Source of the DNA: Blastocatellia bacterium
GTDB taxonomy: Bacteria > Acidobacteriota > Blastocatellia > Chloracidobacteriales > Chloracidobacteriaceae
Length of the DNA: 64,000 nucleotides
Assembly (NCBI GenBank): GCA_019695185.1
Contig: JAIBAN010000019.1
Location: 1 to 64,000 of the forward strand
Reading direction: 5' to 3'
Program-made: the position numbers and the translations under genes
In this document: in pieces, positions 1-64,000 of the stretch
How the letters are laid out: each line of letters opens with the position of its first letter
How positions within the stretch are numbered: the first letter of the stretch is position 1
The notes under the pieces: model-generated
Told to the model about the DNA's origin: nothing
Databases searched by the model: none
The model's input: the letters and a program-made list of their open reading frames with translations, nothing else

Positions 1-54
1 CCGACTAAACCGCGGGTTGAACACCAAGAAAAAAACGACCTTTGGGCCAGTTGA
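1..54 (+). CDS. possible 3' end of a gene cut by the window edge
   Basis: Reading from base 1 in frame 1 there are 17 open codons, rich in Lys, Glu and Asn, then TGA at 52-54. The hydrophilic tail looks like a protein C-terminus. The stretch is too short to identify, and an open run of 17 codons can occur by chance. Confidence 0.25.
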   Translation, partial: PTKPRVEHQEKNDLWAS

Positions 55-338
55 CCGCCCCCAGTATAATCCATTTTCATCGCTGGCGGAGAGCCGCGGA
101 TCATGAAGACTAAACCGAGAATTGCTGGGCAGAGGTTCCAGCGGAAAGGAAGGCTAACCCTCCGGTGGCTCTTACTTTACAGGAGTTTTTCATTTTTGGC
201 CAATCAACCAAAGTTCCCACCGGGACTGGAGCGCAAGCATCCCCATTGCTTTATTTGCTGCTTTACTTGCAGCCTTCATTTGGTGTATTCAGCTTCTCAC
301 TCCAATTGAGAAGCTGACGCTCCCCCCCCACGACTCAT
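55..338. other. intergenic region without a recognisable gene
   Basis: An ATG-initiated 68-codon frame (103-309) is present, but its translation has no family resemblance, is rich in Ser, Phe and Cys, and has no convincing ribosome-binding site. I treat it as chance. No strong hairpin or consensus promoter was seen. The region lies before an AT-richer membrane gene pair. Confidence 0.4.
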
Positions 339-884
339 ATGGGATTACTGCAAGTCTCTAGCGATAAATCCGACAAAGCCATGTCTGATGGAAGGACAGA
401 CAGTGCTCAAATAAGCGATCCTGGCTGGATAGGCACAACCCGTGGGAAAATCGAACTTGGCGTGGTTCTGGGGTTTTGCCTGCTTAATCTCATTACTCCT
501 GTGATCTATTGGGACCTCTATCCATTTTCAATTGCCCCAATGTTCATGATTTCACCCCAAAAGTACTGTGCCTATATTGTTCTGGCACCGGACGGGACAC
601 AACTACCCCCGATTGCATTTGGTGTTCATCGAAACTATTGGGGGAATCCGGTTCACGTAGGCATCGGGATTCGTCCAGTCTCAACCATTGATGAGTTTGG
701 TCAGGTGGCAGATGAACCAGTCGTCCGACAACAAGTTGAAAGATTTCTTCGGCAGTATCCAGAAATTCCGTTTGTGGTGATTGAGCAACAGGTTTTTGGA
801 CCTGTTGACGCCAATCGGGTTGGGATTACTCAAATTCGCCGATGGAAGATTATGAATCCTGTGAGTGCTCATTATGGGAAATAA
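339..884 (+). CDS. membrane-anchored protein of unknown function, partner of HTTM-like gene
   Basis: This 181-residue protein has a hydrophilic N-terminus, one hydrophobic segment at about residues 40-62 and a soluble domain behind it with the motif PFSIAPMF just after the membrane segment. I cannot name the family with certainty. Small proteins of this shape do occur next to HTTM/VKGC-like membrane proteins, which fits the next gene, whose start overlaps this stop. A second in-frame ATG at 381 is an alternative start. Codon use is more AT-rich than in the genes from 3 kb onward, which suggests later acquisition. A joint job for the pair is inference. Confidence 0.6.
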   Translation: MGLLQVSSDKSDKAMSDGRTDSAQISDPGWIGTTRGKIELGVVLGFCLLNLITPVIYWDLYPFSIAPMFMISPQKYCAYIVLAPDGTQLPPIAFGVHRNYWGNPVHVGIGIRPVSTIDEFGQVADEPVVRQQVERFLRQYPEIPFVVIEQQVFGPVDANRVGITQIRRWKIMNPVSAHYGK

Positions 885-1887
885 ATTCTGGCAGGTATAT
901 CTCAATCGACTGGGGAATCTTCACCGCCCATACTTTGGGCAGTTTAGTGTCTGGGTCACGTTGGGCTGCTGCATTCAGATCTTATTCAATATGCGCGTGT
1001 TTTATGTAACGGGTGAAAGGGCCGGACCGGCGTCGTGCCTGTCATTTATTCTGCCGTTTGAGGTCATTTGTCAGCCTTGGCTGTTTCTAAGTTTCAAAAT
1101 ACTTTTTGGGGTTGGGGTTGTACTTTGGATTGCCCAGATTGGGATTCCCTGGTCGAGTTGGGCAACTGTTTTGGCCTTCACCGGGTTGGCTTCCATCTAT
1201 CAGGAAACCCGGTCTTCAGTGGACCACACTATTCATGTCAGCAATATGGCGCTCTGGATTTGTGCGTTGTGGTATCACTTTTATCGCAATCAAATTCGCC
1301 AAAGCCTGCAAATCGGTACCTTTTGGAAGACATCTTGTTATCCTTCCTGGGCTGGTTTTTTAGGAGTCTATTACGTTGGCCTTTTTTATTCATTTTCCGG
1401 CTGTATGAAGTTGACGCATAGCGGTTTGGCATGGGCCAACGGGGTCTCACTCCAGCTTTGGGTCTCAATCTGGGGAAACCCTGACTCTACCTGGACCCAC
1501 CTGATTTTATCCTATCGCTGGTTTGCCAAAGCGTTGCAGGCTGCAACGTTGTGTTTTGAATCTATGGCCATTTTAGGCTTATTGTTTCCCCGGTTACGTC
1601 CATTTTTGGGGTTGGCTCTGTTGGGATTTCATTTTGGTCAAGTGACTGTTTTTGGCTGGCAGTTTCACTATAATGCATTCATTATTTGCTTGTATTTCCT
1701 TCCTTTTGATAGATATTTGCCGATTCTGATTGAATACCTGAAGCGGCGCAGTCTTTCAGCAAGAAGAGTCATCGAGATTTCTCCTACGCTTGCTGGACGC
1801 TTGAAGAAAGGTTGCTACAGTCGCTTGGATATTTTGGAACTTTATGAATACCGGGAACTCGCCCAAGTTGAACCGGTTCAACGCTGA
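874..1887 (+). CDS. polytopic membrane protein, HTTM/VKGC-like
   Basis: About 338 residues with many hydrophobic segments (roughly residues 25-45, 60-110, 120-135, 160-185, 225-280) and Trp/His-rich loops. The layout and the FHFGQVTVFGWQFHYN region resemble HTTM (horizontally transferred transmembrane) proteins, relatives of vitamin K-dependent gamma-carboxylase. No catalytic residues can be confirmed by eye. The ATG at 874 sits inside the end of the previous gene; an upstream in-frame GTG at 865 is also possible. The overlap implies co-translation with the 181-residue partner. Composition is AT-richer than the rest of the window. Confidence 0.55.
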   Translation: MGNKFWQVYLNRLGNLHRPYFGQFSVWVTLGCCIQILFNMRVFYVTGERAGPASCLSFILPFEVICQPWLFLSFKILFGVGVVLWIAQIGIPWSSWATVLAFTGLASIYQETRSSVDHTIHVSNMALWICALWYHFYRNQIRQSLQIGTFWKTSCYPSWAGFLGVYYVGLFYSFSGCMKLTHSGLAWANGVSLQLWVSIWGNPDSTWTHLILSYRWFAKALQAATLCFESMAILGLLFPRLRPFLGLALLGFHFGQVTVFGWQFHYNAFIICLYFLPFDRYLPILIEYLKRRSLSARRVIEISPTLAGRLKKGCYSRLDILELYEYRELAQVEPVQR

Positions 1888-1938
1888 AATTTATACCCTT
1901 TGGGCTAGGGCAAGACCGGAATACAGGATAATACTCAA

Positions 1939-2926
1939 ATGCGAATCAAGGGTTAAAAATGAAAGATGAAAAGCATGAGAGCCAAAGCCAACCGACCAAA
2001 CACATGAACGAGTAAACCCTTTTGAGAACGGACATGGGAGGCGTGCTGAATGTCAGTGTGGACCCCCAGCCAGTTCCCCAGCGATTCAATCGGTTGGCGC
2101 AATTGACTCATGGAAGTTGAATATAATTCCTCAAATAAGCCCAGTTCGGTTTGGCCCTTGCGTTTTTTGACCGGAGTCAGGACCGTCAAAGCATGGGATT
2201 GTGTGAGTTGGTTTTGCAAGGAGGCATCCTGGTAAGCTTTGTCCCCGATGAGATAGCCGGTGCGAACCGAAAGGTCCAACTGGCGCAAGCAGGTCAAGTC
2301 AAATTCATTGGCGGGCGTGAGCAGGAGGACTTCGGGCAAGGGCAATTGGCCCGCCCGCCGGGTGGCGACGATATGGAGTTTGACGCCGTAATCATACATC
2401 TTTTTGGCGGCACAGTACCCTTTGGCCGCCAGGTCCGGGGCGATCCGGGCGCGCCCGCTGCGGGCTGCGTTGGCCAGCACAATCGGCAGCGAGTCAAGCA
2501 CCCGAATGAGCGGCGTGGCGTTCACGGGCGGCAGTTTGGTGTGCAGTCGCTCGGTCAGCCGGACAAAGGCCCCGGCCAGAAAATTCAGCCGCTGGGCGAA
2601 CGCCTGATAGGACGGCAGCCGGGGGAACCAGGCTCGTAAATGGTCCACGGCATAATCATAAATGGCTTGCACAGTCCGTTTTTCTTTCAAGTGGCCAAAG
2701 AGATAGAGCGTCATGGCTTCCACATCGGTAAAGGCCAGCGGCTGTTGGTTGGGACTTAACCGTTGACAATCAGCCGCCAGATAGGGTTCATATGCTTCAT
2801 CAAGGCACAGGTAAATCTGAATCAATTGGGTTTCCCAGTCCATACGGGCTCTCCGGAACGTGAAATTTGGTGGTCTTAACCTCATTCCACCTTTCCGGAG
2901 AGCAAATTTCAACCCTTGATTCGCAT
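1939..2926 (-). mobile_element. complete IS982-family insertion sequence
   Basis: The 988-bp element is bounded by inverted repeats beginning ATGCGAATCAAGGGTT (1939-1954; complement at 2911-2926). It is flanked by the direct repeat ACTCAA (1933-1938 and 2927-2932), which I read as the target-site duplication. It encodes one transposase on the minus strand. The length, the single-ORF plan and the transposase motifs fit IS982. The intact repeats and matching duplication suggest a recent insertion. It lies 16 bp upstream of the dnaX start codon. Confidence 0.9.
1953..2843 (-). CDS. IS982-family transposase
   Basis: A DDE transposase of 296 residues, the usual size for IS982. DDE-type acidic motifs are visible in DSLPIV (first Asp), IGDKAY (second Asp) and QPIESLGNW (the E region). 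The N-terminal part is helical and DNA-binding-like. I start it at the ATG at 2843, giving the sequence MDWETQ. The frame stays open to 2912, but that extension would run into the terminal inverted repeat. Nothing suggests a frameshift or truncation, so the element may still be active. Confidence 0.88.
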   Translation of the reverse strand: MDWETQLIQIYLCLDEAYEPYLAADCQRLSPNQQPLAFTDVEAMTLYLFGHLKEKRTVQAIYDYAVDHLRAWFPRLPSYQAFAQRLNFLAGAFVRLTERLHTKLPPVNATPLIRVLDSLPIVLANAARSGRARIAPDLAAKGYCAAKKMYDYGVKLHIVATRRAGQLPLPEVLLLTPANEFDLTCLRQLDLSVRTGYLIGDKAYQDASLQNQLTQSHALTVLTPVKKRKGQTELGLFEELYSTSMSQLRQPIESLGNWLGVHTDIQHASHVRSQKGLLVHVFGRLALALMLFIFHF

Positions 2927-2942
2927 ACTCAAGTTAAACTCT

Positions 2943-4985
2943 ATGCCCTACCAAGTCATCGCCCGCAAATGGCGTCCGCAGACTTTTGAAGAAGTTACCG
3001 GACAGGAATCCATCACCCGCACGCTCCGGAATGCCATTGAAACCAAGCGGTTGCATCACGCCTTTTTGTTTGCCGGACCACGTGGCGTAGGCAAGACCAC
3101 AACCGCCCGGTTGGTCGCCAAGGCGCTCAACTGCGTGCAGGGGCCAACGGCAAATCCTTGCGGCGATTGCCCTTCGTGTCAGGAAGTGAGGGAAGGCCGC
3201 TCGATTGACGTGCTCGAAATAGACGCTGCCTCCCATACCGGTGTGGATAACATCCGGGATGTCATCATCAACACCGTGGCCAATCGCCCGGCCCGCGACC
3301 GTTACAAGATTTTCATCATTGACGAAATCCACATGCTGTCGGCAAGTGCGTTTAACGCGCTGCTCAAAACGCTGGAGGAACCGCCCGCGCATGTGGTTTT
3401 CATTATGGCCACAACCGAACTGCATAAGCTGCCGGAAACGATTCTTTCCCGGTGCCAGCAGTTTGAGTTCCGGACCATCGGCACGGATAAAATTGCCGAA
3501 CGGCTGCGACTGATTGCCAACGAAGAAAAGGTTACGGTTTCACGGGATGCGTTGGTGCAGATTGCCTATGCCGGGCGGGGCAGCATGCGTGACGCCCAAT
3601 CGGCTTTTGACCAGGTCATTGCCTTCACCGGGAACCGGATTGAACTGGCCGATGTCCAAAATTCCCTGGGGCTCATCGGACCCCAGTTTCTGGCCCAGGT
3701 GACCGATGCTCTGGCTGGACAGGACGGAAAGCGGATGCTGCTGCTGGTGGACGAACTGGTTCGCACCGGGTATGACCTGCGCCAGTTCCTCCATGAGTTG
3801 ATGACTTATCTGCGCAACCTGCTCATGCTCAAAACAGTTGGGCCGGACCCGGAACTCCTTCCCGTGGCGGAAAGTGAACTCAAGCAGTTGAAAGACCAGG
3901 CTGGATATTTTTCGAGCGAGGATTTGGTCCGGTTTTTCTCACTCCTGACGGAGGTTGAACAACACCTCCGGTTTTCAAACGAACCGCGTTTCCAGCTTGA
4001 ATTCGGCCTCGTCAAGCTGACCCAACTGGCGCGGCTCAAGGGGTTGGAAACCTTGTTGGAACGACTCGAAAAACTGGCCGGAAATACACCCTCCGGTCCC
4101 GGCGGGTCGCCTGGAACACCCACGTTGCCTCGGACCGGGCCTGCATCGGCTCCCGGCGGCCCTGCGCCGCGCCCTGGCGGGAGCCGCATGAGTCCACCGC
4201 CGGCCAGGGCCGAAGTAGCTCCGCCACCGCCGACAATTCCTCCTGCACCAATGAAACCGGCTGAAACGACTGAAGTTAAGGAACGGTTGCCGCTTGACCG
4301 GATCATTCCCAAACCGAGCCTGCAACCGCTGGAACCGGCGCGCCCGTCAGTCCCCAGCCCTTCATCACCGGAAAAGTCAAAAGCGAAATTGATGGCGGAT
4401 GAAATTCCGCCCTGGATGGATGAGTCAGAGCTGCCGCCGGAGCCACCGGATGACCTGGATGACGAACCACCCTCTTTTGTTCAGGCTACTCCTCCACCAA
4501 AACCGGCTCCAGCACAGCGCCCGGCTTTGTCGGTTGTGAAGGAAGCTCCGGCACCAACCACCCCGGCAGGCGAAAAGCTCAATCTTGACACTTCCAGTGG
4601 ATTGGCAACCTTGTTGGGTTGCCTTAAAGATGAGCTGGAAAACAGCCGGAAGATGCTGCTTTTGGCGGCGGTGGAAAAAGTGGAGCAGGCCGAAATGGAA
4701 GGCTCTGATGTCGTATTGATACTGCCTCCCGGCGCAACCGAACTGTACAAACAGCTTTCACAACCAACCAATCTGGTTTTCATTCAGGAAGCAGTGCGCC
4801 GTATGACCGGGCGAAGTTTGAAAGTGCGCCCCAAGTTGGGAAGACTTGAGGGAGGGCGGATGGCTGCGATTACCGAATCCGAAGTGCAAAAGGCGGCCCT
4901 CCGGCGTCAGGCCGAAAACGACCCAACCGTCCAGGCTTTGATAAAAACGTTTCGGGGGGAATTAACGGATATTCGACCGGTGTAA
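2943..4985 (+). CDS. dnaX: DNA polymerase III subunit gamma/tau
   Basis: Clamp-loader ATPase of 680 residues. An AAA+ module fills residues 1-370: Walker [10 protein letters not shown] at 45-53, a zinc-binding Cys set (C64, C73, C76, C79), Walker B IIDEIH at 125-130 and sensor SRC at 169-171. A Pro-rich linker (about 385-545) leads to a C-terminal tau-like domain. I start it at the ATG at 2943 ([15 protein letters not shown]), the conserved family N-terminus; the frame reaches further upstream only inside the IS end. No good Shine-Dalgarno sequence precedes it. The IS982 copy ends 16 bp before the start, so the native promoter is likely displaced. An inverted heptamer array follows the stop. 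Confidence 0.96.
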
Positions 4986-4997
4986 AACTTTGGATAG

Positions 4998-5070
4998 TTT
5001 TGCGTTTTGAGTTTTGAGTGCAAAGCCTGTTTGAACAGCCATTTGAACGCAAAACTCAAAACTCAAAAAA
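4998..5070. repeat. paired inverted heptamer array (GTTTTGA type)
   Basis: The left arm at 4998-5018 carries TTTTGCG and two GTTTTGA-like units. The right arm at 5048-5070 carries the complementary CAAAACT units. The loop is about 30 nt. It sits between the convergent dnaX and Yip1-like genes, and either arm would fold back on the other in RNA. Confidence 0.8.
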
Positions 5071-5077
5071 TGATGAT

Positions 5078-5908
5078 TTAGGCTTTGAGAATCAATGAGA
5101 ACGCAACCCGTACCAGAACCCACAAAAACCAGAGCCCAAATGGAATAATGGCCATTTGTCCGGGACGTTTTTTGTAGCACACGGCTGCCAAGCCAATGGT
5201 TATCAAAACCAGATACCAGATGGTAAAGAAATCAAACTGTTTCAAGAGCACCGAAATCCAAACGGGGGCATCTTTGGGGGCAAGCAACCCCAAATTGCTC
5301 ATGGTCAGGTTTTGTTCCAGGATGGCGTCAATCTCCGGGGGTTTGATGACCACAACGACTGCCGTGAGGAGGTATTGGACCAATCCGGTGGCAAAACTGC
5401 TGTAGGCTGTCACTGACAGAATTTTGGGAAAAGTGGTCTGTCCGCGCACCAGCAAGGTTCCCAGAAAGAAGATACCGGCCAGAAACGTGACGGCTACGGG
5501 TCCAAAGACGGCACCGATGTAAGGGGCCGCCTTTTGAATTGAGACTGAGACCGAAAGATTCTGTTCCACTGCCTGGCGCTCGGCTTCCGACAGGTCGCTC
5601 ATCCGTTTTCCTTGCCGTTCGAACTGTTTCTCCACAGCGGCACGAGCAATGTCCCGTGGGTCAGTTTTAATCAGAAACCCGAATAAAAGTCCGGCAGAAA
5701 GTGCCAGTGCGCCAATCAGCAGGAGCGGTATCAGCGGACTGGCTTTGCGATTGACATCCTGGAACACTTCGCCAGGTGACAGAAAAACTGTGGTAATACG
5801 TTGGATGGTACTGAGGCGCGGTGGTTCTTCGGCTCCAGGCTTCATCGTAAATTGCGGCGGGGTTGGCAGGCCATATTCAGGCGTCAGCGGAGACTGTGGA
5901 TCACTCAT
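5078..5908 (-). CDS. Yip1-family integral membrane protein
   Basis: A 276-residue protein with a soluble Pro-rich N-terminus (about 1-35), then the Yip1-type SPGEVFQDVNRK stretch. This motif precedes about five membrane segments in bacterial Yip1-domain proteins. Hydrophobic segments lie near residues 55-75, 125-150, 160-190, 210-235 and 245-270. The bacterial family has no established biochemical role. The gene is transcribed convergently with dnaX and divergently from the photolyase gene. Confidence 0.75.
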   Translation of the reverse strand: MSDPQSPLTPEYGLPTPPQFTMKPGAEEPPRLSTIQRITTVFLSPGEVFQDVNRKASPLIPLLLIGALALSAGLLFGFLIKTDPRDIARAAVEKQFERQGKRMSDLSEAERQAVEQNLSVSVSIQKAAPYIGAVFGPVAVTFLAGIFFLGTLLVRGQTTFPKILSVTAYSSFATGLVQYLLTAVVVVIKPPEIDAILEQNLTMSNLGLLAPKDAPVWISVLLKQFDFFTIWYLVLITIGLAAVCYKKRPGQMAIIPFGLWFLWVLVRVAFSLILKA

Positions 5909-6253
5909 AAGTAGGGTTCTCTCTTTTCAGAGTCAAGGGTTGAAGGTTGCTTGGGCGAGCCGGACCCAAAACCGGCAAGCGGCGAATAACCAAACCGGGT
6001 TGGATCATGTTTTACCACCTTTGGCAAAAGGCTCCGGGTTCATTGATTTGAATTGTCATACAGTGGATTGGATGAGTGAAACCTTGAGAACGAAAGGGAC
6101 CTTGGGCAAGTTTCATTTTGCCTATCACAGTCTCTCGTTCAAGAACAGAGTGTAGAAAGGAAAAACCGATTGAAAAAATGTTGAATCAACGAAAGAATAT
6201 TCCTCCCCCATTTTTCGATTGTAAATCAACTCCTTTTTTTATTTAGGGAATTC
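5909..6253. other. divergent intergenic region between Yip1-like and photolyase genes
   Basis: These 345 bp hold no convincing ORF, tRNA or repeat array. The last 80 bp before the photolyase start are AT-rich. Both flanking genes read outward, so promoters for each should lie here, but I could not find a -35/-10 pair with proper spacing that I would defend. Confidence 0.5.
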
Positions 6254-7693
6254 ATGCCCAGAACCATTATTCATTGGTTTCGCCGCGATTTGCGCCTGAC
6301 TGACAACCAGGCACTGTTTGCGGCCTGTCAACAAGCTGAATTTGTCATCCCGGTTTTTATCTTTGACCCTGCCCAACCACAACGCAACTGGAACAGCACC
6401 AACCGACTGGCTTTTCTGTTGGATTCCTTGCGAGAACTGGACCTGTCGTTGCGGGCCAACGGCAGCTTTCTGGTCGTCCGCCTGGGCAATCCGGAAGAAG
6501 AACTGGACCGACTGGTGACGGAAACCGGAGCCGTAGGGCTTTTTGTCAATCGAATTGTGGACCCGGCCCTGCGGGAACAAGGCCGCCGCCTGACCGCCCG
6601 GCTTCAGAGCCTGGGTTGTGAAGTCCGCAGTTTCCAGGATGCCATGCTGCACGACCCGCGCCATGTGCTGACTCAGGGCAGGCAGCCTTATACCGTCTTC
6701 ACACCTTACAAACGGACAGCTCTCAGTTATTCGGTTGCGCCCGCGAAACCGGCTCCGGAACAGATTGTGACACCAGCAGGAATTCGAACGGAAGATATTC
6801 CAACATCGGAATATTTCCAGGTCAGGGCAACTGCACGGACGATTCCGGCAGGGGGCGAAACCCAGGCCGGGATTTTGCTCGATGGGTTTGTGGCCGACAG
6901 GTTGAGGCGTTACGGCGAGGGACGGGACCTGCCTGCCGTGCCTGGAACTTCGCAACTGTCGCCTTATCTACATTTTGGTTGTCTTTCAGTGCGGGCAGCT
7001 TTTCACCGGGCCAACCGGCTTTTACAGGAGGCTTCCTTGGACACTGCCGGGCGGGCATCAGTCGAAACCTGGATTTCAGAATTGGTCTGGCGCGATTTCT
7101 ACATGCAGATTTTGTATCACTTTCCGCATGTCGAACAAGGAGCGTTCAAGCCGGTTTATGACCGGCTGGTCTGGAGCGACAACCGCGAACATTTCGAACG
7201 CTGGTGCCACGGACAAACCGGATTTCCCATTATTGATGCCGGAATGCGCCAATTGCAGGAGACCGGCTGGATGCACAACCGGGTACGGATGATTACCGCC
7301 TCGTTTTTGGTGAAGGATTTGTTGCTGAACTGGCAGTGGGGTGAACAGCATTTCATGCGGCACCTGCTGGATGGCAATCTGGCTGCCAACAACGGTGGCT
7401 GGCAATGGGCGGCCTCCACCGGGACCGACGCCCAGCCATATTTCCGCGTCTTCAATCCGATTTCACAGGGGCAGAAATTTGACCCGCAGGGAGTGTATGT
7501 CAAACGTTTTGTGCCGGAATTGAAAGCCGTTCCGGAAAAATGGATTCACCAGCCCTGGGAACTGCCTTCTGAATACCAAAAGCCTTTCCGGTGCCGGATT
7601 GGAACCGATTATCCCGCACCCATGGTTGACCATGCCCGGCAACGCAGTCTGGCAATTGAGATGTTCAAGGAAGTTAGCCTGAGCAAGGCTTGA
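6254..7693 (+). CDS. phr: deoxyribodipyrimidine photolyase (class I)
   Basis: FAD-dependent enzyme that uses blue light to split cyclobutane pyrimidine dimers. At 479 residues it is full length. The N-terminal Rossmann-like antenna domain starts with WFRRDLRLTDN. The C-terminal FAD domain carries WISELVWRDFY, DAGMRQL, GWMHNRVRM, LLNWQWGEQHF and NNGGWQWAASTGTDAQPYFR, all typical of the family. The Trp-rich C-terminal part is compatible with the electron-transfer Trp chain. The start at 6254 gives the conserved N-terminus. Cryptochrome-like function cannot be excluded, but the motifs favour repair. Confidence 0.95.
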   Translation: MPRTIIHWFRRDLRLTDNQALFAACQQAEFVIPVFIFDPAQPQRNWNSTNRLAFLLDSLRELDLSLRANGSFLVVRLGNPEEELDRLVTETGAVGLFVNRIVDPALREQGRRLTARLQSLGCEVRSFQDAMLHDPRHVLTQGRQPYTVFTPYKRTALSYSVAPAKPAPEQIVTPAGIRTEDIPTSEYFQVRATARTIPAGGETQAGILLDGFVADRLRRYGEGRDLPAVPGTSQLSPYLHFGCLSVRAAFHRANRLLQEASLDTAGRASVETWISELVWRDFYMQILYHFPHVEQGAFKPVYDRLVWSDNREHFERWCHGQTGFPIIDAGMRQLQETGWMHNRVRMITASFLVKDLLLNWQWGEQHFMRHLLDGNLAANNGGWQWAASTGTDAQPYFRVFNPISQGQKFDPQGVYVKRFVPELKAVPEKWIHQPWELPSEYQKPFRCRIGTDYPAPMVDHARQRSLAIEMFKEVSLSKA

Positions 7694-7710
7694 AGACTGG
7701 GGGGAGGTTT

Positions 7711-7827
7711 ATGCGAAATAATGAATCCACTGACCGCCGTGTTGTCAAGGTGGTAGATTTGCCTGGAGGCAAATACTGCTGCCTGTCATCTGGGGCCGGA
7801 TTGGGGGCGAGCACAATAAACGATTAA
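7711..7827 (+). CDS. possible small protein, 38 residues
   Basis: An ATG at 7711 follows a strong Shine-Dalgarno-like GGGGGAGG (about 7700-7707) and opens a 38-codon frame ending in TAA at 7825-7827. The product is basic near the N-terminus, has a CC pair and a Gly/Ser-rich end, and matches no family I know. It lies 17 bp after the photolyase stop and could be co-transcribed. The ribosome-binding site is the main support, so it remains tentative. Confidence 0.35.
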   Translation: MRNNESTDRRVVKVVDLPGGKYCCLSSGAGLGASTIND

Positions 7828-7836
7828 AAGAAAAGG

Positions 7837-7909
<73 letters not shown>

Positions 7910-7932
7910 ATGAAGGAGGAAGTGAGAGCGGC

Positions 7933-7961
7933 ATCCTACTGATTTATGACGTTTTCGGCAA
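7933..7961 (-). promoter_or_regulatory. sigma70-like promoter for the CAT tRNA
   Basis: On the minus strand TTGCCG (7956-7961) and TAGGAT (7933-7938) are separated by exactly 17 bp. The expected transcription start would be about 15-20 nt before the mature tRNA 5' end. A terminator lies between the two tRNA genes, so an own promoter is needed here. Confidence 0.55.
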
Positions 7962-8020
7962 GTCCTGCCCTGTCAGTAAGGTGAGAATCCTCCAGCGCCC
8001 CTTTTTACAGCCAAGCGAAA

Positions 8021-8055
8021 AAGCCGGGAACGTTCTCATTGAACGTTCCCGGCTT
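8021..8055 (-). terminator. rho-independent terminator after tRNA-Val
   Basis: A perfect 15-bp stem AAGCCGGGAACGTTC with its complement surrounds the 5-nt loop TCATT. On the minus strand the stem is followed by a T run (GGCTTTTTCGC). It lies 13 bp downstream of the tRNA-Val gene. Confidence 0.85.
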
Positions 8056-8068
8056 GAAAAATTTCCGA

Positions 8069-8142
8069 TGGGCGGTACAGGACTTGAACCTGTGACCTCT
8101 CGCGTGTGAAGCGAGCGCTCTACCAACTGAGACTAACCGCCC
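8069..8142 (-). tRNA. tRNA-Val (CAC) with an extra base in the D-stem
   Basis: Acceptor GGGCGGT pairs with ACCGCCC, the anticodon arm is CTCGC-TTCACAC-GCGAG (CAC, Val), the T-arm is ACAGG-TTCAAGT-CCTGT and the discriminator is A. The D-arm reads TAGTCTCAGTTGGTAGAGC. Compared with the usual TAGCTCAG it has one additional T, which would be a bulged U between positions 10 and 11, so the gene is 74 nt instead of 73. All other stems are perfect. Confidence 0.88.
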
Positions 8143-8158
8143 GTTTTAAGGAACGGCG

Positions 8159-8187
8159 ATATTAGCAAACCACCTCCGCAGCGTCAA
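8159..8187 (-). promoter_or_regulatory. sigma70-like promoter for tRNA-Val
   Basis: Minus-strand TTGACG (8182-8187) and TAATAT (8159-8164) with a 17-bp spacer, preceded by an A/T-rich tract that could act as an UP element. The -10 box ends about 17 bp before the tRNA 5' end. Confidence 0.75.
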
Positions 8188-8368
8188 TTTTTTTCTTTGC
8201 GAAGGTGGAATTTTTGCAACGTGGGTAAGGCTGACGGGGCTGGTTTCATCAATTTTTGACATTCCGGTTTATTTTGAGGGAAGTTATTTGCTTCTCGGAA
8301 AGGTTTACGGGTATAAACGAAAAAGGCTTTCTTGGAATTCACTTCCTGCCCCCATCCTCGGACATTGT

Positions 8369-9439
8369 ATGGCTTCGTCCAACTCCAACCAACGTCGTGG
8401 GCCGATTCCTCCAGATCAAATGATTGGGCGTGTTTTAAGCGAACGCTACGAAATCCTCTCATGTGTGAGCACGGGTAAAACCGCATCCGTGTTTCGTGCG
8501 CGCCAACTTGAGGGGGGCGAGGATGTTGCCATCAAAATCCTCAATGTCGGGCGCAATTCAGCTTCCGAACGGGAACAACGGCTCCGGTTTTATCGGGAAA
8601 TTCAGGCTGCTTTTTTGATCAGTCATCCCCATATTGTCAAAATTTTTGAAATGGGGGACACCACTGATGGCATGCTCTTTTTTGTGATGGAGTTTCTTGA
8701 GGGAAAAGCCCTTTCTGAACTTCTGCGGCAGGAAGGTCAGTTACCCATCAACCGCGTAGTCGAGATTTTTTCTCCAGTTTGTGAAGCCTTGCAGGCTGCC
8801 CATTCCGCCGGAATCATTCATCGGGATGTCAAACCGGGAAATGTTTTTTTACAGCTTCGGACCTCACCTGACAATCCAACTGTATTTTTTGAATGGGTCA
8901 AGGTTCTTGATTTCGGCATTGCCAAACCGGGCTGGAGTGCCACCTCTTCCTGGGGAAGTGAGGTGTCGGGCGAAGGCATCGTGGTTGGGACCCCTGAATA
9001 CATGAGTCCGGAACAATGTCATGGGCGGGATGTAACTTTTCAAAGTGACATCTACAGCCTGGGGGTGATGCTTTACAAAATGCTGGTGGGGCAAACACCT
9101 TTCGACGGTCCGACCGTTGCCGTCATGGCTCGTCATATTTCAACCGAACCGCCTCCTCTCCGCGCCCGGCGACCCAATCTCCCCCCAGGAATTGAAAATG
9201 TAGTGCTCAAAGCACTGGCCAAAGACCCTGTTCAACGGTTCCAGTCAGCTTTGGAATTCCGTCTGGCCTTTGTCCAGGCAGTCGATCAGTATTGCACCCC
9301 GCATAATGACCAACCCTACCGGACGATTACACCTCCTGAAACCAAACCTCAGGCCATTGCCACCCAAACCATGATCATCAAGCGGCCTGCTGAACTGGAC
9401 CGACTGGATTCCGGCTCTGGTGAAAAGAACAAGTCCTGA
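8369..9439 (+). CDS. Hanks-type serine/threonine protein kinase
   Basis: A 356-residue cytoplasmic kinase without a membrane segment. The catalytic Lys is in VAIK (K56), the catalytic loop is HRDVKPGN (151-158), the metal-binding DFG is at 181-183, and the activation segment ends in GTPEYMSPEQ. The Gly-rich loop is unusual: VSTGKTASVF keeps only one Gly of GxGxxG. Such kinases phosphorylate Ser/Thr on cellular proteins; its target is unknown. I start at the ATG at 8369 (MASSNSN), because the upstream open frame (from 8288) is not kinase-like. A TrmB regulator gene follows after 134 bp. Confidence 0.92.
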   Translation: MASSNSNQRRGPIPPDQMIGRVLSERYEILSCVSTGKTASVFRARQLEGGEDVAIKILNVGRNSASEREQRLRFYREIQAAFLISHPHIVKIFEMGDTTDGMLFFVMEFLEGKALSELLRQEGQLPINRVVEIFSPVCEALQAAHSAGIIHRDVKPGNVFLQLRTSPDNPTVFFEWVKVLDFGIAKPGWSATSSWGSEVSGEGIVVGTPEYMSPEQCHGRDVTFQSDIYSLGVMLYKMLVGQTPFDGPTVAVMARHISTEPPPLRARRPNLPPGIENVVLKALAKDPVQRFQSALEFRLAFVQAVDQYCTPHNDQPYRTITPPETKPQAIATQTMIIKRPAELDRLDSGSGEKNKS

Positions 9440-9573
9440 CTTTCGTCCTTTTCTTCCTCTGAAAATTCTTGGTTTTGCGTTTCCTTTGGAAAACACGGGT
9501 GAGGTTGAAACTTTTTTCAATATTAGTAGTATCGGAAAATACTAATTTTGAAAACATTCACATCCACTCACCT

Positions 9574-10476
9574 ATGAGCCGAGAAGATTGCCTCCACATT
9601 CTGGAAGACCTTGGTTTTTCCAAGCTCGAAGCCGGAATCTATCTGTTTTTGCTGGAAGAGTCGCCTGTCACAGGTTATCGCGTCGCCCAAGCTCTGGGCA
9701 AACCAGTGGCCAATACCTACAAAGCCATTGAATCACTGGCTAACAAGGGCGCGGTTTTACTTGACGAGGGGGATAGCCGTCTTTGTCGGGCCGTTCCGCC
9801 AGAGGAATTGTTGGGCCGGATTGAACGCCGGTTTCAAGAGCAAAAACTTAAAATCACCGAAGCATTGGCCGAATTGCGCAGCCCAGGCAGTGATGATCGG
9901 GTGTACCAGCTCAAAACCGCAGCGCAGGTTTTTGAACGGTGCCGCTTGATGTTGGAAGGGTGTCACAATGTCGCTCTGCTTGATGTTTTTCCGGAACCTT
10001 TGGCAACCATCCTGCCTGACCTTGAACGACTGCTGGAACGACAGGTGACTGTTGCCCTCAAAGTTTATGCCCCGACTGATTTACCTGATGCCCATGTCTT
10101 TTTGAACCCTTCGTACCAGACAACCCGCGCCCGTTGGCCCGGCCAATGGGTCAATCTGGTGGTGGACGGTCGTGAATGCCTGTTGGCTTTTTTGACTGAG
10201 GACGGCAGAGGGGTCCATCAGGCAATCTGGAGCGGAAGCCCATATCTGTCGTGGGTTTACCACAGCGCAGTGGCCTCGGAACTGATTCTCGACGGTTTGA
10301 CCAGAGACATTCAACGGGGGATTCCGGTTGAAATCCTCCAAAAACGATTGGTTGAGTTCCAAAAACTCAAAGTATTAGCAGCAGAAGGCTATGAACTGCT
10401 TAAAGAGCGTTTCCAATTTGCAGCCAAACCTGCCATCCGCTCACTGCAACCGAAATTTAAGGAGAAAACCCGATGA
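9574..10476 (+). CDS. TrmB-family transcriptional regulator
   Basis: A 300-residue protein whose N-terminal 70 residues form a TrmB-type winged helix (LGFSKLEAGIYLFLLE, then YRVAQALGKPVANTYKAIESL). A TrmB C-terminal effector domain follows. Archaeal members sense sugars; bacterial ligands vary. The ATG at 9574 (MSREDCLHILEDLGFS) is the family-like start; the open frame upstream is low-complexity. The stop codon overlaps the start of the aspartic protease gene as ATGA, so the two are probably translationally coupled. The protease gene is a possible target. Confidence 0.85.
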   Translation: MSREDCLHILEDLGFSKLEAGIYLFLLEESPVTGYRVAQALGKPVANTYKAIESLANKGAVLLDEGDSRLCRAVPPEELLGRIERRFQEQKLKITEALAELRSPGSDDRVYQLKTAAQVFERCRLMLEGCHNVALLDVFPEPLATILPDLERLLERQVTVALKVYAPTDLPDAHVFLNPSYQTTRARWPGQWVNLVVDGRECLLAFLTEDGRGVHQAIWSGSPYLSWVYHSAVASELILDGLTRDIQRGIPVEILQKRLVEFQKLKVLAAEGYELLKERFQFAAKPAIRSLQPKFKEKTR

Positions 10477-12107
10477 CGAAACCATTTTCAAGATTGGCCC
10501 GGCTGGTTGGAACAGCCAGCCTTGTCGTTCTGTTTGGGGCCGGGCTGCATCAGGTACCGGCTTATGCGGCTTGGGGGACCAGTTCCCGGCAAACGGCACC
10601 TGTCGCTCAAACCCAGACAACCCTGACGGTCACCCAGGTGTTACGCAATGTCCGGGAGGCAATGGGAGTAAACAGTTTTCAAAAGCAAAACAAAGGAGTG
10701 GAGTTGCGCGGAGCAGGGAGGTTTCTGGAAACAGATGCGGACTATTCCTTAATCGTGACGCCGCAAGGGCATTTTGTCCAAACCATTACGGGCCCACTCG
10801 GAACCATATCGGGATTTGACGGGAAACAGGCTTGGACAGTTGATTGGTCAGGAATGCCCCGATTGATTGGATTTGAAGAATCCGAGGCGGCCCAAACTGA
10901 AATCTGGCTCCAAACCGGTTTATGGGCGTTGGAAAAAAGCCCTTTTACGGTCACCTTGGTCCCAGAGGAAACCACTGACCAGAAAGTGGTGCTCAATTTG
11001 AAACTGACCCAGGGATTGTTTGAATCGAAAGTAACCCTGGATCGTTCCACCTGGCTGCCGCAAACCATGATCAGTCTTGGGACAAGCGGGCACCGAAAGT
11101 TGGAACTGAGCAACTATGGGGCGTTTCTCGGTTTTCGGGTGCCCCAAAAGATGGTGCAAACCAGCCCTGGCTCAACTGTTTCCTTTCAAATCAAAACGGT
11201 TTCCCGTTTTTCAGGTGGTAAAGCCAATCCCTTTGCCCCCATCACCAGGCTGCCGCAGGACTCGACTTTTGATCCTTCCATTCCGGCTGCACTTGAAACC
11301 AAACGGGCCCGGAGCGGGCATTTGCTCGTTCATCCGAAGGTCAACGGCGAGGATGTCGGATGGTTTATTCTTGATTCCGGGGCCGGGGCGATGTGTATCA
11401 ACAAATCGGCGGCGGAAAAACTGAAAATGCCTCCAATCGGAAAAATCGGTGCAGTTGGAGTCGGAGGCATTGTTCCTTCAGCATTGCGACGGGGCAATTC
11501 CTTTTCCCTCGGACCTGTCACCATTTCAAATCTGGTTTTTCTGGACCTCGACCTTGACGGCATTGGAACCGCGCTCGGCGTACAGTTGGGGGGGATTTGC
11601 GGATATGACCTTTTCAGCCGGGCGGTTGTGGAAGTTGAGTTTGAGCCGCCAGCCGTGGCGCTGCACGCCCCTGGCACGTACAAACTTGAAAAAGATGCCT
11701 GGCAGCCGCTGGAATTGGAAGAGCGTCATCCGGTGGTGGCATGCAGTTTTGAAGGAAACCGTAAAGAACTGTTCAAAATTGACATCGGGGCAGGGAACGC
11801 TTTGACCTTTCACACGGAAACCGTGGAAAAACTGAAGCTCCTGGAACAACGGGAGACGAAAGAAGCCCGTTCCGGCGGCGTCGGAGGGACAATTCAAGTG
11901 CGCAGCGGCCAAATCGAATGGTTTGAAATTGCCGGTCACCGGTTCGAAAAACCGACGGTGGAGTTTTCCCTGGCCAAAACAGGAGCTTTTTCAAATCGCT
12001 ATCTGGCTGGAAATATCGGAGTTCGCTTTCTAAAGCCATTTCGGGTTGTGCTCAACTATCAACAAGCCCGAATTGCCTTTGTCGAAAAAGCCGCTGCCAA
12101 AGGATAA
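10473..12107 (+). CDS. exported aspartyl protease-like protein
   Basis: 544 residues with a signal peptide (hydrophobic residues about 10-30, then Ala-rich cleavage region). An N-terminal LolA-like beta-rich region precedes two retropepsin-like halves. The first has the catalytic motif LDSGAGA (about residue 300). The second has KIDIGAGN (about 437), with DIG instead of D-S/T-G. Proteins with two retropepsin-like repeats occur widely in bacteria; some are proteases and others are uncharacterised. It overlaps the TrmB gene upstream by 4 bp and the NTF2-like gene downstream by one base (TAATG). Confidence 0.8.
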   Translation: MTKPFSRLARLVGTASLVVLFGAGLHQVPAYAAWGTSSRQTAPVAQTQTTLTVTQVLRNVREAMGVNSFQKQNKGVELRGAGRFLETDADYSLIVTPQGHFVQTITGPLGTISGFDGKQAWTVDWSGMPRLIGFEESEAAQTEIWLQTGLWALEKSPFTVTLVPEETTDQKVVLNLKLTQGLFESKVTLDRSTWLPQTMISLGTSGHRKLELSNYGAFLGFRVPQKMVQTSPGSTVSFQIKTVSRFSGGKANPFAPITRLPQDSTFDPSIPAALETKRARSGHLLVHPKVNGEDVGWFILDSGAGAMCINKSAAEKLKMPPIGKIGAVGVGGIVPSALRRGNSFSLGPVTISNLVFLDLDLDGIGTALGVQLGGICGYDLFSRAVVEVEFEPPAVALHAPGTYKLEKDAWQPLELEERHPVVACSFEGNRKELFKIDIGAGNALTFHTETVEKLKLLEQRETKEARSGGVGGTIQVRSGQIEWFEIAGHRFEKPTVEFSLAKTGAFSNRYLAGNIGVRFLKPFRVVLNYQQARIAFVEKAAAKG

Positions 12108-12469
12108 TGGAAACCATGCTGACCAGGGGTTTTGCAGAACAGTTTGCCCAGGAGTGGATTGCCGCCTGGAATGGCCATGACCTTGAGCGCATCCTGTCCC
12201 ATTACAGTGACGATTTCGTTATGTCGTCGCCCCGGATTGCCGTGCTGACTGAGGAACCGACAGGGGTGCTCAAGGGAAAGGACGCCATTCGATGTTACTG
12301 GAAAAAAGCCCTGGAATTGGTGCCGCATCTGCACTTTGAATTGATGGGTATCTATCTGGGGGCAGATAGTATTATTCTTCACTACGAAGGACCACGGGGC
12401 AAAGCAGCCGAAGCTTTCTTTTTCAATGAAGAGGGCAAAGTGGTACGGGCTGCTGCCACATACGAATAA
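12107..12469 (+). CDS. SnoaL/NTF2-like protein
   Basis: A 120-residue alpha+beta barrel protein with the family pattern AQEWIAAWNGHDLERILSHY, followed by DDFVMSSPRI and GKDAIRCYW. The fold hosts small enzymes or ligand binders, so the substrate cannot be told. Its ATG shares a base with the protease stop (TAATG), making it the third gene of a coupled set TrmB/protease/NTF2-like. It converges on the macrodomain gene with an 18-bp gap. Confidence 0.82.
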   Translation: METMLTRGFAEQFAQEWIAAWNGHDLERILSHYSDDFVMSSPRIAVLTEEPTGVLKGKDAIRCYWKKALELVPHLHFELMGIYLGADSIILHYEGPRGKAAEAFFFNEEGKVVRAAATYE

Positions 12470-12487
12470 AGGTTCCGGCACTCGTCG

Positions 12488-12970
12488 TCAGCCTGACTGG
12501 GGCCGGTATTCAACCACCAGGACGCGAGCAGGAGCCGCTATCGCTTCCAGTTCAGCCTGCATCAGAGCCTTGGCCTGTTGCGGGCTGAACCCGCCTGAAC
12601 CGGAACCAATGAGCGGGAAGGCTACCGAGGTAAAACCGGCTTCCGCCACAATCCCCATGGCATTTCGAACTGAATCCCGGATGGATGTTTCGGAAGCCCG
12701 CCAGAGCAGATTGATTCCGGCGACATGGATGATTCCGCGAAAGGGAAGGGTTCCGGCAGAGGTCAGGACCGCCTGTCCGAGTGGAATCGGGCCGAATCGG
12801 GCGAGTTCCTGAAAAGGCTGGTACCCTGCCCGCTTTTTGATGGCTCCGGAAACTCCCTGGGGTACGAGCAGCCACCAGGGAATCAGGTTCCGGTTCCAGG
12901 CGTTGACGATGGCCTCCACCGGCTGGTTCAACAAATCCCCTTGAACAACCTGAATGGAAGGAACTGTCAT
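12488..12970 (-). CDS. macrodomain (ADP-ribose-binding) protein
   Basis: A 160-residue single macrodomain. The ligand-loop motifs are VVQGDLLNQPVEAIVNAWN near the N-terminus and PLIGSGSGGFS in the second half. Family members bind ADP-ribose and may remove it from proteins or O-acetyl-ADP-ribose. The usual NAAN-type loop reads NAWN here. I start at the ATG at 12970 (MTVPSIQVVQGD), since the upstream extension lacks family sequence. An ADP-ribosylglycohydrolase lies at 34 kb, but there is no operon link. Confidence 0.85.
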   Translation of the reverse strand: MTVPSIQVVQGDLLNQPVEAIVNAWNRNLIPWWLLVPQGVSGAIKKRAGYQPFQELARFGPIPLGQAVLTSAGTLPFRGIIHVAGINLLWRASETSIRDSVRNAMGIVAEAGFTSVAFPLIGSGSGGFSPQQAKALMQAELEAIAAPARVLVVEYRPQSG

Positions 12971-13039
12971 AAGCGGGCAGACCATCAACCGGAAAAGCAG
13001 CGGAGGCTGCCGCTCCGTGCTTCTTCGGAACGACACATT

Positions 13040-14518
13040 TTAGCCAAGTTTCTGCTTCAGGATTTCATTGACCAGTTGCGGATTTCCTTTGCCTTTGGTG
13101 GCCTTCATCATCTGACCCACAAAAAACCCGAGCAACGCCACTTTCCCGGCCCGATAATCAGTTGCCTGTTTCGGATTGGCGGCAATGATTTCATCGGCAA
13201 AGGCTTCCAGTTGCGTCGTGTCGGAAATTTGTCCGCCGCCCATTTCCTTGACCAGTTCCCCGGCGGATTTGCCGGTTTTAAACATCTGGTCAAACACTTC
13301 TTTCGCCATCTTACCGCTGATGGTGCCATCATCAATGAGTTTGATCATTTCACCCAGAGCTGCCGGTGAAACCGGGGACGTTGCAATTTCCTCGGCCTTG
13401 ACACGGGCCAGCAGTTCACTGGAAATCCAGTTGGCGGCGGCGCGGGCGTTGCCTGAGGCTTGCACGGTTTCTTCGTAGAAGTCACCCATTTCCCGACCAC
13501 TGGTCAACAGCGCTGCATCGTCAAAGGAAAGCCCATAGGTTTCCAGCAACCGGCGGCGGCGGGATTCGGGCAACTCGGTCCGTTCCATGGCTTCTTTGAG
13601 TCCGGTGAATTTGCCGAAATCAAAATAGAGCGGTGGCAGGTCCGGTTCAGGAAAATACCGGTAATCATGGGCATCCTCTTTGCTGCGCATGACAAAGGTG
13701 CGCCCTTCCTTTTCGTTCCAAAGCCGTGTTTCCTGCACGACCCGGCTATTGCTTTCAAGCACCTCAATCTGCCGGTCAATTTCGTAATCAATCGCCCGTT
13801 GAATGAACTTGAATGAATTGAGGTTTTTGGTTTCCGTGCGGGTGCCGAATTCGGTTGCCCCCCGGAGCCGGACCGAGACGTTGGCATCGCAGCGGAGGCT
13901 GCCTTCCTCCATGTTACCGTCACAGGCGTCAACCCACATCAACGCTTTGCGCAGATACTGAACGTAATCGTAGGCTTCCCAACTGCTGCGGAAATCGGCC
14001 TCGCTCACAATTTCGCACAAAGGAACCCCGCTCCGATTGAGGTTGACGTAGGAATGTTGAGCGGTGTCGGCAAACCCTTCGTGAAGGCTTTTACCGGCAT
14101 CTTCTTCAATGTGCATCCGCTGGATGCGGAATTTCTTGAGTTTCCATTCGGTCGGATGGCCATGCTCGTCGCGCTCGCTGGTTGGAATTTCCACCCATCC
14201 GCTCAGGGAAAAAGGACGGTCAAATTGGGAAATCTGGTAACCCTTGGGCAAATCCGGATAGAAGTAATTCTTGCGTGAAAAAATCGAAACCGGTTGAATG
14301 TGCAGGTTCAGCGCATGGGCGGCCCAGGCGGCTTTTTCCACCACGCCGCGATTGAGGACAGGCAGTGCGCCAGGCAAACCCAGGCAAACCGGGCAGGTAT
14401 TGGCATTGGGCTCGGAATCAAATTTGGTCGAGCATCCGCAAAAAATCTTGGTGGCGGTTTTCATTTGGGCATGGATTTCCAGTCCAATGACCGCTTCATA
14501 TTTGTCTCGTAACGTCAT
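13040..14518 (-). CDS. gatB: Asp/Glu-tRNA(Asn/Gln) amidotransferase subunit B
   Basis: 492 residues, the full family length. It begins with the expected YEAVIGLEIHAQ and contains CSTKFDSEPNANTCPVCLGLPG, with a Cys set for Zn and a tRNA-kinase-like cradle, and the motif EDAGKSLHEG. The C-terminal YqeY/tail domain covers the last 150 residues. GatB with GatA and GatC transamidates misacylated Glu-tRNA(Gln) or Asp-tRNA(Asn). AsnRS is encoded at 22 kb, so here the complex is probably needed mainly for Gln. gatA and gatC are not in the window. Confidence 0.97.
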   Translation of the reverse strand: MTLRDKYEAVIGLEIHAQMKTATKIFCGCSTKFDSEPNANTCPVCLGLPGALPVLNRGVVEKAAWAAHALNLHIQPVSIFSRKNYFYPDLPKGYQISQFDRPFSLSGWVEIPTSERDEHGHPTEWKLKKFRIQRMHIEEDAGKSLHEGFADTAQHSYVNLNRSGVPLCEIVSEADFRSSWEAYDYVQYLRKALMWVDACDGNMEEGSLRCDANVSVRLRGATEFGTRTETKNLNSFKFIQRAIDYEIDRQIEVLESNSRVVQETRLWNEKEGRTFVMRSKEDAHDYRYFPEPDLPPLYFDFGKFTGLKEAMERTELPESRRRRLLETYGLSFDDAALLTSGREMGDFYEETVQASGNARAAANWISSELLARVKAEEIATSPVSPAALGEMIKLIDDGTISGKMAKEVFDQMFKTGKSAGELVKEMGGGQISDTTQLEAFADEIIAANPKQATDYRAGKVALLGFFVGQMMKATKGKGNPQLVNEILKQKLG

Positions 14519-14566
14519 GTGTTGGTAAGTCCTTTTCCAAAAATGGGGAACTTGGGTATTCAGAGA

Positions 14567-14932
14567 TTAACTTTTGGCAGTAGCCGCAATAATGGCAACC
14601 AGTTGGGTTGGTGAAAACGGTTTGCGAAAGTAGGTCACAGCTCCGCCCTGCATGGCCATTGCCTGAGCCCGCACGTCCTGACTGCCGGTCAACATAATGA
14701 CTGGAATGTGGCACAGACTGGGAGTTGATTTAATCACATTCAAGACTTCCACCCCGTCCATATTCGGCATCATGATATCAAGCACCACACAATCCCAATC
14801 CGAGCGGGAATGCAGAAAACTCACTGCCTGCGTGCCATCCACGGCCATTGTCACGTCAAAATGTTTTTTCAGGACCGTTTGAATCAAAAAACGGGTGGAT
14901 GAATCGTCATCAGCAACCAGGATTCTTTTCAT
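14567..14932 (-). CDS. stand-alone response regulator receiver (CheY-like)
   Basis: A single receiver domain of 121 residues with the acidic pair D8/D9, the phospho-acceptor D52 (VVLDIMMPNMDG), the conserved Thr in IMLTGS and Lys in FRKPF. There is no output domain, so it likely acts by protein contact after phosphorylation by an unlinked histidine kinase. It is 48 bp upstream of gatB on the same strand, but a functional link is unlikely. Confidence 0.93.
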   Translation of the reverse strand: MKRILVADDDSSTRFLIQTVLKKHFDVTMAVDGTQAVSFLHSRSDWDCVVLDIMMPNMDGVEVLNVIKSTPSLCHIPVIMLTGSQDVRAQAMAMQGGAVTYFRKPFSPTQLVAIIAATAKS

Positions 14933-14946
14933 TCATGCTGCTCCAA

Positions 14947-15036
14947 ATGATGAATGGTGAATGGTGAAGGGTGAATGATGAAGGGTGAGAACCTCAGCGG
15001 TTGCACCATTTTCCATTTACGATTGACCATTCACCA
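14947..15036. repeat. paired inverted heptamer array (GAATGGT type)
   Basis: The left arm (14947-14989) contains five units of GAATGGT/GAAGGGT/GAATGAT phased at 7 bp. The right arm (15004-15036) holds the complementary CACCATT/CCATTTAC/ACCATTCACC units. The loop is only about 15 nt. It lies between two minus-strand genes. Confidence 0.78.
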
Positions 15037-15062
15037 AATGAGATTCGTGCCAATTTGCATTT

Positions 15063-15863
15063 CTAATGGATGTATTTATTTTTGTCGTCGCGGTTCATGC
15101 GGTCTTCCAAATCATCCCAAAGTTCCTTCATTTCCGAATCCACTACTTTGAAGTTTTTATATTTGCGTTTGATACGCCAGACCCGCAGTCGTTCTTTGAG
15201 ATTGGCTTCCAGGTTGCGATACCAGCGGAAATTGAGGCCCCGCACAAAGAAATGACCGACCAAGAGACCGCATAAGGTACTGGCTGCTCCGGTTTGGTGC
15301 CAAAGAATAAACAAAATATCAAGACACAAAAATCCTAAAAACATGGTTCTTCCCAGCATGGGAAAGAGAAAAAACATGATGGTTGTGTTCCACAGCAGGG
15401 AGCAGAAAGCCCCTAGCAACGTGCCAAACACCACAGTTTCAGCCGTGGAAATCCCTTCGCCAAAACCCAGTTTTTGGAAGGCAAAGGCTGCCAGAAAGGC
15501 CAAAGCATGGGTGACAGCCCCCAGGGCAAAATACAAGGTCAAAAATTTCCTGGTGCCCCAGGTCCCTTCAAGCGATGTTCCGACCGAATACAACAACAAC
15601 ATGCCAAAGACCAACGAAAGCGGGTTGGTATACATCAGCGACGCGGTCAAAAATTGCCAAACCCAACCTTTCAAAATGGTTGTGGGGGTCATGGCGAGCC
15701 AGCCAATCAGGTCAATCCGGAGGTTAAACGCGATGGTGGCCCCAATGAAAACCGCAACTGAAAGAACCATCAGCAGCTTGACTCCATTATCAATCCGTCC
15801 GCCAAAAATGGGAATCGGAGTTCCCCGCAAGCCGCCGAAATCGTCAAAACCACGTCGTTTCAT
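15063..15863 (-). CDS. rhomboid-like membrane protein lacking the catalytic serine
   Basis: 266 residues with about six membrane segments and a charged C-terminal tail (about 205-266). The topology and the pattern around SLEGTWGTRKFLTLYFALGA recall rhomboids (their ExxxWGxxxFLxxY L1 region). The GxSG active site is not present: the matching segment reads VFGTLLGAF. A His remains in LLVGHFF. It is therefore probably a pseudoprotease. The ATG at 15863 is preceded by GAGG. A catalytically complete rhomboid is encoded at 44.3 kb. Confidence 0.7.
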   Translation of the reverse strand: MKRRGFDDFGGLRGTPIPIFGGRIDNGVKLLMVLSVAVFIGATIAFNLRIDLIGWLAMTPTTILKGWVWQFLTASLMYTNPLSLVFGMLLLYSVGTSLEGTWGTRKFLTLYFALGAVTHALAFLAAFAFQKLGFGEGISTAETVVFGTLLGAFCSLLWNTTIMFFLFPMLGRTMFLGFLCLDILFILWHQTGAASTLCGLLVGHFFVRGLNFRWYRNLEANLKERLRVWRIKRKYKNFKVVDSEMKELWDDLEDRMNRDDKNKYIH

Positions 15864-16038
15864 AAAAAGTACCTCGTTGCACAAACCTACACGCCTTGGC
15901 CGTGACAGGGCAAGCCCGCAAAGCCGGGCGATGGGCTGAGAATGAGACTTTGCAGGATGACGATTCTATGTGAAAATGAACAGTCATTCATCCAAACTCA
16001 TTCTGAACCATTTTTGCCATAAAGAGGTTTTATAAAAT

Positions 16039-16848
16039 ATGGCCGACCCAACCACCTGGGCCATGCCCGCCTTTGCCGGGCTGATTGCGCTCGAAGCCTG
16101 GTATGACCACTGGCAACGTGCCGGTGAATATTCCCGCAAAGATGCCATAACCAATATTGCTCTGGGGTTTGGCAGTGTTTTGTGGGGATTCCTGTGGGCC
16201 CCCTTACAGCTTTGGGCTTATCACAAGCTCCATGACCTGACGCCACTCCGGATGCCAACCAACACCTGGTGGACCTGGGTGGCGGTCATGCTCTGCGATG
16301 ACTTTTTTTATTACTGGTTTCACCGCATCAGTCATGAAAGCCGGTTGTTTTGGAATTTCCATGTGGTTCATCATTCCAGCGACCATTACAATCTGAGTGT
16401 GGCGGTCCGCCAGAGCTGGTTTGGCGGCATTGCCAATTGGCTCTTTTACGCCCCGATGGCGCTGCTCGGCTTTGAGCCCTGGATGATCGTTGCGGCTCAT
16501 GGATTCAATCTGCTGTATCAGTTTTGGATTCACACCCAGTTTATCAAGTCCCTGGGCTGGTGGGAAAACATTCTCAATACCCCAAGCCACCACCGGGTCC
16601 ATCATGGCGTCAACGAACCGTATCTGGACCGCAATTATGGCGGCATCCTGATTATCTGGGACCGTTTGTTTGGTTCCTATGTGCCGGAAACCGAGAAGCC
16701 GCGCTACGGGATTATCAAGCCGCTCAACAGTTTCAACCCATTGTGGGCCAATCTGCATGCCTGGATGGAAATGTTTGAAGCCATGAAAACCCGGCCTACG
16801 CTGTGGGGAAAACTGCGGTGTGTCTGGGGACCACCAGGAATGAATTGA
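16039..16848 (+). CDS. fatty acid hydroxylase / sterol desaturase family protein
   Basis: A 269-residue membrane di-iron oxygenase. Its three His clusters are HRISH (about residue 95), HVVHHSS (about 108) and HHRVHHG (about 183), the canonical set that binds two irons. Three or four hydrophobic stretches place it in the membrane. Substrates in this family include sterols, carotenoids and fatty chains; the sequence alone does not decide. The TGA stop (16846-16848) is itself the first TGA of a GAATTGA repeat array. Confidence 0.92.
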   Translation: MADPTTWAMPAFAGLIALEAWYDHWQRAGEYSRKDAITNIALGFGSVLWGFLWAPLQLWAYHKLHDLTPLRMPTNTWWTWVAVMLCDDFFYYWFHRISHESRLFWNFHVVHHSSDHYNLSVAVRQSWFGGIANWLFYAPMALLGFEPWMIVAAHGFNLLYQFWIHTQFIKSLGWWENILNTPSHHRVHHGVNEPYLDRNYGGILIIWDRLFGSYVPETEKPRYGIIKPLNSFNPLWANLHAWMEMFEAMKTRPTLWGKLRCVWGPPGMN

Positions 16849-16979
16849 GAATTGAGAATTGAGAATTGAGAAAACCGGTATGCCGTGCAGAGGTTTTCTC
16901 GGTTCACAAGTTTCACCTCAATCAAAAAATCCAGATGTGGATTCTCAATTCTCAATTCTCAATTCTCAATTCTCAATTC
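16843..16979. repeat. paired inverted heptamer array (GAATTGA type)
   Basis: The left arm (16843-16874) has four GAATTGA units; the right arm (16941-16979) has five TCAATTC units. The loop is about 66 nt. The hydroxylase stop codon is provided by the first unit of the left arm. Confidence 0.92.
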
Positions 16980-17121
16980 CTGCAAGTCTTGCCTCACCTT
17001 GGTTTTACCGCATGATTGACTTCCGCTGCCGGCTATATTAGCGTGGACTGTCACATCCTTTTACTCACCTACCGCCAACCAGTTTTTCTCATGCACGTTT
17101 CCAAAGGAGCGCGACCGCCCT

Positions 17122-19401
17122 ATGGCTTTCGATAAAGAAAAATCGCTCAAATTGGCCGAGAAGTACGTTTCCAGCAACAAAATTCCGGCAGCTATCGAGG
17201 AATATCGCAAGATTGCCTATGCCGACCCGTATGACTTAACCGTTTTGAACACACTTGGTGATCTTTGTGCCAGGGTTGGCCGCACGGACGAAGCCACTTT
17301 GAATTTTTTGCGAGTGGCTGAATCCTACCGGGATTCGGGCCAAACCAATACGGCCATTGCCGTCTATAAAAAAATTCTCAAACTGGACTCAGCCAATACG
17401 GAAGTTTGTCTGACACTGGCTGATTTGTATGCCAAACAGAAACTGATGGTGGATGCCAAGGCCATCTATCAGTCAGTTGCCAACATGTATCGAAGCAACG
17501 GGCAGCCCCGGCAGGCTCTGCGCACCATGGAACGCCTGGCGTTGATTGACCCGGAAAACGCAACGCTCAAATTTGAAATCGCCGCCGAGTATCATCAGGA
17601 AGGGCTGATGAATGAGGCGTTTGAGTATTACATGGATGCCGGACGGGAGTTTTCCCGTAAAGGGCGGGATACTGAAAGCATTCAGGCATTTCAAAAAGCA
17701 CTTTCCATCAATCAGCAGTCGAAGCCGGCGCTCAAGGCATTGGTTGAAGCGTTGATTCATCAAGGTGAAATCAAAACGGCCTTGGGTATGCTTGATTTTT
17801 TGATGAAGAAAACTCCGGACGATACGGATTTGGTCCTGCTGTTGGGGCGGACTTACCTTAACGCCCGCATGCTGGACCTTGCCGAAGCCACCTTTACGCA
17901 TCTGGTCAGCCTCGACTCCACCCGTTTGGAAAGCCTGCTGGAAGTGGCCAAAGCCTATATTGACACGAGCCAGTTTGATCGGGCGGTAGTATTGATTGAA
18001 CGCTGTGCGGAACCGTTGATTGAGCAAAATCAGAAGAAAAAAGTCACCGCGCTCTTAAAAAATATTCTCAAAAGCGACCCGCATCACCTGCCAACCCTCA
18101 AATTACTGGCCAACGTTTACTCACGGGTCAAAGAAAAACGCAATCTTGTTTCAACCCTGAATATGATTGTCGAGGCTTCGTTAAAGCAAGGATTACATGC
18201 TGAAGCCGGATATGCCCTCAAGCAACTAGTGGCGATTGAACCGGAAGCCACCACTCACAAAGAGCAGTTGGAAAATCTTGAGCCGCAGCCACAGGACCAA
18301 AACGCCCCGGCGGCAGGAGCTTTTACCCCTGGTTTTGAAACCACTCAAAGTGCGCTGGCCCAATGGCAAAGCACGGTTACATCGTCCACAGGCAAATTTG
18401 TCAATCCTTTCCTGGCTCCGGCGAGTGGGAATCCGTTTGAAGCCGCCGGGAGTGCCACCACCGTACCTCAACCACCTGCCCCAGGTGAGGAAATCAGTTA
18501 TGAGTACAGCACCGAAGTGCTGGACCAGATGGCCGACAAGGACCCTGAAATCCAGTTTGCCCGGATTCGGCTGCTGGAAGAAATGGTGGCCCAGAATCCG
18601 GAATATGTCGAAGCCCGTCTCAAACTCAAGCAGTTCTACCTGAGTGCCGGTATGACTGACAAAGCCGGGCTGCAAAGTCTGGAGCTGGCTGGCTTGTATG
18701 ATGCCCAAGGGCAGTTTGACAAAGCCGCCAGGATTCGGGCGGAAGCCTATGAACTCAATCCGGGGCTGAAAAACGCTCCGCTTCAGGCTCCACCACCACC
18801 GCCACCAGTGGCTGCTCCCTCGTTTAACCCGGTGGAATGGCACGTTGAACCCGTTCAACCTGAAGTCAATCTGGCCGGAGAAACCCCGATTGAGGTGCAA
18901 CTGGCCTTGTTTGGCGTTTCCAACCGCAGCTTTTTCGATAAGTTTCTGGAGCGCGAGTGGCGCAGGGCCGCCCGAAGCGTACAGTCGCTTTCGCTATTGA
19001 TGGTGGACCTTGACTATTTCAAGACCTATCGTGAGGCAAATGGCCATGAAAATGGTGATGAATGCCTGAAAAAAGTGGCTGCCCTGCTCCAGGATGAACT
19101 CAAACGGCCCGGTGACTTGATTGGCTACTACAGTGGTGACCAGTTGATGGTGTTGTTGCCGGAAACACCAGTGGAAGGTGCCCGCATCGTGGCTGAAAAA
19201 ATGAAGGCGGCGGTTGAAAACCTGGCCATTCCGAATTCCCGGTCCCCGCGCGGCATCATCACGATCAGTCTGGGGATGGCTTCCACGGTTCCCCAAAACC
19301 GCACTTCCTGTGCTGCCATTGTGGCTGCAGTCGAATTGGCTTTGTTTCAGTCCCAGCGGGCGGGCGGAAATCAGGTGGTGATGGGGCAGACTATTGTGTA
19401 A
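17122..19401 (+). CDS. TPR protein with degenerate C-terminal GGDEF domain
   Basis: 759 residues. Residues 1-380 are a run of tetratricopeptide repeats (YRKIAYADPYDLTVLNTLGD, YKKILKLDSANTEVCLTLAD and others). A low-complexity linker, a second TPR patch (about 465-555), a Pro-rich linker and a GGDEF-like domain (about 600-759) follow. The domain keeps LMVDLDYFKTYREANGH but the signature GGDEF reads SGDQL (about residue 671), so diguanylate cyclase activity is unlikely. It may bind nucleotide or act as a scaffold. Its TAA stop is joined directly to an AGGACTG array. Confidence 0.88.
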   Translation: MAFDKEKSLKLAEKYVSSNKIPAAIEEYRKIAYADPYDLTVLNTLGDLCARVGRTDEATLNFLRVAESYRDSGQTNTAIAVYKKILKLDSANTEVCLTLADLYAKQKLMVDAKAIYQSVANMYRSNGQPRQALRTMERLALIDPENATLKFEIAAEYHQEGLMNEAFEYYMDAGREFSRKGRDTESIQAFQKALSINQQSKPALKALVEALIHQGEIKTALGMLDFLMKKTPDDTDLVLLLGRTYLNARMLDLAEATFTHLVSLDSTRLESLLEVAKAYIDTSQFDRAVVLIERCAEPLIEQNQKKKVTALLKNILKSDPHHLPTLKLLANVYSRVKEKRNLVSTLNMIVEASLKQGLHAEAGYALKQLVAIEPEATTHKEQLENLEPQPQDQNAPAAGAFTPGFETTQSALAQWQSTVTSSTGKFVNPFLAPASGNPFEAAGSATTVPQPPAPGEEISYEYSTEVLDQMADKDPEIQFARIRLLEEMVAQNPEYVEARLKLKQFYLSAGMTDKAGLQSLELAGLYDAQGQFDKAARIRAEAYELNPGLKNAPLQAPPPPPPVAAPSFNPVEWHVEPVQPEVNLAGETPIEVQLALFGVSNRSFFDKFLEREWRRAARSVQSLSLLMVDLDYFKTYREANGHENGDECLKKVAALLQDELKRPGDLIGYYSGDQLMVLLPETPVEGARIVAEKMKAAVENLAIPNSRSPRGIITISLGMASTVPQNRTSCAAIVAAVELALFQSQRAGGNQVVMGQTIV

Positions 19402-19500
19402 GGACTGAGGACTGAGGACTGAGTTTTTATTTGTGGCTGAAACCTCATGCAAAGTGATTTGCATGAAGCCCTCAACCCTCAGCCCTCAATTCTCAGTCCT
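19401..19500. repeat. paired inverted heptamer array (AGGACTG type)
   Basis: The left arm at 19401-19423 has three AGGACTG units directly after the stop codon TAA. The right arm at 19469-19500 has degenerate CCCTCAA/CCCTCAG units ending in CAGTCCT. The 45-nt loop itself contains the hairpin ATGCAAA-GTGA-TTTGCAT. Confidence 0.85.
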
Positions 19501-19540
19501 TTCAAATCCGTTGGAACCTTTTTCACTCTCACACGACTAG

Positions 19541-20116
19541 ATGAGCAAAACGGACGAAGAACTCTTACGTGAGTTTCAACGTGGTGATGAAGCCGCGTTT
19601 GCGACCCTTTATAATCGGTATCGGTTGCCACTGTACCGGTTTCTGGCGCGCAAACTGGGTAATATCGCCCGTGCTGAAGACATCACGCAGGAAGTTTTTG
19701 TGGCCGTGGTGCAGCATGCGGACGAATGGCGCGAAGAGGCATCGGTCAAAACCTATCTCTATCGGATTGCGTTTAACCGGGCTGTCAGTGAATTGCGCCG
19801 GAGCGAGCACAAGGTCATGGTGGCTGAAAAAGACACCGACCCGGAAGACGGGCCGCCCCCGCGTGAGGCCGTAAGTTCTGATTCTCCGGCGGAGAATTAT
19901 GAACTGCGGGAACGTGCGCGGCTGGTCCGGGAGGCTTTGCAGAAAATTGACCCGGAGTTCCGGGATGCAATTCTGCTCAAAGAGTACGAAGATTTGAAAT
20001 ATGAGGAAATTGCCGACATTCTGGGAATTGCGGTGGGAACCGTGAAATCCCGGATTTTTCGCGGCAAACTGGAACTCAAGAAACGACTGGAAAAAGTAAT
20101 GAGGACTGAGGGCTGA
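19541..20116 (+). CDS. ECF-family RNA polymerase sigma factor
   Basis: 191 residues with sigma region 2 (EAAFATLYNRYRLPLYRFLA, then ARAEDITQEVFVAV) and region 4 (ALQKIDPEFRDAILLKEYEDLKYEEIADILGI). These recognise -10 and -35 elements. The next gene encodes a membrane-anchored protein with an anti-sigma-like N-terminus, the usual arrangement for ECF pairs. The last residues RTEG and the TGA stop come from the AGGACTG repeat array, which has replaced or extended the natural C-terminus. Confidence 0.93.
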   Translation: MSKTDEELLREFQRGDEAAFATLYNRYRLPLYRFLARKLGNIARAEDITQEVFVAVVQHADEWREEASVKTYLYRIAFNRAVSELRRSEHKVMVAEKDTDPEDGPPPREAVSSDSPAENYELRERARLVREALQKIDPEFRDAILLKEYEDLKYEEIADILGIAVGTVKSRIFRGKLELKKRLEKVMRTEG

Positions 20117-20223
20117 AGATTGAGAAACAAGAGCGTAACGCTCTCCATCCTTTGATGTGAGGCCATTTTATGATTGAGGTTCTGTCACTCAGTCCTCAGT
20201 CCTCAGTCCTCAGTCCTCAGTTC
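20101..20223. repeat. paired inverted heptamer array (AGGACTG type) between sigma and anti-sigma genes
   Basis: The left arm (20101-20124) overlaps the end of the sigma gene; the right arm (20187-20223) has five CAGTCCT units. The loop is about 62 nt and includes a small hairpin GAGCGTAACGCTC. If the RNA folds it would separate the two coding regions of an otherwise tight pair. Confidence 0.88.
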
Positions 20224-20235
20224 TTAAAAAGATGT

Positions 20236-21684
20236 ATGGGCACCGAACTGGAACGACAATTTGAGGCATTTTGCGAAGACGTGGAGGCGTTTGTCGAAGG
20301 GACACTGCCGGTTGCACGTCGGCGTGAAATCGAGACATTTCTCGAAGCGTCGGAAGAGGCTCGTGCCATCCTGGCTGAATTTCGGGAAGCCAATGCTCTG
20401 TTTGAACATGTGGAATGGGAGGTTCCGGCACCGCAGAATCTCCCAACTGCTCAGGAAATCCTGACACGGGCAACCGGCACCCCGCCGGTTTGGAAAGGTT
20501 GGTGGCAGTCGTTCTGGAAGCTGCTTCCGCAACCCGTGAAATCTCCGGTATTTGCTTCAGTATTAGGGGTTTGTGCCGTGCTGGGCATCACCTGGACAGC
20601 TTTGAATCTGAACCCCCGACGGGACCTCCAGATGGCTTCCGCACCACCGGCAGCCGTTTCAAAGCCGGAACGGAATGTGCAATCTGATGGAGTGGTGCAA
20701 CCGGCTGAATCAACCCCGGTTCCTCCGGCCAGCTCTCCGGTAGCCAACCCTGCTCCAACCACCGCCACCCGCCCGGATAACGATTCATTTGCTGCGGATG
20801 ACAAAGGAAATGTCCAATATTCGAGTTCAGATGCTCAGAATGGACCGCAGCAACCACGCCCGGCAACGGTAAGCGAGGAAAAAGCTGATTTGGCTGCGGC
20901 CCCGCCCGCCCCGCCTCGTGATGAAGCTGCAAGTGGTGCTCCTGCCTCCAAAGCACTTGGGCAAGCTGCTCCTGCCGTTGCCGCTCCGGGAGGAAGTGCC
21001 GTCGGTGACCTGAAAAAAAAAGGCGACGAGCCCGGACGCCCGGACGCCGACCACCGCGACCAGGAACTGCGGCGCGGCGAGTACAGAAAACCGGCTGACG
21101 GGCTGGTTGTCAGTGAATCCGTGGCGGGCAGCAAAGATACCAAACCCGAATTGTTGGCCAAGACCGACCCAGGCACAGGCAAAGAAAAAAGTGCTCAAAC
21201 GCACACACTTCCACCGGCGAAACCGAGCACTGCCATTAACGGGCAACGGCCAGCCGGAAATACCCTCCTGCTGGATGGCGTCGAGGCTAGTGATTTAAGC
21301 TCGGTGAAGCTGGAAATGACCTCAGCCAACCTGGAATCGTTCCGCAAACAGTTTCCCGATGTCACGAAGGAAAACGGCGGCACCACCATTTCAACCGGCG
21401 ATGTCAACGAAAAAATCCTGATTTTGAAGGCAGTTGTTCCCGCTGACCAGATTGACGCATATCTGGCACGGGTGGGGCGGCTGGGAAGCGTGGTTCGCAA
21501 GCAGGTTACAAAAATCCGGACTCCGAAAGAACAGGACCAACCTCCGGCCCGCAACGAACGGGAAAACGTGCCGGCGGCGGGTAAAGCCAAAAAAACCGCT
21601 AGTGACAAAGAGTCAGCCAAACGCCGCTCGGCGCAGATGGTACAAGTCGAAGTCCATGTCCGGTTGCCTAAACCCAAGGACTAG
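20236..21684 (+). CDS. putative membrane anti-sigma factor with periplasmic domain
   Basis: 482 residues. The first 80 residues resemble a short anti-sigma N-terminus, without a clear zinc His-Cys motif. One membrane helix follows near residues 100-120 (VFASVLGVCAVLGITW). A long Ala/Pro-rich linker and a C-terminal periplasmic domain with VPADQIDAYLARVGRLG, similar to DUF4349-like folds, complete it. The ATG at 20236 is chosen because the frame upstream to 20170 is the translated repeat array (LSPQSSVLSPQ). Function is inferred from position after the ECF sigma gene. Confidence 0.68.
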   Translation: MGTELERQFEAFCEDVEAFVEGTLPVARRREIETFLEASEEARAILAEFREANALFEHVEWEVPAPQNLPTAQEILTRATGTPPVWKGWWQSFWKLLPQPVKSPVFASVLGVCAVLGITWTALNLNPRRDLQMASAPPAAVSKPERNVQSDGVVQPAESTPVPPASSPVANPAPTTATRPDNDSFAADDKGNVQYSSSDAQNGPQQPRPATVSEEKADLAAAPPAPPRDEAASGAPASKALGQAAPAVAAPGGSAVGDLKKKGDEPGRPDADHRDQELRRGEYRKPADGLVVSESVAGSKDTKPELLAKTDPGTGKEKSAQTHTLPPAKPSTAINGQRPAGNTLLLDGVEASDLSSVKLEMTSANLESFRKQFPDVTKENGGTTISTGDVNEKILILKAVVPADQIDAYLARVGRLGSVVRKQVTKIRTPKEQDQPPARNERENVPAAGKAKKTASDKESAKRRSAQMVQVEVHVRLPKPKD

Positions 21685-21699
21685 GAACCGAGCGCAGGT

Positions 21700-22287
21700 T
21701 CAGGATTTGAGTCGTTCCAGAAACAATTCACGCCATTGAGGTTCGGCAAAACAGCCGCGCGTCACCAAACACTCCACGATTCCTTCCGAGCGTTCCCCGC
21801 GCATTTCCATACACATCTGGCGGGCAGTCAACAAAACTGCCACTCCCTGGGGCTGACAGGCCGCCACCAAAGCATCTGCCACCTGGGCGGCGAGCCGTTC
21901 CTGCAGTTGCGGGCGGCGGGCAAAATGCTCCATCAGTTTGGCCGGAGCGCCAATTCCGATTCCGGTTTCAGCCGGAATGTAAGCCACGTGGGCCATTCCA
22001 AAGAACGGGGTCAGGTGATGGGCACAGAGGGAGTGATAGGAAAGGTTTCTGACCAGAACCATTTGTCCGGCCAGTTCCCGCGCTGGAAAGGTGGAAATCA
22101 CCGGAACCGGGTGGTTTGTCAGGAACGGCTCGAAAAATTCCAACCAAAAATCAGCCACATTTTCCGGGGTCCGGGTAAAATGCTCGTCCACCGTGCGGGT
22201 CATGCCCAGCGTTTCCAGAATGTCGCGCAGTCGTTCAGTCAAAATGTGCCGTGCGTCGTTTGCTATTGGCTCAAATCGGTCAGGCAT
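21700..22287 (-). CDS. folE: GTP cyclohydrolase I
   Basis: 195 residues, family size. The enzyme converts GTP to dihydroneopterin triphosphate for folate or related pterins. Zn ligands appear in LCAHHLTPFFG (Cys and His) and in the later CMEMRG region. The substrate-binding IGIGAPAKLMEHFARRPQLQ segment matches the family LSKLAR-Y-RRPQ region. The usual SLCEHHL Glu is Ala here and the usual MRG(V) stretch is retained, so activity is likely but slightly divergent. It is divergent from asnS across a GCTGAAA array. Confidence 0.9.
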   Translation of the reverse strand: MPDRFEPIANDARHILTERLRDILETLGMTRTVDEHFTRTPENVADFWLEFFEPFLTNHPVPVISTFPARELAGQMVLVRNLSYHSLCAHHLTPFFGMAHVAYIPAETGIGIGAPAKLMEHFARRPQLQERLAAQVADALVAACQPQGVAVLLTARQMCMEMRGERSEGIVECLVTRGCFAEPQWRELFLERLKS

Positions 22288-22307
22288 GGTATCTCTCAGG
22301 TTTCCTT

Positions 22308-22440
22308 CAAGCTTTCAGCAATCAGCTTTCAGCCAGCAGCTTTTCCGGGGACGGTTGAAGTGCCGTTGCGTTGCTTGAAACTTAGCTCACAACTCACTGA
22401 CTCATAAAGCTGAAAGCTGAAAGCTGACGGCTGAAAGCTT
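22308..22440. repeat. paired inverted heptamer array (GCTGAAA type)
   Basis: The left arm (22308-22345) has TTTCAGC units with interruptions; the right arm (22406-22440) has four GCTGAAA units. The loop is about 60 nt. It lies between the divergent folE and asnS genes, and the TGA-bearing units are on the right arm, opposite to the AGGACTG class. Confidence 0.82.
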
Positions 22441-22451
22441 CTTTTACTGCC

Positions 22452-23765
22452 ATGAAACAAACTTACATTGCTGATGTTGCCCGTCAAGCCGGGCAGGAGA
22501 TTGTCATCAAAGGATGGCTCTACAATGCCCGTTCCAGCGGAAAACTGATGTTTTTGGAAATCCGCGACGGTTCCGGCATTATTCAAGGCGTCCTTTCCAA
22601 AAAAGCTGTGCCGGAAACAGTTTGGGAAACGGCTGAAAAGCTGACCCAGGAATCATCCATTATTGTCACCGGCATTCCCCGTGAGCATCCCAAACGCCCA
22701 GGTGTGTTTGAACTCGACATAGCTGCCATCGAACTGGTGGCTGTGGCGGAACCGTATCCAATTACTCCCAAAGACCATGGCATCGAGTTTTTGATGGACC
22801 ACCGCCATTTGTGGCTGCGCTCGCGGCGGCAGCATGCCATTTTGCGGGTGCGGCATGAAATCATTCGGGCGGTGCGTGATTTCTTTGACTCAAACGGGTT
22901 TATACTGTGTGATACGCCAATTTTCACCCCGGCGGCCTGCGAAGGCACCACGACGCTTTTTGAAGTTGACTACTTTGACGACGAAAAAGCCTATTTGACC
23001 CAATCCGGCCAGCTTTATAACGAGGCCACGGCGGCTGCCTTTGGCCGGACCTACTGCTTTGGCCCGACCTTTCGGGCAGAAAAGTCCAAAACCCGACGGC
23101 ACCTGACCGAGTTCTGGATGGTGGAGCCGGAAGTTGCCTATGCCACACTGGAAGACACCATGGAGCTGGCGGAAAATTTTCTCAGCTTTATTGTCCAACG
23201 GGTGCTGGAAAACCGGCGCGAGGAGCTTGCCTTTCTGGAGCGCGACATCACAAAACTGGAAGCCATCAAAGCCCCGTTTCCCCGGCTTCATTATGATGAT
23301 GCGGTCAAAATGCTCCATCAGGGATTTGCCGAAGGCAAACTCGAACATAAATTCGAATGGGGCGGCGATTTGGGTGCGCCGGATGAAACCTATATTTCGG
23401 AACATTTTGACTGTCCGGTGATGGTTCACCGCTATCCGGCGCAGGTCAAGGCGTTTTATATGGAGCCGGATGCCGAGCGACCCGAACTGGCTTTGGGCGT
23501 GGACGTGCTGGCACCCGAAGGGTATGGCGAAATCATTGGGGGCGGTCAGCGCATGATGTCGCTGGAAAAACTCCGCGAACGGATTGCCGAGCATAACCTG
23601 CCGGAATCAGCATTCGATTGGTATCTGGATTTACGCAAATATGGTACGGTGCCCCATGCCGGTTTTGGCATGGGCATCGAACGTTGTGTGACGTGGATTT
23701 GTGGAATTGAACACGTCCGCGAAACCATTCCTTTTCCGCGCATGCTCTATCGGATTCGGCCCTAA
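22452..23765 (+). CDS. asnS: asparaginyl-tRNA synthetase
   Basis: 437 residues. The class IIb synthetase has an N-terminal OB fold ([24 protein letters not shown]-like) and a catalytic domain with motif 2 ([15 protein letters not shown]) and motif 3 ([13 protein letters not shown]). The AsnRS-type [12 protein letters not shown]-like stretch is present as [11 protein letters not shown]. It charges tRNA-Asn, whose gene is at 58.4 kb. It ends in [11 protein letters not shown], the expected C-terminus. Confidence 0.96.
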
Positions 23766-23773
23766 TAGATAAG

Positions 23774-23843
23774 AATGGTAAATGGTAAATGGAAAATGGC
23801 CATAATGCCTGTTTTTCACCATTTACCATTCACCATTCACCAA
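23774..23843. repeat. paired inverted heptamer array (AATGGTA type)
   Basis: The left arm (23774-23800) has AATGGTA, AATGGTA and AATGGAA units; the right arm (23816-23843) has CACCATTTACCATTCACCATTCACC. The loop is about 15 nt. Here the units carry TAA rather than TGA on the reading strand. Confidence 0.78.
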
Positions 23844-23922
23844 CAAAACGAGTAACAGCCAGGGAAAATCGTTTTGCGTTTCAGTTTTACCCTGAAACCC
23901 GGACCTGAAATTGAGGTTTCAT

Positions 23923-24957
23923 ATGGAAGCACGTATCACCAGGAGCAAGCGCTGGCTGCTCACGGTATCCATTTTTTCACTTGTTTTTTCCCTGGCTGGA
24001 ACCACCGTTCCGGCGCAACAACCCAAACGGTTGAGTCCCTCGGAAACAGTGCGCCAGTTTTACTCCCTGCTCCGGGAAAAAAAGTACAAGGAAGCATTTC
24101 AATTGAGCGTTTTTTCACCGGCAGTGGAAAAACTGACTCCGGAACTGATGAAGCACCTGGAGCCGGATTTTCAGGCCATGGCGGCGGCCATTCCGGAGAC
24201 AATTGAGTTGGGCGGTGAAAACATCACGGGTTCCAATGCCACGGTCTATGTCAAAGTTCCGCCTCCGGAAAAAAAATCCGAAATTGTGACTACGGTCACT
24301 GATAAAAATCAGCCGATGGGGATTGTCAAAACCGAGACCAGGATGGAAACCGTGGTTGCCGGGTCACAGGAACAATCCAAAACAGCCACAAACTCAAAGC
24401 CGAAAGTTCAGGTCGAATCAAATTCTGACAACAAAAACAGTGCCGGAGGAGTGATTCGGGCGGAAACCGGAACTGCATCCCAGGGCAGCGATAAAATGCC
24501 CATTGATTTGATTTTGGTAAATGGCCGCTGGTTGATTGGTGATACTGAAACCCAGCAATTGGTGGCTGCTCACGGGGTCAATTATTTCTTCCTCGAAAGT
24601 GCCGGCATCATTGGAGCCATGCAGAACAATGAAGGCCAGATTGCCAGCCTGTTGAGCACCCTGCTTTTGGTTGAGCAAAGCTATGCCACTCAGAACCAGG
24701 GTGTGTATCTGACCTTGCCGGAATTGGTGAATCAAGGGTATCTCAAGGAAGAACTGATGTCCGGTCGGTTATACGGATATACAGTGGAGGTTGAGTTATC
24801 CAAAGACCGTTCGAAGTTTGTGATTTTTGCCGTTCCGGACGAGTACAACAAAACCGGACGGTTTTCCTATTTTGCTGACCCGGCGGGCATTCAACTGGCC
24901 AATAACGGCGGACAACGCTACAAGCCGACTGAAACAGCCAAACCGGAAACGAAATAG
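23923..24957 (+). CDS. secreted protein of unknown function
   Basis: 344 residues with a signal peptide (basic start, hydrophobic core about 11-28, then Ala-rich site). The N-terminal domain (about 35-110) looks like the small lipoprotein-type fold seen in DUF4878-like proteins (SPSETVRQFYSLLREKKYKEAF). A charged low-complexity linker follows. The C-terminal part (about 205-330) resembles a type II pseudopilin periplasmic domain, with LPELVNQGYLKEEL and GYTVEV. I cannot name the function. The ATG at 23923 starts the signal sequence. Confidence 0.65.
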   Translation: MEARITRSKRWLLTVSIFSLVFSLAGTTVPAQQPKRLSPSETVRQFYSLLREKKYKEAFQLSVFSPAVEKLTPELMKHLEPDFQAMAAAIPETIELGGENITGSNATVYVKVPPPEKKSEIVTTVTDKNQPMGIVKTETRMETVVAGSQEQSKTATNSKPKVQVESNSDNKNSAGGVIRAETGTASQGSDKMPIDLILVNGRWLIGDTETQQLVAAHGVNYFFLESAGIIGAMQNNEGQIASLLSTLLLVEQSYATQNQGVYLTLPELVNQGYLKEELMSGRLYGYTVEVELSKDRSKFVIFAVPDEYNKTGRFSYFADPAGIQLANNGGQRYKPTETAKPETK

Positions 24958-24981
24958 CACCTCAAGGTACAGACTATTGCA

Positions 24982-26124
24982 ATGAAAGTTGAATTTTACC
25001 GGCACAGCCTGGAAACCGAAGACAAAGCACTGTTGCTGGAAACGGCTGACTCGATTTTTCTGACCACCGGTGAGGTGGTTTACGACTTTGAGCGGAAATT
25101 TTCCGCAGCTTTGGGAAACCGCCGCACCATCGGGTTGATGAGCTGCACGGCGGCATTGCATTTGGGACTTTTGGCACTTGAGATTGGTGCCGGTGATGAA
25201 GTCATCACAACTCCCATGACGTTTATCGCCACGCCCAATTCGGTGCTCCATGCCGGTGCAACCCCGGTTTTTGTGGATGTGGAACCAACGAGCGGAAATT
25301 TGGACCCGGACCGGCTTGAGGCCGCTATCACACCTCGCACCAAAGCCATCATGCCTGTCCACCTGTATGGGGAAATGTGTGATATGCGGCGCTTGCGGGC
25401 TGTGGCCGACAAGCATGGGCTGAAAATCATTGAAGATGCCGCTCATTGTATCGAAGCCGAGCGGGACGGGGTGAAACCGGGAAATCTGGGGGATGTGGCC
25501 TGTTACAGTTTTTATGCCACCAAAAACCTGACCTGCGGTGAAGGCGGTGCCATCAGTGCCAATGATGATGAACTGGCGGAAAAGCTGCGGAAGCTTTCCC
25601 TTCATGGAATGAGCAAATCAGCCGCAGACCGTTACGTTGGGCGGTACCAGCATTGGGACATGGAGTTTTTGGGCTGGAAGTACAACATGAACAACCTCCA
25701 GGCAGCCTTGCTGGTCAACCAGTTGAAACGGCTGGAAACCTACTGGCAACGTCGCGAAGCCATCTGCCGTCGTTACGAAGCCGGGTTTGCTGGGGTGCCC
25801 GGACTCGATTTCCCACGGGTAGCCTCCAATGCCAAGAGTGCCCGTCATTTGTTTACCCTGTGGGTGGAGCCCGCACTGCGTGACCGGTTTCTGCACGAAC
25901 TGCAACAGCGCGAAATCGGAGTGGCGGTCAATTACCGGGCGGTGCATCTGCTTTCGTTCTACCGGGAACAGTTTGGTTTTGAACGGGGCAGTTTCCCCGT
26001 GGCCGAGCGGATTGGCGACTCAACCATTACCCTGCCGCTCTATCCCAAAATGACGGATGAACAGGTTGATTACGTGATTGAACAGGTGCTGGCGGTTCAA
26101 GGCATGCTGGCAGGCACTGTCTAA
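24982..26124 (+). CDS. DegT/DnrJ/EryC1/StrS-family aminotransferase
   Basis: 380-residue PLP enzyme of the sugar aminotransferase type. The PLP-Lys lies in SFYATKNLTCGEGGAI, preceded by EDAAHCIEAE; MSCTAALHLGLLAL is the N-terminal PLP phosphate loop and MTFIATPNSVLHAGATPVFVD is family-typical. Such enzymes aminate nucleotide-linked keto sugars for surface polysaccharides. No sugar-biosynthesis neighbours are in view, so the exact substrate is open. Confidence 0.92.
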   Translation: MKVEFYRHSLETEDKALLLETADSIFLTTGEVVYDFERKFSAALGNRRTIGLMSCTAALHLGLLALEIGAGDEVITTPMTFIATPNSVLHAGATPVFVDVEPTSGNLDPDRLEAAITPRTKAIMPVHLYGEMCDMRRLRAVADKHGLKIIEDAAHCIEAERDGVKPGNLGDVACYSFYATKNLTCGEGGAISANDDELAEKLRKLSLHGMSKSAADRYVGRYQHWDMEFLGWKYNMNNLQAALLVNQLKRLETYWQRREAICRRYEAGFAGVPGLDFPRVASNAKSARHLFTLWVEPALRDRFLHELQQREIGVAVNYRAVHLLSFYREQFGFERGSFPVAERIGDSTITLPLYPKMTDEQVDYVIEQVLAVQGMLAGTV

Positions 26125-26128
26125 AAAT

Positions 26129-26305
26129 GTTTTGAGTTCCGCCTTCAGGCGGCGGTTTGCAGCAACCTTCAGGTTGTTCATTTTAAACGATTGAAAACAG
26201 TTGTAATGAAGAATCGGAATCCCAAGCTGCCGCCTGAAGGCGGAACTCAGAACCGCCGCCTGAAGGCGGAACTCAGAACTGCCGCCTGAAGGCGGAACTC
26301 AGAAC
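26129..26305. repeat. 26-bp hairpin repeat, one inverted copy and three direct copies
   Basis: One inverted copy (26129-26160, TTTTGAGTTCCGCCTTCAGG) faces three tandem copies (26228-26305) of GCCGCCTGAAGGCGGAACTC-AGAACT. Each copy holds the stem CCGCC-TGAA-GGCGG. The intervening 67 nt include a second hairpin-like CAACCTTCAGGTTG. The same layout occurs at 41981-42124. Confidence 0.9.
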
Positions 26306-26310
26306 TTTTC

Positions 26311-27339
26311 ATGGACCGCTATTCCCGTCACATTTTATTTTCCGGCATCGGGCGCACCGGGCAGGAGCGATTGCAAGCCGCACGGGTGGCCATCATTGGC
26401 TGTGGCGCGCTGGGATGTTTGCAGGTTGAAATGCTGGCACGGGCCGGGGTCGGTTTTCTCCGGGTGGTGGACCGCGATTTCATCGAATATTCCAATTTGC
26501 AGCGGCAGGTTCTGTTTGACGAATCCGATGCCGCCGAACAATTGCCCAAAGCCGCCGCCGCTGCTGCGCATGTGTCCCGTATCAATTCCGATATTCAGGT
26601 GGAGCCAATTGTTGCCGATGTCCGGGCGGCCAACATCGAAGACCTGATTGCGGATGTTGATGTGGTTTTGGATGGAACCGACAATTTTGAAACCCGCTAC
26701 GTGATCAATGATGCCTGTGTAAAGCACCATCGCCCCTGGATTTATGGGGCAGCCGTGGGGGCTTTTGGGTTGACCATGACGGTTCTTCCGGGGGAAACTC
26801 CGTGCCTGCGCTGTTTGTTTGCAGACGCTCCTGCACCGGGAACCTCGCCCACTTGTGACACCGCCGGCATCATTCTGCCGGCAATTGCCACAATTGTTGC
26901 CGCTCAGGTCACGGAAGCATTGAAACTGTTGACCGGGCAACGCGAAAAACTGCGGGGAACGCTGATGCAGGTTGATTTGTGGGAGAACTCTCACCAATCC
27001 ATTAAATTAAAAGGTGTCCGCGAGGCAGGGAATTGTCCTTGCTGCGTGCAACGAAATTTCGAGTTTCTGGCCGCCGCTTCCCAACAGATGACTTCGACTT
27101 TGTGCGGGCGGAATGCGGTTCAGATTTCTCCCGCCCAACAAGGGAAAGCCAAATTGAATTTGAAGGAAATCAAAGAGCGGCTGGGTTCGCTTGGGACTGT
27201 CTCCGGCAACCCGTTTTTGATCCGGTTTCAGATAGACAGCTATGAAATGACGATTTTTCCCGATGCGCGGGCGATTATCAAAGGAACCGATGATTTCACC
27301 ACTGCCCGCAGCCTGTATGCAAAATATGTCGGATTGTAG
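26311..27339 (+). CDS. ThiF/MoeB-like E1 adenylyltransferase
   Basis: 342 residues. Such enzymes activate the C-terminus of a ubiquitin-like sulfur carrier (MoaD or ThiS). RYSRHILFSGIGRTGQERL is the start signature, GCGALGCLQVEMLARAGVG the nucleotide fold, and the zinc Cys pairs are CLRC and CPCC. The putative catalytic Cys is in PTCDTAGI. After about residue 255 an extra domain (about 85 residues) resembles ThiS/MoaD-like or rhodanese-tail sequences only weakly. Molybdopterin or thiamine use cannot be told apart here. Confidence 0.88.
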   Translation: MDRYSRHILFSGIGRTGQERLQAARVAIIGCGALGCLQVEMLARAGVGFLRVVDRDFIEYSNLQRQVLFDESDAAEQLPKAAAAAAHVSRINSDIQVEPIVADVRAANIEDLIADVDVVLDGTDNFETRYVINDACVKHHRPWIYGAAVGAFGLTMTVLPGETPCLRCLFADAPAPGTSPTCDTAGIILPAIATIVAAQVTEALKLLTGQREKLRGTLMQVDLWENSHQSIKLKGVREAGNCPCCVQRNFEFLAAASQQMTSTLCGRNAVQISPAQQGKAKLNLKEIKERLGSLGTVSGNPFLIRFQIDSYEMTIFPDARAIIKGTDDFTTARSLYAKYVGL

Positions 27340-27362
27340 AAACCGAACCGAAACATAAGCTT

Positions 27363-28061
27363 ATGGACAACAAACACAGTCGGTTTGCACTGAGCATGAT
27401 GGGCGAACGCCCGGAATTTCACGATTGGGTCGCCGGAGAAATTGTGGTTGAGCGGGTTGGCCGCAAGAATCCGGTTTTTCTGTTTCGGCAAAATGATCTT
27501 ATTTTGGCCAAACTTGAATGGCCCCGGTTGCGCTTTGGCAAATATGAGGCGGCTGACGGGCGGATTCGGCTGGACCTGTCGGTTTCACAAATGGGACGGT
27601 TGCTGGTGGCCAAAGATGAAATGAGCCGGATGTCAAAACTGAACGTCAAACGGACTTCACTGCCGCGCCGGGCCAAGATGGTGATTTGTCTGTCGGATGC
27701 CGATTGCTTTATGGTCCAGCAACGGGTTGACGGTGCCAACCGGCAGAATTTTTCGCTCCATGTCAGCAAGGCGCATTATGTTTCGGAGTTGTTCAAGGTC
27801 GAGTTTGTACGCAGTGAATTACAGAAAAATCAACGGGAGCAGGCTTCGCGGGTGGTGGCCCGGATTACCATCAACCGGGTCATGCGCTGGGAAGCCCGCC
27901 ATTTTCATCACTTAATGGCATTGTTGGTGGGGCGGGTGGTTTTTGTAGGCGGTCACGACCAGTTCAAGTTTGACACCCGGCGAAACAATTATTTCCATGG
28001 GCACGGGCTGGTAACCGTCAGGCATGGTCGCAAGATTCAACTCCGTCCGCCGCGTCGTTAG
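27363..28061 (+). CDS. protein of unknown function
   Basis: A 232-residue basic protein (many Arg and Lys, His-rich near the end) with no signal peptide or membrane segment. I do not recognise a family. It starts at an ATG preceded only by a weak ribosome-binding region, 23 bp after the ThiF-like gene on the same strand, so it may be co-transcribed with it. It converges on the sulfatase-modifying-like gene. Codon use resembles its neighbours, supporting a real gene. Confidence 0.55.
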   Translation: MDNKHSRFALSMMGERPEFHDWVAGEIVVERVGRKNPVFLFRQNDLILAKLEWPRLRFGKYEAADGRIRLDLSVSQMGRLLVAKDEMSRMSKLNVKRTSLPRRAKMVICLSDADCFMVQQRVDGANRQNFSLHVSKAHYVSELFKVEFVRSELQKNQREQASRVVARITINRVMRWEARHFHHLMALLVGRVVFVGGHDQFKFDTRRNNYFHGHGLVTVRHGRKIQLRPPRR

Positions 28062-28073
28062 ATTTTGGGAATC

Positions 28074-28949
28074 TTAAAACAATGACTTCCACCAGGATTT
28101 CGGTTGGGGAGGACGCGGTACGTCCGAAGCACATCGGAATCCAATCACAAAGGCGATGCTGCCGGGTGGCATTCCAACCCGATGCGAAATGCGAAGGTAG
28201 TTTTTCTGGTCGTTCCAGGACCCGCCCCGCAACACCCGTCCCCGTCCAAAAGTAGGTCCAGTCGGGTTTTCCCTGGGGCTGACCTTGTAGTAATAAGGGT
28301 CATACCAATCCGCACACCATTCGGCCACATTGCCAGCCATGTCATAGAGTCCCCACGGATTGGCCGGATACGAAGTAATCGGTTTGGTTTGAATGCCTTC
28401 CAGCGGTTCAGTTTTAGGCGGAATGTCAAACGTGCCGAAATTAGCGGTTGTATCCGTGGCGTTTTTACCGTCTCCATCGGTCGCATAGACGGCATCGGGG
28501 CGTCCGGACCGGGCGGCATATTCCCATTCCGCTTCGGTCGGAAGCCGTTTTCCGGCCCAGGCGGCGTAGTTTTGGGCATCCGTCCAGGTGACCGAAACCA
28601 CCGGATGCCCTTCGCGTCCAGCCGTGGCAAACCGTTCCCAGCGGCCTTCGCTGTGGTAACCGGTGGCCTCGACAAACTGGTGATACTGCCGGTTGGTGAC
28701 TTCCATCTGGTCCAGATAAAAAGCATCCACTGAAACTTCATGAAGGGGAAGTTCCTCGGCCCCGCCCTCGGCGCTGCCCATTTGAAACGTTCCCTTGGAA
28801 ATGAGAATCATGCCGGGAGGCGGCGGAGGCGGCGGCGGCGGCGGAGGCGGTGGACTACAGGCACCCGTCCAGAAAACCAGACTCAGGCCCAGCAAACTCA
28901 GGCTTCGCCAATATGAGCGAGAACAAAACGATTTCAACGGGAACTCCAT
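28074..28949 (-). CDS. lipoprotein with formylglycine-generating-enzyme-like domain
   Basis: 291 residues. A signal peptide ends in a lipobox-like TGAC at about residues 28-31. A run of 13 prolines follows, then an FGE-sulfatase (SUMF1/EgtB/PvdO) domain from about residue 45: GTFQMGS, LDQMEVTNRQYHQFV, LPTEAEWEYAAR, NVAEWCADWY, RVLRGGSW and GFRCA. Some family members are true formylglycine-generating enzymes; others are carriers of this fold without that role. Its ATG overlaps the stop of the upstream Uma2-like gene by one base (TGATG), indicating translational coupling. Confidence 0.85.
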   Translation of the reverse strand: MEFPLKSFCSRSYWRSLSLLGLSLVFWTGACSPPPPPPPPPPPPPGMILISKGTFQMGSAEGGAEELPLHEVSVDAFYLDQMEVTNRQYHQFVEATGYHSEGRWERFATAGREGHPVVSVTWTDAQNYAAWAGKRLPTEAEWEYAARSGRPDAVYATDGDGKNATDTTANFGTFDIPPKTEPLEGIQTKPITSYPANPWGLYDMAGNVAEWCADWYDPYYYKVSPRENPTGPTFGRGRVLRGGSWNDQKNYLRISHRVGMPPGSIAFVIGFRCASDVPRPPQPKSWWKSLF

Positions 28950-29620
28950 CAGACTTGGTCCAGGTCAACACCCAAGGCACGCAGTTTTTCCGCCAGCCGT
29001 TCGGCCCGCTGGTGTTCGGCCTCAGCTCGTTGGTGTTCGGCCTCAGCCCGCTGGTGTTCGGCCTCGGCCCGTTTTTCAAGCTCCTGAAAGGACTCAAATT
29101 TCCGTCCGTCCGGGCGATAGATTTCAAGGGTGGTTTCATTTTTCTCAAACCGGATGCCCAGCCGGGGACTGACCCACCCTTGCAAATCATTGATTTCGGT
29201 GAGGTCTTCACGCAGGCGCACCCATCCGAACAGTTCATTTTGGTCAGGGTCGTAGATGTAATATTCCTCCACACCGTGCCGGTTATAGAACTGAAATTTT
29301 TTCAGCATTTCAATGACCGTATTTCCTGGTGACAATACCTCAAAGACAACCTGAGGCGCGCAATTGTCTTCCTCCCATTGTTTGTAGGAACCGCGATGCC
29401 CTTTCGGACGGCCTACTGCCACAAGCACATCCGGAGCCTGACACAATCGGGTGTTTCCCTGGACCGGATACCAAAGCAGGTCACCAGCCACAAAATCCTT
29501 TTCCAGCAAGGCGTCAATTCCTTCCTTGATGGTGACAATCCACTGAAATTGTTTGGTGTTATCCGCCATGGGCCGCCCATCGCTTTCCGGGTAATACACG
29601 TAGTGCGGGTTGGTTGACAT
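28949..29620 (-). CDS. Uma2/DUF820-type PD-(D/E)XK protein with coiled-coil tail
   Basis: 223 residues. The first 165 residues match the Uma2 (restriction-endonuclease-like) fold, with VLVAVGRPKGHRGSYKQWEE and VFEVLSPGN. The C-terminus carries a tandem heptapeptide RAEAEHQ (three to four copies, about residues 186-209), which predicts a coiled coil; the DNA shows matching 21-bp repeats at about 29007-29071. The biological role of this family is unknown. It is translated with the FGE-like lipoprotein gene. Confidence 0.78.
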   Translation of the reverse strand: MSTNPHYVYYPESDGRPMADNTKQFQWIVTIKEGIDALLEKDFVAGDLLWYPVQGNTRLCQAPDVLVAVGRPKGHRGSYKQWEEDNCAPQVVFEVLSPGNTVIEMLKKFQFYNRHGVEEYYIYDPDQNELFGWVRLREDLTEINDLQGWVSPRLGIRFEKNETTLEIYRPDGRKFESFQELEKRAEAEHQRAEAEHQRAEAEHQRAERLAEKLRALGVDLDQV

Positions 29621-29644
29621 AAGAAACTGAAACCTCCCAACCGG

Positions 29645-30148
29645 TTAGAGATAATTTTTCCGGCGAAAGACATCATCCTTGAGCGATGAAACCCGGTCAA
29701 GAAAGAGCAACCCGTCCAAATGGTCAATTTCGTGAAGGATGGCGCGGGCTTCAAAACCCTCGGTGTCCAGGTGACATTCTTTTCCAGTGGGGTCGAGATA
29801 GGTCAAGGAAATATTGGTCGGACGGCGCACGTTGCCGGTGAAATCAGGAACACTCAGACAGCCTTCGCGCATGGATTCCGAGCCTTCACAAGCCGTCACC
29901 ACCGGGTTGAGCATGACCATCAGTCCGTGATTGGGGTGCGGTTTGCGGCCCACGGAAACGTCCACGGCAACAATCCGGAAAGGAAAATCAACCTGCGGGG
30001 CCGCCAGGCCGACACAGCCGCGAAAGGATTGCATGGTTTCGGTGAAATCCTGCACAAAACGGTCAATTTCAGCAGTGATGTCGGTGATGGGAGTGGAAAC
30101 CAGCTTCAGACGGGGGTCAGGCAGGGTCAACACTTCGAGGGTGGCCAT
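29645..30148 (-). CDS. def: peptide deformylase
   Basis: 167 residues. Removes the formyl group from nascent N-terminal Met. All three motifs are visible: GCVGLAAPQVD (motif I), EGCLSVP (motif II, metal Cys) and HEIDHLDG (motif III, the two metal His and catalytic Glu). The start codon shares one base with the stop of the ACT-domain gene (TAATG), so both come from one transcript. The pairing with an ACT regulator is unusual, as def normally sits next to fmt. Confidence 0.95.
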   Translation of the reverse strand: MATLEVLTLPDPRLKLVSTPITDITAEIDRFVQDFTETMQSFRGCVGLAAPQVDFPFRIVAVDVSVGRKPHPNHGLMVMLNPVVTACEGSESMREGCLSVPDFTGNVRRPTNISLTYLDPTGKECHLDTEGFEARAILHEIDHLDGLLFLDRVSSLKDDVFRRKNYL

Positions 30149-30702
30149 TACAGTTCCGCAACCTCCATTGGTCGGACTCCTACCTGCACACCCAGGTCTT
30201 TCCCAATGGCCTCAAGTTCCAGGGTCAAATGGGAAGGGTTGACTTCTGACGGAATTTCAATTTCCAGCATCATGACATAGGTCGTCGTTTCGTTTTTGCG
30301 GATGACCTTGGTGTTCATATCCGTGATGTTGACATCTTTTTCGGCCAGATGGCGGGTGATGCGATAGACAATGCCCGGATGGTCCGACCCGTAAACCGAA
30401 ATCAGAAACGGCAGGGTATGCCGGTTGTCTTTGGTCCGGGTCAATTCCGTTTCGGAAATGGCGCACAGATTGACAGTCAATCCGAGCGGGCTCCCGGCCT
30501 CGCGCAAACTGGTTTCCAGGCGGTCGCGGGTCACGCCATCGGGAGCTGTAAGCAGGAGAATAATGGCAAATTCTCCACCCAGAATGGTGTGACTGGAGTC
30601 TTCGATATTGCACCCAAGCTCAAACAGAACACGGGTCACGGCGGCAACAATACCGGGGCGGTCTTTGCCCACGGCGGTCATGGCGAAAAATGTTTTGGAC
30701 AT
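30148..30702 (-). CDS. GcvR-like protein with two ACT domains
   Basis: 184 residues with tandem ACT domains. The first begins AVGKDRPGIVAAVTRVL, the second YGSDHPGIVYRITRHL. ACT domains bind amino acids. The layout resembles GcvR, a co-repressor of the glycine cleavage operon, and other small ACT proteins. Ligand and partner cannot be read from the sequence. It overlaps the deformylase gene. Confidence 0.85.
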   Translation of the reverse strand: MSKTFFAMTAVGKDRPGIVAAVTRVLFELGCNIEDSSHTILGGEFAIILLLTAPDGVTRDRLETSLREAGSPLGLTVNLCAISETELTRTKDNRHTLPFLISVYGSDHPGIVYRITRHLAEKDVNITDMNTKVIRKNETTTYVMMLEIEIPSEVNPSHLTLELEAIGKDLGVQVGVRPMEVAEL

Positions 30703-30715
30703 ACTTTTTTTCAGA

Positions 30716-30823
30716 AGGACTAAGGACTGAGGACTGAGGACTGAGTCAAAACAAACCAGACATAAAATTCGTCGCTGTCGCTGCTTTATTTTACTTAGTC
30801 CTCAGTCCTCAGTCCTCAGTCCT
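30716..30823. repeat. paired inverted heptamer array (AGGACTG type)
   Basis: The left arm at 30716-30746 (AGGACTA and then AGGACTG units) and the right arm at 30795-30823 (CAGTCCT units) enclose a 48-nt loop. Both neighbouring genes are on the minus strand. Confidence 0.92.
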
Positions 30824-30829
30824 GGTTTT

Positions 30830-31948
30830 TTAGTTCAGCCAATCGGCGATAAAAATATTGGTTTCCCCTTGGGCTTTGCCGTTGCGGTTGGAAGCAAAAA
30901 CGAGCTTTTTGCCATCCGGGGAAAACATCGGAAATCCATCAAACGTCTCGTTGTAGGTGACACGTTCCAAACCCGTTCCGTCCAGGTTAATCACATACAG
31001 GTCGAAATTCCGGCCTTTGGGGTCATCCATATTGGAAGAAAAGATGATTTGTTTGCCGTTCGGCAGAAAAAACGGCGCAAAGTTGGCCTTGCCGTTGTTG
31101 GTGATTTGCCGCTGGTTGGAGCCGTCGGCATTCATCACCATGATTTCAAGCGAGGTCGGACGAATCAAATGCTGTTTGAGCAGGTTTTGATAATCTTTGA
31201 GGGTTGTTTCGTCTTTGGGATGACTGGCGCGATAGACAATCATTTTATTGTCAGGCGAATAAAACGCTCCGCCGTCGTACCCCGGTGTGTTGGTCAGTTG
31301 CTTGACGTTTTTCCCATCCACATCCATGGAAAAAAGCTCCAGGTCGCCGGTCCGGTCTGAGGTGAAAATGATCTTTTTGCCATCCGGGGAGACGGTCGCT
31401 TCGGCATCGTAGGCATTTTCCGTGGTCAGGCGTTTCAACCCGCTGCCATCGCTTTTGGCGGTGAAAATGTCATAATCGGGATAGAGCGCCCAGACGTAGC
31501 CTTTGGAAAAATCCGGTCGTGCCGGACAGTCCTTGCCGCCCAAATGCGTGGAGGAAAAGATGATATTCCGGCCATCTTTCAAATAGTAGGAACAGGTACA
31601 GCGCCCTTGACCGGTACTGACCAGCTTTTGCTCCGAGCCATCCACGTTCATGGTGAAAATCTGGTCGCAGGCGGAACCCTCCCGAGTCGTTTGGAAAATC
31701 AGTTTTTTTCCGTCAAAAGAAAAATAGGCTTCGGCGTTTTCTCCGCCAAAGGTCAACTGTTTGATGTTTCCCAAATGCTTTTCGCGGGGTTCGGCCAATG
31801 GGTTTGGTTTTTTATCTTCAACCGGAGCCGGAGGCGGTGCAGGTTGGTTGCGGACACGAGGCGCAAGACAGGCTGTATTGGCCAAATGAGCGGAAACGGC
31901 CACCAAAAGAAAAAACACACTGAGAAAAAATCTGGACACCTTTTTCAT
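30830..31948 (-). CDS. secreted TolB-like beta-propeller (PD40 repeats)
   Basis: 372 residues with a signal peptide (FFLSVFFLLVAVSAHLANTA) and Pro-rich spacer. At least five PD40 (WD40-like) blades follow, with patterns such as AYFSFDGKKLIFQT, ATVSPDGKKIIFTS, AFYSPDNKMIVYRAS and PMFSPDGKKLVFAS. The TolB-like propeller is likely a periplasmic protein-binding or carrier module. No catalytic residues are expected. Confidence 0.88.
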   Translation of the reverse strand: MKKVSRFFLSVFFLLVAVSAHLANTACLAPRVRNQPAPPPAPVEDKKPNPLAEPREKHLGNIKQLTFGGENAEAYFSFDGKKLIFQTTREGSACDQIFTMNVDGSEQKLVSTGQGRCTCSYYLKDGRNIIFSSTHLGGKDCPARPDFSKGYVWALYPDYDIFTAKSDGSGLKRLTTENAYDAEATVSPDGKKIIFTSDRTGDLELFSMDVDGKNVKQLTNTPGYDGGAFYSPDNKMIVYRASHPKDETTLKDYQNLLKQHLIRPTSLEIMVMNADGSNQRQITNNGKANFAPFFLPNGKQIIFSSNMDDPKGRNFDLYVINLDGTGLERVTYNETFDGFPMFSPDGKKLVFASNRNGKAQGETNIFIADWLN

Positions 31949-32012
31949 GAATGAATCCTCTTTGTGAATTCGGGTTTCGGGGCTTGAACCTTGAGCAATC
32001 AGAATGCTTTGC

Positions 32013-32036
32013 CTGAATTCTCAATTCTCAATTCAA
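32013..32036. repeat. single heptamer arm (TCAATTC type)
   Basis: Three TCAATTC units. No clear partner was found between this arm and the TolB-like gene. The minus-strand PfkB gene ends inside it: the TGA stop at 32028-32030 is part of a unit. Confidence 0.75.
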
Positions 32037-32927
32037 GAGTGCTTCAACTTCGGCCCAGGTTGGCAAGGCCGTGCGGGCACCCAATTGACGGCATTTCAAA
32101 GCCGCCACCGCATTGGCAATCTGCATGGTTTTTTCCAGCGGAAACCCTTCGAGCAACCCGAAGAGAAACCCGCCGCGAAAGGCGTCACCGGCTCCGGTGG
32201 TATCCGCACAAGGAACTGAAAATGCCGGTGTGTAATAAAACTTCCCGTCGCAGAGCGCAAGCGAGCCTTCCACACCAAGGGTCATGGTCACAATTTTGGA
32301 GCCGAACTGCCGCGCAAGTTCCTGCAAAGCCTGCTCCGGGTCGTGAATGCCGGTGACTGAAGCCGGAAAATCAGTCGAAGCTGTCAGGTAATCCACCAGC
32401 GGGAGCAAGCCTTCCGCGCCCGGATACAGTTCATCAATGTCAAGACAGACCGGAATCGAGTTGGCGCGGGCAATTTCGGCGGCCCGAATGGCGGCTGCCG
32501 TGCTTTGTCCATCCAGGTGCAGCAGTTTTCCGGCCCGAATCAGGTCGGGCGGAATTTCCTCCGGGGTAAAATCCAGTTGCGGGTCGTGATGCCAGATAAT
32601 GGTCCGTTCACCGGATTCCGCTTCAATAACAATATAGGCGGTTTGGGTTTCGGCCCCGGTTGCCACGCGCAAATCAAGGCGGGCCAGTGCTTCGCGTTCA
32701 AGCGACTGCCGTTGGAACAAACCGGTTTCATCATCACCGACCTTGCCCACATAGGCCACCTGTTTTCCCAGACGGGCCAAAGCCGTCATGGCCGTGGCAA
32801 TTTGCCCTCCGGCAGAACGGACGTGGCGACGGAGGGGCACCTTGGTGTTGAACGCCGGATAGCGGTCCACCACAATCAAGGTATCAACTGCATTGAGGCC
32901 AATTCCAACAACGTCGTAGGGTTTCAA
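32028..32927 (-). CDS. PfkB-family carbohydrate kinase
   Basis: 299 residues. Ribokinase/adenosine-kinase-type fold: the N-terminal substrate-lid region contains VRSAGGQIATAMTALARLG, and the C-terminal signature DTTGAGDAFRGGFLFGLLEG carries the catalytic Asp and anion hole. It phosphorylates a sugar or nucleoside with ATP; the substrate is not evident. The last residues and the stop codon lie in a TCAATTC repeat unit. Confidence 0.9.
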   Translation of the reverse strand: MKPYDVVGIGLNAVDTLIVVDRYPAFNTKVPLRRHVRSAGGQIATAMTALARLGKQVAYVGKVGDDETGLFQRQSLEREALARLDLRVATGAETQTAYIVIEAESGERTIIWHHDPQLDFTPEEIPPDLIRAGKLLHLDGQSTAAAIRAAEIARANSIPVCLDIDELYPGAEGLLPLVDYLTASTDFPASVTGIHDPEQALQELARQFGSKIVTMTLGVEGSLALCDGKFYYTPAFSVPCADTTGAGDAFRGGFLFGLLEGFPLEKTMQIANAVAALKCRQLGARTALPTWAEVEALLN

Positions 32928-32962
32928 GGATTGCGAGCTTTTCAGAACGGAAGGCCGAGTTT

Positions 32963-33078
32963 GAAATCAAGGACCTGAAAGGATGAAGGACTGAAACCTG
33001 AGTTTCCTGAACCGGAAAAGACGCGATGTCCGTTTTCGGTTGTGAAAGCCCAGTCCTCAGTCCTCAGTCCTCAGTCCT
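32963..33078. repeat. paired inverted heptamer array, left arm degenerate (AGGACTG type)
   Basis: The left arm (32963-33010) shows GGACCTGAAAGG, AAGGACTGAAACCTGAG and similar decayed units. The right arm (33050-33078) is a clean run of CAGTCCT units. The loop is about 39 nt. Confidence 0.7.
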
Positions 33079-33086
33079 TATATTGT

Positions 33087-33794
33087 TTAGCCGTTGGTGC
33101 CGGTGTTTTTGACCACGGCATTTTCCAGCACGCGCACGTCAACGCGCCGGTTCTGTTGGAGCGCATCTTTGCCCTTTGCGCCATCGTCAATTTTTCCGGC
33201 ATCGAGGATTTGCATCTTCCACGGGTCAAGTTTGTGGACGTTAAACAGATAGCGGCGCACTTCGCGGGCGCGGTTTTCCGTCAGTTCGACGTTGTGGCGC
33301 TCGCCGCCCCGCCGGTCAGCAAAGCCGGCGATTTCAATCCGGTAGGATTTTTTGCTTTTCGCCATCGTGGCAATCGCGTCAAGTTCGGCCTTGGCTTCAT
33401 CACGAAGCTTGTAGCGATTGGTGTCAAAGTAAACAACGGTTGTTTTGGCAACGACCCAATTGTCAATTTCACCTTTGGTCCGGCCTAAATCGTTGCCAAC
33501 TTCCTTGGCCCGGTTGTCAGCCGCCACCGCTTTCCGGTCGGCTTCGGTCGCCATTGATTTGGCTTTGTCAACTTCGACCGTTACGGTGTCAATCCGGCGG
33601 GAAAGGCGTTCATCCACTTCTTTAATGGCGGAAGTGTTGCGTTGAACGGATTGTTCCAGTTCCGCAGTCCGGCCTTCAAGCGGGGCAATCCGCTCATCGA
33701 GGGTTTTGCGAACATACTTCTTGGTGGCACAGGCTTGTCCGGCAAACGTGACGAACACGGCCAGTAACAGGATTTTGAAAAGGCGTCTATTCAT
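33087..33794 (-). CDS. OmpA-family lipoprotein
   Basis: 235 residues. A signal peptide ends in a lipobox-like GQAC (about residues 19-22). A long helical region (about 30-110, with heptad character) leads to a C-terminal OmpA-like peptidoglycan-binding domain (about 115-230). The domain is marked by VVYFDTNRYKLRDEAKAELD, EIAGFADRRGGERHNVELTENRAREVRRYL and NRRVDVRV. It probably tethers the outer membrane to peptidoglycan, Pal- or Lpp-like. An AGGAG ribosome-binding site precedes the ATG. Confidence 0.88.
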   Translation of the reverse strand: MNRRLFKILLLAVFVTFAGQACATKKYVRKTLDERIAPLEGRTAELEQSVQRNTSAIKEVDERLSRRIDTVTVEVDKAKSMATEADRKAVAADNRAKEVGNDLGRTKGEIDNWVVAKTTVVYFDTNRYKLRDEAKAELDAIATMAKSKKSYRIEIAGFADRRGGERHNVELTENRAREVRRYLFNVHKLDPWKMQILDAGKIDDGAKGKDALQQNRRVDVRVLENAVVKNTGTNG

Positions 33795-33939
33795 AGCTTC
33801 TCCTCGGTTTTTGAATTTCGTAAGTGGTTGAGTGCGATTGTTAGGCTTTCGGAATACGAAACGGGCGCAACCCGCCGGGTTGCCTGGGGTGACGTGTCCA
33901 CTCTATATCAGAAAGGTTGAAGGAATGGCAATCTTTTAC

Positions 33940-33964
33940 AAGGACTGAGGACTGAGGACTGAGG
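33940..33964. repeat. single heptamer arm (AGGACTG type)
   Basis: Three AGGACTG units and a fourth partial unit, without a complementary arm before the next gene. It may be a remnant of a pair whose second arm was lost when the neighbouring palindromic element arrived. Confidence 0.8.
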
Positions 33965-34003
33965 TCAAAGTCCGGCGGCGGCATTGAGGACGGGAATGGA
34001 AGT

Positions 34004-34109
34004 TTGGAGTGCGGGGACTTGTCACCGCTTTGTTTTTCGGCGACTTGTCGCTGAATTCAGTTTTTTGATGCCATTGGTCAGGTGGCGGCAACAAGCTGCC
34101 GCACTCCAA
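34004..34109. repeat. palindromic element with TTGGAGTGCGG ends
   Basis: A 106-bp stretch bounded by TTGGAGTGCGG and its exact complement CCGCACTCCAA. Inside, CGGCGACTTGTCGCTG forms a hairpin, and GGGGACTTGTCACCGC and GGCAACAAGCTGCCGC are also hairpin-like. It looks like a REP/MITE-type element, present once in this window. No transposase is attached. Confidence 0.7.
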
Positions 34110-34170
34110 TAGGTTCAGATTGAAGATGAACAATTATTCAAAAGACCAAAACTTCCCAGGATTGCTTGCT

Positions 34171-35193
34171 TCATTTTGAGTTTTTCAGTTGGAAAAGCTC
34201 CTTGGCCTGCCGAACCAGATAATCGTAACCAAACTGATTGTTGTCATGAACCTGGCGCACCCATTCGTAGGGAATGGCGGAAAGCCCATTGAAGGTTCCG
34301 CTCAGGACGCCGGTCAGCGCTCCGGTGGTGTCCACATCGCCGCCGTAGGACAAAATGCACCACAGGCTTTGGCGAAAGTCTTTGGGCGAGCGGCCAAAGG
34401 CATCAAGCACGGCCAAAATCGTCGGAAGCACATATCCGCTGATACCCGGCCAGGGCGTGTGTTTGTCGGTGGATTGTCCGGCACGACGGATTTCGCGCAG
34501 GGCCTGCCCGTGTGGTTCTTTCAGGCGTTTCGGGAAATGGGCGATTTCTTCGGCGAAGTGCGGGTTCAATTCCTGTACGTAAGGCACCACAAGGTCCACC
34601 AACGCCTTGGGGTTGAATCGTTTTTTAGGGTCATGCGCCAGCAGATGAGTCACCGCCAGCGAGACGACGATGGCTCCGGCGGTGGAGCGTTCGTCTTTGT
34701 GGGTCATCAGACTGAGCTGTTTGGTTTTTTCGACCAGGGTTGGCACTTCATCGGCATACCAGAGGCCCAGCGGTGCGGTTCGCATGGTGCTGCCGTTGCC
34801 AGCCTGTCCTTTAGGTGCCCCTGAGTCCTGCCAGGAAACGCCCCGGCGCAGATTGGCGACGGCAATCGAACAGGCGTCACCGGCCCCTATGACATCGGTT
34901 TCCCACAATTTGACCAGTCGGTGGGAAACGTCATCCAGGTTCAGTTCGCGGTGTGCCACCAAAGAGTCAAGCACGCAGCGCATCATTTGCGTGTCGTCGC
35001 TGTATTGCCCCAAACGAAAATTCCGAATCGGAAAGTGATGAAGGCTTAATGTCTCCGGGGTCGGGAACATTTCCGTGATGCGTTCGGGTTCGCATCCCTC
35101 AAACGGCAAACCAAGTGCGTCACCGACGGCTTCTCCGAGAATGCAGCCCAGGAAGCGGTCCGTAACCAACGCTTCGGGCAAGTGATGCGGCAT
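34171..35193 (-). CDS. ADP-ribosylglycohydrolase family protein
   Basis: 340 residues. DraG-like di-metal hydrolase: GCILGEAVGDALGLPFEG near the N-terminus, YSDDTQMMRCVLDSL (metal-binding Asp pair), GNGSTMRTAPLGL and the C-terminal GGDVDTTGALTGVLSGTFNG. It removes ADP-ribose from proteins or nucleic acids. I start at the ATG at 35193 (MPHHLPEALVTDRFLG), preceded by AGGAG; the longer open frame to 35274 is not family-like. Confidence 0.92.
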   Translation of the reverse strand: MPHHLPEALVTDRFLGCILGEAVGDALGLPFEGCEPERITEMFPTPETLSLHHFPIRNFRLGQYSDDTQMMRCVLDSLVAHRELNLDDVSHRLVKLWETDVIGAGDACSIAVANLRRGVSWQDSGAPKGQAGNGSTMRTAPLGLWYADEVPTLVEKTKQLSLMTHKDERSTAGAIVVSLAVTHLLAHDPKKRFNPKALVDLVVPYVQELNPHFAEEIAHFPKRLKEPHGQALREIRRAGQSTDKHTPWPGISGYVLPTILAVLDAFGRSPKDFRQSLWCILSYGGDVDTTGALTGVLSGTFNGLSAIPYEWVRQVHDNNQFGYDYLVRQAKELFQLKNSK

Positions 35194-35332
35194 TTTCCTC
35201 TCCTCTGTATGGCTGGGCGTCGTTTGGATTTGTTTGTGTGCGTTTTTCGCCAGCTTGTCAAGTTTTCCCTCCAACGGAATCTCCGGTTGACCAAAATACG
35301 GAATTGGTTTTTACTAGCGGAATCAATTTAAA

Positions 35333-35358
35333 CACTTGTTTCAATCACTTGTTTTAAT
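35333..35358. promoter_or_regulatory. tandem 13-bp direct repeat upstream of tetR, candidate operator
   Basis: CACTTGTTTCAAT (35333-35345) is followed at once by CACTTGTTTTAAT (35346-35358), three bases before the regulator start codon. Its position would suit autoregulation by the TetR protein. It is a direct rather than inverted repeat, which is atypical for TetR dimers, so binding is inferred. Confidence 0.5.
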
Positions 35359-35361
35359 TTT

Positions 35362-36030
35362 ATGAAGGCGACATTTTCTCCCCCCGAACCCGAATTGATG
35401 ACACAGGCGGATGTCCGCACCCGGTTGTTGACCGCCGCAGAAAAATTGTTTGCCCAGCATGGCCCGGCTGCCACCAGCATTCGTGATTTGGCCCGTGAAG
35501 CTCAGGTCAATGTGGCGGCCATCAATTATTACTTTGGCAGCAAGGAAAACCTGTACCTGGAAACCTTGCGGCAGGCGTTTCGGGCTTCCCGCGAGGTCAT
35601 GCCTCGTTTTGACGCCTTGGCTCAGGAGGCACAGGCAACAGGGACGGTCGAAGCCGCCCACACGGCGCTCCGGCTGTATATTGAAGAATTTATGAAATCG
35701 CTTTTTGTTTCGGACGAATCGGACCGGCACATGCGGCTGATGGCTCGTGAAATGAGCGACCCGACACCCGCCCTGGATGCGGTGATTGACGAATTCATCG
35801 AGCCGAAAAGCAATATTCTCAAGCAGTTGGTGGCACAGGCCCGACCTGATTTGGACCCCGAAACGGAAGTTCCTTTTTATGCCCTCAGCATTGTTGGTCA
35901 GTGCCTGCATTATCGCCTGACCCAACCAGTCATTTTGCGCCTGATGAAACGCGAAAAGATGACTTCGGAAATGCTCGACCAGATTTCCGTTCATATCGCG
36001 GCGTTTTCACTGGCAGCGCTTTCTCGTTAA
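35362..36030 (+). CDS. TetR-family transcriptional regulator (CerR/DUF1956-like)
   Basis: 222 residues. The N-terminal HTH is clear: RLLTAAEKLFAQHGPAATSI followed by AREAQVNVAAINYYFGSKENL. The C-terminal ligand domain resembles DUF1956. It stands directly upstream of an exporter gene set on the same strand and probably represses it until a ligand binds. The TAA stop is followed at once by a 9-bp repeat array. Confidence 0.9.
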   Translation: MKATFSPPEPELMTQADVRTRLLTAAEKLFAQHGPAATSIRDLAREAQVNVAAINYYFGSKENLYLETLRQAFRASREVMPRFDALAQEAQATGTVEAAHTALRLYIEEFMKSLFVSDESDRHMRLMAREMSDPTPALDAVIDEFIEPKSNILKQLVAQARPDLDPETEVPFYALSIVGQCLHYRLTQPVILRLMKREKMTSEMLDQISVHIAAFSLAALSR

Positions 36031-36191
36031 GAAGTCTAGGGAGTCTAGGGAGTCCAGGGAGTCTAGGGAGTCTTGGACGGTAGCCAATGACACGTCACAG
36101 TGATAGGTGTTTTTCTTATGCCTGCCACTTGGGATTTGGTTTTGACTCCCCAGACTCCCCAGACTCCTTGGACTCCCCAGACTCCCAAGAC
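36031..36191. repeat. paired inverted nonamer array (GGGAGTCTA type)
   Basis: The left arm (36031-36075) has five units of GGGAGTCTA or close variants; the right arm (36143-36191) has five units of GACTCCCCA or GACTCCCAA. The loop is about 67 nt. The upstream open frame of the permease gene (TPQTPQTPWTPQTPK) is translated repeat and not part of the real protein. Confidence 0.88.
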
Positions 36192-36201
36192 TGGAGCGGA
36201 T

Positions 36202-37335
36202 ATGTTTCGTATCGGACTGAAAATGTTGATTGGCGACCGCGCCAAGTACATCACGTTGGTGAGCGGGCTGTCTTTTGTGGTTTTGTTGTTCGTTCAACAG
36301 GGGTCGGTTTTTTGCGGGCTGATGGTTCGGACAGCCAAGCCTGTTGAAGCCGTGGGTGCGCCGATTTGGGTGTGTGACCCGAATCTGCAATCCATTGACG
36401 ACTCCAAACCCATGATTGACACGGAGTTGGGCCGGGTCCGGAGCGTGCCGGGCGTCAAGTGGGCGGTTCCGCTGTTTATCCGGCAGGTTCAGGTGCGCCT
36501 CAAGGATGGCAAGTTCCAGACCGTGCGGTTGTTTGGATTGGACAACTCGTCATTGATTGGACGCCCATCGGTGATGCTCGAAGGTGACCCGGCGGCACTC
36601 AATGCACCTGATGCTGTGATTTTGGGTAAAGCCGAGTCGGACCGCTTGGGAATCAACGGCCAGTTTCCGAAAATCGGTGACACTTTTGAACTGAATGACC
36701 GGTTGGCACGGGTGGTTGGGATTGCGGATGTTCCCCGTGATTTTTTGTCCAACCCTTATGTGTTCACCACCTACGACCGGGCGATTTTGTACGCCCCCCG
36801 CCAGCGCAAGCAGCTTAATTTCATTCTGGCCGCCCCGCAGGATGGGGTCCCGGTTGAGCAGGCACTGCAAAACATCCGCAAGACCACCGGGCTGGGAGCT
36901 TTTTCCCAGGAAGGCATGCAATGGCTGACAATTGGCTACTACATGAAAAACACCGGGATTCCCATCAACATTGGCATATCCCTGACACTGGTGTTTGTGG
37001 TCGGAATGGCCATTGCAGGACAGACCTTTTATGCCTTTGCGCTCCAGAATGAACGGTATTTCGGCGCGCTCAAAGCAATGGGCACCCGCAGCCGGACGCT
37101 GGTCGGGATGATTATTCTGCAAAGTGTGACCGTCGGGCTGATTGGATATGGAATTGGGGCTGGCGCGGCAACGTTTATCGGTTGGCTGGGACGGAATGGA
37201 AGGTTGGCTTTTTATACACCTTACCAACTGCTCATCATCAGTTTTGGAGTGACCATGTTTATCTGCCTGCTATCCAGTCTGGTCAGTATCCAACGGGTGT
37301 TGCGACTTGAACCGGCAGTCGTGTTCAGGGGATGA
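36202..37335 (+). CDS. ABC exporter permease, FtsX/DevC-like
   Basis: 377 residues. One N-terminal membrane helix (about 15-35), a long extracytoplasmic loop (about 40-250) and three C-terminal helices (about 265-370) form the FtsX/DevC layout. I start at the ATG at 36202 (MFRIGLKMLIGDRAKY), preceded by GGAG, as the preceding codons are repeat-derived. With the ATPase and fusion protein genes it makes a three-gene exporter. Cargo may be a glycolipid (as for DevBCA), a peptide or an antibiotic. Confidence 0.85.
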   Translation: MFRIGLKMLIGDRAKYITLVSGLSFVVLLFVQQGSVFCGLMVRTAKPVEAVGAPIWVCDPNLQSIDDSKPMIDTELGRVRSVPGVKWAVPLFIRQVQVRLKDGKFQTVRLFGLDNSSLIGRPSVMLEGDPAALNAPDAVILGKAESDRLGINGQFPKIGDTFELNDRLARVVGIADVPRDFLSNPYVFTTYDRAILYAPRQRKQLNFILAAPQDGVPVEQALQNIRKTTGLGAFSQEGMQWLTIGYYMKNTGIPINIGISLTLVFVVGMAIAGQTFYAFALQNERYFGALKAMGTRSRTLVGMIILQSVTVGLIGYGIGAGAATFIGWLGRNGRLAFYTPYQLLIISFGVTMFICLLSSLVSIQRVLRLEPAVVFRG

Positions 37336-37338
37336 AAA

Positions 37339-37460
37339 CAGTTTTGCGTTTTTGGAAAAGGGCAGGGCACAACTGCCTTTCCTGTCTGAAAACTAAAGTT
37401 GAAGCAGGCACAGATTCCTTTCGATTGAAACTCAAAACTTAAAACCCACAACGCAAAATT
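37339..37460. repeat. degenerate inverted GTTTTGCG/heptamer region
   Basis: GTTTTGCGTTTTT after the permease stop is mirrored by CAACGCAAAATT at about 37449-37460, and CTCAAAACTTAAAAC units lie just inside. I read it as a decayed GTTTTGA-type pair. Confidence 0.5.
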
Positions 37461-37470
37461 CAGGAGTGGT

Positions 37471-38196
37471 ATGGCATCAACCAGTCTTCAGGCGGCAACC
37501 GGAAATGGCAATGGAAACGCCGCTATTTTGTCAAAAGTCAATAAGAGCTTTGGGTTGGGAGACACACGGGTTCATGTGTTAAAGGATGTGGACCTGGAGG
37601 TCAAATGTGGTGAACTGCTCTTGCTGGTGGGGCCTTCCGGGTGTGGGAAAACCACTCTTTTAAGCGTGCTGGCCGGGATTCTGGATATTGACGATGGGGA
37701 AATTGACGTGTTCGGAATTCGGGTTGACAACCTCCGCCAGGCAAAGAAAACCGATTTTCGGCGGGATTACATTGGCTTTATTTTCCAACAGTTTAACTTG
37801 GTACCAACCTTGACGGCGGCGGAAAATGTGGCCATTCCGCTGCTGATTGCCAAACGGCCTTATCAGGAATCTCTCAAGCAGGCCCGCCGGTACCTCGAAC
37901 TGGTTGGGCTGGGGGACCGCTCAGAGTTTTTGCCCACCCAACTTTCCGGCGGGCAGCAGCAGCGGGTGGCAATTGCCCGTGCTTTGGTGGCCGAACCCCG
38001 GCTCATTATTTGTGACGAACCGACGGCCAGTCTTGATGGCGAGACGGGCAAGCACATCATGGAAATGTTTCGTTCCATTGCTCTTTCGGAAAACCGGGCG
38101 CTGGTGGTGGTGACCCACGACAACCGGATTTTTTCTTACGGTGACCGGATTGCCGAAATGCTCGACGGGCGGATTTTGTCAGTGCATACAAACTAG
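37471..38196 (+). CDS. ABC exporter ATPase, DevA/MacB/LolD-like
   Basis: 241 residues. Walker A is [10 protein letters not shown], the signature is [15 protein letters not shown], Walker B is [12 protein letters not shown] and the switch His is in VVVTHD. The sequence groups with ATPases that work with FtsX-type permeases. It sits between the permease and the fusion-protein genes. Confidence 0.93.
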
Positions 38197-38200
38197 AGGC

Positions 38201-38367
38201 AGGGGTTCAGGGTCTTTTTAATTGAGAATTGAGAATTGACAATTGACAATTAAAACCCATCCAGAACTTCAAATTTCCTGATGTTCGAAAACCCTGGACC
38301 CTGGACCCTGAACCCTGGACCCTGAACCCTGAACCCTGAACCCTGAACCCTGAACCCTGAACCCTGA
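38201..38367. repeat. composite array with 11 tandem ACCCTGA/ACCCTGG heptamers
   Basis: An 11-unit perfect-phase run of ACCCTGA or ACCCTGG spans 38291-38367, the longest array in the window. Before it, AGGGGTTCAGGGTC (38201-38214) is the short opposite arm, and between them lie four GAATTGA-type units (38220-38251). Two repeat classes are thus nested in one gap. Confidence 0.92.
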
Positions 38368-38377
38368 ATGAGGACCT

Positions 38378-39430
38378 ATGCGGAAACTTGTCAGTATTTT
38401 GTTGCCATTGATTGGTATTGCTTTTGCAATTTACTGGGTGATGGTATCGGCAAAAAAACCAGCGGCGGCTCCGCCGTTGAATCCTCCGGCGCAAAACACA
38501 TACCTCAAAACCATTGCCGGAGCCGGCATCATCGAAGCCGCTGGCCGCAATATCAATGTTGCTCCTCCGATTCCAGGGCAGGTCACCCAGATTTTCGTCA
38601 AAGAAAATGATGTCGTCACCAAAGGAGCCAAGCTCTATCAGATTGACGACCGCGAGCAACGGGCAAAGCTGGCCACGGCAGAGGCCAATCTGGAACGGGC
38701 CGCCGCCGCCATTGCCACAGCCCAAACAGAGATTCTCAATCAGCAGGCTGCCGAAGCCAGCGCCAAAGCCAATATTGATGCTTTGAAAGCCTCGCTCGCC
38801 GATGCCCAGCAGATTCTGGACCGTAATGAAAAACTGGCGCAGGCTGGGGACATTCCCAATCGAACCATGGCTTCAAGTGTCGCCGCCCGAGATAATGCCA
38901 AAGCGAGGGTCAGCCAAGCTGAGGCCCAGCTTTTGCAAACCCAGGCCCAGATGCGGAGCGCCCAGGCCCGCCTCCTGCAAGCCGAAGCCGACAAAAAAGT
39001 ACTGGTTGCCCAACGCAATGAACTTTCCGTAATCTTGGATCGGTTGACGATTCACGCCCCGCAGGACGGGCGGGTGCTGCAAGTCAACATCCGCCTGGGT
39101 GAATATGTTTCCTCCCAACCGCAAACGCCGCCGATTCTGTTTGGTGAAACGAATTTCCTCCAAATCAGAGCCGATATTGATGAAATCAACGCTTCGCGGG
39201 TCCAGCCCGGCAGCAAGGCTGAAGCTCAGTTGAAAGGTGACCCAACCAAGAAAATCCAATTGGAGTTTGTCCGGATTGACCCTTATATCCTGCCAAAAAA
39301 GAGCCTGACGGGTGACAATACCGAACGGGTGGACGTGCGCGTCTTGCAGGTTGTGTACCGGTTTTCCCCTCCAGCTTTTCCGGTTTATGTCGGCCAACAG
39401 GTGGATGTTTTTATTGATGCAGGTTCCTAA
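38378..39430 (+). CDS. HlyD/DevB-family membrane fusion protein
   Basis: 350 residues. One N-terminal membrane helix (about 5-22), a lipoyl-like half (VAPPIPGQVTQIFVKENDVV), a long alpha-helical hairpin rich in Ala and Gln (about 100-210) and a second lipoyl/beta-barrel half (LDRLTIHAPQDGRVLQVNIR). It would link the inner-membrane pump to an outer-membrane channel. Its TAA stop is formed at the start of a GAATTGA array. Confidence 0.9.
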   Translation: MRKLVSILLPLIGIAFAIYWVMVSAKKPAAAPPLNPPAQNTYLKTIAGAGIIEAAGRNINVAPPIPGQVTQIFVKENDVVTKGAKLYQIDDREQRAKLATAEANLERAAAAIATAQTEILNQQAAEASAKANIDALKASLADAQQILDRNEKLAQAGDIPNRTMASSVAARDNAKARVSQAEAQLLQTQAQMRSAQARLLQAEADKKVLVAQRNELSVILDRLTIHAPQDGRVLQVNIRLGEYVSSQPQTPPILFGETNFLQIRADIDEINASRVQPGSKAEAQLKGDPTKKIQLEFVRIDPYILPKKSLTGDNTERVDVRVLQVVYRFSPPAFPVYVGQQVDVFIDAGS

Positions 39431-39563
39431 TTGAGAATTGAGAATTGAGAATTGAGAGTTTGAAATCCAAATCAAGTTGGTTTGATTGATTGAAATTGGC
39501 AAACTTTATTATTAAGGAAAAAGAACCGTCTCAATTCTCAATTCTCAATTCTCAATTCTCAAT
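39429..39563. repeat. paired inverted heptamer array (GAATTGA type)
   Basis: The left arm (39429-39458) has AATTGAG units starting at the gene stop codon; the right arm (39529-39563) has TCAATTC units. The loop is about 70 nt. Confidence 0.9.
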
Positions 39564-39640
39564 TTGCATTTCCCCCTACAAAGTGGTTTAACACGAGACA
39601 TCCAACAACGTACTTCAGACGAATGTGAGGAAGTGTTTTC

Positions 39641-40153
39641 GTGTCGCAACCCGTACCTGCCCCTGATGGCATCCAGCCTGATGCCGAACCCTGTTTTTTT
39701 GCCTCTGCCACGGAGAACTTTCGCTGGGAAGGGGTTTCGGTCACAGAGTACAAGCCGACTCCCGGACAGGAAGCCGGATTTTGCGGAATCCTGCGGCAAA
39801 CCCTGTTTGGTGGGCGAAATGAGTCCATCGGCTTTGAGGTTCGTTACTTTGAAATCGGACCGGGTGGCTGGTCGTCGCTCGAATATCACGGACATGCCCA
39901 TGCCGTGATTGGCTTGCGCGGAACCGGTCAGGTGTTGTTGGGCGACCAGGTTCGAACACTTGGTTTTCTGGATTTGGCCTACATTGGTTCGAACCAGCCG
40001 CACCGATTGACAAATGAAGGAACCGAGCCCTTTGGCTTTTTGTGCATTGTGGACGCCCGGCGGGACACGTCCCGGTTGTTGCGTCCGGCAGACCTTCCAC
40101 ATCTGCTCGCCCAGGCTGAAACAGCCCACATTCTGAAAAAAGGTGAGTTTTGA
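39641..40153 (+). CDS. cupin-domain protein
   Basis: 170 residues with GTG as likely start, preceded by GAGG. The beta-barrel core has the metal-binding motifs EYHGHAHAVIGLRGTG (cupin motif 1) and PHRLTNEG (motif 2). The function may be dioxygenase, isomerase or binding protein; the sequence does not decide. The final Phe and TGA stop (40151-40153) overlap a GTTTTGA repeat unit. Confidence 0.8.
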   Translation: MSQPVPAPDGIQPDAEPCFFASATENFRWEGVSVTEYKPTPGQEAGFCGILRQTLFGGRNESIGFEVRYFEIGPGGWSSLEYHGHAHAVIGLRGTGQVLLGDQVRTLGFLDLAYIGSNQPHRLTNEGTEPFGFLCIVDARRDTSRLLRPADLPHLLAQAETAHILKKGEF

Positions 40154-40210
40154 GTTGTTCGTTTTGAGTTTCTGGATAAAGGAACTCCCAAAACTCCCAA
40201 GACTCCCAAG
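40146..40210. repeat. mixed GTTTTGA/nonamer intergenic repeats
   Basis: Two GTTTTGA units (about 40147-40170), the first providing the cupin gene stop, face a run of AACTCCC and ACTCCCAAG nonamers (40182-40210). The two arms belong to different repeat classes. Confidence 0.65.
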
Positions 40211-40219
40211 CCGTTTCGT

Positions 40220-40831
40220 ATGTATCAAAAAGCCCTCAAACACTTGAAAAAAGTGGACCCGGTGATGGACCGAATCATTACTCAGTGTGGTCCCTGCACC
40301 TACAACCCCGACCAGGCGGGAACCCATTATGACATGCTGGTGCGTGCCATTCTTTTTCAACAACTTTCCGGGAAAGCCGCAACAACCATTCATAACCGAT
40401 TGAAGGAGCGATTCGGCGGACGCAACCCTTTGCCCGCAGAAGTCATGGCTGCTCCGGATGAGGACTTTCGGGCCGTTGGTGTCTCCCGTCAAAAACTGAC
40501 CTACTTGCGCGATTTGGCGGAAAAAGCTCATTTGGGTACCGTGGCGATTGATACCTTGCACGAACTTGAGGATCCGGCGATTATTGGGGAACTGGTTAAA
40601 ATCAAAGGGATTGGCCGTTGGACCGCCCAAATTTTCATGATGTTCCGACTGGGACGGCTGGATGTCCTGCCGGAACTCGACCTGGGAATTCAAAAAGCGA
40701 TTCAGCTTCACTACAACCTGGAAACACTCCCCAAGCCCAAGGATGTGCTTGAAATTGGAGCCAAGTGGTCGCCCTATGCAACCATTGCCAGTTGGTACCT
40801 GTGGCGCAGTCTGGATGGGGAAGCAAACTAA
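40220..40831 (+). CDS. DNA-3-methyladenine glycosylase II-like protein
   Basis: 203 residues. HhH-GPD superfamily: the helix-hairpin-helix KIKGIGRWTAQIFMM is followed by the catalytic Asp in VLPELDLGIQKAI. This is the AlkA-type lineage that removes alkylated bases. There is no Fe-S Cys cluster, as expected for AlkA-like proteins. The short length (AlkA of E. coli is longer) fits the minimal form. Its TAA stop is formed by the next repeat array. Confidence 0.88.
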   Translation: MYQKALKHLKKVDPVMDRIITQCGPCTYNPDQAGTHYDMLVRAILFQQLSGKAATTIHNRLKERFGGRNPLPAEVMAAPDEDFRAVGVSRQKLTYLRDLAEKAHLGTVAIDTLHELEDPAIIGELVKIKGIGRWTAQIFMMFRLGRLDVLPELDLGIQKAIQLHYNLETLPKPKDVLEIGAKWSPYATIASWYLWRSLDGEAN

Positions 40832-40940
40832 GGACTGAGGACTGAGGACCGAGTGGAAGACGGGAAGATATTTGGGAAATCAAACTGGCAGCAGCCAAAA
40901 CAAAGAATTCTCAGTCCTCAGTCCTCAGTCCTCAGTCCTG
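40830..40940. repeat. paired inverted heptamer array (AGGACTG type)
   Basis: The left arm (40830-40854) contains AGGACTG, AGGACTG and AGGACCG; the right arm (40909-40940) has four CAGTCCT units. The loop is about 54 nt. The glycosylase stop codon is the edge of the left arm. Confidence 0.92.
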
Positions 40941-40947
40941 AAAAAAT

Positions 40948-41379
40948 ATGGTTTTTTCAACGTTTCAAAACCCGGAAGTCATTCGCTCCATCCTGCGCGA
41001 GTCCAAGCGGATTGCAGTGGTTGGGCTTTCGCCGAACCGGTTTCGTCCCAGCTATGGCGTGAGTGCGCAGATGCTGGACTGCGGCTATGAAATCATTCCG
41101 GTTAATCCGACGGTGGACGAGGTTTTGGGGCTGAAATGCTATCCGAATTTGGCGGCGATTCCCGGACCGGTTGATTTAGTCAACATTTTTCGCCGTTCGG
41201 AGGAAGTTCCCGAAATTGTCGAAGAAGCCATTGCCAAGCAGGCACGCGCGGTGTGGATGCAGCTTGGCGTTGTCAATCTTCCGGCTGCCGAACGGGCCGC
41301 CGCCGCCGGGTTGCAGGTTGTAATGGACCGCTGTCTTTCGGTGGAATACGGAAGGTATGGAAGAAGGACCGAGGGCTGA
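40948..41379 (+). CDS. CoA-binding domain protein (YccU-like)
   Basis: 143 residues with a Rossmann-type CoA-binding fold: RIAVVGLSPNRFRPSYGVSA at the N-terminus, IIPVNPTVDEVLGLKCYPNL and VWMQLGVVNLPAAERAAAAGL. Functions of these stand-alone proteins are unknown. The protein ends in RRTEG, where RTEG is encoded by an AGGACTG-type repeat, and the TGA stop lies in the same array. Confidence 0.88.
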   Translation: MVFSTFQNPEVIRSILRESKRIAVVGLSPNRFRPSYGVSAQMLDCGYEIIPVNPTVDEVLGLKCYPNLAAIPGPVDLVNIFRRSEEVPEIVEEAIAKQARAVWMQLGVVNLPAAERAAAAGLQVVMDRCLSVEYGRYGRRTEG

Positions 41380-41472
41380 GGACTGAGGACTGAGTTCGAA
41401 ACGCAAGACAGCCTGTTCAGGGAATGCGGTTCGAAAACTTTCTCAGTCCTCAATCCTCAGTCCTCAGTCCTG
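41365..41472. repeat. paired inverted heptamer array (AGGACTG type) overlapping a gene end
   Basis: The left arm (41365-41395) starts inside the CoA-binding gene and continues after its TGA. The right arm (41441-41472) has CAGTCCT and CAATCCT units. The loop is about 45 nt. Confidence 0.9.
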
Positions 41473-41485
41473 AAATGAGGGAGTC

Positions 41486-41980
41486 ATGTTTGGTTCAAAA
41501 GAACGCGAACGCCGCCGCCAGGCCGAGGATTTCGAAAACCTTGAAAGCTCGCCATTGGAACAGGTCCTCAGCGATGACCGCGAAACGCGGGAGCGTGCGC
41601 TCAAAAAACGGCGCGGCGCGGGTGGCACCTCCGGCGGCGTGGTCGAGTTTTTTGTTGGGCTTGGAATGACTGTGGCGGGAGGTTATCTCATTACCCAACA
41701 GGTTCATGTCACCAGTGGCTACTGGAACATGTTTGGCCAATACACTTTTGGCCTGACCTTGCTCCCCTTGCTCTTTGGCATCGGCATGCTTTTTTTCAAC
41801 GGGCGCTCAGTGTTGGGAAAATTGCTCACATTTGCCGGTGCCGTCATCATTCTGGCCGGCATCATTATGAACCTGAACATTTATTTTGCTTCGACCAGCC
41901 TGTTTAACACCTTGATGATGTTTGTTTTACTGGCCGGCGGTTTGGGTTTGGTCGCCCGCTCGCTGAAACCCCATGATTAA
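41486..41980 (+). CDS. small multi-pass membrane protein of unknown function
   Basis: 164 residues. The first 50 are highly charged (Arg/Glu-rich), followed by four hydrophobic segments at about 55-75, 85-105, 110-130 and 135-158. No known domain is recognised. An ATG at 41486 follows GAGGGAGT. It is upstream of a 26-bp hairpin repeat block and an RDD protein gene. Confidence 0.65.
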   Translation: MFGSKERERRRQAEDFENLESSPLEQVLSDDRETRERALKKRRGAGGTSGGVVEFFVGLGMTVAGGYLITQQVHVTSGYWNMFGQYTFGLTLLPLLFGIGMLFFNGRSVLGKLLTFAGAVIILAGIIMNLNIYFASTSLFNTLMMFVLLAGGLGLVARSLKPHD

Positions 41981-42124
41981 CAGTTTTGAGTTCCTCTTTC
42001 AGGCAACGGTTTAGAGAGCAGCCTTGAGGCTGCTGGAAGAAAAAGAGGCCGCCTGAAGGCGGAACTCAAAACTGCCGCCTGAAGGCGGAACTCAAAACCG
42101 CTGCCTGAAGGCGGAACTCAAAAC
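41981..42124. repeat. 26-bp hairpin repeat, one inverted copy and three direct copies
   Basis: An inverted, partly decayed copy (41981-42012, TTTTGAGTTCCTCTTTCAGG) faces three direct copies (about 42048-42124) of GCCGCCTGAAGGCGGAACTC-AAAACT. The spacer contains the perfect hairpin GCAGCC-TTGA-GGCTGC. It is the same architecture as at 26129-26305, but the tail reads AAAACT in place of AGAACT. Confidence 0.88.
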
Positions 42125-42125
42125 C

Positions 42126-42929
42126 ATGCAGCTTGATAACGAACTGATAATTGAAACCCCCGAACACGTCCAGTTGCGGTTTGCGCTGGCCAGTGTCGGC
42201 ACGCGCTTTCTGGCTGCTTTGATTGACCATTTGCTCCAGCTTGCCGGGCTGATTGTGGCTTCGGTACTGCTCTATTTCATCAGTGATTTGGTCAAGAGTT
42301 TCACCGGCAGCTACAGCAAATGGGTGTTTGCCATCTGGGTAACTTTGGTTGCAGGCTTGATTTTGTTTGTGATTGGATACTTCACGGTGTTTGAAACGCT
42401 CTGGAGCGGCCAGACTCCCGGCAAACGCTGGATGAAACTGCGGGTTATCCGGGATGACGGGCGGGCCATCAGTTTCTTTGAAGCCTTTGTGCGCAACGTG
42501 TTGCGGGTGATTGATTTACTGCCGTCGGCGTACGCCGTCGGGGTGGTGACCATGGTGCTGAGCAACGAATCACGCCGCCTTGGTGATTACGTGGCGGGAA
42601 CGGTGGTGGTCAAGGAACGGGCTTCGGAAGCTCCCACGCTTTTTGAAGTGTTGGAACATCATGACCATGAAATCCGCACCCGCACTGCCAACGCTCAATC
42701 ATCCCTGCGGCTGGATGTGCGACAGTTGACCAACGATGAAATCACAGCCGTTGAAACCTTTTTGATTCGCCGGGCGGAATTGCCAGCCCAAACCCGGCCT
42801 CTGACGGCTGCCCGGATTGCGGTTCCGCTCATGCAAAAACTGGCTGTGCCACCCATGGCCAACTATGAATGGTTTTTGGAAGAAGTGGACCGTCAGTATA
42901 AGGCGAAGGCCAAGTATTTAGTGGATTAA
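42126..42929 (+). CDS. RDD-family membrane protein
   Basis: 267 residues. RDD domain with FLAALIDHLLQLAGLIVASV (segment 1), a second segment near 65-90 and SGQTPGKRWMKLRVIRDDGR, then RNVLRVIDLLPSAYAVG and RRLGDYVAGTVVV. The last 80 residues are soluble. RDD proteins are proposed transporters, but evidence is thin. The gene starts two bases after the hairpin repeats. Confidence 0.85.
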   Translation: MQLDNELIIETPEHVQLRFALASVGTRFLAALIDHLLQLAGLIVASVLLYFISDLVKSFTGSYSKWVFAIWVTLVAGLILFVIGYFTVFETLWSGQTPGKRWMKLRVIRDDGRAISFFEAFVRNVLRVIDLLPSAYAVGVVTMVLSNESRRLGDYVAGTVVVKERASEAPTLFEVLEHHDHEIRTRTANAQSSLRLDVRQLTNDEITAVETFLIRRAELPAQTRPLTAARIAVPLMQKLAVPPMANYEWFLEEVDRQYKAKAKYLVD

Positions 42930-42964
42930 ACCGCCAATCAACCAAAGGACAAAAGGACATTTGT

Positions 42965-44143
42965 ATGAAAGACGTATTCATTTTAGGCGGCGCACGGACT
43001 CCGATGGCGGAGTACAACGGCGCTTTCAAGGATTTGACTGACAGCGACCTGGGGTCGCTGGCTGCCAAGGCAGCACTGGAACGGTCCGGTGTTCCGGCAG
43101 ACCGGATTGACCATGTGGTGTATGGAAATGCGCTGCAAACATCGAAAGGTGCGCTCTATGGCGCACGGCACGTGGCGTTGAAAGCCGGGATTCCGGTTGA
43201 CCGTCCGGCTTTGACCGTCAATCGGCTGTGCGGTTCCGGAATTCAATCCATCATCAGCGGTTCCCAGTTGATTCAATTGGAGGAAGCGGAAACCGTGCTG
43301 GCCGGTGGCATGGAATCCATGTCGCAGGCTCCGCATGTGATTCGCGGGGCGCGGTCAGGCTTCCGGCTCGGCGAAGGCAACCTCGAAGACCTCCTGATGT
43401 CGTCCCTCCACGATGGTTTTTGCGGTTTGTATATGGCGCAAACTGCCGAAAATCTGGCTCGGCGGCATGAAATTTCCCGTGAGGAACAGGATACGTTTGC
43501 CCTTGAAAGCCAGCAACGGGCCACTGCTGCTTATGCAGCCAACCGGTTGCAGGAGGAAATCGCACCGGTCGAACTCAAAGTACGCGGAGGCGTCCAGCTT
43601 TTTTCGCAGGATGACCACATGCGGGCTGACACAACGCTGGCCGGACTGGCCAAATTGCGCCCGGCATTTGGCAAGGACGGCATGGTGACCGCCGGTAATG
43701 CTTCCGGAATCGTGGATGGCGGAGCCGCCCTGGTGCTGGCCGGTGAAAGCTATGTCAAAGCCCAGGATGCCAAGCCCCTGGCCCGGATTATCGGCTGGAG
43801 TGTCGCCGGGGTTGAGCCCGATGTCATGGGCATCGGCCCGGTCCCCGCCATTGAAAAACTGCTGGCCAAAACCGGCAAGACACTGGCCGAAATTGATTTG
43901 GTCGAGGTCAACGAAGCATTTGCCGCCCAATATCTGGCGGTTGAAAAAGTGCTGGGGCTGGACCGTTCCAAAACCAATGTCAATGGGGGCGCAATTGCCC
44001 TCGGTCATCCGTTGGGAGCCAGCGGCACCCGACTGGTCCTCACCCTCATGCACGAATTGCGGCGGCGCGGGGCGAAACTCGGCATTGCCAGTGCCTGTAT
44101 CGGTGGCGGGCAGGGCATTGCCATCATGATTGAAGCACTCTAA
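42965..44143 (+). CDS. acetyl-CoA acetyltransferase (thiolase)
   Basis: 392 residues. The nucleophilic Cys is in [11 protein letters not shown], the catalytic His in [15 protein letters not shown] and the second Cys in [10 protein letters not shown], the complete thiolase triad; VNEAFAAQ is also present. It could condense acetyl-CoA for PHB or mevalonate, or degrade acyl-CoA. No pathway genes are adjacent, so the direction is unknown. Confidence 0.95.
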
Positions 44144-44148
44144 AAAAC

Positions 44149-44302
44149 AGTCTTGGGAGGCTTGGGAGTCAAAGCCAAGTGACAAGTGACAGGTGACAAG
44201 AAAAAATCCTGCCACTGTTTAGCTGTTACTGTTTCCTGCTCCTGACTCCCAGGACCCCCAAGACTCTCAAAACTCCCAAGACTCCCATGACTCCCAAGAC
44301 TT
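44149..44302. repeat. paired inverted nonamer array (CTTGGGAGT type)
   Basis: The left arm (44149-44170) has two to three units of CTTGGGAGG/CTTGGGAGT; the right arm (44243-44302) has ACTCCCAGG, ACCCCCAAG and ACTCCCAAG units. The 72-nt loop holds GTGACAAGTGACAGGTGACAAG-like repeats. Confidence 0.85.
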
Positions 44303-44306
44303 CTGA

Positions 44307-45578
44307 ATGACCACCGACCGCGAACCACCCTTCACTGATGACCGCCCTGCACCTCCGCGAGTTTGTCATGCCTGCGGAATGCTAACCCCTTCCGATATTC
44401 CCCGCTGCCTGGAATGCGGGGCCTGGACTCCCGAAGCCATTGAAGAAATCAAGGCTGCCCGGTTTGTGGATGTGCTGCGCGAACGGAAAGCCTTCTACAG
44501 TTATGTTTTTTTCTGGGTCAACATTGGGGTCTTTATTTTAATGGCGGTGGCGGGGGGAGCCACGGACCCGGCGGTTTTGCTTGGGTTCGGGGCGAAAGAA
44601 ACCACCTTGATTCAAAGCGGTGAATGGTGGCGGCTGGTCACTCCGATTTTTTTACATATCGGATTGCTTCACTTGGCCATCAACAACTATGCACTCTGGG
44701 GCATTGGTCCCCAATTGGAAGTTTTGTACGGACCGGCTCGTTTTTTTGTAATTTATGTTCTGACCGGAGTCGGGGCCATTGTCGCCAGTTTTTTGTTTAC
44801 TCCGGGAGTCAGTGCCGGATGTTCCGGGGCGCTGGTGGGCATGATTGGGGTTTTTGCGGGATTCGTGCTGCGTTACAGGGGTGAGATTCCGGAACTGCTC
44901 CGGCGGCATATTCAGTCCAGAGTCTTTTTTATCATCGTTTTGAACGTGGTCCTGAATTTCATGGTTTCAGTGGCGGATGTTTCCGGTCACGCCGGAGGGT
45001 TTCTGCTGGGAGTCGCCGCCGTCTGGGTGATTCCTTTTCAACGGATTGGTGAAAAAGGGGAAAAAACACTGTGGCGGGCGATTCAGGTGGTGTGTGCGTT
45101 GGTCCTGCTGGTGCCGGTTGTGATGGGCATCATCCGATACGATGGACCGCGCCTTCCGACCAGACCGATGCATATTGTCACAGGGCTGGTGACTCTGGTT
45201 CCGGGCATGTGGGGGAGTTATTGGGAAGGCCCGACCGGAGAGTTTCTGGTTGCCTTCAATCAGGCTGAGGCTGTCTATAAACTGTTGAACCAGACACTCC
45301 ATAAACCTGACAAAGAGGCGCTTCCCCGGATTCTTCAACTCAATCAGGAGGCCCAGAGAGAACTCCGGCAGACTCCTCCCATCAGTCGTTCTGCCGGTGT
45401 TTTATGTGCTCGTACACTCGACCTGTTGCGCGAGCAGGAGGTGCTGTTACAGGCTCCTGACCTGCCAGGGGATGCACTCCAGAAAAACCATGACGTCTTT
45501 ATCAAGCTGAAGCGTGACTGGCTGGCCACTGATGGCAAGCGGATGGGGCTGGTTGATACGGATGAGCCGCAGCAGTAA
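44307..45578 (+). CDS. rhomboid intramembrane serine protease with zinc ribbon
   Basis: 423 residues. An N-terminal zinc-ribbon-like pair CHACG and CLECG precedes six hydrophobic segments. The active-site Ser is in GCSGALVGMIGVFAGF and the catalytic His in VSGHAGGFLLG, so the Ser-His dyad is complete. A C-terminal soluble tail (about 310-423) has no recognised domain. The stop TAA is joined to a GAATTGA array. The 15-kb rhomboid-like protein lacks the Ser. Confidence 0.9.
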   Translation: MTTDREPPFTDDRPAPPRVCHACGMLTPSDIPRCLECGAWTPEAIEEIKAARFVDVLRERKAFYSYVFFWVNIGVFILMAVAGGATDPAVLLGFGAKETTLIQSGEWWRLVTPIFLHIGLLHLAINNYALWGIGPQLEVLYGPARFFVIYVLTGVGAIVASFLFTPGVSAGCSGALVGMIGVFAGFVLRYRGEIPELLRRHIQSRVFFIIVLNVVLNFMVSVADVSGHAGGFLLGVAAVWVIPFQRIGEKGEKTLWRAIQVVCALVLLVPVVMGIIRYDGPRLPTRPMHIVTGLVTLVPGMWGSYWEGPTGEFLVAFNQAEAVYKLLNQTLHKPDKEALPRILQLNQEAQRELRQTPPISRSAGVLCARTLDLLREQEVLLQAPDLPGDALQKNHDVFIKLKRDWLATDGKRMGLVDTDEPQQ

Positions 45579-45735
45579 TTGAGGATTGAGAACTCCGGAA
45601 TTGAGAATTAAGAAAGTGGTTCTCAGTTGAAAAAGAGAAGTATAGGTCAGTACAATCATTTTTCTGATTGAGAACCTTGGTTGAAGCAATTCTCAATTCT
45701 CAATTCTCAATTCTCAATTCTCAATTCTCAATTCG
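45578..45735. repeat. paired inverted heptamer array (GAATTGA type)
   Basis: The left arm (45578-45612) starts at the rhomboid stop codon and is somewhat decayed (AATTGAGGATTGAG). The right arm (45688-45735) has six TCAATTC units. The loop is about 75 nt. Confidence 0.88.
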
Positions 45736-45749
45736 AACTTCGAGGAACT

Positions 45750-46907
45750 ATGGCTCGACAACGCAAGCCGGGAACTGAACCAAAAATCGAAAAAGTAACC
45801 CCACTGACACCTGACCAGATGCTGCCGCTGCCTGCGAAAAAGCCCACCAAAACCCGTGTCCGGAGCCGGATTGTCCCGGTTTCCGCCGTTGGCACCGGAG
45901 AATCGTCCATGTTGACAGTGGTTCCGCCACCGGCAGCGGATTCGATTTTGTTACAGGTCGAAGCCCCTATTGTCGAAGCCCAGGTGGTTCCCAAACATAA
46001 AACGGCCAGCCAGCGTCTGGCAGCCAAAAAAGCCAGTCGTTCGGCTTTACCCCGCACGTTCACGAAAAGTTGGGCTTCCGCCATTTTCGACCCGTTTGTG
46101 GACGAAGAAGTGGACAAGCGGGTGCGTGAAGTGCCGACCTTTCTCAACGAGTATGGCTTTGACCCTTGGGGCTTGAATCCGTTGACGGCACGCTACGGGT
46201 ACACGGTCTTCAAATGGCTCTACAAATATTATTGGCGGGTCCAGGTCACCGGTATCGAAAATGTTCCCAGCGGGCGGGTGCTTCTGATTGCCAACCATAG
46301 CGGCCAGATACCGATTGACGGCGTGATGATTAGTGTGGCGATGCTGCTCGAATCAAGTCCGCCGCGCATCACCAGAGCCATGGTTGAACGCTGGTTTACG
46401 TCCATGCCGGTGGTGGGAAAATTCGTTGCCCGGCACGGCAGCATTGTTGGCGACCCCCTCAACTGTGAACGATTGCTCCAAAAAGGCGAAGCCATTCTGG
46501 TTTTCCCCGAAGGCATCCGGGGTTCTGGCAAAGTCTGGCGGGACCGATACAAATTGATGAAATTCGGGCTTGGTTTTATGCGACTGGCAATTGCCACCAA
46601 TACGCCAATTGTACCCATTGGTGTCATCGGCGGCGAAGAGCAAGCCCCCAGCTTTGTTGACTTCAAACCTCTGGCCAAAATGTTGGGATTGCCCTATTTC
46701 CCCATCACCCCGACCTTCCCCTGGTTGGGTGCCCTGGGCGTGATTCCGTATCCAACCAAATATCACATCTATTTCGGCAAACCGCTCCATTTTCGGGGGG
46801 CGGCTGATGACCGGGACGAGGTGATTCAACGCAAGGTGGATGTCGTCAAAAAGTCCATCCGCGAACTGATTGACCGAGGGCTGGAAGAACGGGAAAGCAT
46901 TTTTTAG
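45750..46907 (+). CDS. lysophospholipid acyltransferase (PlsC-like)
   Basis: 385 residues. A Lys/Arg/Pro-rich N-terminal extension (about 110 residues) comes before the acyltransferase domain. Catalytic NHSGQIPID (His and Asp spaced by six residues, as in NHSGQLP-type members) and FPEGIRGSGK are both visible. The enzyme probably acylates a lysophospholipid or related acceptor. The ATG at 45750 follows CGAGGA; the upstream open frame is translated repeat (SILNSQF). The TAG stop is formed by the first base of an AGGACTG array. Confidence 0.85.
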   Translation: MARQRKPGTEPKIEKVTPLTPDQMLPLPAKKPTKTRVRSRIVPVSAVGTGESSMLTVVPPPAADSILLQVEAPIVEAQVVPKHKTASQRLAAKKASRSALPRTFTKSWASAIFDPFVDEEVDKRVREVPTFLNEYGFDPWGLNPLTARYGYTVFKWLYKYYWRVQVTGIENVPSGRVLLIANHSGQIPIDGVMISVAMLLESSPPRITRAMVERWFTSMPVVGKFVARHGSIVGDPLNCERLLQKGEAILVFPEGIRGSGKVWRDRYKLMKFGLGFMRLAIATNTPIVPIGVIGGEEQAPSFVDFKPLAKMLGLPYFPITPTFPWLGALGVIPYPTKYHIYFGKPLHFRGAADDRDEVIQRKVDVVKKSIRELIDRGLEERESIF

Positions 46908-47029
46908 GACTGAGGACTGAGGACTGAGGACCGAGTCAGAATAATTTGGCCAGTTGAAAATGAAGTTTTACTACATCCCGGAAAGCTGTTGATTCTTCCT
47001 CAGTCCTCAGTCCTCAGTCCTCAGTCCTT
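46905..47029. repeat. paired inverted heptamer array (AGGACTG type) between convergent genes
   Basis: The left arm (46905-46937) has four units, the first giving the acyltransferase TAG; the right arm (46998-47029) has four units and contains the TGA stop of the convergent prolyl oligopeptidase gene. The loop is about 60 nt. Both genes end inside the structure. Confidence 0.93.
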
Positions 47030-49058
47030 GGTTGAGTTCCGCACAGATAAAGCTCAAAAAATCCACCGCTTCTTCAATCCGTTTGGCGGTTGGTTTGCCC
47101 ACACCGTGCCCGGCCTGGGCTTCCAGCCGGAGTAAAATCGGGTGCGGCCCAACCTGGGCGGCTTGCAGGAGCGCCGCCATTTTGCGGGCGTGGAGCGGGT
47201 CCACCCGTGTGTCGGATTCAGCCGTCATCAACAAAACCGCTGGATACACAGTTCCCGGCTTGACCTGATGATACGGTGAATAGGCCCGCAGCCAGCTAAA
47301 ATCAGCCGGTTCGTCGGCGCAGCCGTATTCGGGAATCCAGGTTCGGGCAATCAAAAAGAGGTGATAGCGGAGCATGTCGAGGAGCGGCACCTGACAGACC
47401 ACCGCCCGAAAGAGGTCCGGGCGCTGGGTCAACACTGCTCCGACCAGCAACCCGCCGTTGCTCCCGCCGTTGATAGCCAGTTTTTCCGGAGTCGTGTATC
47501 CGGTTTGGATTAAATGCTCCGCCGCACTGATGAAATCATCAAAAACGTTCTGCTTCCGTTGTTTCATACCGGCTTCGTGCCAGCTTTCGCCATATTCGCC
47601 GCCGCCGCGCAGGTTCGGCAACGCATAGATAAAGCCGGCGTCCAGCAGGGCCAGGTAGGAACCCAGAAATTCCGGTGTCCGGCTGATATTGAAACCGCCG
47701 TAGCCGGTCAGAATCGTCGGATTGGTGCCGTCCGGTTGTAATCCCTTGCGATGAACCAGAAACATTGTCACCCAGGTACCATCCTTGCTCGGATAGCGGA
47801 CCTGCTTGATGTCATAGCGGCTGGCATCAAGCGCCGGAGCCTGGATTCCGGCAAACAGACGGCTTTCCCCGCTGGCCAGATTTTCCTGCCGGACCATCAT
47901 TGGTGTGATGAATGAGGTGAAGCTGAAAAACAGGTCCGGGTCATTCCATTCACCGCTCATCACGGAAACCGTTCCGAGGCCAGGCAGTTCAAGCTCCCGT
48001 TCGAATTGGCCATTCAGGTCAAAAATCCTGATTTTGGAGTGTGCCTGTTCCAGAAACCGGCAGACCAGTTTGCCGCCCACCACGCCACTTGCTTCAAGCA
48101 GGCAATGGCCTTGGGGAATCAATTCGCGCCAGGGTTCGCGGGGGCGTTCCAGGTCCACTGCCATGACCCGGTAGAATGGTGCCTGCCAGTTGGTCCGCAG
48201 ATAGAGCGTGGTGCCGATGATTTCCCCGCTGAAGGAAGCGTCCAGATTTTCCACCAGGGGAAAAAATCCTTCATTTCGGGTCCGGTCGCAAATGTAGACA
48301 TCCTGAATGTCAAAGGTCCGCGAAGCCGTCACAAGTAAAAACCGGCCATCGGGAGACAAATGAGCATCCAGATATTCTTCCGGCTTGCGGTCTGCTCCGA
48401 AAACCAGCGGGTCGGTTTCAGGGTCAGACCCCAGTTGATGAAAGAACAGACGCCGGTTGTAATGTTCCTGTCCGGGCGGGACACTGCCGGGTTTGGGATA
48501 ACGGGTATAGTAAAAACCGCTTCCATCCGGCAGCCAGGCCATTGAGGCGTAGCGGGTGAAAGGAATTGCGTCCGGGAGCAAGGTTCCCGTGGCTACTTCC
48601 AGCACCGCAAGAGTGCTCATTTCGCTGCCGTTGCTCGAAAGGCCAAAGACGACTTTGGTTCCGTCAGGCGACGGCACCCACCAGTCGAGCGTCACGGTTC
48701 CATCGCTGCGGTTTTGATTGGGGTCAACCAAAATCGTTTCCGTTCCGCTTGTGCGGTCACGACAGACCAGCACTGCCTGATTTTCCAGGTCCGTGCGGCG
48801 GGTGTAAAACAGTCTGTCAGGCCGGACTGCCGGAGGTGCCACGGCTCCCAGCCGGGCAATCCCCGTCACAAATTCCCGGAGGAACTCCCGTCCGGGCAAC
48901 GCATCCAGATAGGCCCGCGAATAGGCATTCTGGGCGGCAGTCCAGGAACGGACCCGTTCTGTTTTGCCGTCTTCCAGCCAGCGGTAAGGGTCGGCAATCT
49001 GATTGCCGTGATAGGTGTCAATGATTTCTTCGATGGGTGTGATGGGAGGCGGAAGCAT
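47007..49058 (-). CDS. prolyl oligopeptidase family protease
   Basis: 683 residues. An N-terminal seven-blade propeller (about 70-400) leads to an alpha/beta hydrolase domain. Catalytic residues are in NGGSNGGLLVGA (Ser), ESDTRVDPLHA (Asp) and GHGVGKPT (His). It cleaves short peptides after Pro. There is no signal peptide, so it is cytoplasmic. The last residues GLRTED are encoded by an AGGACTG array and its TGA is part of it. Its start codon context is CCCTGAATG, also from an array. Confidence 0.95.
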   Translation of the reverse strand: MLPPPITPIEEIIDTYHGNQIADPYRWLEDGKTERVRSWTAAQNAYSRAYLDALPGREFLREFVTGIARLGAVAPPAVRPDRLFYTRRTDLENQAVLVCRDRTSGTETILVDPNQNRSDGTVTLDWWVPSPDGTKVVFGLSSNGSEMSTLAVLEVATGTLLPDAIPFTRYASMAWLPDGSGFYYTRYPKPGSVPPGQEHYNRRLFFHQLGSDPETDPLVFGADRKPEEYLDAHLSPDGRFLLVTASRTFDIQDVYICDRTRNEGFFPLVENLDASFSGEIIGTTLYLRTNWQAPFYRVMAVDLERPREPWRELIPQGHCLLEASGVVGGKLVCRFLEQAHSKIRIFDLNGQFERELELPGLGTVSVMSGEWNDPDLFFSFTSFITPMMVRQENLASGESRLFAGIQAPALDASRYDIKQVRYPSKDGTWVTMFLVHRKGLQPDGTNPTILTGYGGFNISRTPEFLGSYLALLDAGFIYALPNLRGGGEYGESWHEAGMKQRKQNVFDDFISAAEHLIQTGYTTPEKLAINGGSNGGLLVGAVLTQRPDLFRAVVCQVPLLDMLRYHLFLIARTWIPEYGCADEPADFSWLRAYSPYHQVKPGTVYPAVLLMTAESDTRVDPLHARKMAALLQAAQVGPHPILLRLEAQAGHGVGKPTAKRIEEAVDFLSFICAELNQGLRTED

Positions 49059-49210
49059 TCAGGGTTCAGGGGGTTCAGAGTTCAGGGTTCAGGTTGTTTT
49101 TCATTGTCCACAGCGAATTCCTGATTGTCCAATGGCGGAAAGCGGAAAATTGTTGTATCAAGAGTCCTGCTGCCCAGAAACCCTGAACCCCGAAACCCCG
49201 AAACCCTGAA
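49059..49210. repeat. paired inverted heptamer array (CCCTGAA type) between divergent genes
   Basis: The left arm (49059-49095) has TTCAGGG units; the right arm (49176-49210) has CCCTGAA and CCCCGAA units. The loop is about 80 nt. Both divergent genes begin with the same context CCCTGAATG, so each start codon abuts its arm, and no separate Shine-Dalgarno sequence is seen. Confidence 0.85.
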
Positions 49211-50082
49211 TGAACACCCTCACCATTCTGAATCCGACTGCCGGGCATGGCAAAACCCGCAAATATCTGTCGGTACTACCTGATTTGCTGACCCGGAACG
49301 GCTTATCCAATCGAATTGAACTCAGCCGCAGTTCAGAGCACATCCGGCAGATGGCAGAGGAGGGAGCCCGTGCCGGGCTTGATATGGTGATTGTCTGCGG
49401 TGGTGACGGAACCATCCATCATGCCATCAACGGATTGCGCGGTTCGCGCACGGCTCTGGGGATTTTACCACTTGGCACCGGCAATGATTTTGCCCGCACG
49501 CTGGGCATTCCCTGGGAGGTTGAACAAACCTGCGCCATGCTGGGACGTGGCCGAATCCAGGAAATTGACTTGGCGGATACCGGAGGCTGCGTCTATGCCT
49601 GCATTGGCAGTGTCGGCTTTGACACGGCGGTGCTGAAACGGGCCAACCAAAGAAAATTCTGGCTGCGGGGGCCTTTGATTTACACCTATGCAATTTTTGG
49701 AACGCTCTTAACCTACCAGCCCAAGCGGCTGAAACTGACCCACGACGGAGGGGTCTTTGAAGACGAAGTGATGTTTGCCGTGGTGGGAAACACCATGCAG
49801 TATGGCGGCGGCATGCGGATTGTCCCAGGGGCCGACCCGTCTGATGGCTTGCTTGATGTCTGCATCGTGCGCCGGATGAGCAACTGGGATTTAATCAAAA
49901 CCTTTCCCCAGGTTTTTCGCGGAGGGCATGTCTCCAATCCGAATGTGGTCATGTTCCGGTCGCAAAAGGTGGAACTTGATTCCGACGAGCCGATGGAACT
50001 CTTTGGCGATGGTGAATATCTGGAAAACACACCGTCGGAAATCCGGGCGCTGCGGGGTGCCCTGCGGGTGGTGATTCCCTGA
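49210..50082 (+). CDS. diacylglycerol kinase family lipid kinase
   Basis: 290 residues. The nucleotide-binding motif is VIVCGGDGTIHHAING and the catalytic region is LPLGTGNDFARTLGIP. It resembles YegS/DgkB-type kinases that phosphorylate diacylglycerol or related lipids. N-terminal NPTAGHGKTRKYL is the usual NP-aGg-k start. The gene begins two bases into a repeat arm. Confidence 0.92.
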   Translation: MNTLTILNPTAGHGKTRKYLSVLPDLLTRNGLSNRIELSRSSEHIRQMAEEGARAGLDMVIVCGGDGTIHHAINGLRGSRTALGILPLGTGNDFARTLGIPWEVEQTCAMLGRGRIQEIDLADTGGCVYACIGSVGFDTAVLKRANQRKFWLRGPLIYTYAIFGTLLTYQPKRLKLTHDGGVFEDEVMFAVVGNTMQYGGGMRIVPGADPSDGLLDVCIVRRMSNWDLIKTFPQVFRGGHVSNPNVVMFRSQKVELDSDEPMELFGDGEYLENTPSEIRALRGALRVVIP

Positions 50083-50123
50083 GTTTTCCATCCTGAATTG
50101 ATTTGAAGAAGGAGTTGGACTGT

Positions 50124-51188
50124 ATGCGGCAGGCCCTGGCAATTGTTTTGTTGTTTGTCCTGACAACGATGCCCCTGGCCGGGCACCTCCGGCAGGACGT
50201 TCCAAAGTGGGAAACCGGTCTGGTTGAATCTTTGCAAAAACTCGCCGCCGAGCAGGGATTTTCAGGTGTTGTTTTGATTGCGCAAGGCAATCACATCTTT
50301 GAAAAGAGTTGTGGATTTGCCGATGTACACAAAAAGACTGCCATCCAGAACCATACCAAATTTTACATTGCCTCAATGACCAAGCAATTGACGGCAACCG
50401 CAATCCTCAAACTGGAAGAGCAGGGAAAACTGTCGGTTTCGGACCCGCTCACCAAATATTTGAAAAACGTCCCTTCAGACAAAGCGGAACTGACCCTGCA
50501 CCACCTGCTTTCACATTCTTCCGGCTTGGCTCAAAATTATGCGGCTGATGGCATCACGCAACGTGAAAAAGCCATTCAGATGATGCTCAAAAACCCACTT
50601 GTTCACCGTCCCGGAGAAAAATTTACCTATAGCAATGACAACTATTCACTGTTGGCCGCAGTTGTCGAAATTGCCTCCGGCACATCGTATGAATCGTTTC
50701 TGCAGGAGAATTTTTTGACGCCGTTGAACATGTCGGAAACCGGCTTTTGGGGCAGGCTGCCAGCCCCCAAACAACCTCGCATTGCCGAGGTTTTGAAAAA
50801 AATTGGAAAAGACGTTGCGATGCCAAACTGGGGGTTTCGTGGCGCGACTGGAATGTATTCAACTGCTCACGATCTTTATTTGTGGCAACAGGCGTTGTTT
50901 GAAGGCAAAATTCTCAAACCGGCCGGTCGGGAAAAACTCTTTGCCCCTTATTTTCAAACCTCACGAGGGATGCACGGGTATGGCTGGTTCCGCAGCAAAA
51001 CCGCTGACGGAAAAGATGTGCTATGGACTGCCGGTTCAGAGGATTTTGGGCACAATGGTCTGATGCGGGTGTATGGCGACGGCACGGTTGTCGTCGTGCT
51101 TTCAAATGCCGGAACCATTGCCGGCAAACAGGCGCGGGATGTTGCACTTGGTGAAATTGAGAGAATCGTCTGGAACAACGGGAAGTGA
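50124..51188 (+). CDS. secreted serine hydrolase, beta-lactamase/class C-like
   Basis: 354 residues with an N-terminal signal peptide (LAIVLLFVLTTMPLAG). Active-site SMTKQL (SxxK), YSN in FTYSNDNYSLLAAVVE and HNG near the end match class C-type serine hydrolases. Such proteins may be esterases, D-Ala-D-Ala peptidases or beta-lactamases; resistance function should not be assumed. The ATG at 50124 is preceded by AAGGAG; an upstream TTG at 50103 is less likely. Confidence 0.88.
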   Translation: MRQALAIVLLFVLTTMPLAGHLRQDVPKWETGLVESLQKLAAEQGFSGVVLIAQGNHIFEKSCGFADVHKKTAIQNHTKFYIASMTKQLTATAILKLEEQGKLSVSDPLTKYLKNVPSDKAELTLHHLLSHSSGLAQNYAADGITQREKAIQMMLKNPLVHRPGEKFTYSNDNYSLLAAVVEIASGTSYESFLQENFLTPLNMSETGFWGRLPAPKQPRIAEVLKKIGKDVAMPNWGFRGATGMYSTAHDLYLWQQALFEGKILKPAGREKLFAPYFQTSRGMHGYGWFRSKTADGKDVLWTAGSEDFGHNGLMRVYGDGTVVVVLSNAGTIAGKQARDVALGEIERIVWNNGK

Positions 51189-51245
51189 CTGTTGACTGAA
51201 GTTGGAAATCATGTTGATACCAATTCAAAGGAGCGTGAAAGACGC

Positions 51246-51812
51246 ATGAGTACAGTTGATGACGCAATCAAAACCATGATTCAAAATCTGGCTGTGAAAA
51301 CCGGCAAAACCCTTGAGCAGTGGGTTGAGATTGCCCGCACCACAGGAAAAACCAAACATAAAGAGCTGCTCACGCAACTCAAAACCGAATATGGATTGAC
51401 TCACGGCTATGCCAATCTGGTTACTTTGAAAGCACTTGAAGCCACAGCCGCCCCATCGGTAGCCGACGAAGACGACCCGATTGCCGCTCAATATACCGGC
51501 AATAAGGCTGCCCTTCGTCCGATTTACGATGCGTTGGCAACCGCTATCAAAGGTTTTGGGGATGATGTTGAGTTTGCTCCGAAAAAGGGGTACGTGAGTT
51601 TGCGGCGCAAAAAACAGTTTGGTCTGATTCAGCCAACCACCGCGACCAGGGTGGATGTCGGTATCAACTGCAAAGGCATGGAATCAACCCCAAGACTTGA
51701 ACCCTCCGGCAGTTTCAATGCCATGGTCAGTCACCGCGTTCGGGTTTCAAGCCAGGATGAGGTGGATGGCGAACTCATTGGATGGCTGCGCAAAGCTTAT
51801 GAAGCATCCTGA
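51246..51812 (+). CDS. DUF4287/DUF5655-domain protein
   Basis: 188 residues. The N-terminal part (about 1-75) with MIQNLAVKTGKTLEQWVEIA and the LLTQLKTEYGLTHGYANLV stretch is the DUF4287 pattern. The C-terminal part (about 90-188, VEFAPKKGYVSLRRKKQF) fits the DUF5655 fold. Roles are not established. The ATG at 51246 is chosen over the longer frame; AAAGGAG lies about 15 bp upstream. Confidence 0.8.
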   Translation: MSTVDDAIKTMIQNLAVKTGKTLEQWVEIARTTGKTKHKELLTQLKTEYGLTHGYANLVTLKALEATAAPSVADEDDPIAAQYTGNKAALRPIYDALATAIKGFGDDVEFAPKKGYVSLRRKKQFGLIQPTTATRVDVGINCKGMESTPRLEPSGSFNAMVSHRVRVSSQDEVDGELIGWLRKAYEAS

Positions 51813-51831
51813 TTTTGTGGGAAAATGATGG

Positions 51832-52701
51832 ATGGAAACGCACTCAGGGGAAGGCATTGTGTTTGGAGTAACTGATACCGCGCCGGAAATGGCAGGTTTG
51901 CAACGAAAGTTATGGGCACAAATGCCTTTGGAACGGAAGTTTACCCAAATTGCCCGCCTTACTCGCTCAGTTCGCTCCCTGGCCCGCTATGGTATTGAGC
52001 TACACCATCCTGACTGGGATAGCCTGCAAATCAACCATGAGTTGCTCCGTCGGGTCTACGGAGACAGTATTTCACCGTTTCCACCGCCAACTACCGCCAT
52101 GAATACTGTTGAATTGCCAGTCGCACTTTTTCCTATCGTTCGAGCCTGTGAAAAATTTGGGATTCGTTACCGGGTTGGCGGTTCATTGGCAAGCTCGTTA
52201 TTTGGAGAACCGCGTGCCACCAATGATGCCGATGTGGTATTGGATTTGAAATCCGAAACGGTAGAGGTATTCGTGGCGGAAATCCAAAACGAATATGTGA
52301 TTTTTGCGGACAGCCTGAAAAAAGCCATCGAGCGTGAAACCTGTCTCAATGCCCTTCATTCCGAGACTGTCTTTAAAATTGACCTCTTTCCGCTGAAATC
52401 AAGACCCTATGACCAACAGGCCCAGCATCGGATGACAGTTGTTCCCATTGAACATGAAGGAACCGTCCTGGCCGTTTCGTTTGTGACGGCGGAAGATATG
52501 GTAATTGCCAAACTTGAGTGGTACCGCAAGGGCAATGAGGTTTCCGAACGGCAATGGCGCGATATTTTGGGCCTGCTCAAAACGGAAGCCGTGTTTCTTG
52601 ATTACGATTACCTGGAACGTTGGACCACGGAACTCCATCTCCATGATTTGTATGAACGGGCATTGACTGAGATTCAAGCCGGTGCCGACCCGAAGGCGTA
52701 A
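51832..52701 (+). CDS. fused partner protein and MNT-like nucleotidyltransferase
   Basis: 289 residues. The first 85 residues (LQRKLWAQMPLERKFTQIAR and RRVYGDS) look like the small protein usually encoded just upstream of AbiEii-like nucleotidyltransferases. From about residue 90 a nucleotidyltransferase-like fold follows: RYRVGGSLASSLFGEPRATN, then DADVVLDL. The two parts are joined by a Pro-rich linker with an internal Met. If correct, this is a natural fusion of a two-gene system. Function (toxin-like, antiphage or RNA-modifying) is unproven. Confidence 0.6.
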   Translation: METHSGEGIVFGVTDTAPEMAGLQRKLWAQMPLERKFTQIARLTRSVRSLARYGIELHHPDWDSLQINHELLRRVYGDSISPFPPPTTAMNTVELPVALFPIVRACEKFGIRYRVGGSLASSLFGEPRATNDADVVLDLKSETVEVFVAEIQNEYVIFADSLKKAIERETCLNALHSETVFKIDLFPLKSRPYDQQAQHRMTVVPIEHEGTVLAVSFVTAEDMVIAKLEWYRKGNEVSERQWRDILGLLKTEAVFLDYDYLERWTTELHLHDLYERALTEIQAGADPKA

Positions 52702-52893
52702 ATGCACATCCGCACCGAAACCCCGGCCAGACGTTGTGAAATCTGCCATCAGGCGGACCAGTTTGACTCCGAAACAAACACCTGTCAGCGGTGCGAAAAC
52801 CTCACTCACGGTTGGGTGGCATTAGAGCCAGAAACACTTCATCAAATTCCTTTCCCAACAATTCCTGAACCTGTTTCCACTGTTCAGGTTTGA
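52702..52893 (+). CDS. possible small zinc-ribbon protein, 63 residues
   Basis: An ATG directly follows the TAA of the nucleotidyltransferase gene. The product has two knuckles, RCEICHQA and TCQRCENL, and a Pro-rich tail. The four Cys at regular spacing are the main support. It overlaps the end of the convergent gene by about 90 bp, which lowers confidence. Confidence 0.45.
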   Translation: MHIRTETPARRCEICHQADQFDSETNTCQRCENLTHGWVALEPETLHQIPFPTIPEPVSTVQV

Positions 52894-53437
52894 GAACCGC
52901 GTACCCAAAGCTGTCTGACCCGACTTGGAGCGTCAGGGCAAAGAACCTGATTTGGTGCCGGGCGGCGACTTCGATTTGTCGTAAAACCCCATCTAATGAA
53001 CCCTTTGAGCTGAAAGCCTCCTTGGGCGAAAATCGTACTTTCAAAGATTCTGTCACTCCGGCGGATTTCACTGTTACGTCCAGAAAACTCCAGTCCGTGC
53101 GAACCACATCCGGCAACGGGTAGGCCGTGATTTCAACGCCGTAATGACGGACCGCCAAAGAAACTGCTTCAATTGCTTCATCAATGGTGGCCCGCCAGTC
53201 CACCAGAATACCGGAAGGAGATTCCAGTATTCGATTCGTGAGTGCCTGTAACAGACGTTGTTGCCTGGTCGGCTCCGGGAAATGGCTTTCAAAGCGGTTG
53301 GCTTCAGGGCGCAATTGCCTGAGAACCCAGCGAAAAAGAGTTGGTCTGGGGCGGCGTTCCAGGAGGGTGAAGGCTTGGGCCGCCGGTTCTGATTCAAGGA
53401 AAAATGTAAGCAGCTTCCGGGCCTGTTCCAAATTCAT
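52802..53437 (-). CDS. protein of unknown function
   Basis: 211 residues with no signal peptide or membrane segment. It is Leu/Arg-rich at the N-terminus (LRQLRPEANRFESHFPEPTR), and a C-terminal alpha/beta part (about 90-211) contains SFLDVTVKSAGVTESLKVRF and LDGVLRQIEVAARHQIRFFA. I do not recognise the family. It converges on the small zinc-ribbon ORF and reads away from the secreted cyanophycinase-like gene. Confidence 0.6.
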   Translation of the reverse strand: MNLEQARKLLTFFLESEPAAQAFTLLERRPRPTLFRWVLRQLRPEANRFESHFPEPTRQQRLLQALTNRILESPSGILVDWRATIDEAIEAVSLAVRHYGVEITAYPLPDVVRTDWSFLDVTVKSAGVTESLKVRFSPKEAFSSKGSLDGVLRQIEVAARHQIRFFALTLQVGSDSFGYAVLKPEQWKQVQELLGKEFDEVFLALMPPNRE

Positions 53438-53717
53438 AGGGAACCCATCCTGATTTTATTTTCAGTCGCAAATGGCAAACCGGAAATGGCACATGTTCTC
53501 ATTTTTCCGCCTTGACAGCGGTTGAGAAATCTCGTAATTTTGTAATGTTCATTACGAAAAATAATCATTCTGTAATAAATAATCCCTCTGCTTGATCCAC
53601 ATTACATCGCTTTTCGCGTAGCCGGAACGTTCCGGCAGTGCGCTCCAGTCTCGCCAAATCCAAGCCAGTTGCGGGGATTCTTCGCAGGCAGGCGTTTCCC
53701 CTTGGGACAGGTGTGTC
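53438..53717. promoter_or_regulatory. 280-bp divergent promoter region with GTAAT/ATTAC half-sites
   Basis: A perfect inverted repeat GTAATG-TT-CATTAC sits at 53542-53555. Further half-sites GTAAT at about 53534 and 53571 flank it, and ATTAC recurs at about 53604. This cluster between two divergent genes could be an operator for an unknown dimeric repressor. No clear -35/-10 pair was defended. No ORF was found. Confidence 0.5.
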
Positions 53718-55613
53718 ATGAAAAAGCTCACAGTTTTCTGTAGCGTTTTGTTGGGAATGTTGTTCTCCGTTTCAAGCACGATTTTTGCTCAGGGCACCGT
53801 GGTGGTGGCTGGTGGCGGAGCGGAAGGCGACCAGGGTGACCAAACCTCGTGGTCCTATCTGCTCTATCGCAAGCTTATCCAAAATGGTGACACCAACGGC
53901 GATGGTATTATCAAAGTCGCCATTTTGACGGCAGATGCGCCGGGAATGCCAGCCGACGACGCCTGGTTGCCAAATTACTTTCAGTGGATTGGAACCACGT
54001 TGGGCGTCAACGTGCAGGCTGCCAATTATTTTGTTCGGTCCGCCAACGACGCCAACTCGGCTTCAGTCGTGGGCGGAGTGGCTGGCTGCGACGTGGTGTT
54101 TATCAAGGGCGGCGACCAGGGAACGTACTATGACCTGTGGAACGGCACTTTGTTGGAGCAGAACATCCGGACCGTCACCAATCGCAACGGGGCCATTGGT
54201 GGCACCAGTGCCGGAGCCATGAGTCAGGCGCAGTATTGTTTCAGCGGTGGCAAAGACATGATTTCCGCTGACGTGCTGGCGGACGCCAAAACGACCATGC
54301 TGGATGATGCGAGTGTACCGGGAACGTCCGGCATTCACACGGATTTTCTGTCCTTCGTGCCCGGAGTCGTGATTGATACGCATTACACACAGCGTGCCCG
54401 CATGGGCCGGATGCTTGGCATTCTGGGCAAAGCCATCCAGGATTTTAACAACCACAACCTGTATGCGATTGGAATCGAGCAAAAAACCGGCCTCTGGATC
54501 CAAAGTGGAATTGCCGAAGTGATTGGCAATGGTTCGGTGGACTTCATCAAAGAAAATGCCACCACCAAGTTGGTGCGGGATGCGGGAAAACCGCTTTTTT
54601 ACAGCGGGCTGACACTCGACCGGCTGACACATGGCTGGAAGTACAATCTGACAACCCGCACGCCGGTGACCTCTCCATTGCCTGCCGGAGTCACAACCGT
54701 GACCTATGCGGAGGGCACGACTGCCAATGCCGGTGCTTTGACGATTGCAGGAGCAACGGAAACCGATAAAACCAAATTTGAAAAGGTGGCCACCTACTAC
54801 CCGACGGATTACTCGATTGCCATCACTTCGGCTTCAACTTTCATTCGCAACGCCATCGGCTTTACCGATGCCGGAAACAGCACCAACCGGCTCGACAAAC
54901 AGGAAACCATCTATCGGGCGCTGTATGATTTTCCGTCCAATCTTGGCTTTCTGGTTTATTCGGGCGCAACCGTCAGCCGTGCTTCAGACAGTGCCAATGT
55001 GGTGAGTTTTGGGGGAACCCTGGCCACGCTTGTGATTGATTGCAAAACCTCAAATTACAAAGGGTTGTCGCCGTTCACATCAAATTATGCAACCACCGGC
55101 GGCACCCTCAAAGCAGCGGCGTTCACCAATGCGACGGTGCATGTGTTGGCTGAATCCGGTTCGCGGGCGACGTATCTCAATACTGTGACCCATGCTTTGA
55201 CCAGCAGCACCGGCGGAACCGGCGGCGGTGGTGGAACCGGCTCCAGCATCACCGAGATTGAATCAAACAACTCGCGCAGTGCCCCGCAGGATGTGACAAA
55301 TGCCGCGTTCCCGTTGACCATCACCGGGCAGGTTGGTTCCTCAACCGACCGGGATTACTTCAAATTCACCTTGGCCGCCGGACAATCGGTCACCATTAAC
55401 CTGACGGTTCCTTCCACCAGGGATTATGACCTTTATTTGTTGAGCACCAGCGGATATGTCGAAGCCCGTTCCACCAACAACGGGAAGGGCATCAGCGAAT
55501 CCATTACCTTTACCAACACCAGTTCGGGAACAAACACGTACTTTGCCGAAGTTGAAGGCTACAGCGGCGCTTTCAGCACTTCAGCGAACTACACCCTGGT
55601 GATTGCAAAATAG
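53718..55613 (+). CDS. secreted cyanophycinase-like S51 peptidase with PPC domain
   Basis: 631 residues. A signal peptide (about 1-25) precedes an S51 domain: GTVVVAGGGAEG, VFIKGGDQGTYYDLW and the nucleophile in GGTSAGAMSQ. The family cleaves beta-Asp-Arg or alpha-Asp peptides; cyanophycin is one substrate. A Gly/Thr linker (about 505-517) is followed by a C-terminal PPC (bacterial pre-peptidase) domain with ESNNSRSAPQDV and DYFKFTLAAGQSVTI. It would act outside the cell. TAG is the stop, formed at the edge of a TAGGGTTC repeat. Confidence 0.88.
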   Translation: MKKLTVFCSVLLGMLFSVSSTIFAQGTVVVAGGGAEGDQGDQTSWSYLLYRKLIQNGDTNGDGIIKVAILTADAPGMPADDAWLPNYFQWIGTTLGVNVQAANYFVRSANDANSASVVGGVAGCDVVFIKGGDQGTYYDLWNGTLLEQNIRTVTNRNGAIGGTSAGAMSQAQYCFSGGKDMISADVLADAKTTMLDDASVPGTSGIHTDFLSFVPGVVIDTHYTQRARMGRMLGILGKAIQDFNNHNLYAIGIEQKTGLWIQSGIAEVIGNGSVDFIKENATTKLVRDAGKPLFYSGLTLDRLTHGWKYNLTTRTPVTSPLPAGVTTVTYAEGTTANAGALTIAGATETDKTKFEKVATYYPTDYSIAITSASTFIRNAIGFTDAGNSTNRLDKQETIYRALYDFPSNLGFLVYSGATVSRASDSANVVSFGGTLATLVIDCKTSNYKGLSPFTSNYATTGGTLKAAAFTNATVHVLAESGSRATYLNTVTHALTSSTGGTGGGGGTGSSITEIESNNSRSAPQDVTNAAFPLTITGQVGSSTDRDYFKFTLAAGQSVTINLTVPSTRDYDLYLLSTSGYVEARSTNNGKGISESITFTNTSSGTNTYFAEVEGYSGAFSTSANYTLVIAK

Positions 55614-55630
55614 GGTTCGGGGTTCAGGGG
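55611..55630. repeat. heptamer arm (AGGGTTC type), left half of a split pair
   Basis: AGGGTTCGGGGTTCAGGGG begins in the stop codon of the cyanophycinase-like gene. The complementary arm lies 1.1 kb away at 56763-56790, on the other side of the 323-residue gene. Confidence 0.75.
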
Positions 55631-55669
55631 CTTTCTGTAGTCTTGTGGATTGGATTCAGGCTCGTACTT

Positions 55670-56641
55670 TCAGGGAGCCTGAATCTTACATTCCAGGGCC
55701 TCAAGCAAGCGGAGTTTTTCAATCTCTGAACCCACGGATGAGCGGTTTACATCCGTTAATGGATTGATCTCAGCCGATTCATACCTTGCTGCAATTTCAC
55801 GGACCGGGTTGACAGCCTCATGTGTGCATCTTGCCCGCAGACTACCCAGTACCTGCCGTTGCAAGTCAGTGAAATCCCGGTGTGGAAGCTGAATGACCAT
55901 GGAAGCCAAGCGCAAATGCTCCTCAAAATCATCTTTCAACCATACCGTTTTCCATCCACTCCATCCCCGTTGAACTCGTTCCTCAAGGGCCTCCGCCGGA
56001 AGTGCCCGCCAATAATGCAGGGTTCGGGTTTCCACCTCGACATGGAGGCCCCCAACAGGCATTTCTCCAAACCATACCAGCATTGGCTCGCGGGCTGCCT
56101 CCTGAAGAATGGGGAGTTGTGAAGGTCCGAGTCCAAGGGCCTCTTCGGAACCATAGATTTGTCCCGCCAAGCACCTGCCTTGCTGTTGGATGGTGACCAG
56201 GGTGTCATTATCGTCGGGAAACTCGGTCAAGATCATGAACCCGCTTTGACTGGTTGATTTCACTAAAAAAAGTTCTTCCGGAATTCCCACATAGGCCCCA
56301 ATTTCAACAATTCCTCCGGTTGCCCAGCGGATTGACCAATCAGGCCATTGATTTTTCATCAAATTGAGAAAGGCCCGGCGCAAGGGAATGTCGTACTTGA
56401 TGTCTTCACCGCCATACCAGAGCAGTATTTTTCTATCTTCATCGAGCACGACCGCCCCTTCGCACCAGACTTCATCCAGCCAGTCTTGGTGATTGGGTAA
56501 GGGTTTGCGCTGTTCGATAAATTTCCGGGCCAGCCGGGGTCCCCAGAAAAGCTCGATATCAAGGCGGTTGGCACACCAGTGGTCATAGTAAAGGTGCCAA
56601 TTGTGCTGCTGGACAATCACCAGATTTGCCCGTTGTCCCAT
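55670..56641 (-). CDS. protein of unknown function lying between two heptamer arms
   Basis: 323 residues, cytoplasmic. The start MGQRANLVIVQ with LYYDHWCANRLD recalls a family of uncharacterised proteins that begin MGQRANL. The protein is Trp-rich (about 13), with WLDEVWCEGAVVLDEDRKIL in the first half and a helical C-terminus. I start at the ATG at 56641. The gene sits in the loop of a split inverted array, so it may have been inserted there. Confidence 0.65.
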   Translation of the reverse strand: MGQRANLVIVQQHNWHLYYDHWCANRLDIELFWGPRLARKFIEQRKPLPNHQDWLDEVWCEGAVVLDEDRKILLWYGGEDIKYDIPLRRAFLNLMKNQWPDWSIRWATGGIVEIGAYVGIPEELFLVKSTSQSGFMILTEFPDDNDTLVTIQQQGRCLAGQIYGSEEALGLGPSQLPILQEAAREPMLVWFGEMPVGGLHVEVETRTLHYWRALPAEALEERVQRGWSGWKTVWLKDDFEEHLRLASMVIQLPHRDFTDLQRQVLGSLRARCTHEAVNPVREIAARYESAEINPLTDVNRSSVGSEIEKLRLLEALECKIQAP

Positions 56642-56762
56642 GGTTTTCTTTTCCCTGGAATGTTCCTCGATGGTTTCCCAAAGAACGGAACAAAGCCTCA
56701 AAATTGTCTCCCTTCAAAGCAAAAGCAAGCCACAAGTCCATCCTTATGTGGACCAAAATAGA

Positions 56763-56790
56763 CCCTGAACCCTGAACCCTGAACCCTATG
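56763..56790. repeat. heptamer arm (CCCTGAA type), right half of a split pair
   Basis: Three to four CCCTGAA units. Read on the minus strand they start with TAGGGTTCAGGG, and the TAG is the stop codon (56786-56788) of the subtilase gene. Mirrors the arm at 55611-55630. Confidence 0.8.
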
Positions 56791-58252
56791 AAAAATTAAG
56801 TACCGAATTAAACCCGCCGTAGCCATCCGTCTCTTTCAATCCGTTGCTGGGGTCTTCCAGCCAGCGGTTTCCGTCCAGCACAATTTTGTAGCGGTGTTTT
56901 CCTGAAGGCGGGACATCAATTTCGGCTTTCCAAACCCCTGTTTCGGTAAAGGCAAAGGGCGTGGCAGTGGCATTCCACTGGTTGAAATCCCCGGCCAGAT
57001 GCACCGTTTTGGCCAGTTTGTCGTGAAAGAAGAAAATCAGTTTGTCCTCTTCAACGCGGGGCGGCAGGAAGAAATCATCGCCAATCGTATACTGCGCCTG
57101 TTTGGCCACATTCACCGCCCGCTGGACGTTGATAACTCCGTAACCCTGCCGAATCACTGATTTACCTGGAATTCGGTCCGCTGTTGAAATCAGAATATGC
57201 TTGATGGCTCCCGGTGTCAGTTTGGGATTGGCTTCGAGCATTTGGGCAATGACGGAACAGACAATCGGAGCCGCAAACGACGTGCCGTCCACGTGCTGGT
57301 AATGTGCTGAAGTCAATTTGTTGGCTTTCAGTTGGGCGTCAATCGCCGCCCGGATTTCCGGAATCGGTTTCTGATGGAGGGTGGCAGGCAATTCCGCTTC
57401 CTTGGCACGTTCGCGTACAAGGTCTTTCAAAATGAAGTCGGGCGAGGAATCAAGCTCGGCCAGGGTTTCAGCCTTTTTGTAGAGCGGGGTGTTGGGCAAA
57501 ATCGGAGCCGCCACCCAAATTGCCGGAGCCACAATTTCCGGTTTGACAATGCCATCCACGGTCTGGCCGTAGTTGGAATGGTACAAATCAAGCCGCCGGT
57601 TGCGGAACCGGTTTTTGTCGTCATAGCCGCCTACGGTAATGACGGACGGGGCATTGGCCGGCGGTACCGTGAAATGGTCCGGTGAATCCCCGGAATTGCC
57701 GGCGGCAACCACAATGACCAGGCCCAGTTTGACCGCTTCTTCGGCAGCCAAATCCACAATGTTTTCCTTGTAAGAGACATCTGCATCACCACCCAGCGAG
57801 ATATTGACGATGCGGATGTTGTATTTCTCGCGGTTTTCAATTACCCAGCGCAGGCCGCGTTCGATGTTGGGCTCGGTAATCCGGCCCTTCTCACTGACTT
57901 TGACCAGAACGACATCCGCATTTGAAGCAATTCCCCGATAGGTTCCATCTCCGTAATATCCGTTTCCCGCAGCACTGACCGAGGTTTGGGTGCCGTGCCA
58001 GGCAAGCCCTTCCGGTTCTTTGTCCGGGTCGAGCGTGGCTGCCGGGTCGGCAATATCCACAAATGCCCGAATCCGGCTTTGCGGCATGGTCAGGTCCGGG
58101 TGTGGATAAAATCCCGAATCAAGAAAGGCAATCGTGACACCCTTGCCGGTCAGTTCAGGCAAGGCTTCCAGCCGGACCGGCGTCGGCAGGACGGCGAAGC
58201 GGTTCGGTGCGTGCGAATGGTTGTGATTTTCGGGTTTCAGCGATGTGTACAT
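56786..58252 (-). CDS. subtilisin-like protease with C-terminal glycogen-binding (CBM48) domain
   Basis: 488 residues. S8 peptidase: Asp in AFLDSGFYPHPDL (D45), His in WHGTQTSVSAAGNG (H86), oxyanion Asn region VVAAGNSGDSPDH and Ser in GTSFAAPIV (about S324). An insert of about 85 residues precedes the Ser motif. From about residue 405 a CBM48/AMPK1-type domain follows: VHLAGDFNQWNATATPFAF and GKHRYKIVLDGN. No signal peptide is visible, so it may be cytoplasmic. The fusion might localise proteolysis to glycogen or starch. Confidence 0.88.
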   Translation of the reverse strand: MYTSLKPENHNHSHAPNRFAVLPTPVRLEALPELTGKGVTIAFLDSGFYPHPDLTMPQSRIRAFVDIADPAATLDPDKEPEGLAWHGTQTSVSAAGNGYYGDGTYRGIASNADVVLVKVSEKGRITEPNIERGLRWVIENREKYNIRIVNISLGGDADVSYKENIVDLAAEEAVKLGLVIVVAAGNSGDSPDHFTVPPANAPSVITVGGYDDKNRFRNRRLDLYHSNYGQTVDGIVKPEIVAPAIWVAAPILPNTPLYKKAETLAELDSSPDFILKDLVRERAKEAELPATLHQKPIPEIRAAIDAQLKANKLTSAHYQHVDGTSFAAPIVCSVIAQMLEANPKLTPGAIKHILISTADRIPGKSVIRQGYGVINVQRAVNVAKQAQYTIGDDFFLPPRVEEDKLIFFFHDKLAKTVHLAGDFNQWNATATPFAFTETGVWKAEIDVPPSGKHRYKIVLDGNRWLEDPSNGLKETDGYGGFNSVLNFS

Positions 58253-58309
58253 GGTGAGTCCTCAAGGAAAAATTTTGCGGATTGTGCCAAGGTTTCCAAA
58301 AAAAGTATA

Positions 58310-58338
58310 TTGACAAAACCGAAGTGGTTGCCTATATT
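58310..58338 (+). promoter_or_regulatory. sigma70-like promoter for tRNA-Asn
   Basis: TTGACA (58310-58315) and TATATT (58333-58338) with 17-bp spacing. An A-tract lies just upstream. The -10 box ends 44 bp before the tRNA. Confidence 0.85.
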
Positions 58339-58382
58339 CGCGGTTCGTTTCGGGCGAAGCATCACCCCAAACCCAATTTTAT

Positions 58383-58458
<76 letters not shown>

Positions 58459-58467
58459 CACTTCAAA

Positions 58468-58505
58468 CAGAAAAGGGACGCAGATTGCGTCCCTTTTCTG
58501 TTTTT
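58468..58505 (+). terminator. rho-independent terminator after tRNA-Asn
   Basis: A perfect 15-bp stem CAGAAAAGGGACGCA with complement, loop GAT, followed by TTTTT (58501-58505). Confidence 0.92.
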
Positions 58506-58522
58506 GCAGGTGACCGGGATTT

Positions 58523-61369
58523 TTACTTGGTGGTGCTCCGGACCACGCCGCGTCCGGAAGGGGAGCGAACGATGGACGGAAGTGCTCCGTTTCCGGCGTC
58601 CCTGCCAATCCGTAAGGTATCATCAATGTTTTGTTCAACTTGTGCTGCCGGCAAGCCCAAAAATGCATACCTGGCATAAGTGCGCATCCGTCCCTGAAAC
58701 GACTCGATGTCACCGGCAGTATAAGTTGCGGCTCGCCGACAGGCCCCACGCCATTCCTCTTCATCCATCGGTTTTTGTTCCAGGCTTTTAACGGAGGTTT
58801 CAAGCAGGGTTTTCAACCGGGCTTCGTCGCCTGCCGTGCCCCCAACTGAAATGGAAAAAATGCTGAACTGCAACCGGGGTTGGTACCGGCCTTCAAAGAA
58901 GGTCGGCCCCGTCGCCGTGCCCTCAGCCGTCTGGGCCAGCCGGGTGGTCAGCACCTCTGCCAGCGCCCGCCATTCAGGCGGCGTTGCGTTGCGTCCGGCG
59001 GGAGCCGTCCACATCCAGGTCACATAGCTGAGCGGGCGGGCGGTGGTGCCTGACAGTTCCGCCGGTTGGGTTGCCGGGTCTGCCGCCCGCACTTTGATGG
59101 CCCGGTCGGTTTCATTGCGCACGAACCCATTTGACAGGACCCGGCTGACCAGGGCGGAGCCTTCGGTGTCACCCACAATCACAGCCAGGGGAAATTGACG
59201 TTTGACGGTTCGTTCATGCCATTTTTGGAGGTCGGTTTCGGTCAGTTTGGCAATTCCGGCGGCCAACCCCAGTTTAGGGAGTCCATAGGTATGCTGCGGA
59301 AAAAGGCTTTTGGCTGCCAACTCGAAAGACTGTTCGGCTCCGGCATCACGGGCGGCCAGTTGGTCGGCCAAGAGGCGGTCACGTTCCCGTTTGACGGCAT
59401 CTTTGTCAAAAGCCGGGTTTTCCAGCATATCAATCAACCGGCGCAGTCCGTCTTCACCGTTGCGGGAGAGAATTTCGAGTTCCAGGCCAAAGAAATCAGC
59501 CTCATTCACCACCCGGATTTCTCCGCCCAATTGTTCCATCTCGGCAGCCAGCGTATCGCCCGGCTGTTTGGCTGTACCGCGCAACATGGTGCGCAACATC
59601 AGTTCAGTGATGCCGCTGGTGGTTTCATCTTCAACCGTGCTGCCGCCCTGGAAATAAAGTCCCACTGTCAGCAGGGGGCGGGTTGGGTCAGCCCGGACAA
59701 AAGCTTTTGGCCCCCGCAGGGTTGAATAGTCTTTGACCGGTTCCGGTTGGGCCATGACAATGAACTTGCCCACGTCCTGCTGCACTTCGCGGATGGCTCC
59801 ATGCTTTAACACCGGGAAAGACTGTTTGGCATCGCGGACCGCATCGGAAGGGATTTCAAGCTGGGTGGTCAGTGGAACCAACAGCCCTACGGTTTCAGCA
59901 TATTTTTCCGGGGTGAAAGTGCGCGGTGGGGCACTGGGTGATTGGTATTCGTGAACTGATAATTTGGACACAACCAGATATTTGGCGGCCAGAGTCTGAA
60001 TTTGTTCGGGGGTGACTTGCCGAAGGCGGCTGAGGTAGGTGCTCCAGGCTTTGAATCCGGCAGCCGTTTCCGTCCGGGCCAGCACCCGGGCTTGACCTTC
60101 GGTGGTTTCCGCTTCCGTGATAAAGGCTTTTTCAAGCAGGGATTTGGCCCGTTGCAATTCGCCTTCGGAGAGCCGTTCACGGCGCAGGTGCTCGACAATT
60201 TCGATGGACAGGGCTTCAGCCCGGTCAATGGATTCCGGCAAAGCCCGGATGCCAATCACAAACTGAGCCAGATTGCGCCGTGCCGTGTACTGTGCCCGAA
60301 TATCGGAAACAATACCCCGTGCATCGCGCAGGTTCTGCACTAGGCGGGCTCCCCGGCCCAGTCCCAGCACGGCCCGCAGGACATCCCACACCACTGCTTC
60401 TTCGGCTGTGGCAACCGGCACGGTATAGCCCAGATGAACCCAGGAGGCGGTGGTGGCACCGCGCTCTTCCTGATACTGCAAGGCTTTTTGCTCAAATTCC
60501 GGCAGTTTGGCCGTGGTTGCGGCCCCCCCCCAACCGCCAAACTGCTGTTGCAATGCCTTCAAAACCACCGGGCCAATCATGTCTCCAGTCAGGCAAATCA
60601 CAGTATTGGCTGGCGTATACCGGCTGGTATGAAATTGGGTGATGGCTTCGCGTTTCAGGACCGCCAGTTGTTCCGGAGTTGCTTCCGGGCGGCCCAGCGG
60701 ATGTTGCGGATAGGCCACGGAGAGCCAGCGGGAGGCGCTGAACGTTTCAGCCGCTTCGCTTTGGGCGGCAATCGTACGCTGGGACGCCGCCATCGCTTTT
60801 TTAATGGCTTCTTCGGAAAATGCCGGATGCTGAAGGGCATCGGCAACCAGTTCAATCAAGGCAGTCGTTCCGGAAACCGGTCCGGTGAGAAAAAAACGGG
60901 TGCTGGTGGCGTCAACCTCCGTCCGAGGCAAGCCTCCTGCCGCCGCAGTCTGGCGAGCCCACAGCTCTCCCGGACGGATGGTTGTGCCACGAGTCAATGC
61001 CTCTGCCGTCACCCGTGCGGTGCCGCGCGCGGTTTCCGGTTCGTCCACTGTTCCGGCTTTGACCAAGGCCATCACCGTGACCAGCGGCGTGCTGTGTTCC
61101 TCACTGATGAGGAGGGTCAGGCCGTTTTTCAGCACGTAACGGGTCGTCAAACCAGCCTGACCTTGTTCCACCAAGGCTGCACCCGGCGGAATTTTGCCGG
61201 ATGCAGGGGTGCCAGGCGGAGGCGTTCTTTCAGTCCCGGTTGCAGGTTTGGGGGTTGATTTTGGTGGAGGGGGAGGCGGGTCAGCCGGACGACCCCGCCC
61301 GCTTTGGGCCAGCACCGAAGGTACACAGAGCAATGAAAGACACACCAAATTCAACATTTTTCGCAACAT
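58523..61369 (-). CDS. M16-family protein with lost zinc-binding motif
   Basis: 948 residues with a signal peptide and Pro-rich linker. Two M16 halves (about 75-480 and 540-945) are present. The first half should contain HxxEH in GxAHFLEHMLxxGT; here it reads GTARVTAEALTRGT, so His, Glu and His are all replaced. The second half is likewise non-catalytic, as is normal for the C-terminal unit. It therefore looks like a pseudopeptidase. The gene lies 11 bp downstream of an unknown membrane-anchored protein gene. Confidence 0.85.
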   Translation of the reverse strand: MLRKMLNLVCLSLLCVPSVLAQSGRGRPADPPPPPPKSTPKPATGTERTPPPGTPASGKIPPGAALVEQGQAGLTTRYVLKNGLTLLISEEHSTPLVTVMALVKAGTVDEPETARGTARVTAEALTRGTTIRPGELWARQTAAAGGLPRTEVDATSTRFFLTGPVSGTTALIELVADALQHPAFSEEAIKKAMAASQRTIAAQSEAAETFSASRWLSVAYPQHPLGRPEATPEQLAVLKREAITQFHTSRYTPANTVICLTGDMIGPVVLKALQQQFGGWGGAATTAKLPEFEQKALQYQEERGATTASWVHLGYTVPVATAEEAVVWDVLRAVLGLGRGARLVQNLRDARGIVSDIRAQYTARRNLAQFVIGIRALPESIDRAEALSIEIVEHLRRERLSEGELQRAKSLLEKAFITEAETTEGQARVLARTETAAGFKAWSTYLSRLRQVTPEQIQTLAAKYLVVSKLSVHEYQSPSAPPRTFTPEKYAETVGLLVPLTTQLEIPSDAVRDAKQSFPVLKHGAIREVQQDVGKFIVMAQPEPVKDYSTLRGPKAFVRADPTRPLLTVGLYFQGGSTVEDETTSGITELMLRTMLRGTAKQPGDTLAAEMEQLGGEIRVVNEADFFGLELEILSRNGEDGLRRLIDMLENPAFDKDAVKRERDRLLADQLAARDAGAEQSFELAAKSLFPQHTYGLPKLGLAAGIAKLTETDLQKWHERTVKRQFPLAVIVGDTEGSALVSRVLSNGFVRNETDRAIKVRAADPATQPAELSGTTARPLSYVTWMWTAPAGRNATPPEWRALAEVLTTRLAQTAEGTATGPTFFEGRYQPRLQFSIFSISVGGTAGDEARLKTLLETSVKSLEQKPMDEEEWRGACRRAATYTAGDIESFQGRMRTYARYAFLGLPAAQVEQNIDDTLRIGRDAGNGALPSIVRSPSGRGVVRSTTK

Positions 61370-61380
61370 AGCTCAAATTC

Positions 61381-62658
61381 TCACGTTCGCGGTTTGAAGG
61401 TGAACTTCAAGGGAAGAAACTCCACTTCCTGACTGAAGGAAAGTTTTGCCGTGCCGTCCGGTGCCACCTCATAATTCCACTTCCCGTTTGGATTGGCTGA
61501 GGATTCTATTCCGGAAATCATCTTCGGGAAATAACCGTCCAGTGCCTGAGCTTTGATGGACAGGATTTTTTGTGTTTTTTCGACCTGCATCAGGTGCCGG
61601 TTCATGGTGCGCCAGGCACTGGCACCATTTACAGCATACAGATTTGAAACCGGATTCCGGGAATGAGAGACAGTTCCTTTCCAATCAAACCAGTAATTGC
61701 CCCGGTTCCGGGCCACCGCCAAGGTTCGACACTGAGCTTCCACAGCGTTGAGCATCAGGGTTTTCACATAAGGTTCTGTCAGCGCCACGACCGTTGAGCG
61801 GAAGAGTTTGTTGGTGGGAGTCTCAGCTTCAGTCCCTCGTAAAACGATTTCACCCGATTTGGTACGTTCATAGAGCATCCAGGTTTCCGCTTCAATCGCC
61901 ACAGCAATGGATGTGTGATAGTTGTGGGCGGCAATCCGCTGCTGCCATTCAACTGGAACCTGTTCCATCCGGGCCAAAATATCCAGATTCAAATTATCAA
62001 CTGCGACCGCTATCAGTTGGGAAATCAGTTCCGGACGGTTTCGGAGCGATTCATTGGCTTTCCAACTGAGTTCAAAGCTCCTCAATGCTTCCTGGTGTTT
62101 GCCTTGACGGGTGTTTTCGAGAATATCCACCGCCAACAGACTGGCCAACCCGCGACATGCCAACAGATTGGGTGTTTCGGCTTGTTCCGCCAGCGCCAGG
62201 TCCATTTCCCAGACCGGAGCCGGGTTGGCTTCCAACACGTGCTTGAGTGCCTGTAGATCAGCTTGGTGACTTGCCATAAACTGCTGCAAGGCTGGAGGCA
62301 AGGGATCCAGTTCCGAGCTGTTTTTTTGCACCTGGGATTGCACATAGTCACCAACCAATCTGGTGGTGCGAAGCATGGATTCGATCAGATTTCGGTCTTG
62401 CTGCGTTTGAGTGCGGATAAACATCAGGTCAAAGCGCTTGCCTATTTCCTGAAGCTGAAGGGCGGTTTGATTGGGTTTGGTGGGGGGAAACCGGTGGGAA
62501 AAATTTTCCAATGGAAGCTCTGTTTGGGCCCAGGACCGATTGACCGCGCCCCGTTGGTACCAAACCCAGCCACTACAGATCATAAACGAAGAAATGTAGA
62601 GAATGGTAAAACCGGTTACCACCCGCGATAAAGCTCGTAACAATCGTGCTTTGCTCAT
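61381..62658 (-). CDS. membrane-anchored protein of unknown function
   Basis: 425 residues with one N-terminal membrane helix (about 13-33, VVTGFTILYISSFMICSGWVW) and a large extracytoplasmic, mostly helical part. I recognise no domain. It ends 11 bp before the M16-like gene on the same strand and starts 137 bp after the TonB-like gene, so the three could form a transcription unit. Confidence 0.6.
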   Translation of the reverse strand: MSKARLLRALSRVVTGFTILYISSFMICSGWVWYQRGAVNRSWAQTELPLENFSHRFPPTKPNQTALQLQEIGKRFDLMFIRTQTQQDRNLIESMLRTTRLVGDYVQSQVQKNSSELDPLPPALQQFMASHQADLQALKHVLEANPAPVWEMDLALAEQAETPNLLACRGLASLLAVDILENTRQGKHQEALRSFELSWKANESLRNRPELISQLIAVAVDNLNLDILARMEQVPVEWQQRIAAHNYHTSIAVAIEAETWMLYERTKSGEIVLRGTEAETPTNKLFRSTVVALTEPYVKTLMLNAVEAQCRTLAVARNRGNYWFDWKGTVSHSRNPVSNLYAVNGASAWRTMNRHLMQVEKTQKILSIKAQALDGYFPKMISGIESSANPNGKWNYEVAPDGTAKLSFSQEVEFLPLKFTFKPRT

Positions 62659-62795
62659 ATCACCTCAAAAATTCAAAAAGTTGTCGTTGCAGGATTCCCT
62701 GTGCTGTTAAAGTCGGAAACAAGAGGAAAACCCCATCACTTTCCCGAAAACTTTTACTCACACGACCAATTTTTGAAGTGGTTCCAAGTTTGGAT

Positions 62796-63803
62796 TCAAC
62801 TTGTTTTTTGCCCGAATCCTTTGCGCATGAGGGAATTAGCCTGACTCCGGGTCAGGGAAATATTACCGCTGAGCCGTTTCCCGTCGGCCTTGATTTCCAG
62901 GTTCCGCAGCAGTTCCGCCACATCGGGCTGGCGTTCTTTTTGGGCCATTTGGGCAATGACGATGACTGCGTTAAACGTGGAGGCCAGTCGGGCGGCTTCG
63001 TCCTCCGCCGGGGCAAAACCGGTAATTCGCAGGCGGGAAAACGACACCGTGTTTTCCAGCATGATGGACATCGAAGTCAGTGAGGATAGCGGAGCCAGCG
63101 CTCTGGATTCGCCGATGGCCCGCGCCACATTAAAGGCGGCTTCATCAATCTCCTTTGAATTGGAGGATTTGACGATTTTGATGTCTTCCACCGAGCCGTC
63201 TTTGAGAACGTGAAACATGAGCGTGATGGAAAATTCGGCATTTTCCACTTTCAAATCACCGGCTTTGTATTTTTCATACATTTGCCCGACGATTTGCTTA
63301 ATCGGAGCCGAATTGATGACTCCAAATTTTGGTGGACCGGCAGCCGGGGCAGGTTCAGTGCGGGTTTCCGGTTTATCTGCCACCTGCTCATCCTTTTGGT
63401 CGGCACCGTCTTTTTGTTTCTCTTTGATTTTGCGGGCTTTTTCGCGTTCCGCCTGCCGTTTTTTCTCGGTTTCCTCCATCAGTTTCTTGAGGTCCTCGAG
63501 CGGCAGCACTTTTTTCGGAACGGCAAACAGGTTGCCGGGATTTTTGAGCGGCTTAAACCGTGGGTCATCCAGCGCAACCCATTGAATCTGGGTATTTTTT
63601 TCAATTACGGTAAAGGCTTCGAGCGGAGCCACATAACGGCGGTAGACGACCCAGCCGCCAATCGCCAGATGCAGCCCAAAGGACACCGCCAGGGCCGTGT
63701 CCCAACCACGCCGCGACCAATAGGTTTCGGTTCCGGCTTCAAATTCCTTGACCCCCGGCGTGCTGTAAATAAATCCGTGAAGAAGCTGCGACTGCTTGGA
63801 CAT
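62796..63803 (-). CDS. TonB-like protein with Lys/Glu-rich linker
   Basis: 335 residues. The first 40 residues are cytoplasmic, a membrane helix lies at about 38-55 (LAVSFGLHLAIGGWVVY), a Lys/Glu-rich periplasmic stretch (about 110-150) follows, and the C-terminal domain has TLMFHVLKDGSVEDIKIVKSS, DEAAFNVARAI and a second beta-rich part, as in TonB/TolA C-terminal domains. It probably transmits energy from an ExbB/D-type motor. The start at 63803 (MSKQSQLLH) is chosen, since the upstream frame is translated nonamer repeat. Confidence 0.75.
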   Translation of the reverse strand: MSKQSQLLHGFIYSTPGVKEFEAGTETYWSRRGWDTALAVSFGLHLAIGGWVVYRRYVAPLEAFTVIEKNTQIQWVALDDPRFKPLKNPGNLFAVPKKVLPLEDLKKLMEETEKKRQAEREKARKIKEKQKDGADQKDEQVADKPETRTEPAPAAGPPKFGVINSAPIKQIVGQMYEKYKAGDLKVENAEFSITLMFHVLKDGSVEDIKIVKSSNSKEIDEAAFNVARAIGESRALAPLSSLTSMSIMLENTVSFSRLRITGFAPAEDEAARLASTFNAVIVIAQMAQKERQPDVAELLRNLEIKADGKRLSGNISLTRSQANSLMRKGFGQKTS

Positions 63804-63817
63804 ACAAACTTTCAAGT

Positions 63818-63953
63818 CCTGGGAGTCTTGGGAGGCTTGGGAGGCTTGGGAGTCAAGGACAGTAACTGGTGACAAGTAGACAGTACCAGGATTCTTTCTT
63901 GTCATTTGATTCTGACCCCCAAGACCCCCAAGACCCCCAAGACTCCCAAGACT
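63818..63953. repeat. paired inverted nonamer array (CTTGGGAGT type)
   Basis: The left arm (63818-63853) has four units of CTTGGGAGG/T; the right arm (63914-63953) has ACCCCCAAG and ACTCCCAAG units. The 60-nt loop includes GGTGACAAG, as in the loop of the 44149-44302 array. Confidence 0.88.
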
Positions 63954-63957
63954 GATT

Positions 63958-64000
63958 TTAATTATTTCCTTCCGCCTCATCCGCTGCCGGAATTTCCGGG
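63958..64000 (-). CDS. possible 3' end of a gene cut by the window edge
   Basis: In one minus-strand frame the last 13 codons are acidic (PEIPAADEAEGNN) and end in TAA at 63958-63960, just before the nonamer array, the position expected for a gene end. The piece is too short for identification. Confidence 0.35.
   Translation of the reverse strand, partial: PEIPAADEAEGNN

Follow-up and report, generated by a model that had tools for sequence, protein, structure and literature searches.

An 11-unit heptamer array between two exporter genes of a Blastocatellia bacterium: a probable arm of a non-coding repeat dispersed through the genome

The window, by which we mean the whole 64,000-nucleotide stretch analyzed here, lies within contig 122 of a Blastocatellia assembly (G000; 8.33 Mb, 222 contigs, 99.73% complete) and harbors an exporter operon with genes for a permease, an ABC transporter ATPase and a HlyD-type membrane fusion protein (Table 1; genes were called with a custom script instead of published software). 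Among named records, the closest to the HlyD-type protein comes from an Acidobacteria MAG (66% identity). The gap between the ATPase and HlyD-type genes measures 181 bp and contains an element of about 165 bp, in which a short inverted left arm, a core and a long right arm follow one another. Read directly, positions 38291–38367 consist of ACCCTGG, ACCCTGG, ACCCTGA, ACCCTGG and then seven ACCCTGA units, with one extra base to 38368; Tandem Repeats Finder places this array at 38290–38368 (11.3 copies), the top-scoring 7-bp array in the window. The initial annotation had described 11 such units in 7-bp phase, preceded by a GAATTGA block and an inverted arm, and all three are present; the span that it assigned to the array, 38201–38367, fits the whole element, the array alone occupying 38291–38368. 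An Rfam scan of the window returned three tRNAs only. The predicted fold of the junction RNA scores better than that of its shuffles (z −3.0; 2 of 200 shuffles equally good). The short left arm could base-pair at several registers along the long right arm, and extra units should therefore alter the best hairpin little.

Table 1. Genes and inverted-array elements of the window.
Feature	Position	Strand	Details
TGAGAAT-word inverted-array element	16842–16979	.	
TGAGGAC-word inverted-array element	30723–30823	.	
TetR-type regulator gene	35398–36030		
9-mer inverted-array element	36033–36192	.	AGTCTAGGG / GACTCCCCA; between TetR-type gene and permease gene; junction ~19 bp in G001
FtsX/MacB-type permease gene	36202–37335	+	PF02687, PF12704; same operon
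ABC transporter ATPase gene	37471–38196	+	PF00005 (E 1.3e-35); upstream of element
Short left arm	38203–38214	.	GGGTTCAGGGTC; inverted with respect to right arm, G-rich strand on +; direct reading
Element core	38215–38290	.	TTTT-rich start, GAATTGA/GACAATT block (38220–38251), unique half with TTCGAAAA at its end
Right arm	38291–38368	.	11 ACCCTGR units, C-rich strand on +
Native junction remainder	38369–38377	+	Probable Shine-Dalgarno GAGG (38370–38373) of HlyD-type gene, assigned from the motif
HlyD/MacA-type membrane fusion protein gene	38378–39430	+	PF16576, PF13437; downstream of element
TGAGAAT-word inverted-array element	39429–39564	.	3′ of HlyD-type gene; GGGTTCA-word element at same gene end in G003
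TGAGGAC-word inverted-array element	40831–40939	.	Junction near-empty in G003
TGAGGAC-word inverted-array element	41376–41471	.	Array contains upstream stop codon
TGAGAAT-word inverted-array element	45598–45734	.	
TGAGGAC-word inverted-array element	46906–47028	.	Between convergent genes
TGAACCC-word inverted-array element	49058–49190	.	

The core recurs throughout the genome. A search of G000 with an 84-bp core query (38213–38296), for which 40 of 435 first-look candidates were scored, gave at least 42 matches, counting the window's own copy and a 27-bp piece; the remainder (at least 40) are 81–98% identical to the query, mostly over near its full length. The query matched G003 and G001 through its GAATTGA-type part alone and had no match in G005. 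Thirteen copies from G000 were read, among 30 loci returned (the other 17 are from G001 and G003), and all 13 have the same core flanked by TTCAGGG and ACCCTGA arms, at unrelated loci; the GAATTGA block is part of this core. Left arms have 1–7 units and the internal AATTGA units number 3–7. The right arms comprise 11 (the 38291–38368 array), 3, 5, 33, 8, 11, 11, 4, 5, 4, 6, 6 and 9 units, a range in which 11 is ordinary, and the two copies closest to the window element (98% core identity) carry 3 and 5 units. The earlier suggestion that unit number can change is thus supported, as variation among same-core copies within one genome. Genome-wide, three perfect ACCCTGA units are matched 423 times on the forward and 365 times on the reverse strand (overlapping matches included). 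The TGAACCC family shares with MITEs its inverted repeats at the ends and its scattered, nearly identical copies; no target-site duplication was evident by eye in the outer flanks of the 13 copies. The 11-unit array is one arm of a small non-coding dispersed repeat, and the element was probably inserted into the exporter operon.

TGAACCC arrays or cores also lie at or near the start of several G000 contigs (C10:6-103, C154:6-90, C22:1-82, C184:59-143 and C222:120-203). Several contigs end in arrays as well. Such contig ends indicate that the assembly is interrupted at these repeats, and the length given for long arrays may be wrong.

The gap between the ATPase and HlyD-type genes was compared with that of related genomes at seven usable loci (L029, L030, L032, L034, L037, L038 and L040; minus-strand loci were left unoriented). 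Against 181 bp in the window, it measures 154 bp in G003, 15 bp in G005, 13 bp in G012 and 89 bp, without arrays, in G011; at locus L037 it is 76 bp. The G001 junction holds GAAGGAT and other arrays, and that of G003 (L030 1347-1500) a different inverted-arm element with palindromic arms of the AAGCTTTAGCTTG type, apparently an independent insertion in the same gap. The junction is thus different in each of these relatives, and the exporter does not come with a conserved array.

Twenty-seven junctions were compared across relatives, with J22 and J23 excluded as paralogous gene pairs (38–56% identity to the exporter operon) and the J27 comparison limited by alignment ends. At several of them an element in G000 faces next to nothing in the relative: 171 versus 19 bp at J4, 116 versus 11 bp at J7, 155 versus 20 bp at J12 and 186 versus 13 bp at J18, and likewise 181 versus 15 bp (27 bp by protein ends) at J6. 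J8 is the reciprocal case, with 35 bp in G000 and 192 bp including a GAGTAGC element in G003. At J14 (133 versus 93 bp) and J20 (185 versus 216 bp), by contrast, the relative has a long array-free gap; being of about spacer length or longer, these gaps are what one would expect if arms had been added to a gap already present, and they speak against simple insertion. J13 has arrays in both genomes, built from different words. The G003 words include AACCACT, AAGAATG, ACTACTG, ACTCGCT and AGGGATG, with AACCCTG common to G000, and TGAGGAC triplets occur in 4 of the 58 genomes searched, abundantly in G000 only. A G001 junction (L111, ~3995-4215) has outer GGGTTTC/GAAACCC arrays nested around inner TTTTGAA/CAAAATT arrays.

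The initial annotation had suggested that slippage in the array could alter the leader of the downstream exporter gene, a possible phase-variation device. As a contingency locus of this kind, the array would switch or tune expression of the exporter. The array does adjoin the probable ribosome site, and unit number does differ among core copies. However, the array ends 9 bp upstream of the HlyD-type start codon, directly 5′ of the GAGG motif, where it is outside the reading frame and a frame change is impossible; nor is promoter spacing involved, since the array overlaps none that a simple consensus scan recognized, the single weak plus-strand match lying within the GAATTGA block. Moreover, the array is present at this junction in none of the five relatives, and hundreds of equal arrays stand beside genes of all kinds, the element neighbors including such ordinary ones as those for a thiolase, a DNA glycosylase and a CoA-binding protein. 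The accessible part of Rehm et al. (PMC4692102) makes the same argument for the GGGAATC repeats of Xanthomonas. We regard a contingency locus as very improbable.

The architecture of the element is shared by arrays of other words. Exact period-7 runs, defined by at least 12 matching positions and compared with 10 order-1 shuffles, number 24 in the window against a mean of 0.0 in the shuffles; over 457 kb (the window and loci L009–L028) there are 137, against 0–16 at each other period from 2 to 13. The dominant words in this sequence are TGAGGAC, TGAGAAT, TGAACCC and TGAGTTT, together with 9-mers of the AGTCTTGGG type, and arrays of the same word form inverted pairs whose word-specific polarity was kept in all 48 pairs. 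With a word-independent finder, 322 arrays in 770 kb of G000 yielded 84 inverted and 2 direct pairs; the corresponding figures were 25 and 2 in G003 (366 kb) and 4 and 1 in G001 (126 kb of selected contigs). A G-rich left arm faces a C-rich right arm in 111 of 113 pairs from the three genera, the two exceptions having ATTTGC-type words, and in 21 of 22 when each distinct word is counted once. The same polarity with respect to the nearer gene was seen in 103 of 129 unpaired arrays; 24 of 161 unpaired arrays lie within genes. Extrapolated from 84 per 770 kb, a genome would hold ~900 pairs, a rough figure drawn from a non-random sample. A choice of arm words for stop codons when read inward was rejected (12 of 22 distinct words against a null mean of 11.3; 915 of 2,000 shuffles gave at least as many).

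Placement is equally regular. In the 770 kb of G000, 83 of the 84 pairs are intergenic, with a median distance of 4 bp from arm to gene 3′ end (106 sides; the stop codon is overlapped in 34 and lies within 0–10 bp in 48) and of 28.5 bp from arm to gene 5′ end (60 sides). Element-bearing junctions comprise 28 of the ++, 26 of the −−, 26 of the +− and 3 of the −+ type, and background junctions of at least 60 bp 146, 117, 68 and 74, respectively. Divergent, promoter-bearing junctions are thus avoided (3 of 83 with elements versus 74 of 405 overall) and convergent ones favored. The position right after stop codons, the avoidance of divergent junctions, the large excess of inverted over direct pairs and the fold of the window copy would all suit a selected intercistronic RNA or DNA structure of the BIME/REP kind, acting in mRNA 3′-end protection, in differential expression within operons or in binding of gyrase or another protein. 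This explanation is nevertheless doubtful: at one and the same junction, genera differ in the word and the position of the element, the lengths of left and right arms show no positive correlation, and spacers have no more structure than intergenic DNA elsewhere. Structured spacer RNA was rejected as a candidate on this last ground, TGAGGAC and TGAGAAT spacers not differing from 60 control intergenic windows (Mann–Whitney p 0.70).

The families differ in what lies between their arms. Spacers of the 9-mer elements have a second copy in the sample in 4 of 5 cases (AGTCTTGGG) and 3 of 3 (AGTCTGGGG), and alignment scores of TGAACCC spacers exceed those of shuffles (mean 27.3 versus 15.4). Of the TGAGGAC and TGAGAAT spacers, 20 of 25 and 22 of 24 are without any other copy, and the remaining matches are two local inverted duplications, array remnants and one weak short match; a residual shared core was not found, in that scores within these families exceed shuffles no more than those between them. 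Copy-and-paste of a fixed unit is thus seen for the TGAACCC and 9-mer families only; the TGAGGAC and TGAGAAT elements are either old families with decayed cores, or their spacers were never a fixed unit. Arrays could also have accreted in place, arising at the gene edges of a gap and being copied in inverted form to its other side by template switching, and spacers that resemble unique ordinary intergenic DNA, together with the shared polarity of unpaired arrays, are what such a process would leave. We consider this unlikely, as junctions of 11–20 bp in relatives (J7, J12) are far below spacer length and the TGAACCC core is itself dispersed.

Several further arrangements were seen in these families. 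TGAGGAC elements form a pair around one gene at locus L009 (5454-5609 and 6925-7079), with inverted-homologous spacers; the product of the flanked gene is 414 aa long, has a caspase-type domain (PF00656) and matches Tudor-knot/Agenet at its C terminus. A second TGAGGAC pair, on contig C2 (41278-42748; L128–L130 joined), surrounds an ORF without a Pfam match. Within the pairs, the spacers are inverted and 76–81% identical, which hints at a local inverted duplication or at elements recombining with each other. On contig 11 (84064-84221; L013 4064-4221), a 115-bp TGAGGAC array adjoins a TGAACCC array and has no inverted partner in range. The window additionally contains 26-bp tandem arrays at 26227-26306 and 42048-42125, the latter intergenic, which combine the palindrome CCGCCTGAAGGCGG with AACTCA-type words; related pieces are also present in contig 7.

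The closest precedent is the GGGAATC repeats of Xanthomonas and Nostoc. According to the accessible part of Rehm et al. (2015, PMC4692102), these heptamers (GGGAATC / GGGGA(C/T)T) form intergenic tandems and convergent inverted pairs (70 in Xcc), with the G-rich sequence on the sense strand where a stop codon lies no more than 50 bp upstream, and on the antisense strand where an ORF follows; divergent junctions are rare, and that part reports no function. G000 agrees in its period-7 arrays far above chance, their intergenic location, the polarity of the G-rich arm and the avoidance of divergent junctions. By contrast, one word type is described in that part of the source, whereas G000 has several words per genome, with other words in related genera, and some of its families have a dispersed shared core. 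The same part also reports that the G-rich Xanthomonas/Nostoc heptamers form quadruplexes in vitro, and the TGAACCC family has a GGG run every 7 bp, so that (GGGTTCA)n might fold into a quadruplex on the template strand and block polymerase; the TGAGAAT, TGAGTTT and TGAGGAC families, however, have the same architecture and placement without any GGG, and we think a quadruplex element improbable.

Other known systems share single traits with these elements, as far as the accessible parts of the sources describe them. REPIN/BIME sequences associated with RAYT transposases (PMC3116915, PMC2817692) likewise consist of two inverted units with a short spacer between them, lie outside genes, are non-coding and reach high copy number; however, each G000 arm is a heptamer array whose length varies, and not a single palindrome (REP), and Y1 transposase genes of G000 and G003 are not flanked by arrays. 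The BrickBuilt MITE of Porphyromonas gingivalis (PMC4596501) is also a dispersed intergenic element containing a tandem array, but there a 23-bp minisatellite lies within inverted ends (19 copies), whereas in G000 the inverted ends are the arrays themselves. TAACTGA heptamers of Beggiatoaceae, cyanobacteria and Bacteroidetes (PMC4679880) are intergenic tandems near start codons with indels in 7-nt steps; they differ as direct arrays, mostly in one orientation to the start codon, with a single indirect repeat in the main genome.

We thus read the array, with a probability of about 0.7, as the longer, right-hand arm of a non-coding repeat with dispersed copies, in which inverted arrays of a 7-bp word surround a core of ~75 bp and the arms change in length. 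Many similar cores exist in G000, arm length varies among them, and the elements sit in intergenic positions at gene ends; at the same junction in related genera the element is absent, and elements have been gained or lost at operon junctions between genera. We infer that copies spread by duplication into intergenic gaps and that insertions would persist where genes, ribosome sites and promoters are spared, that is, at gene ends and rarely at divergent junctions. Replication slippage may then lengthen or shorten the arms and, in the older TGAGGAC and TGAGAAT families, may maintain them while cores decay. The effect at the exporter operon is most likely passive: the ATPase and HlyD cistrons would be separated by a transcribed spacer with an imperfect RNA hairpin, and expression of the second gene (HlyD) would change mildly at most. 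Neutral spread leaves the universal polarity without explanation, which counts against this reading.

No mobilizing enzyme was found among the Y1 transposase and RVT_1 candidates. Y1 transposases number 11 in G000, and the 16 Y1 loci read (9 in G000, 7 in G003) are free of arrays up to 1.2 kb from the domain, a few of them reaching a contig end close by. Not being beside arrays, and being present as well in the Chloracidobacterium-like genomes G004 and G005, where the absence of arrays was judged by one word (TGAGGAC) and a reading of the DNA, the Y1 transposase was rejected as mobilizer. A reverse transcriptase was rejected as array maker: array-bearing G001 (90% complete) has no RVT_1 match.

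Intergenic heptamers, convergent inverted pairs and the same placement are already known from Xanthomonas and Nostoc, as the accessible part of PMC4692102 documents. No description of these repeats in Chloracidobacteriaceae was found in the literature searched, most subscription papers lying outside its scope, and as far as that literature shows, the new features are several word families that obey one polarity rule in a single genome, the turnover of words between genera, and a dispersed core from which the spread of modules can be seen. Long intergenic heptamer tracts are not to be taken by default for phase-variation switches. Heptamer repeats are found again and again in unrelated bacteria, and no account of their origin is accepted; since word families apparently of different ages share G000, related genera use other words, and junctions that bear an element have element-free counterparts, an origin by insertion, accretion or slippage becomes testable here. 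More speculatively, a word-agnostic process or enzyme might build and insert inverted heptamer arrays of any sequence, and might also underlie the Xanthomonas/Nostoc repeats. If so, each genus of this one bacterial family would have its own vocabulary of 7–9 bp words in one common architecture: a G-rich arm and a C-rich arm that face each other over a distance of mostly 30–150 bp and hug stop codons.
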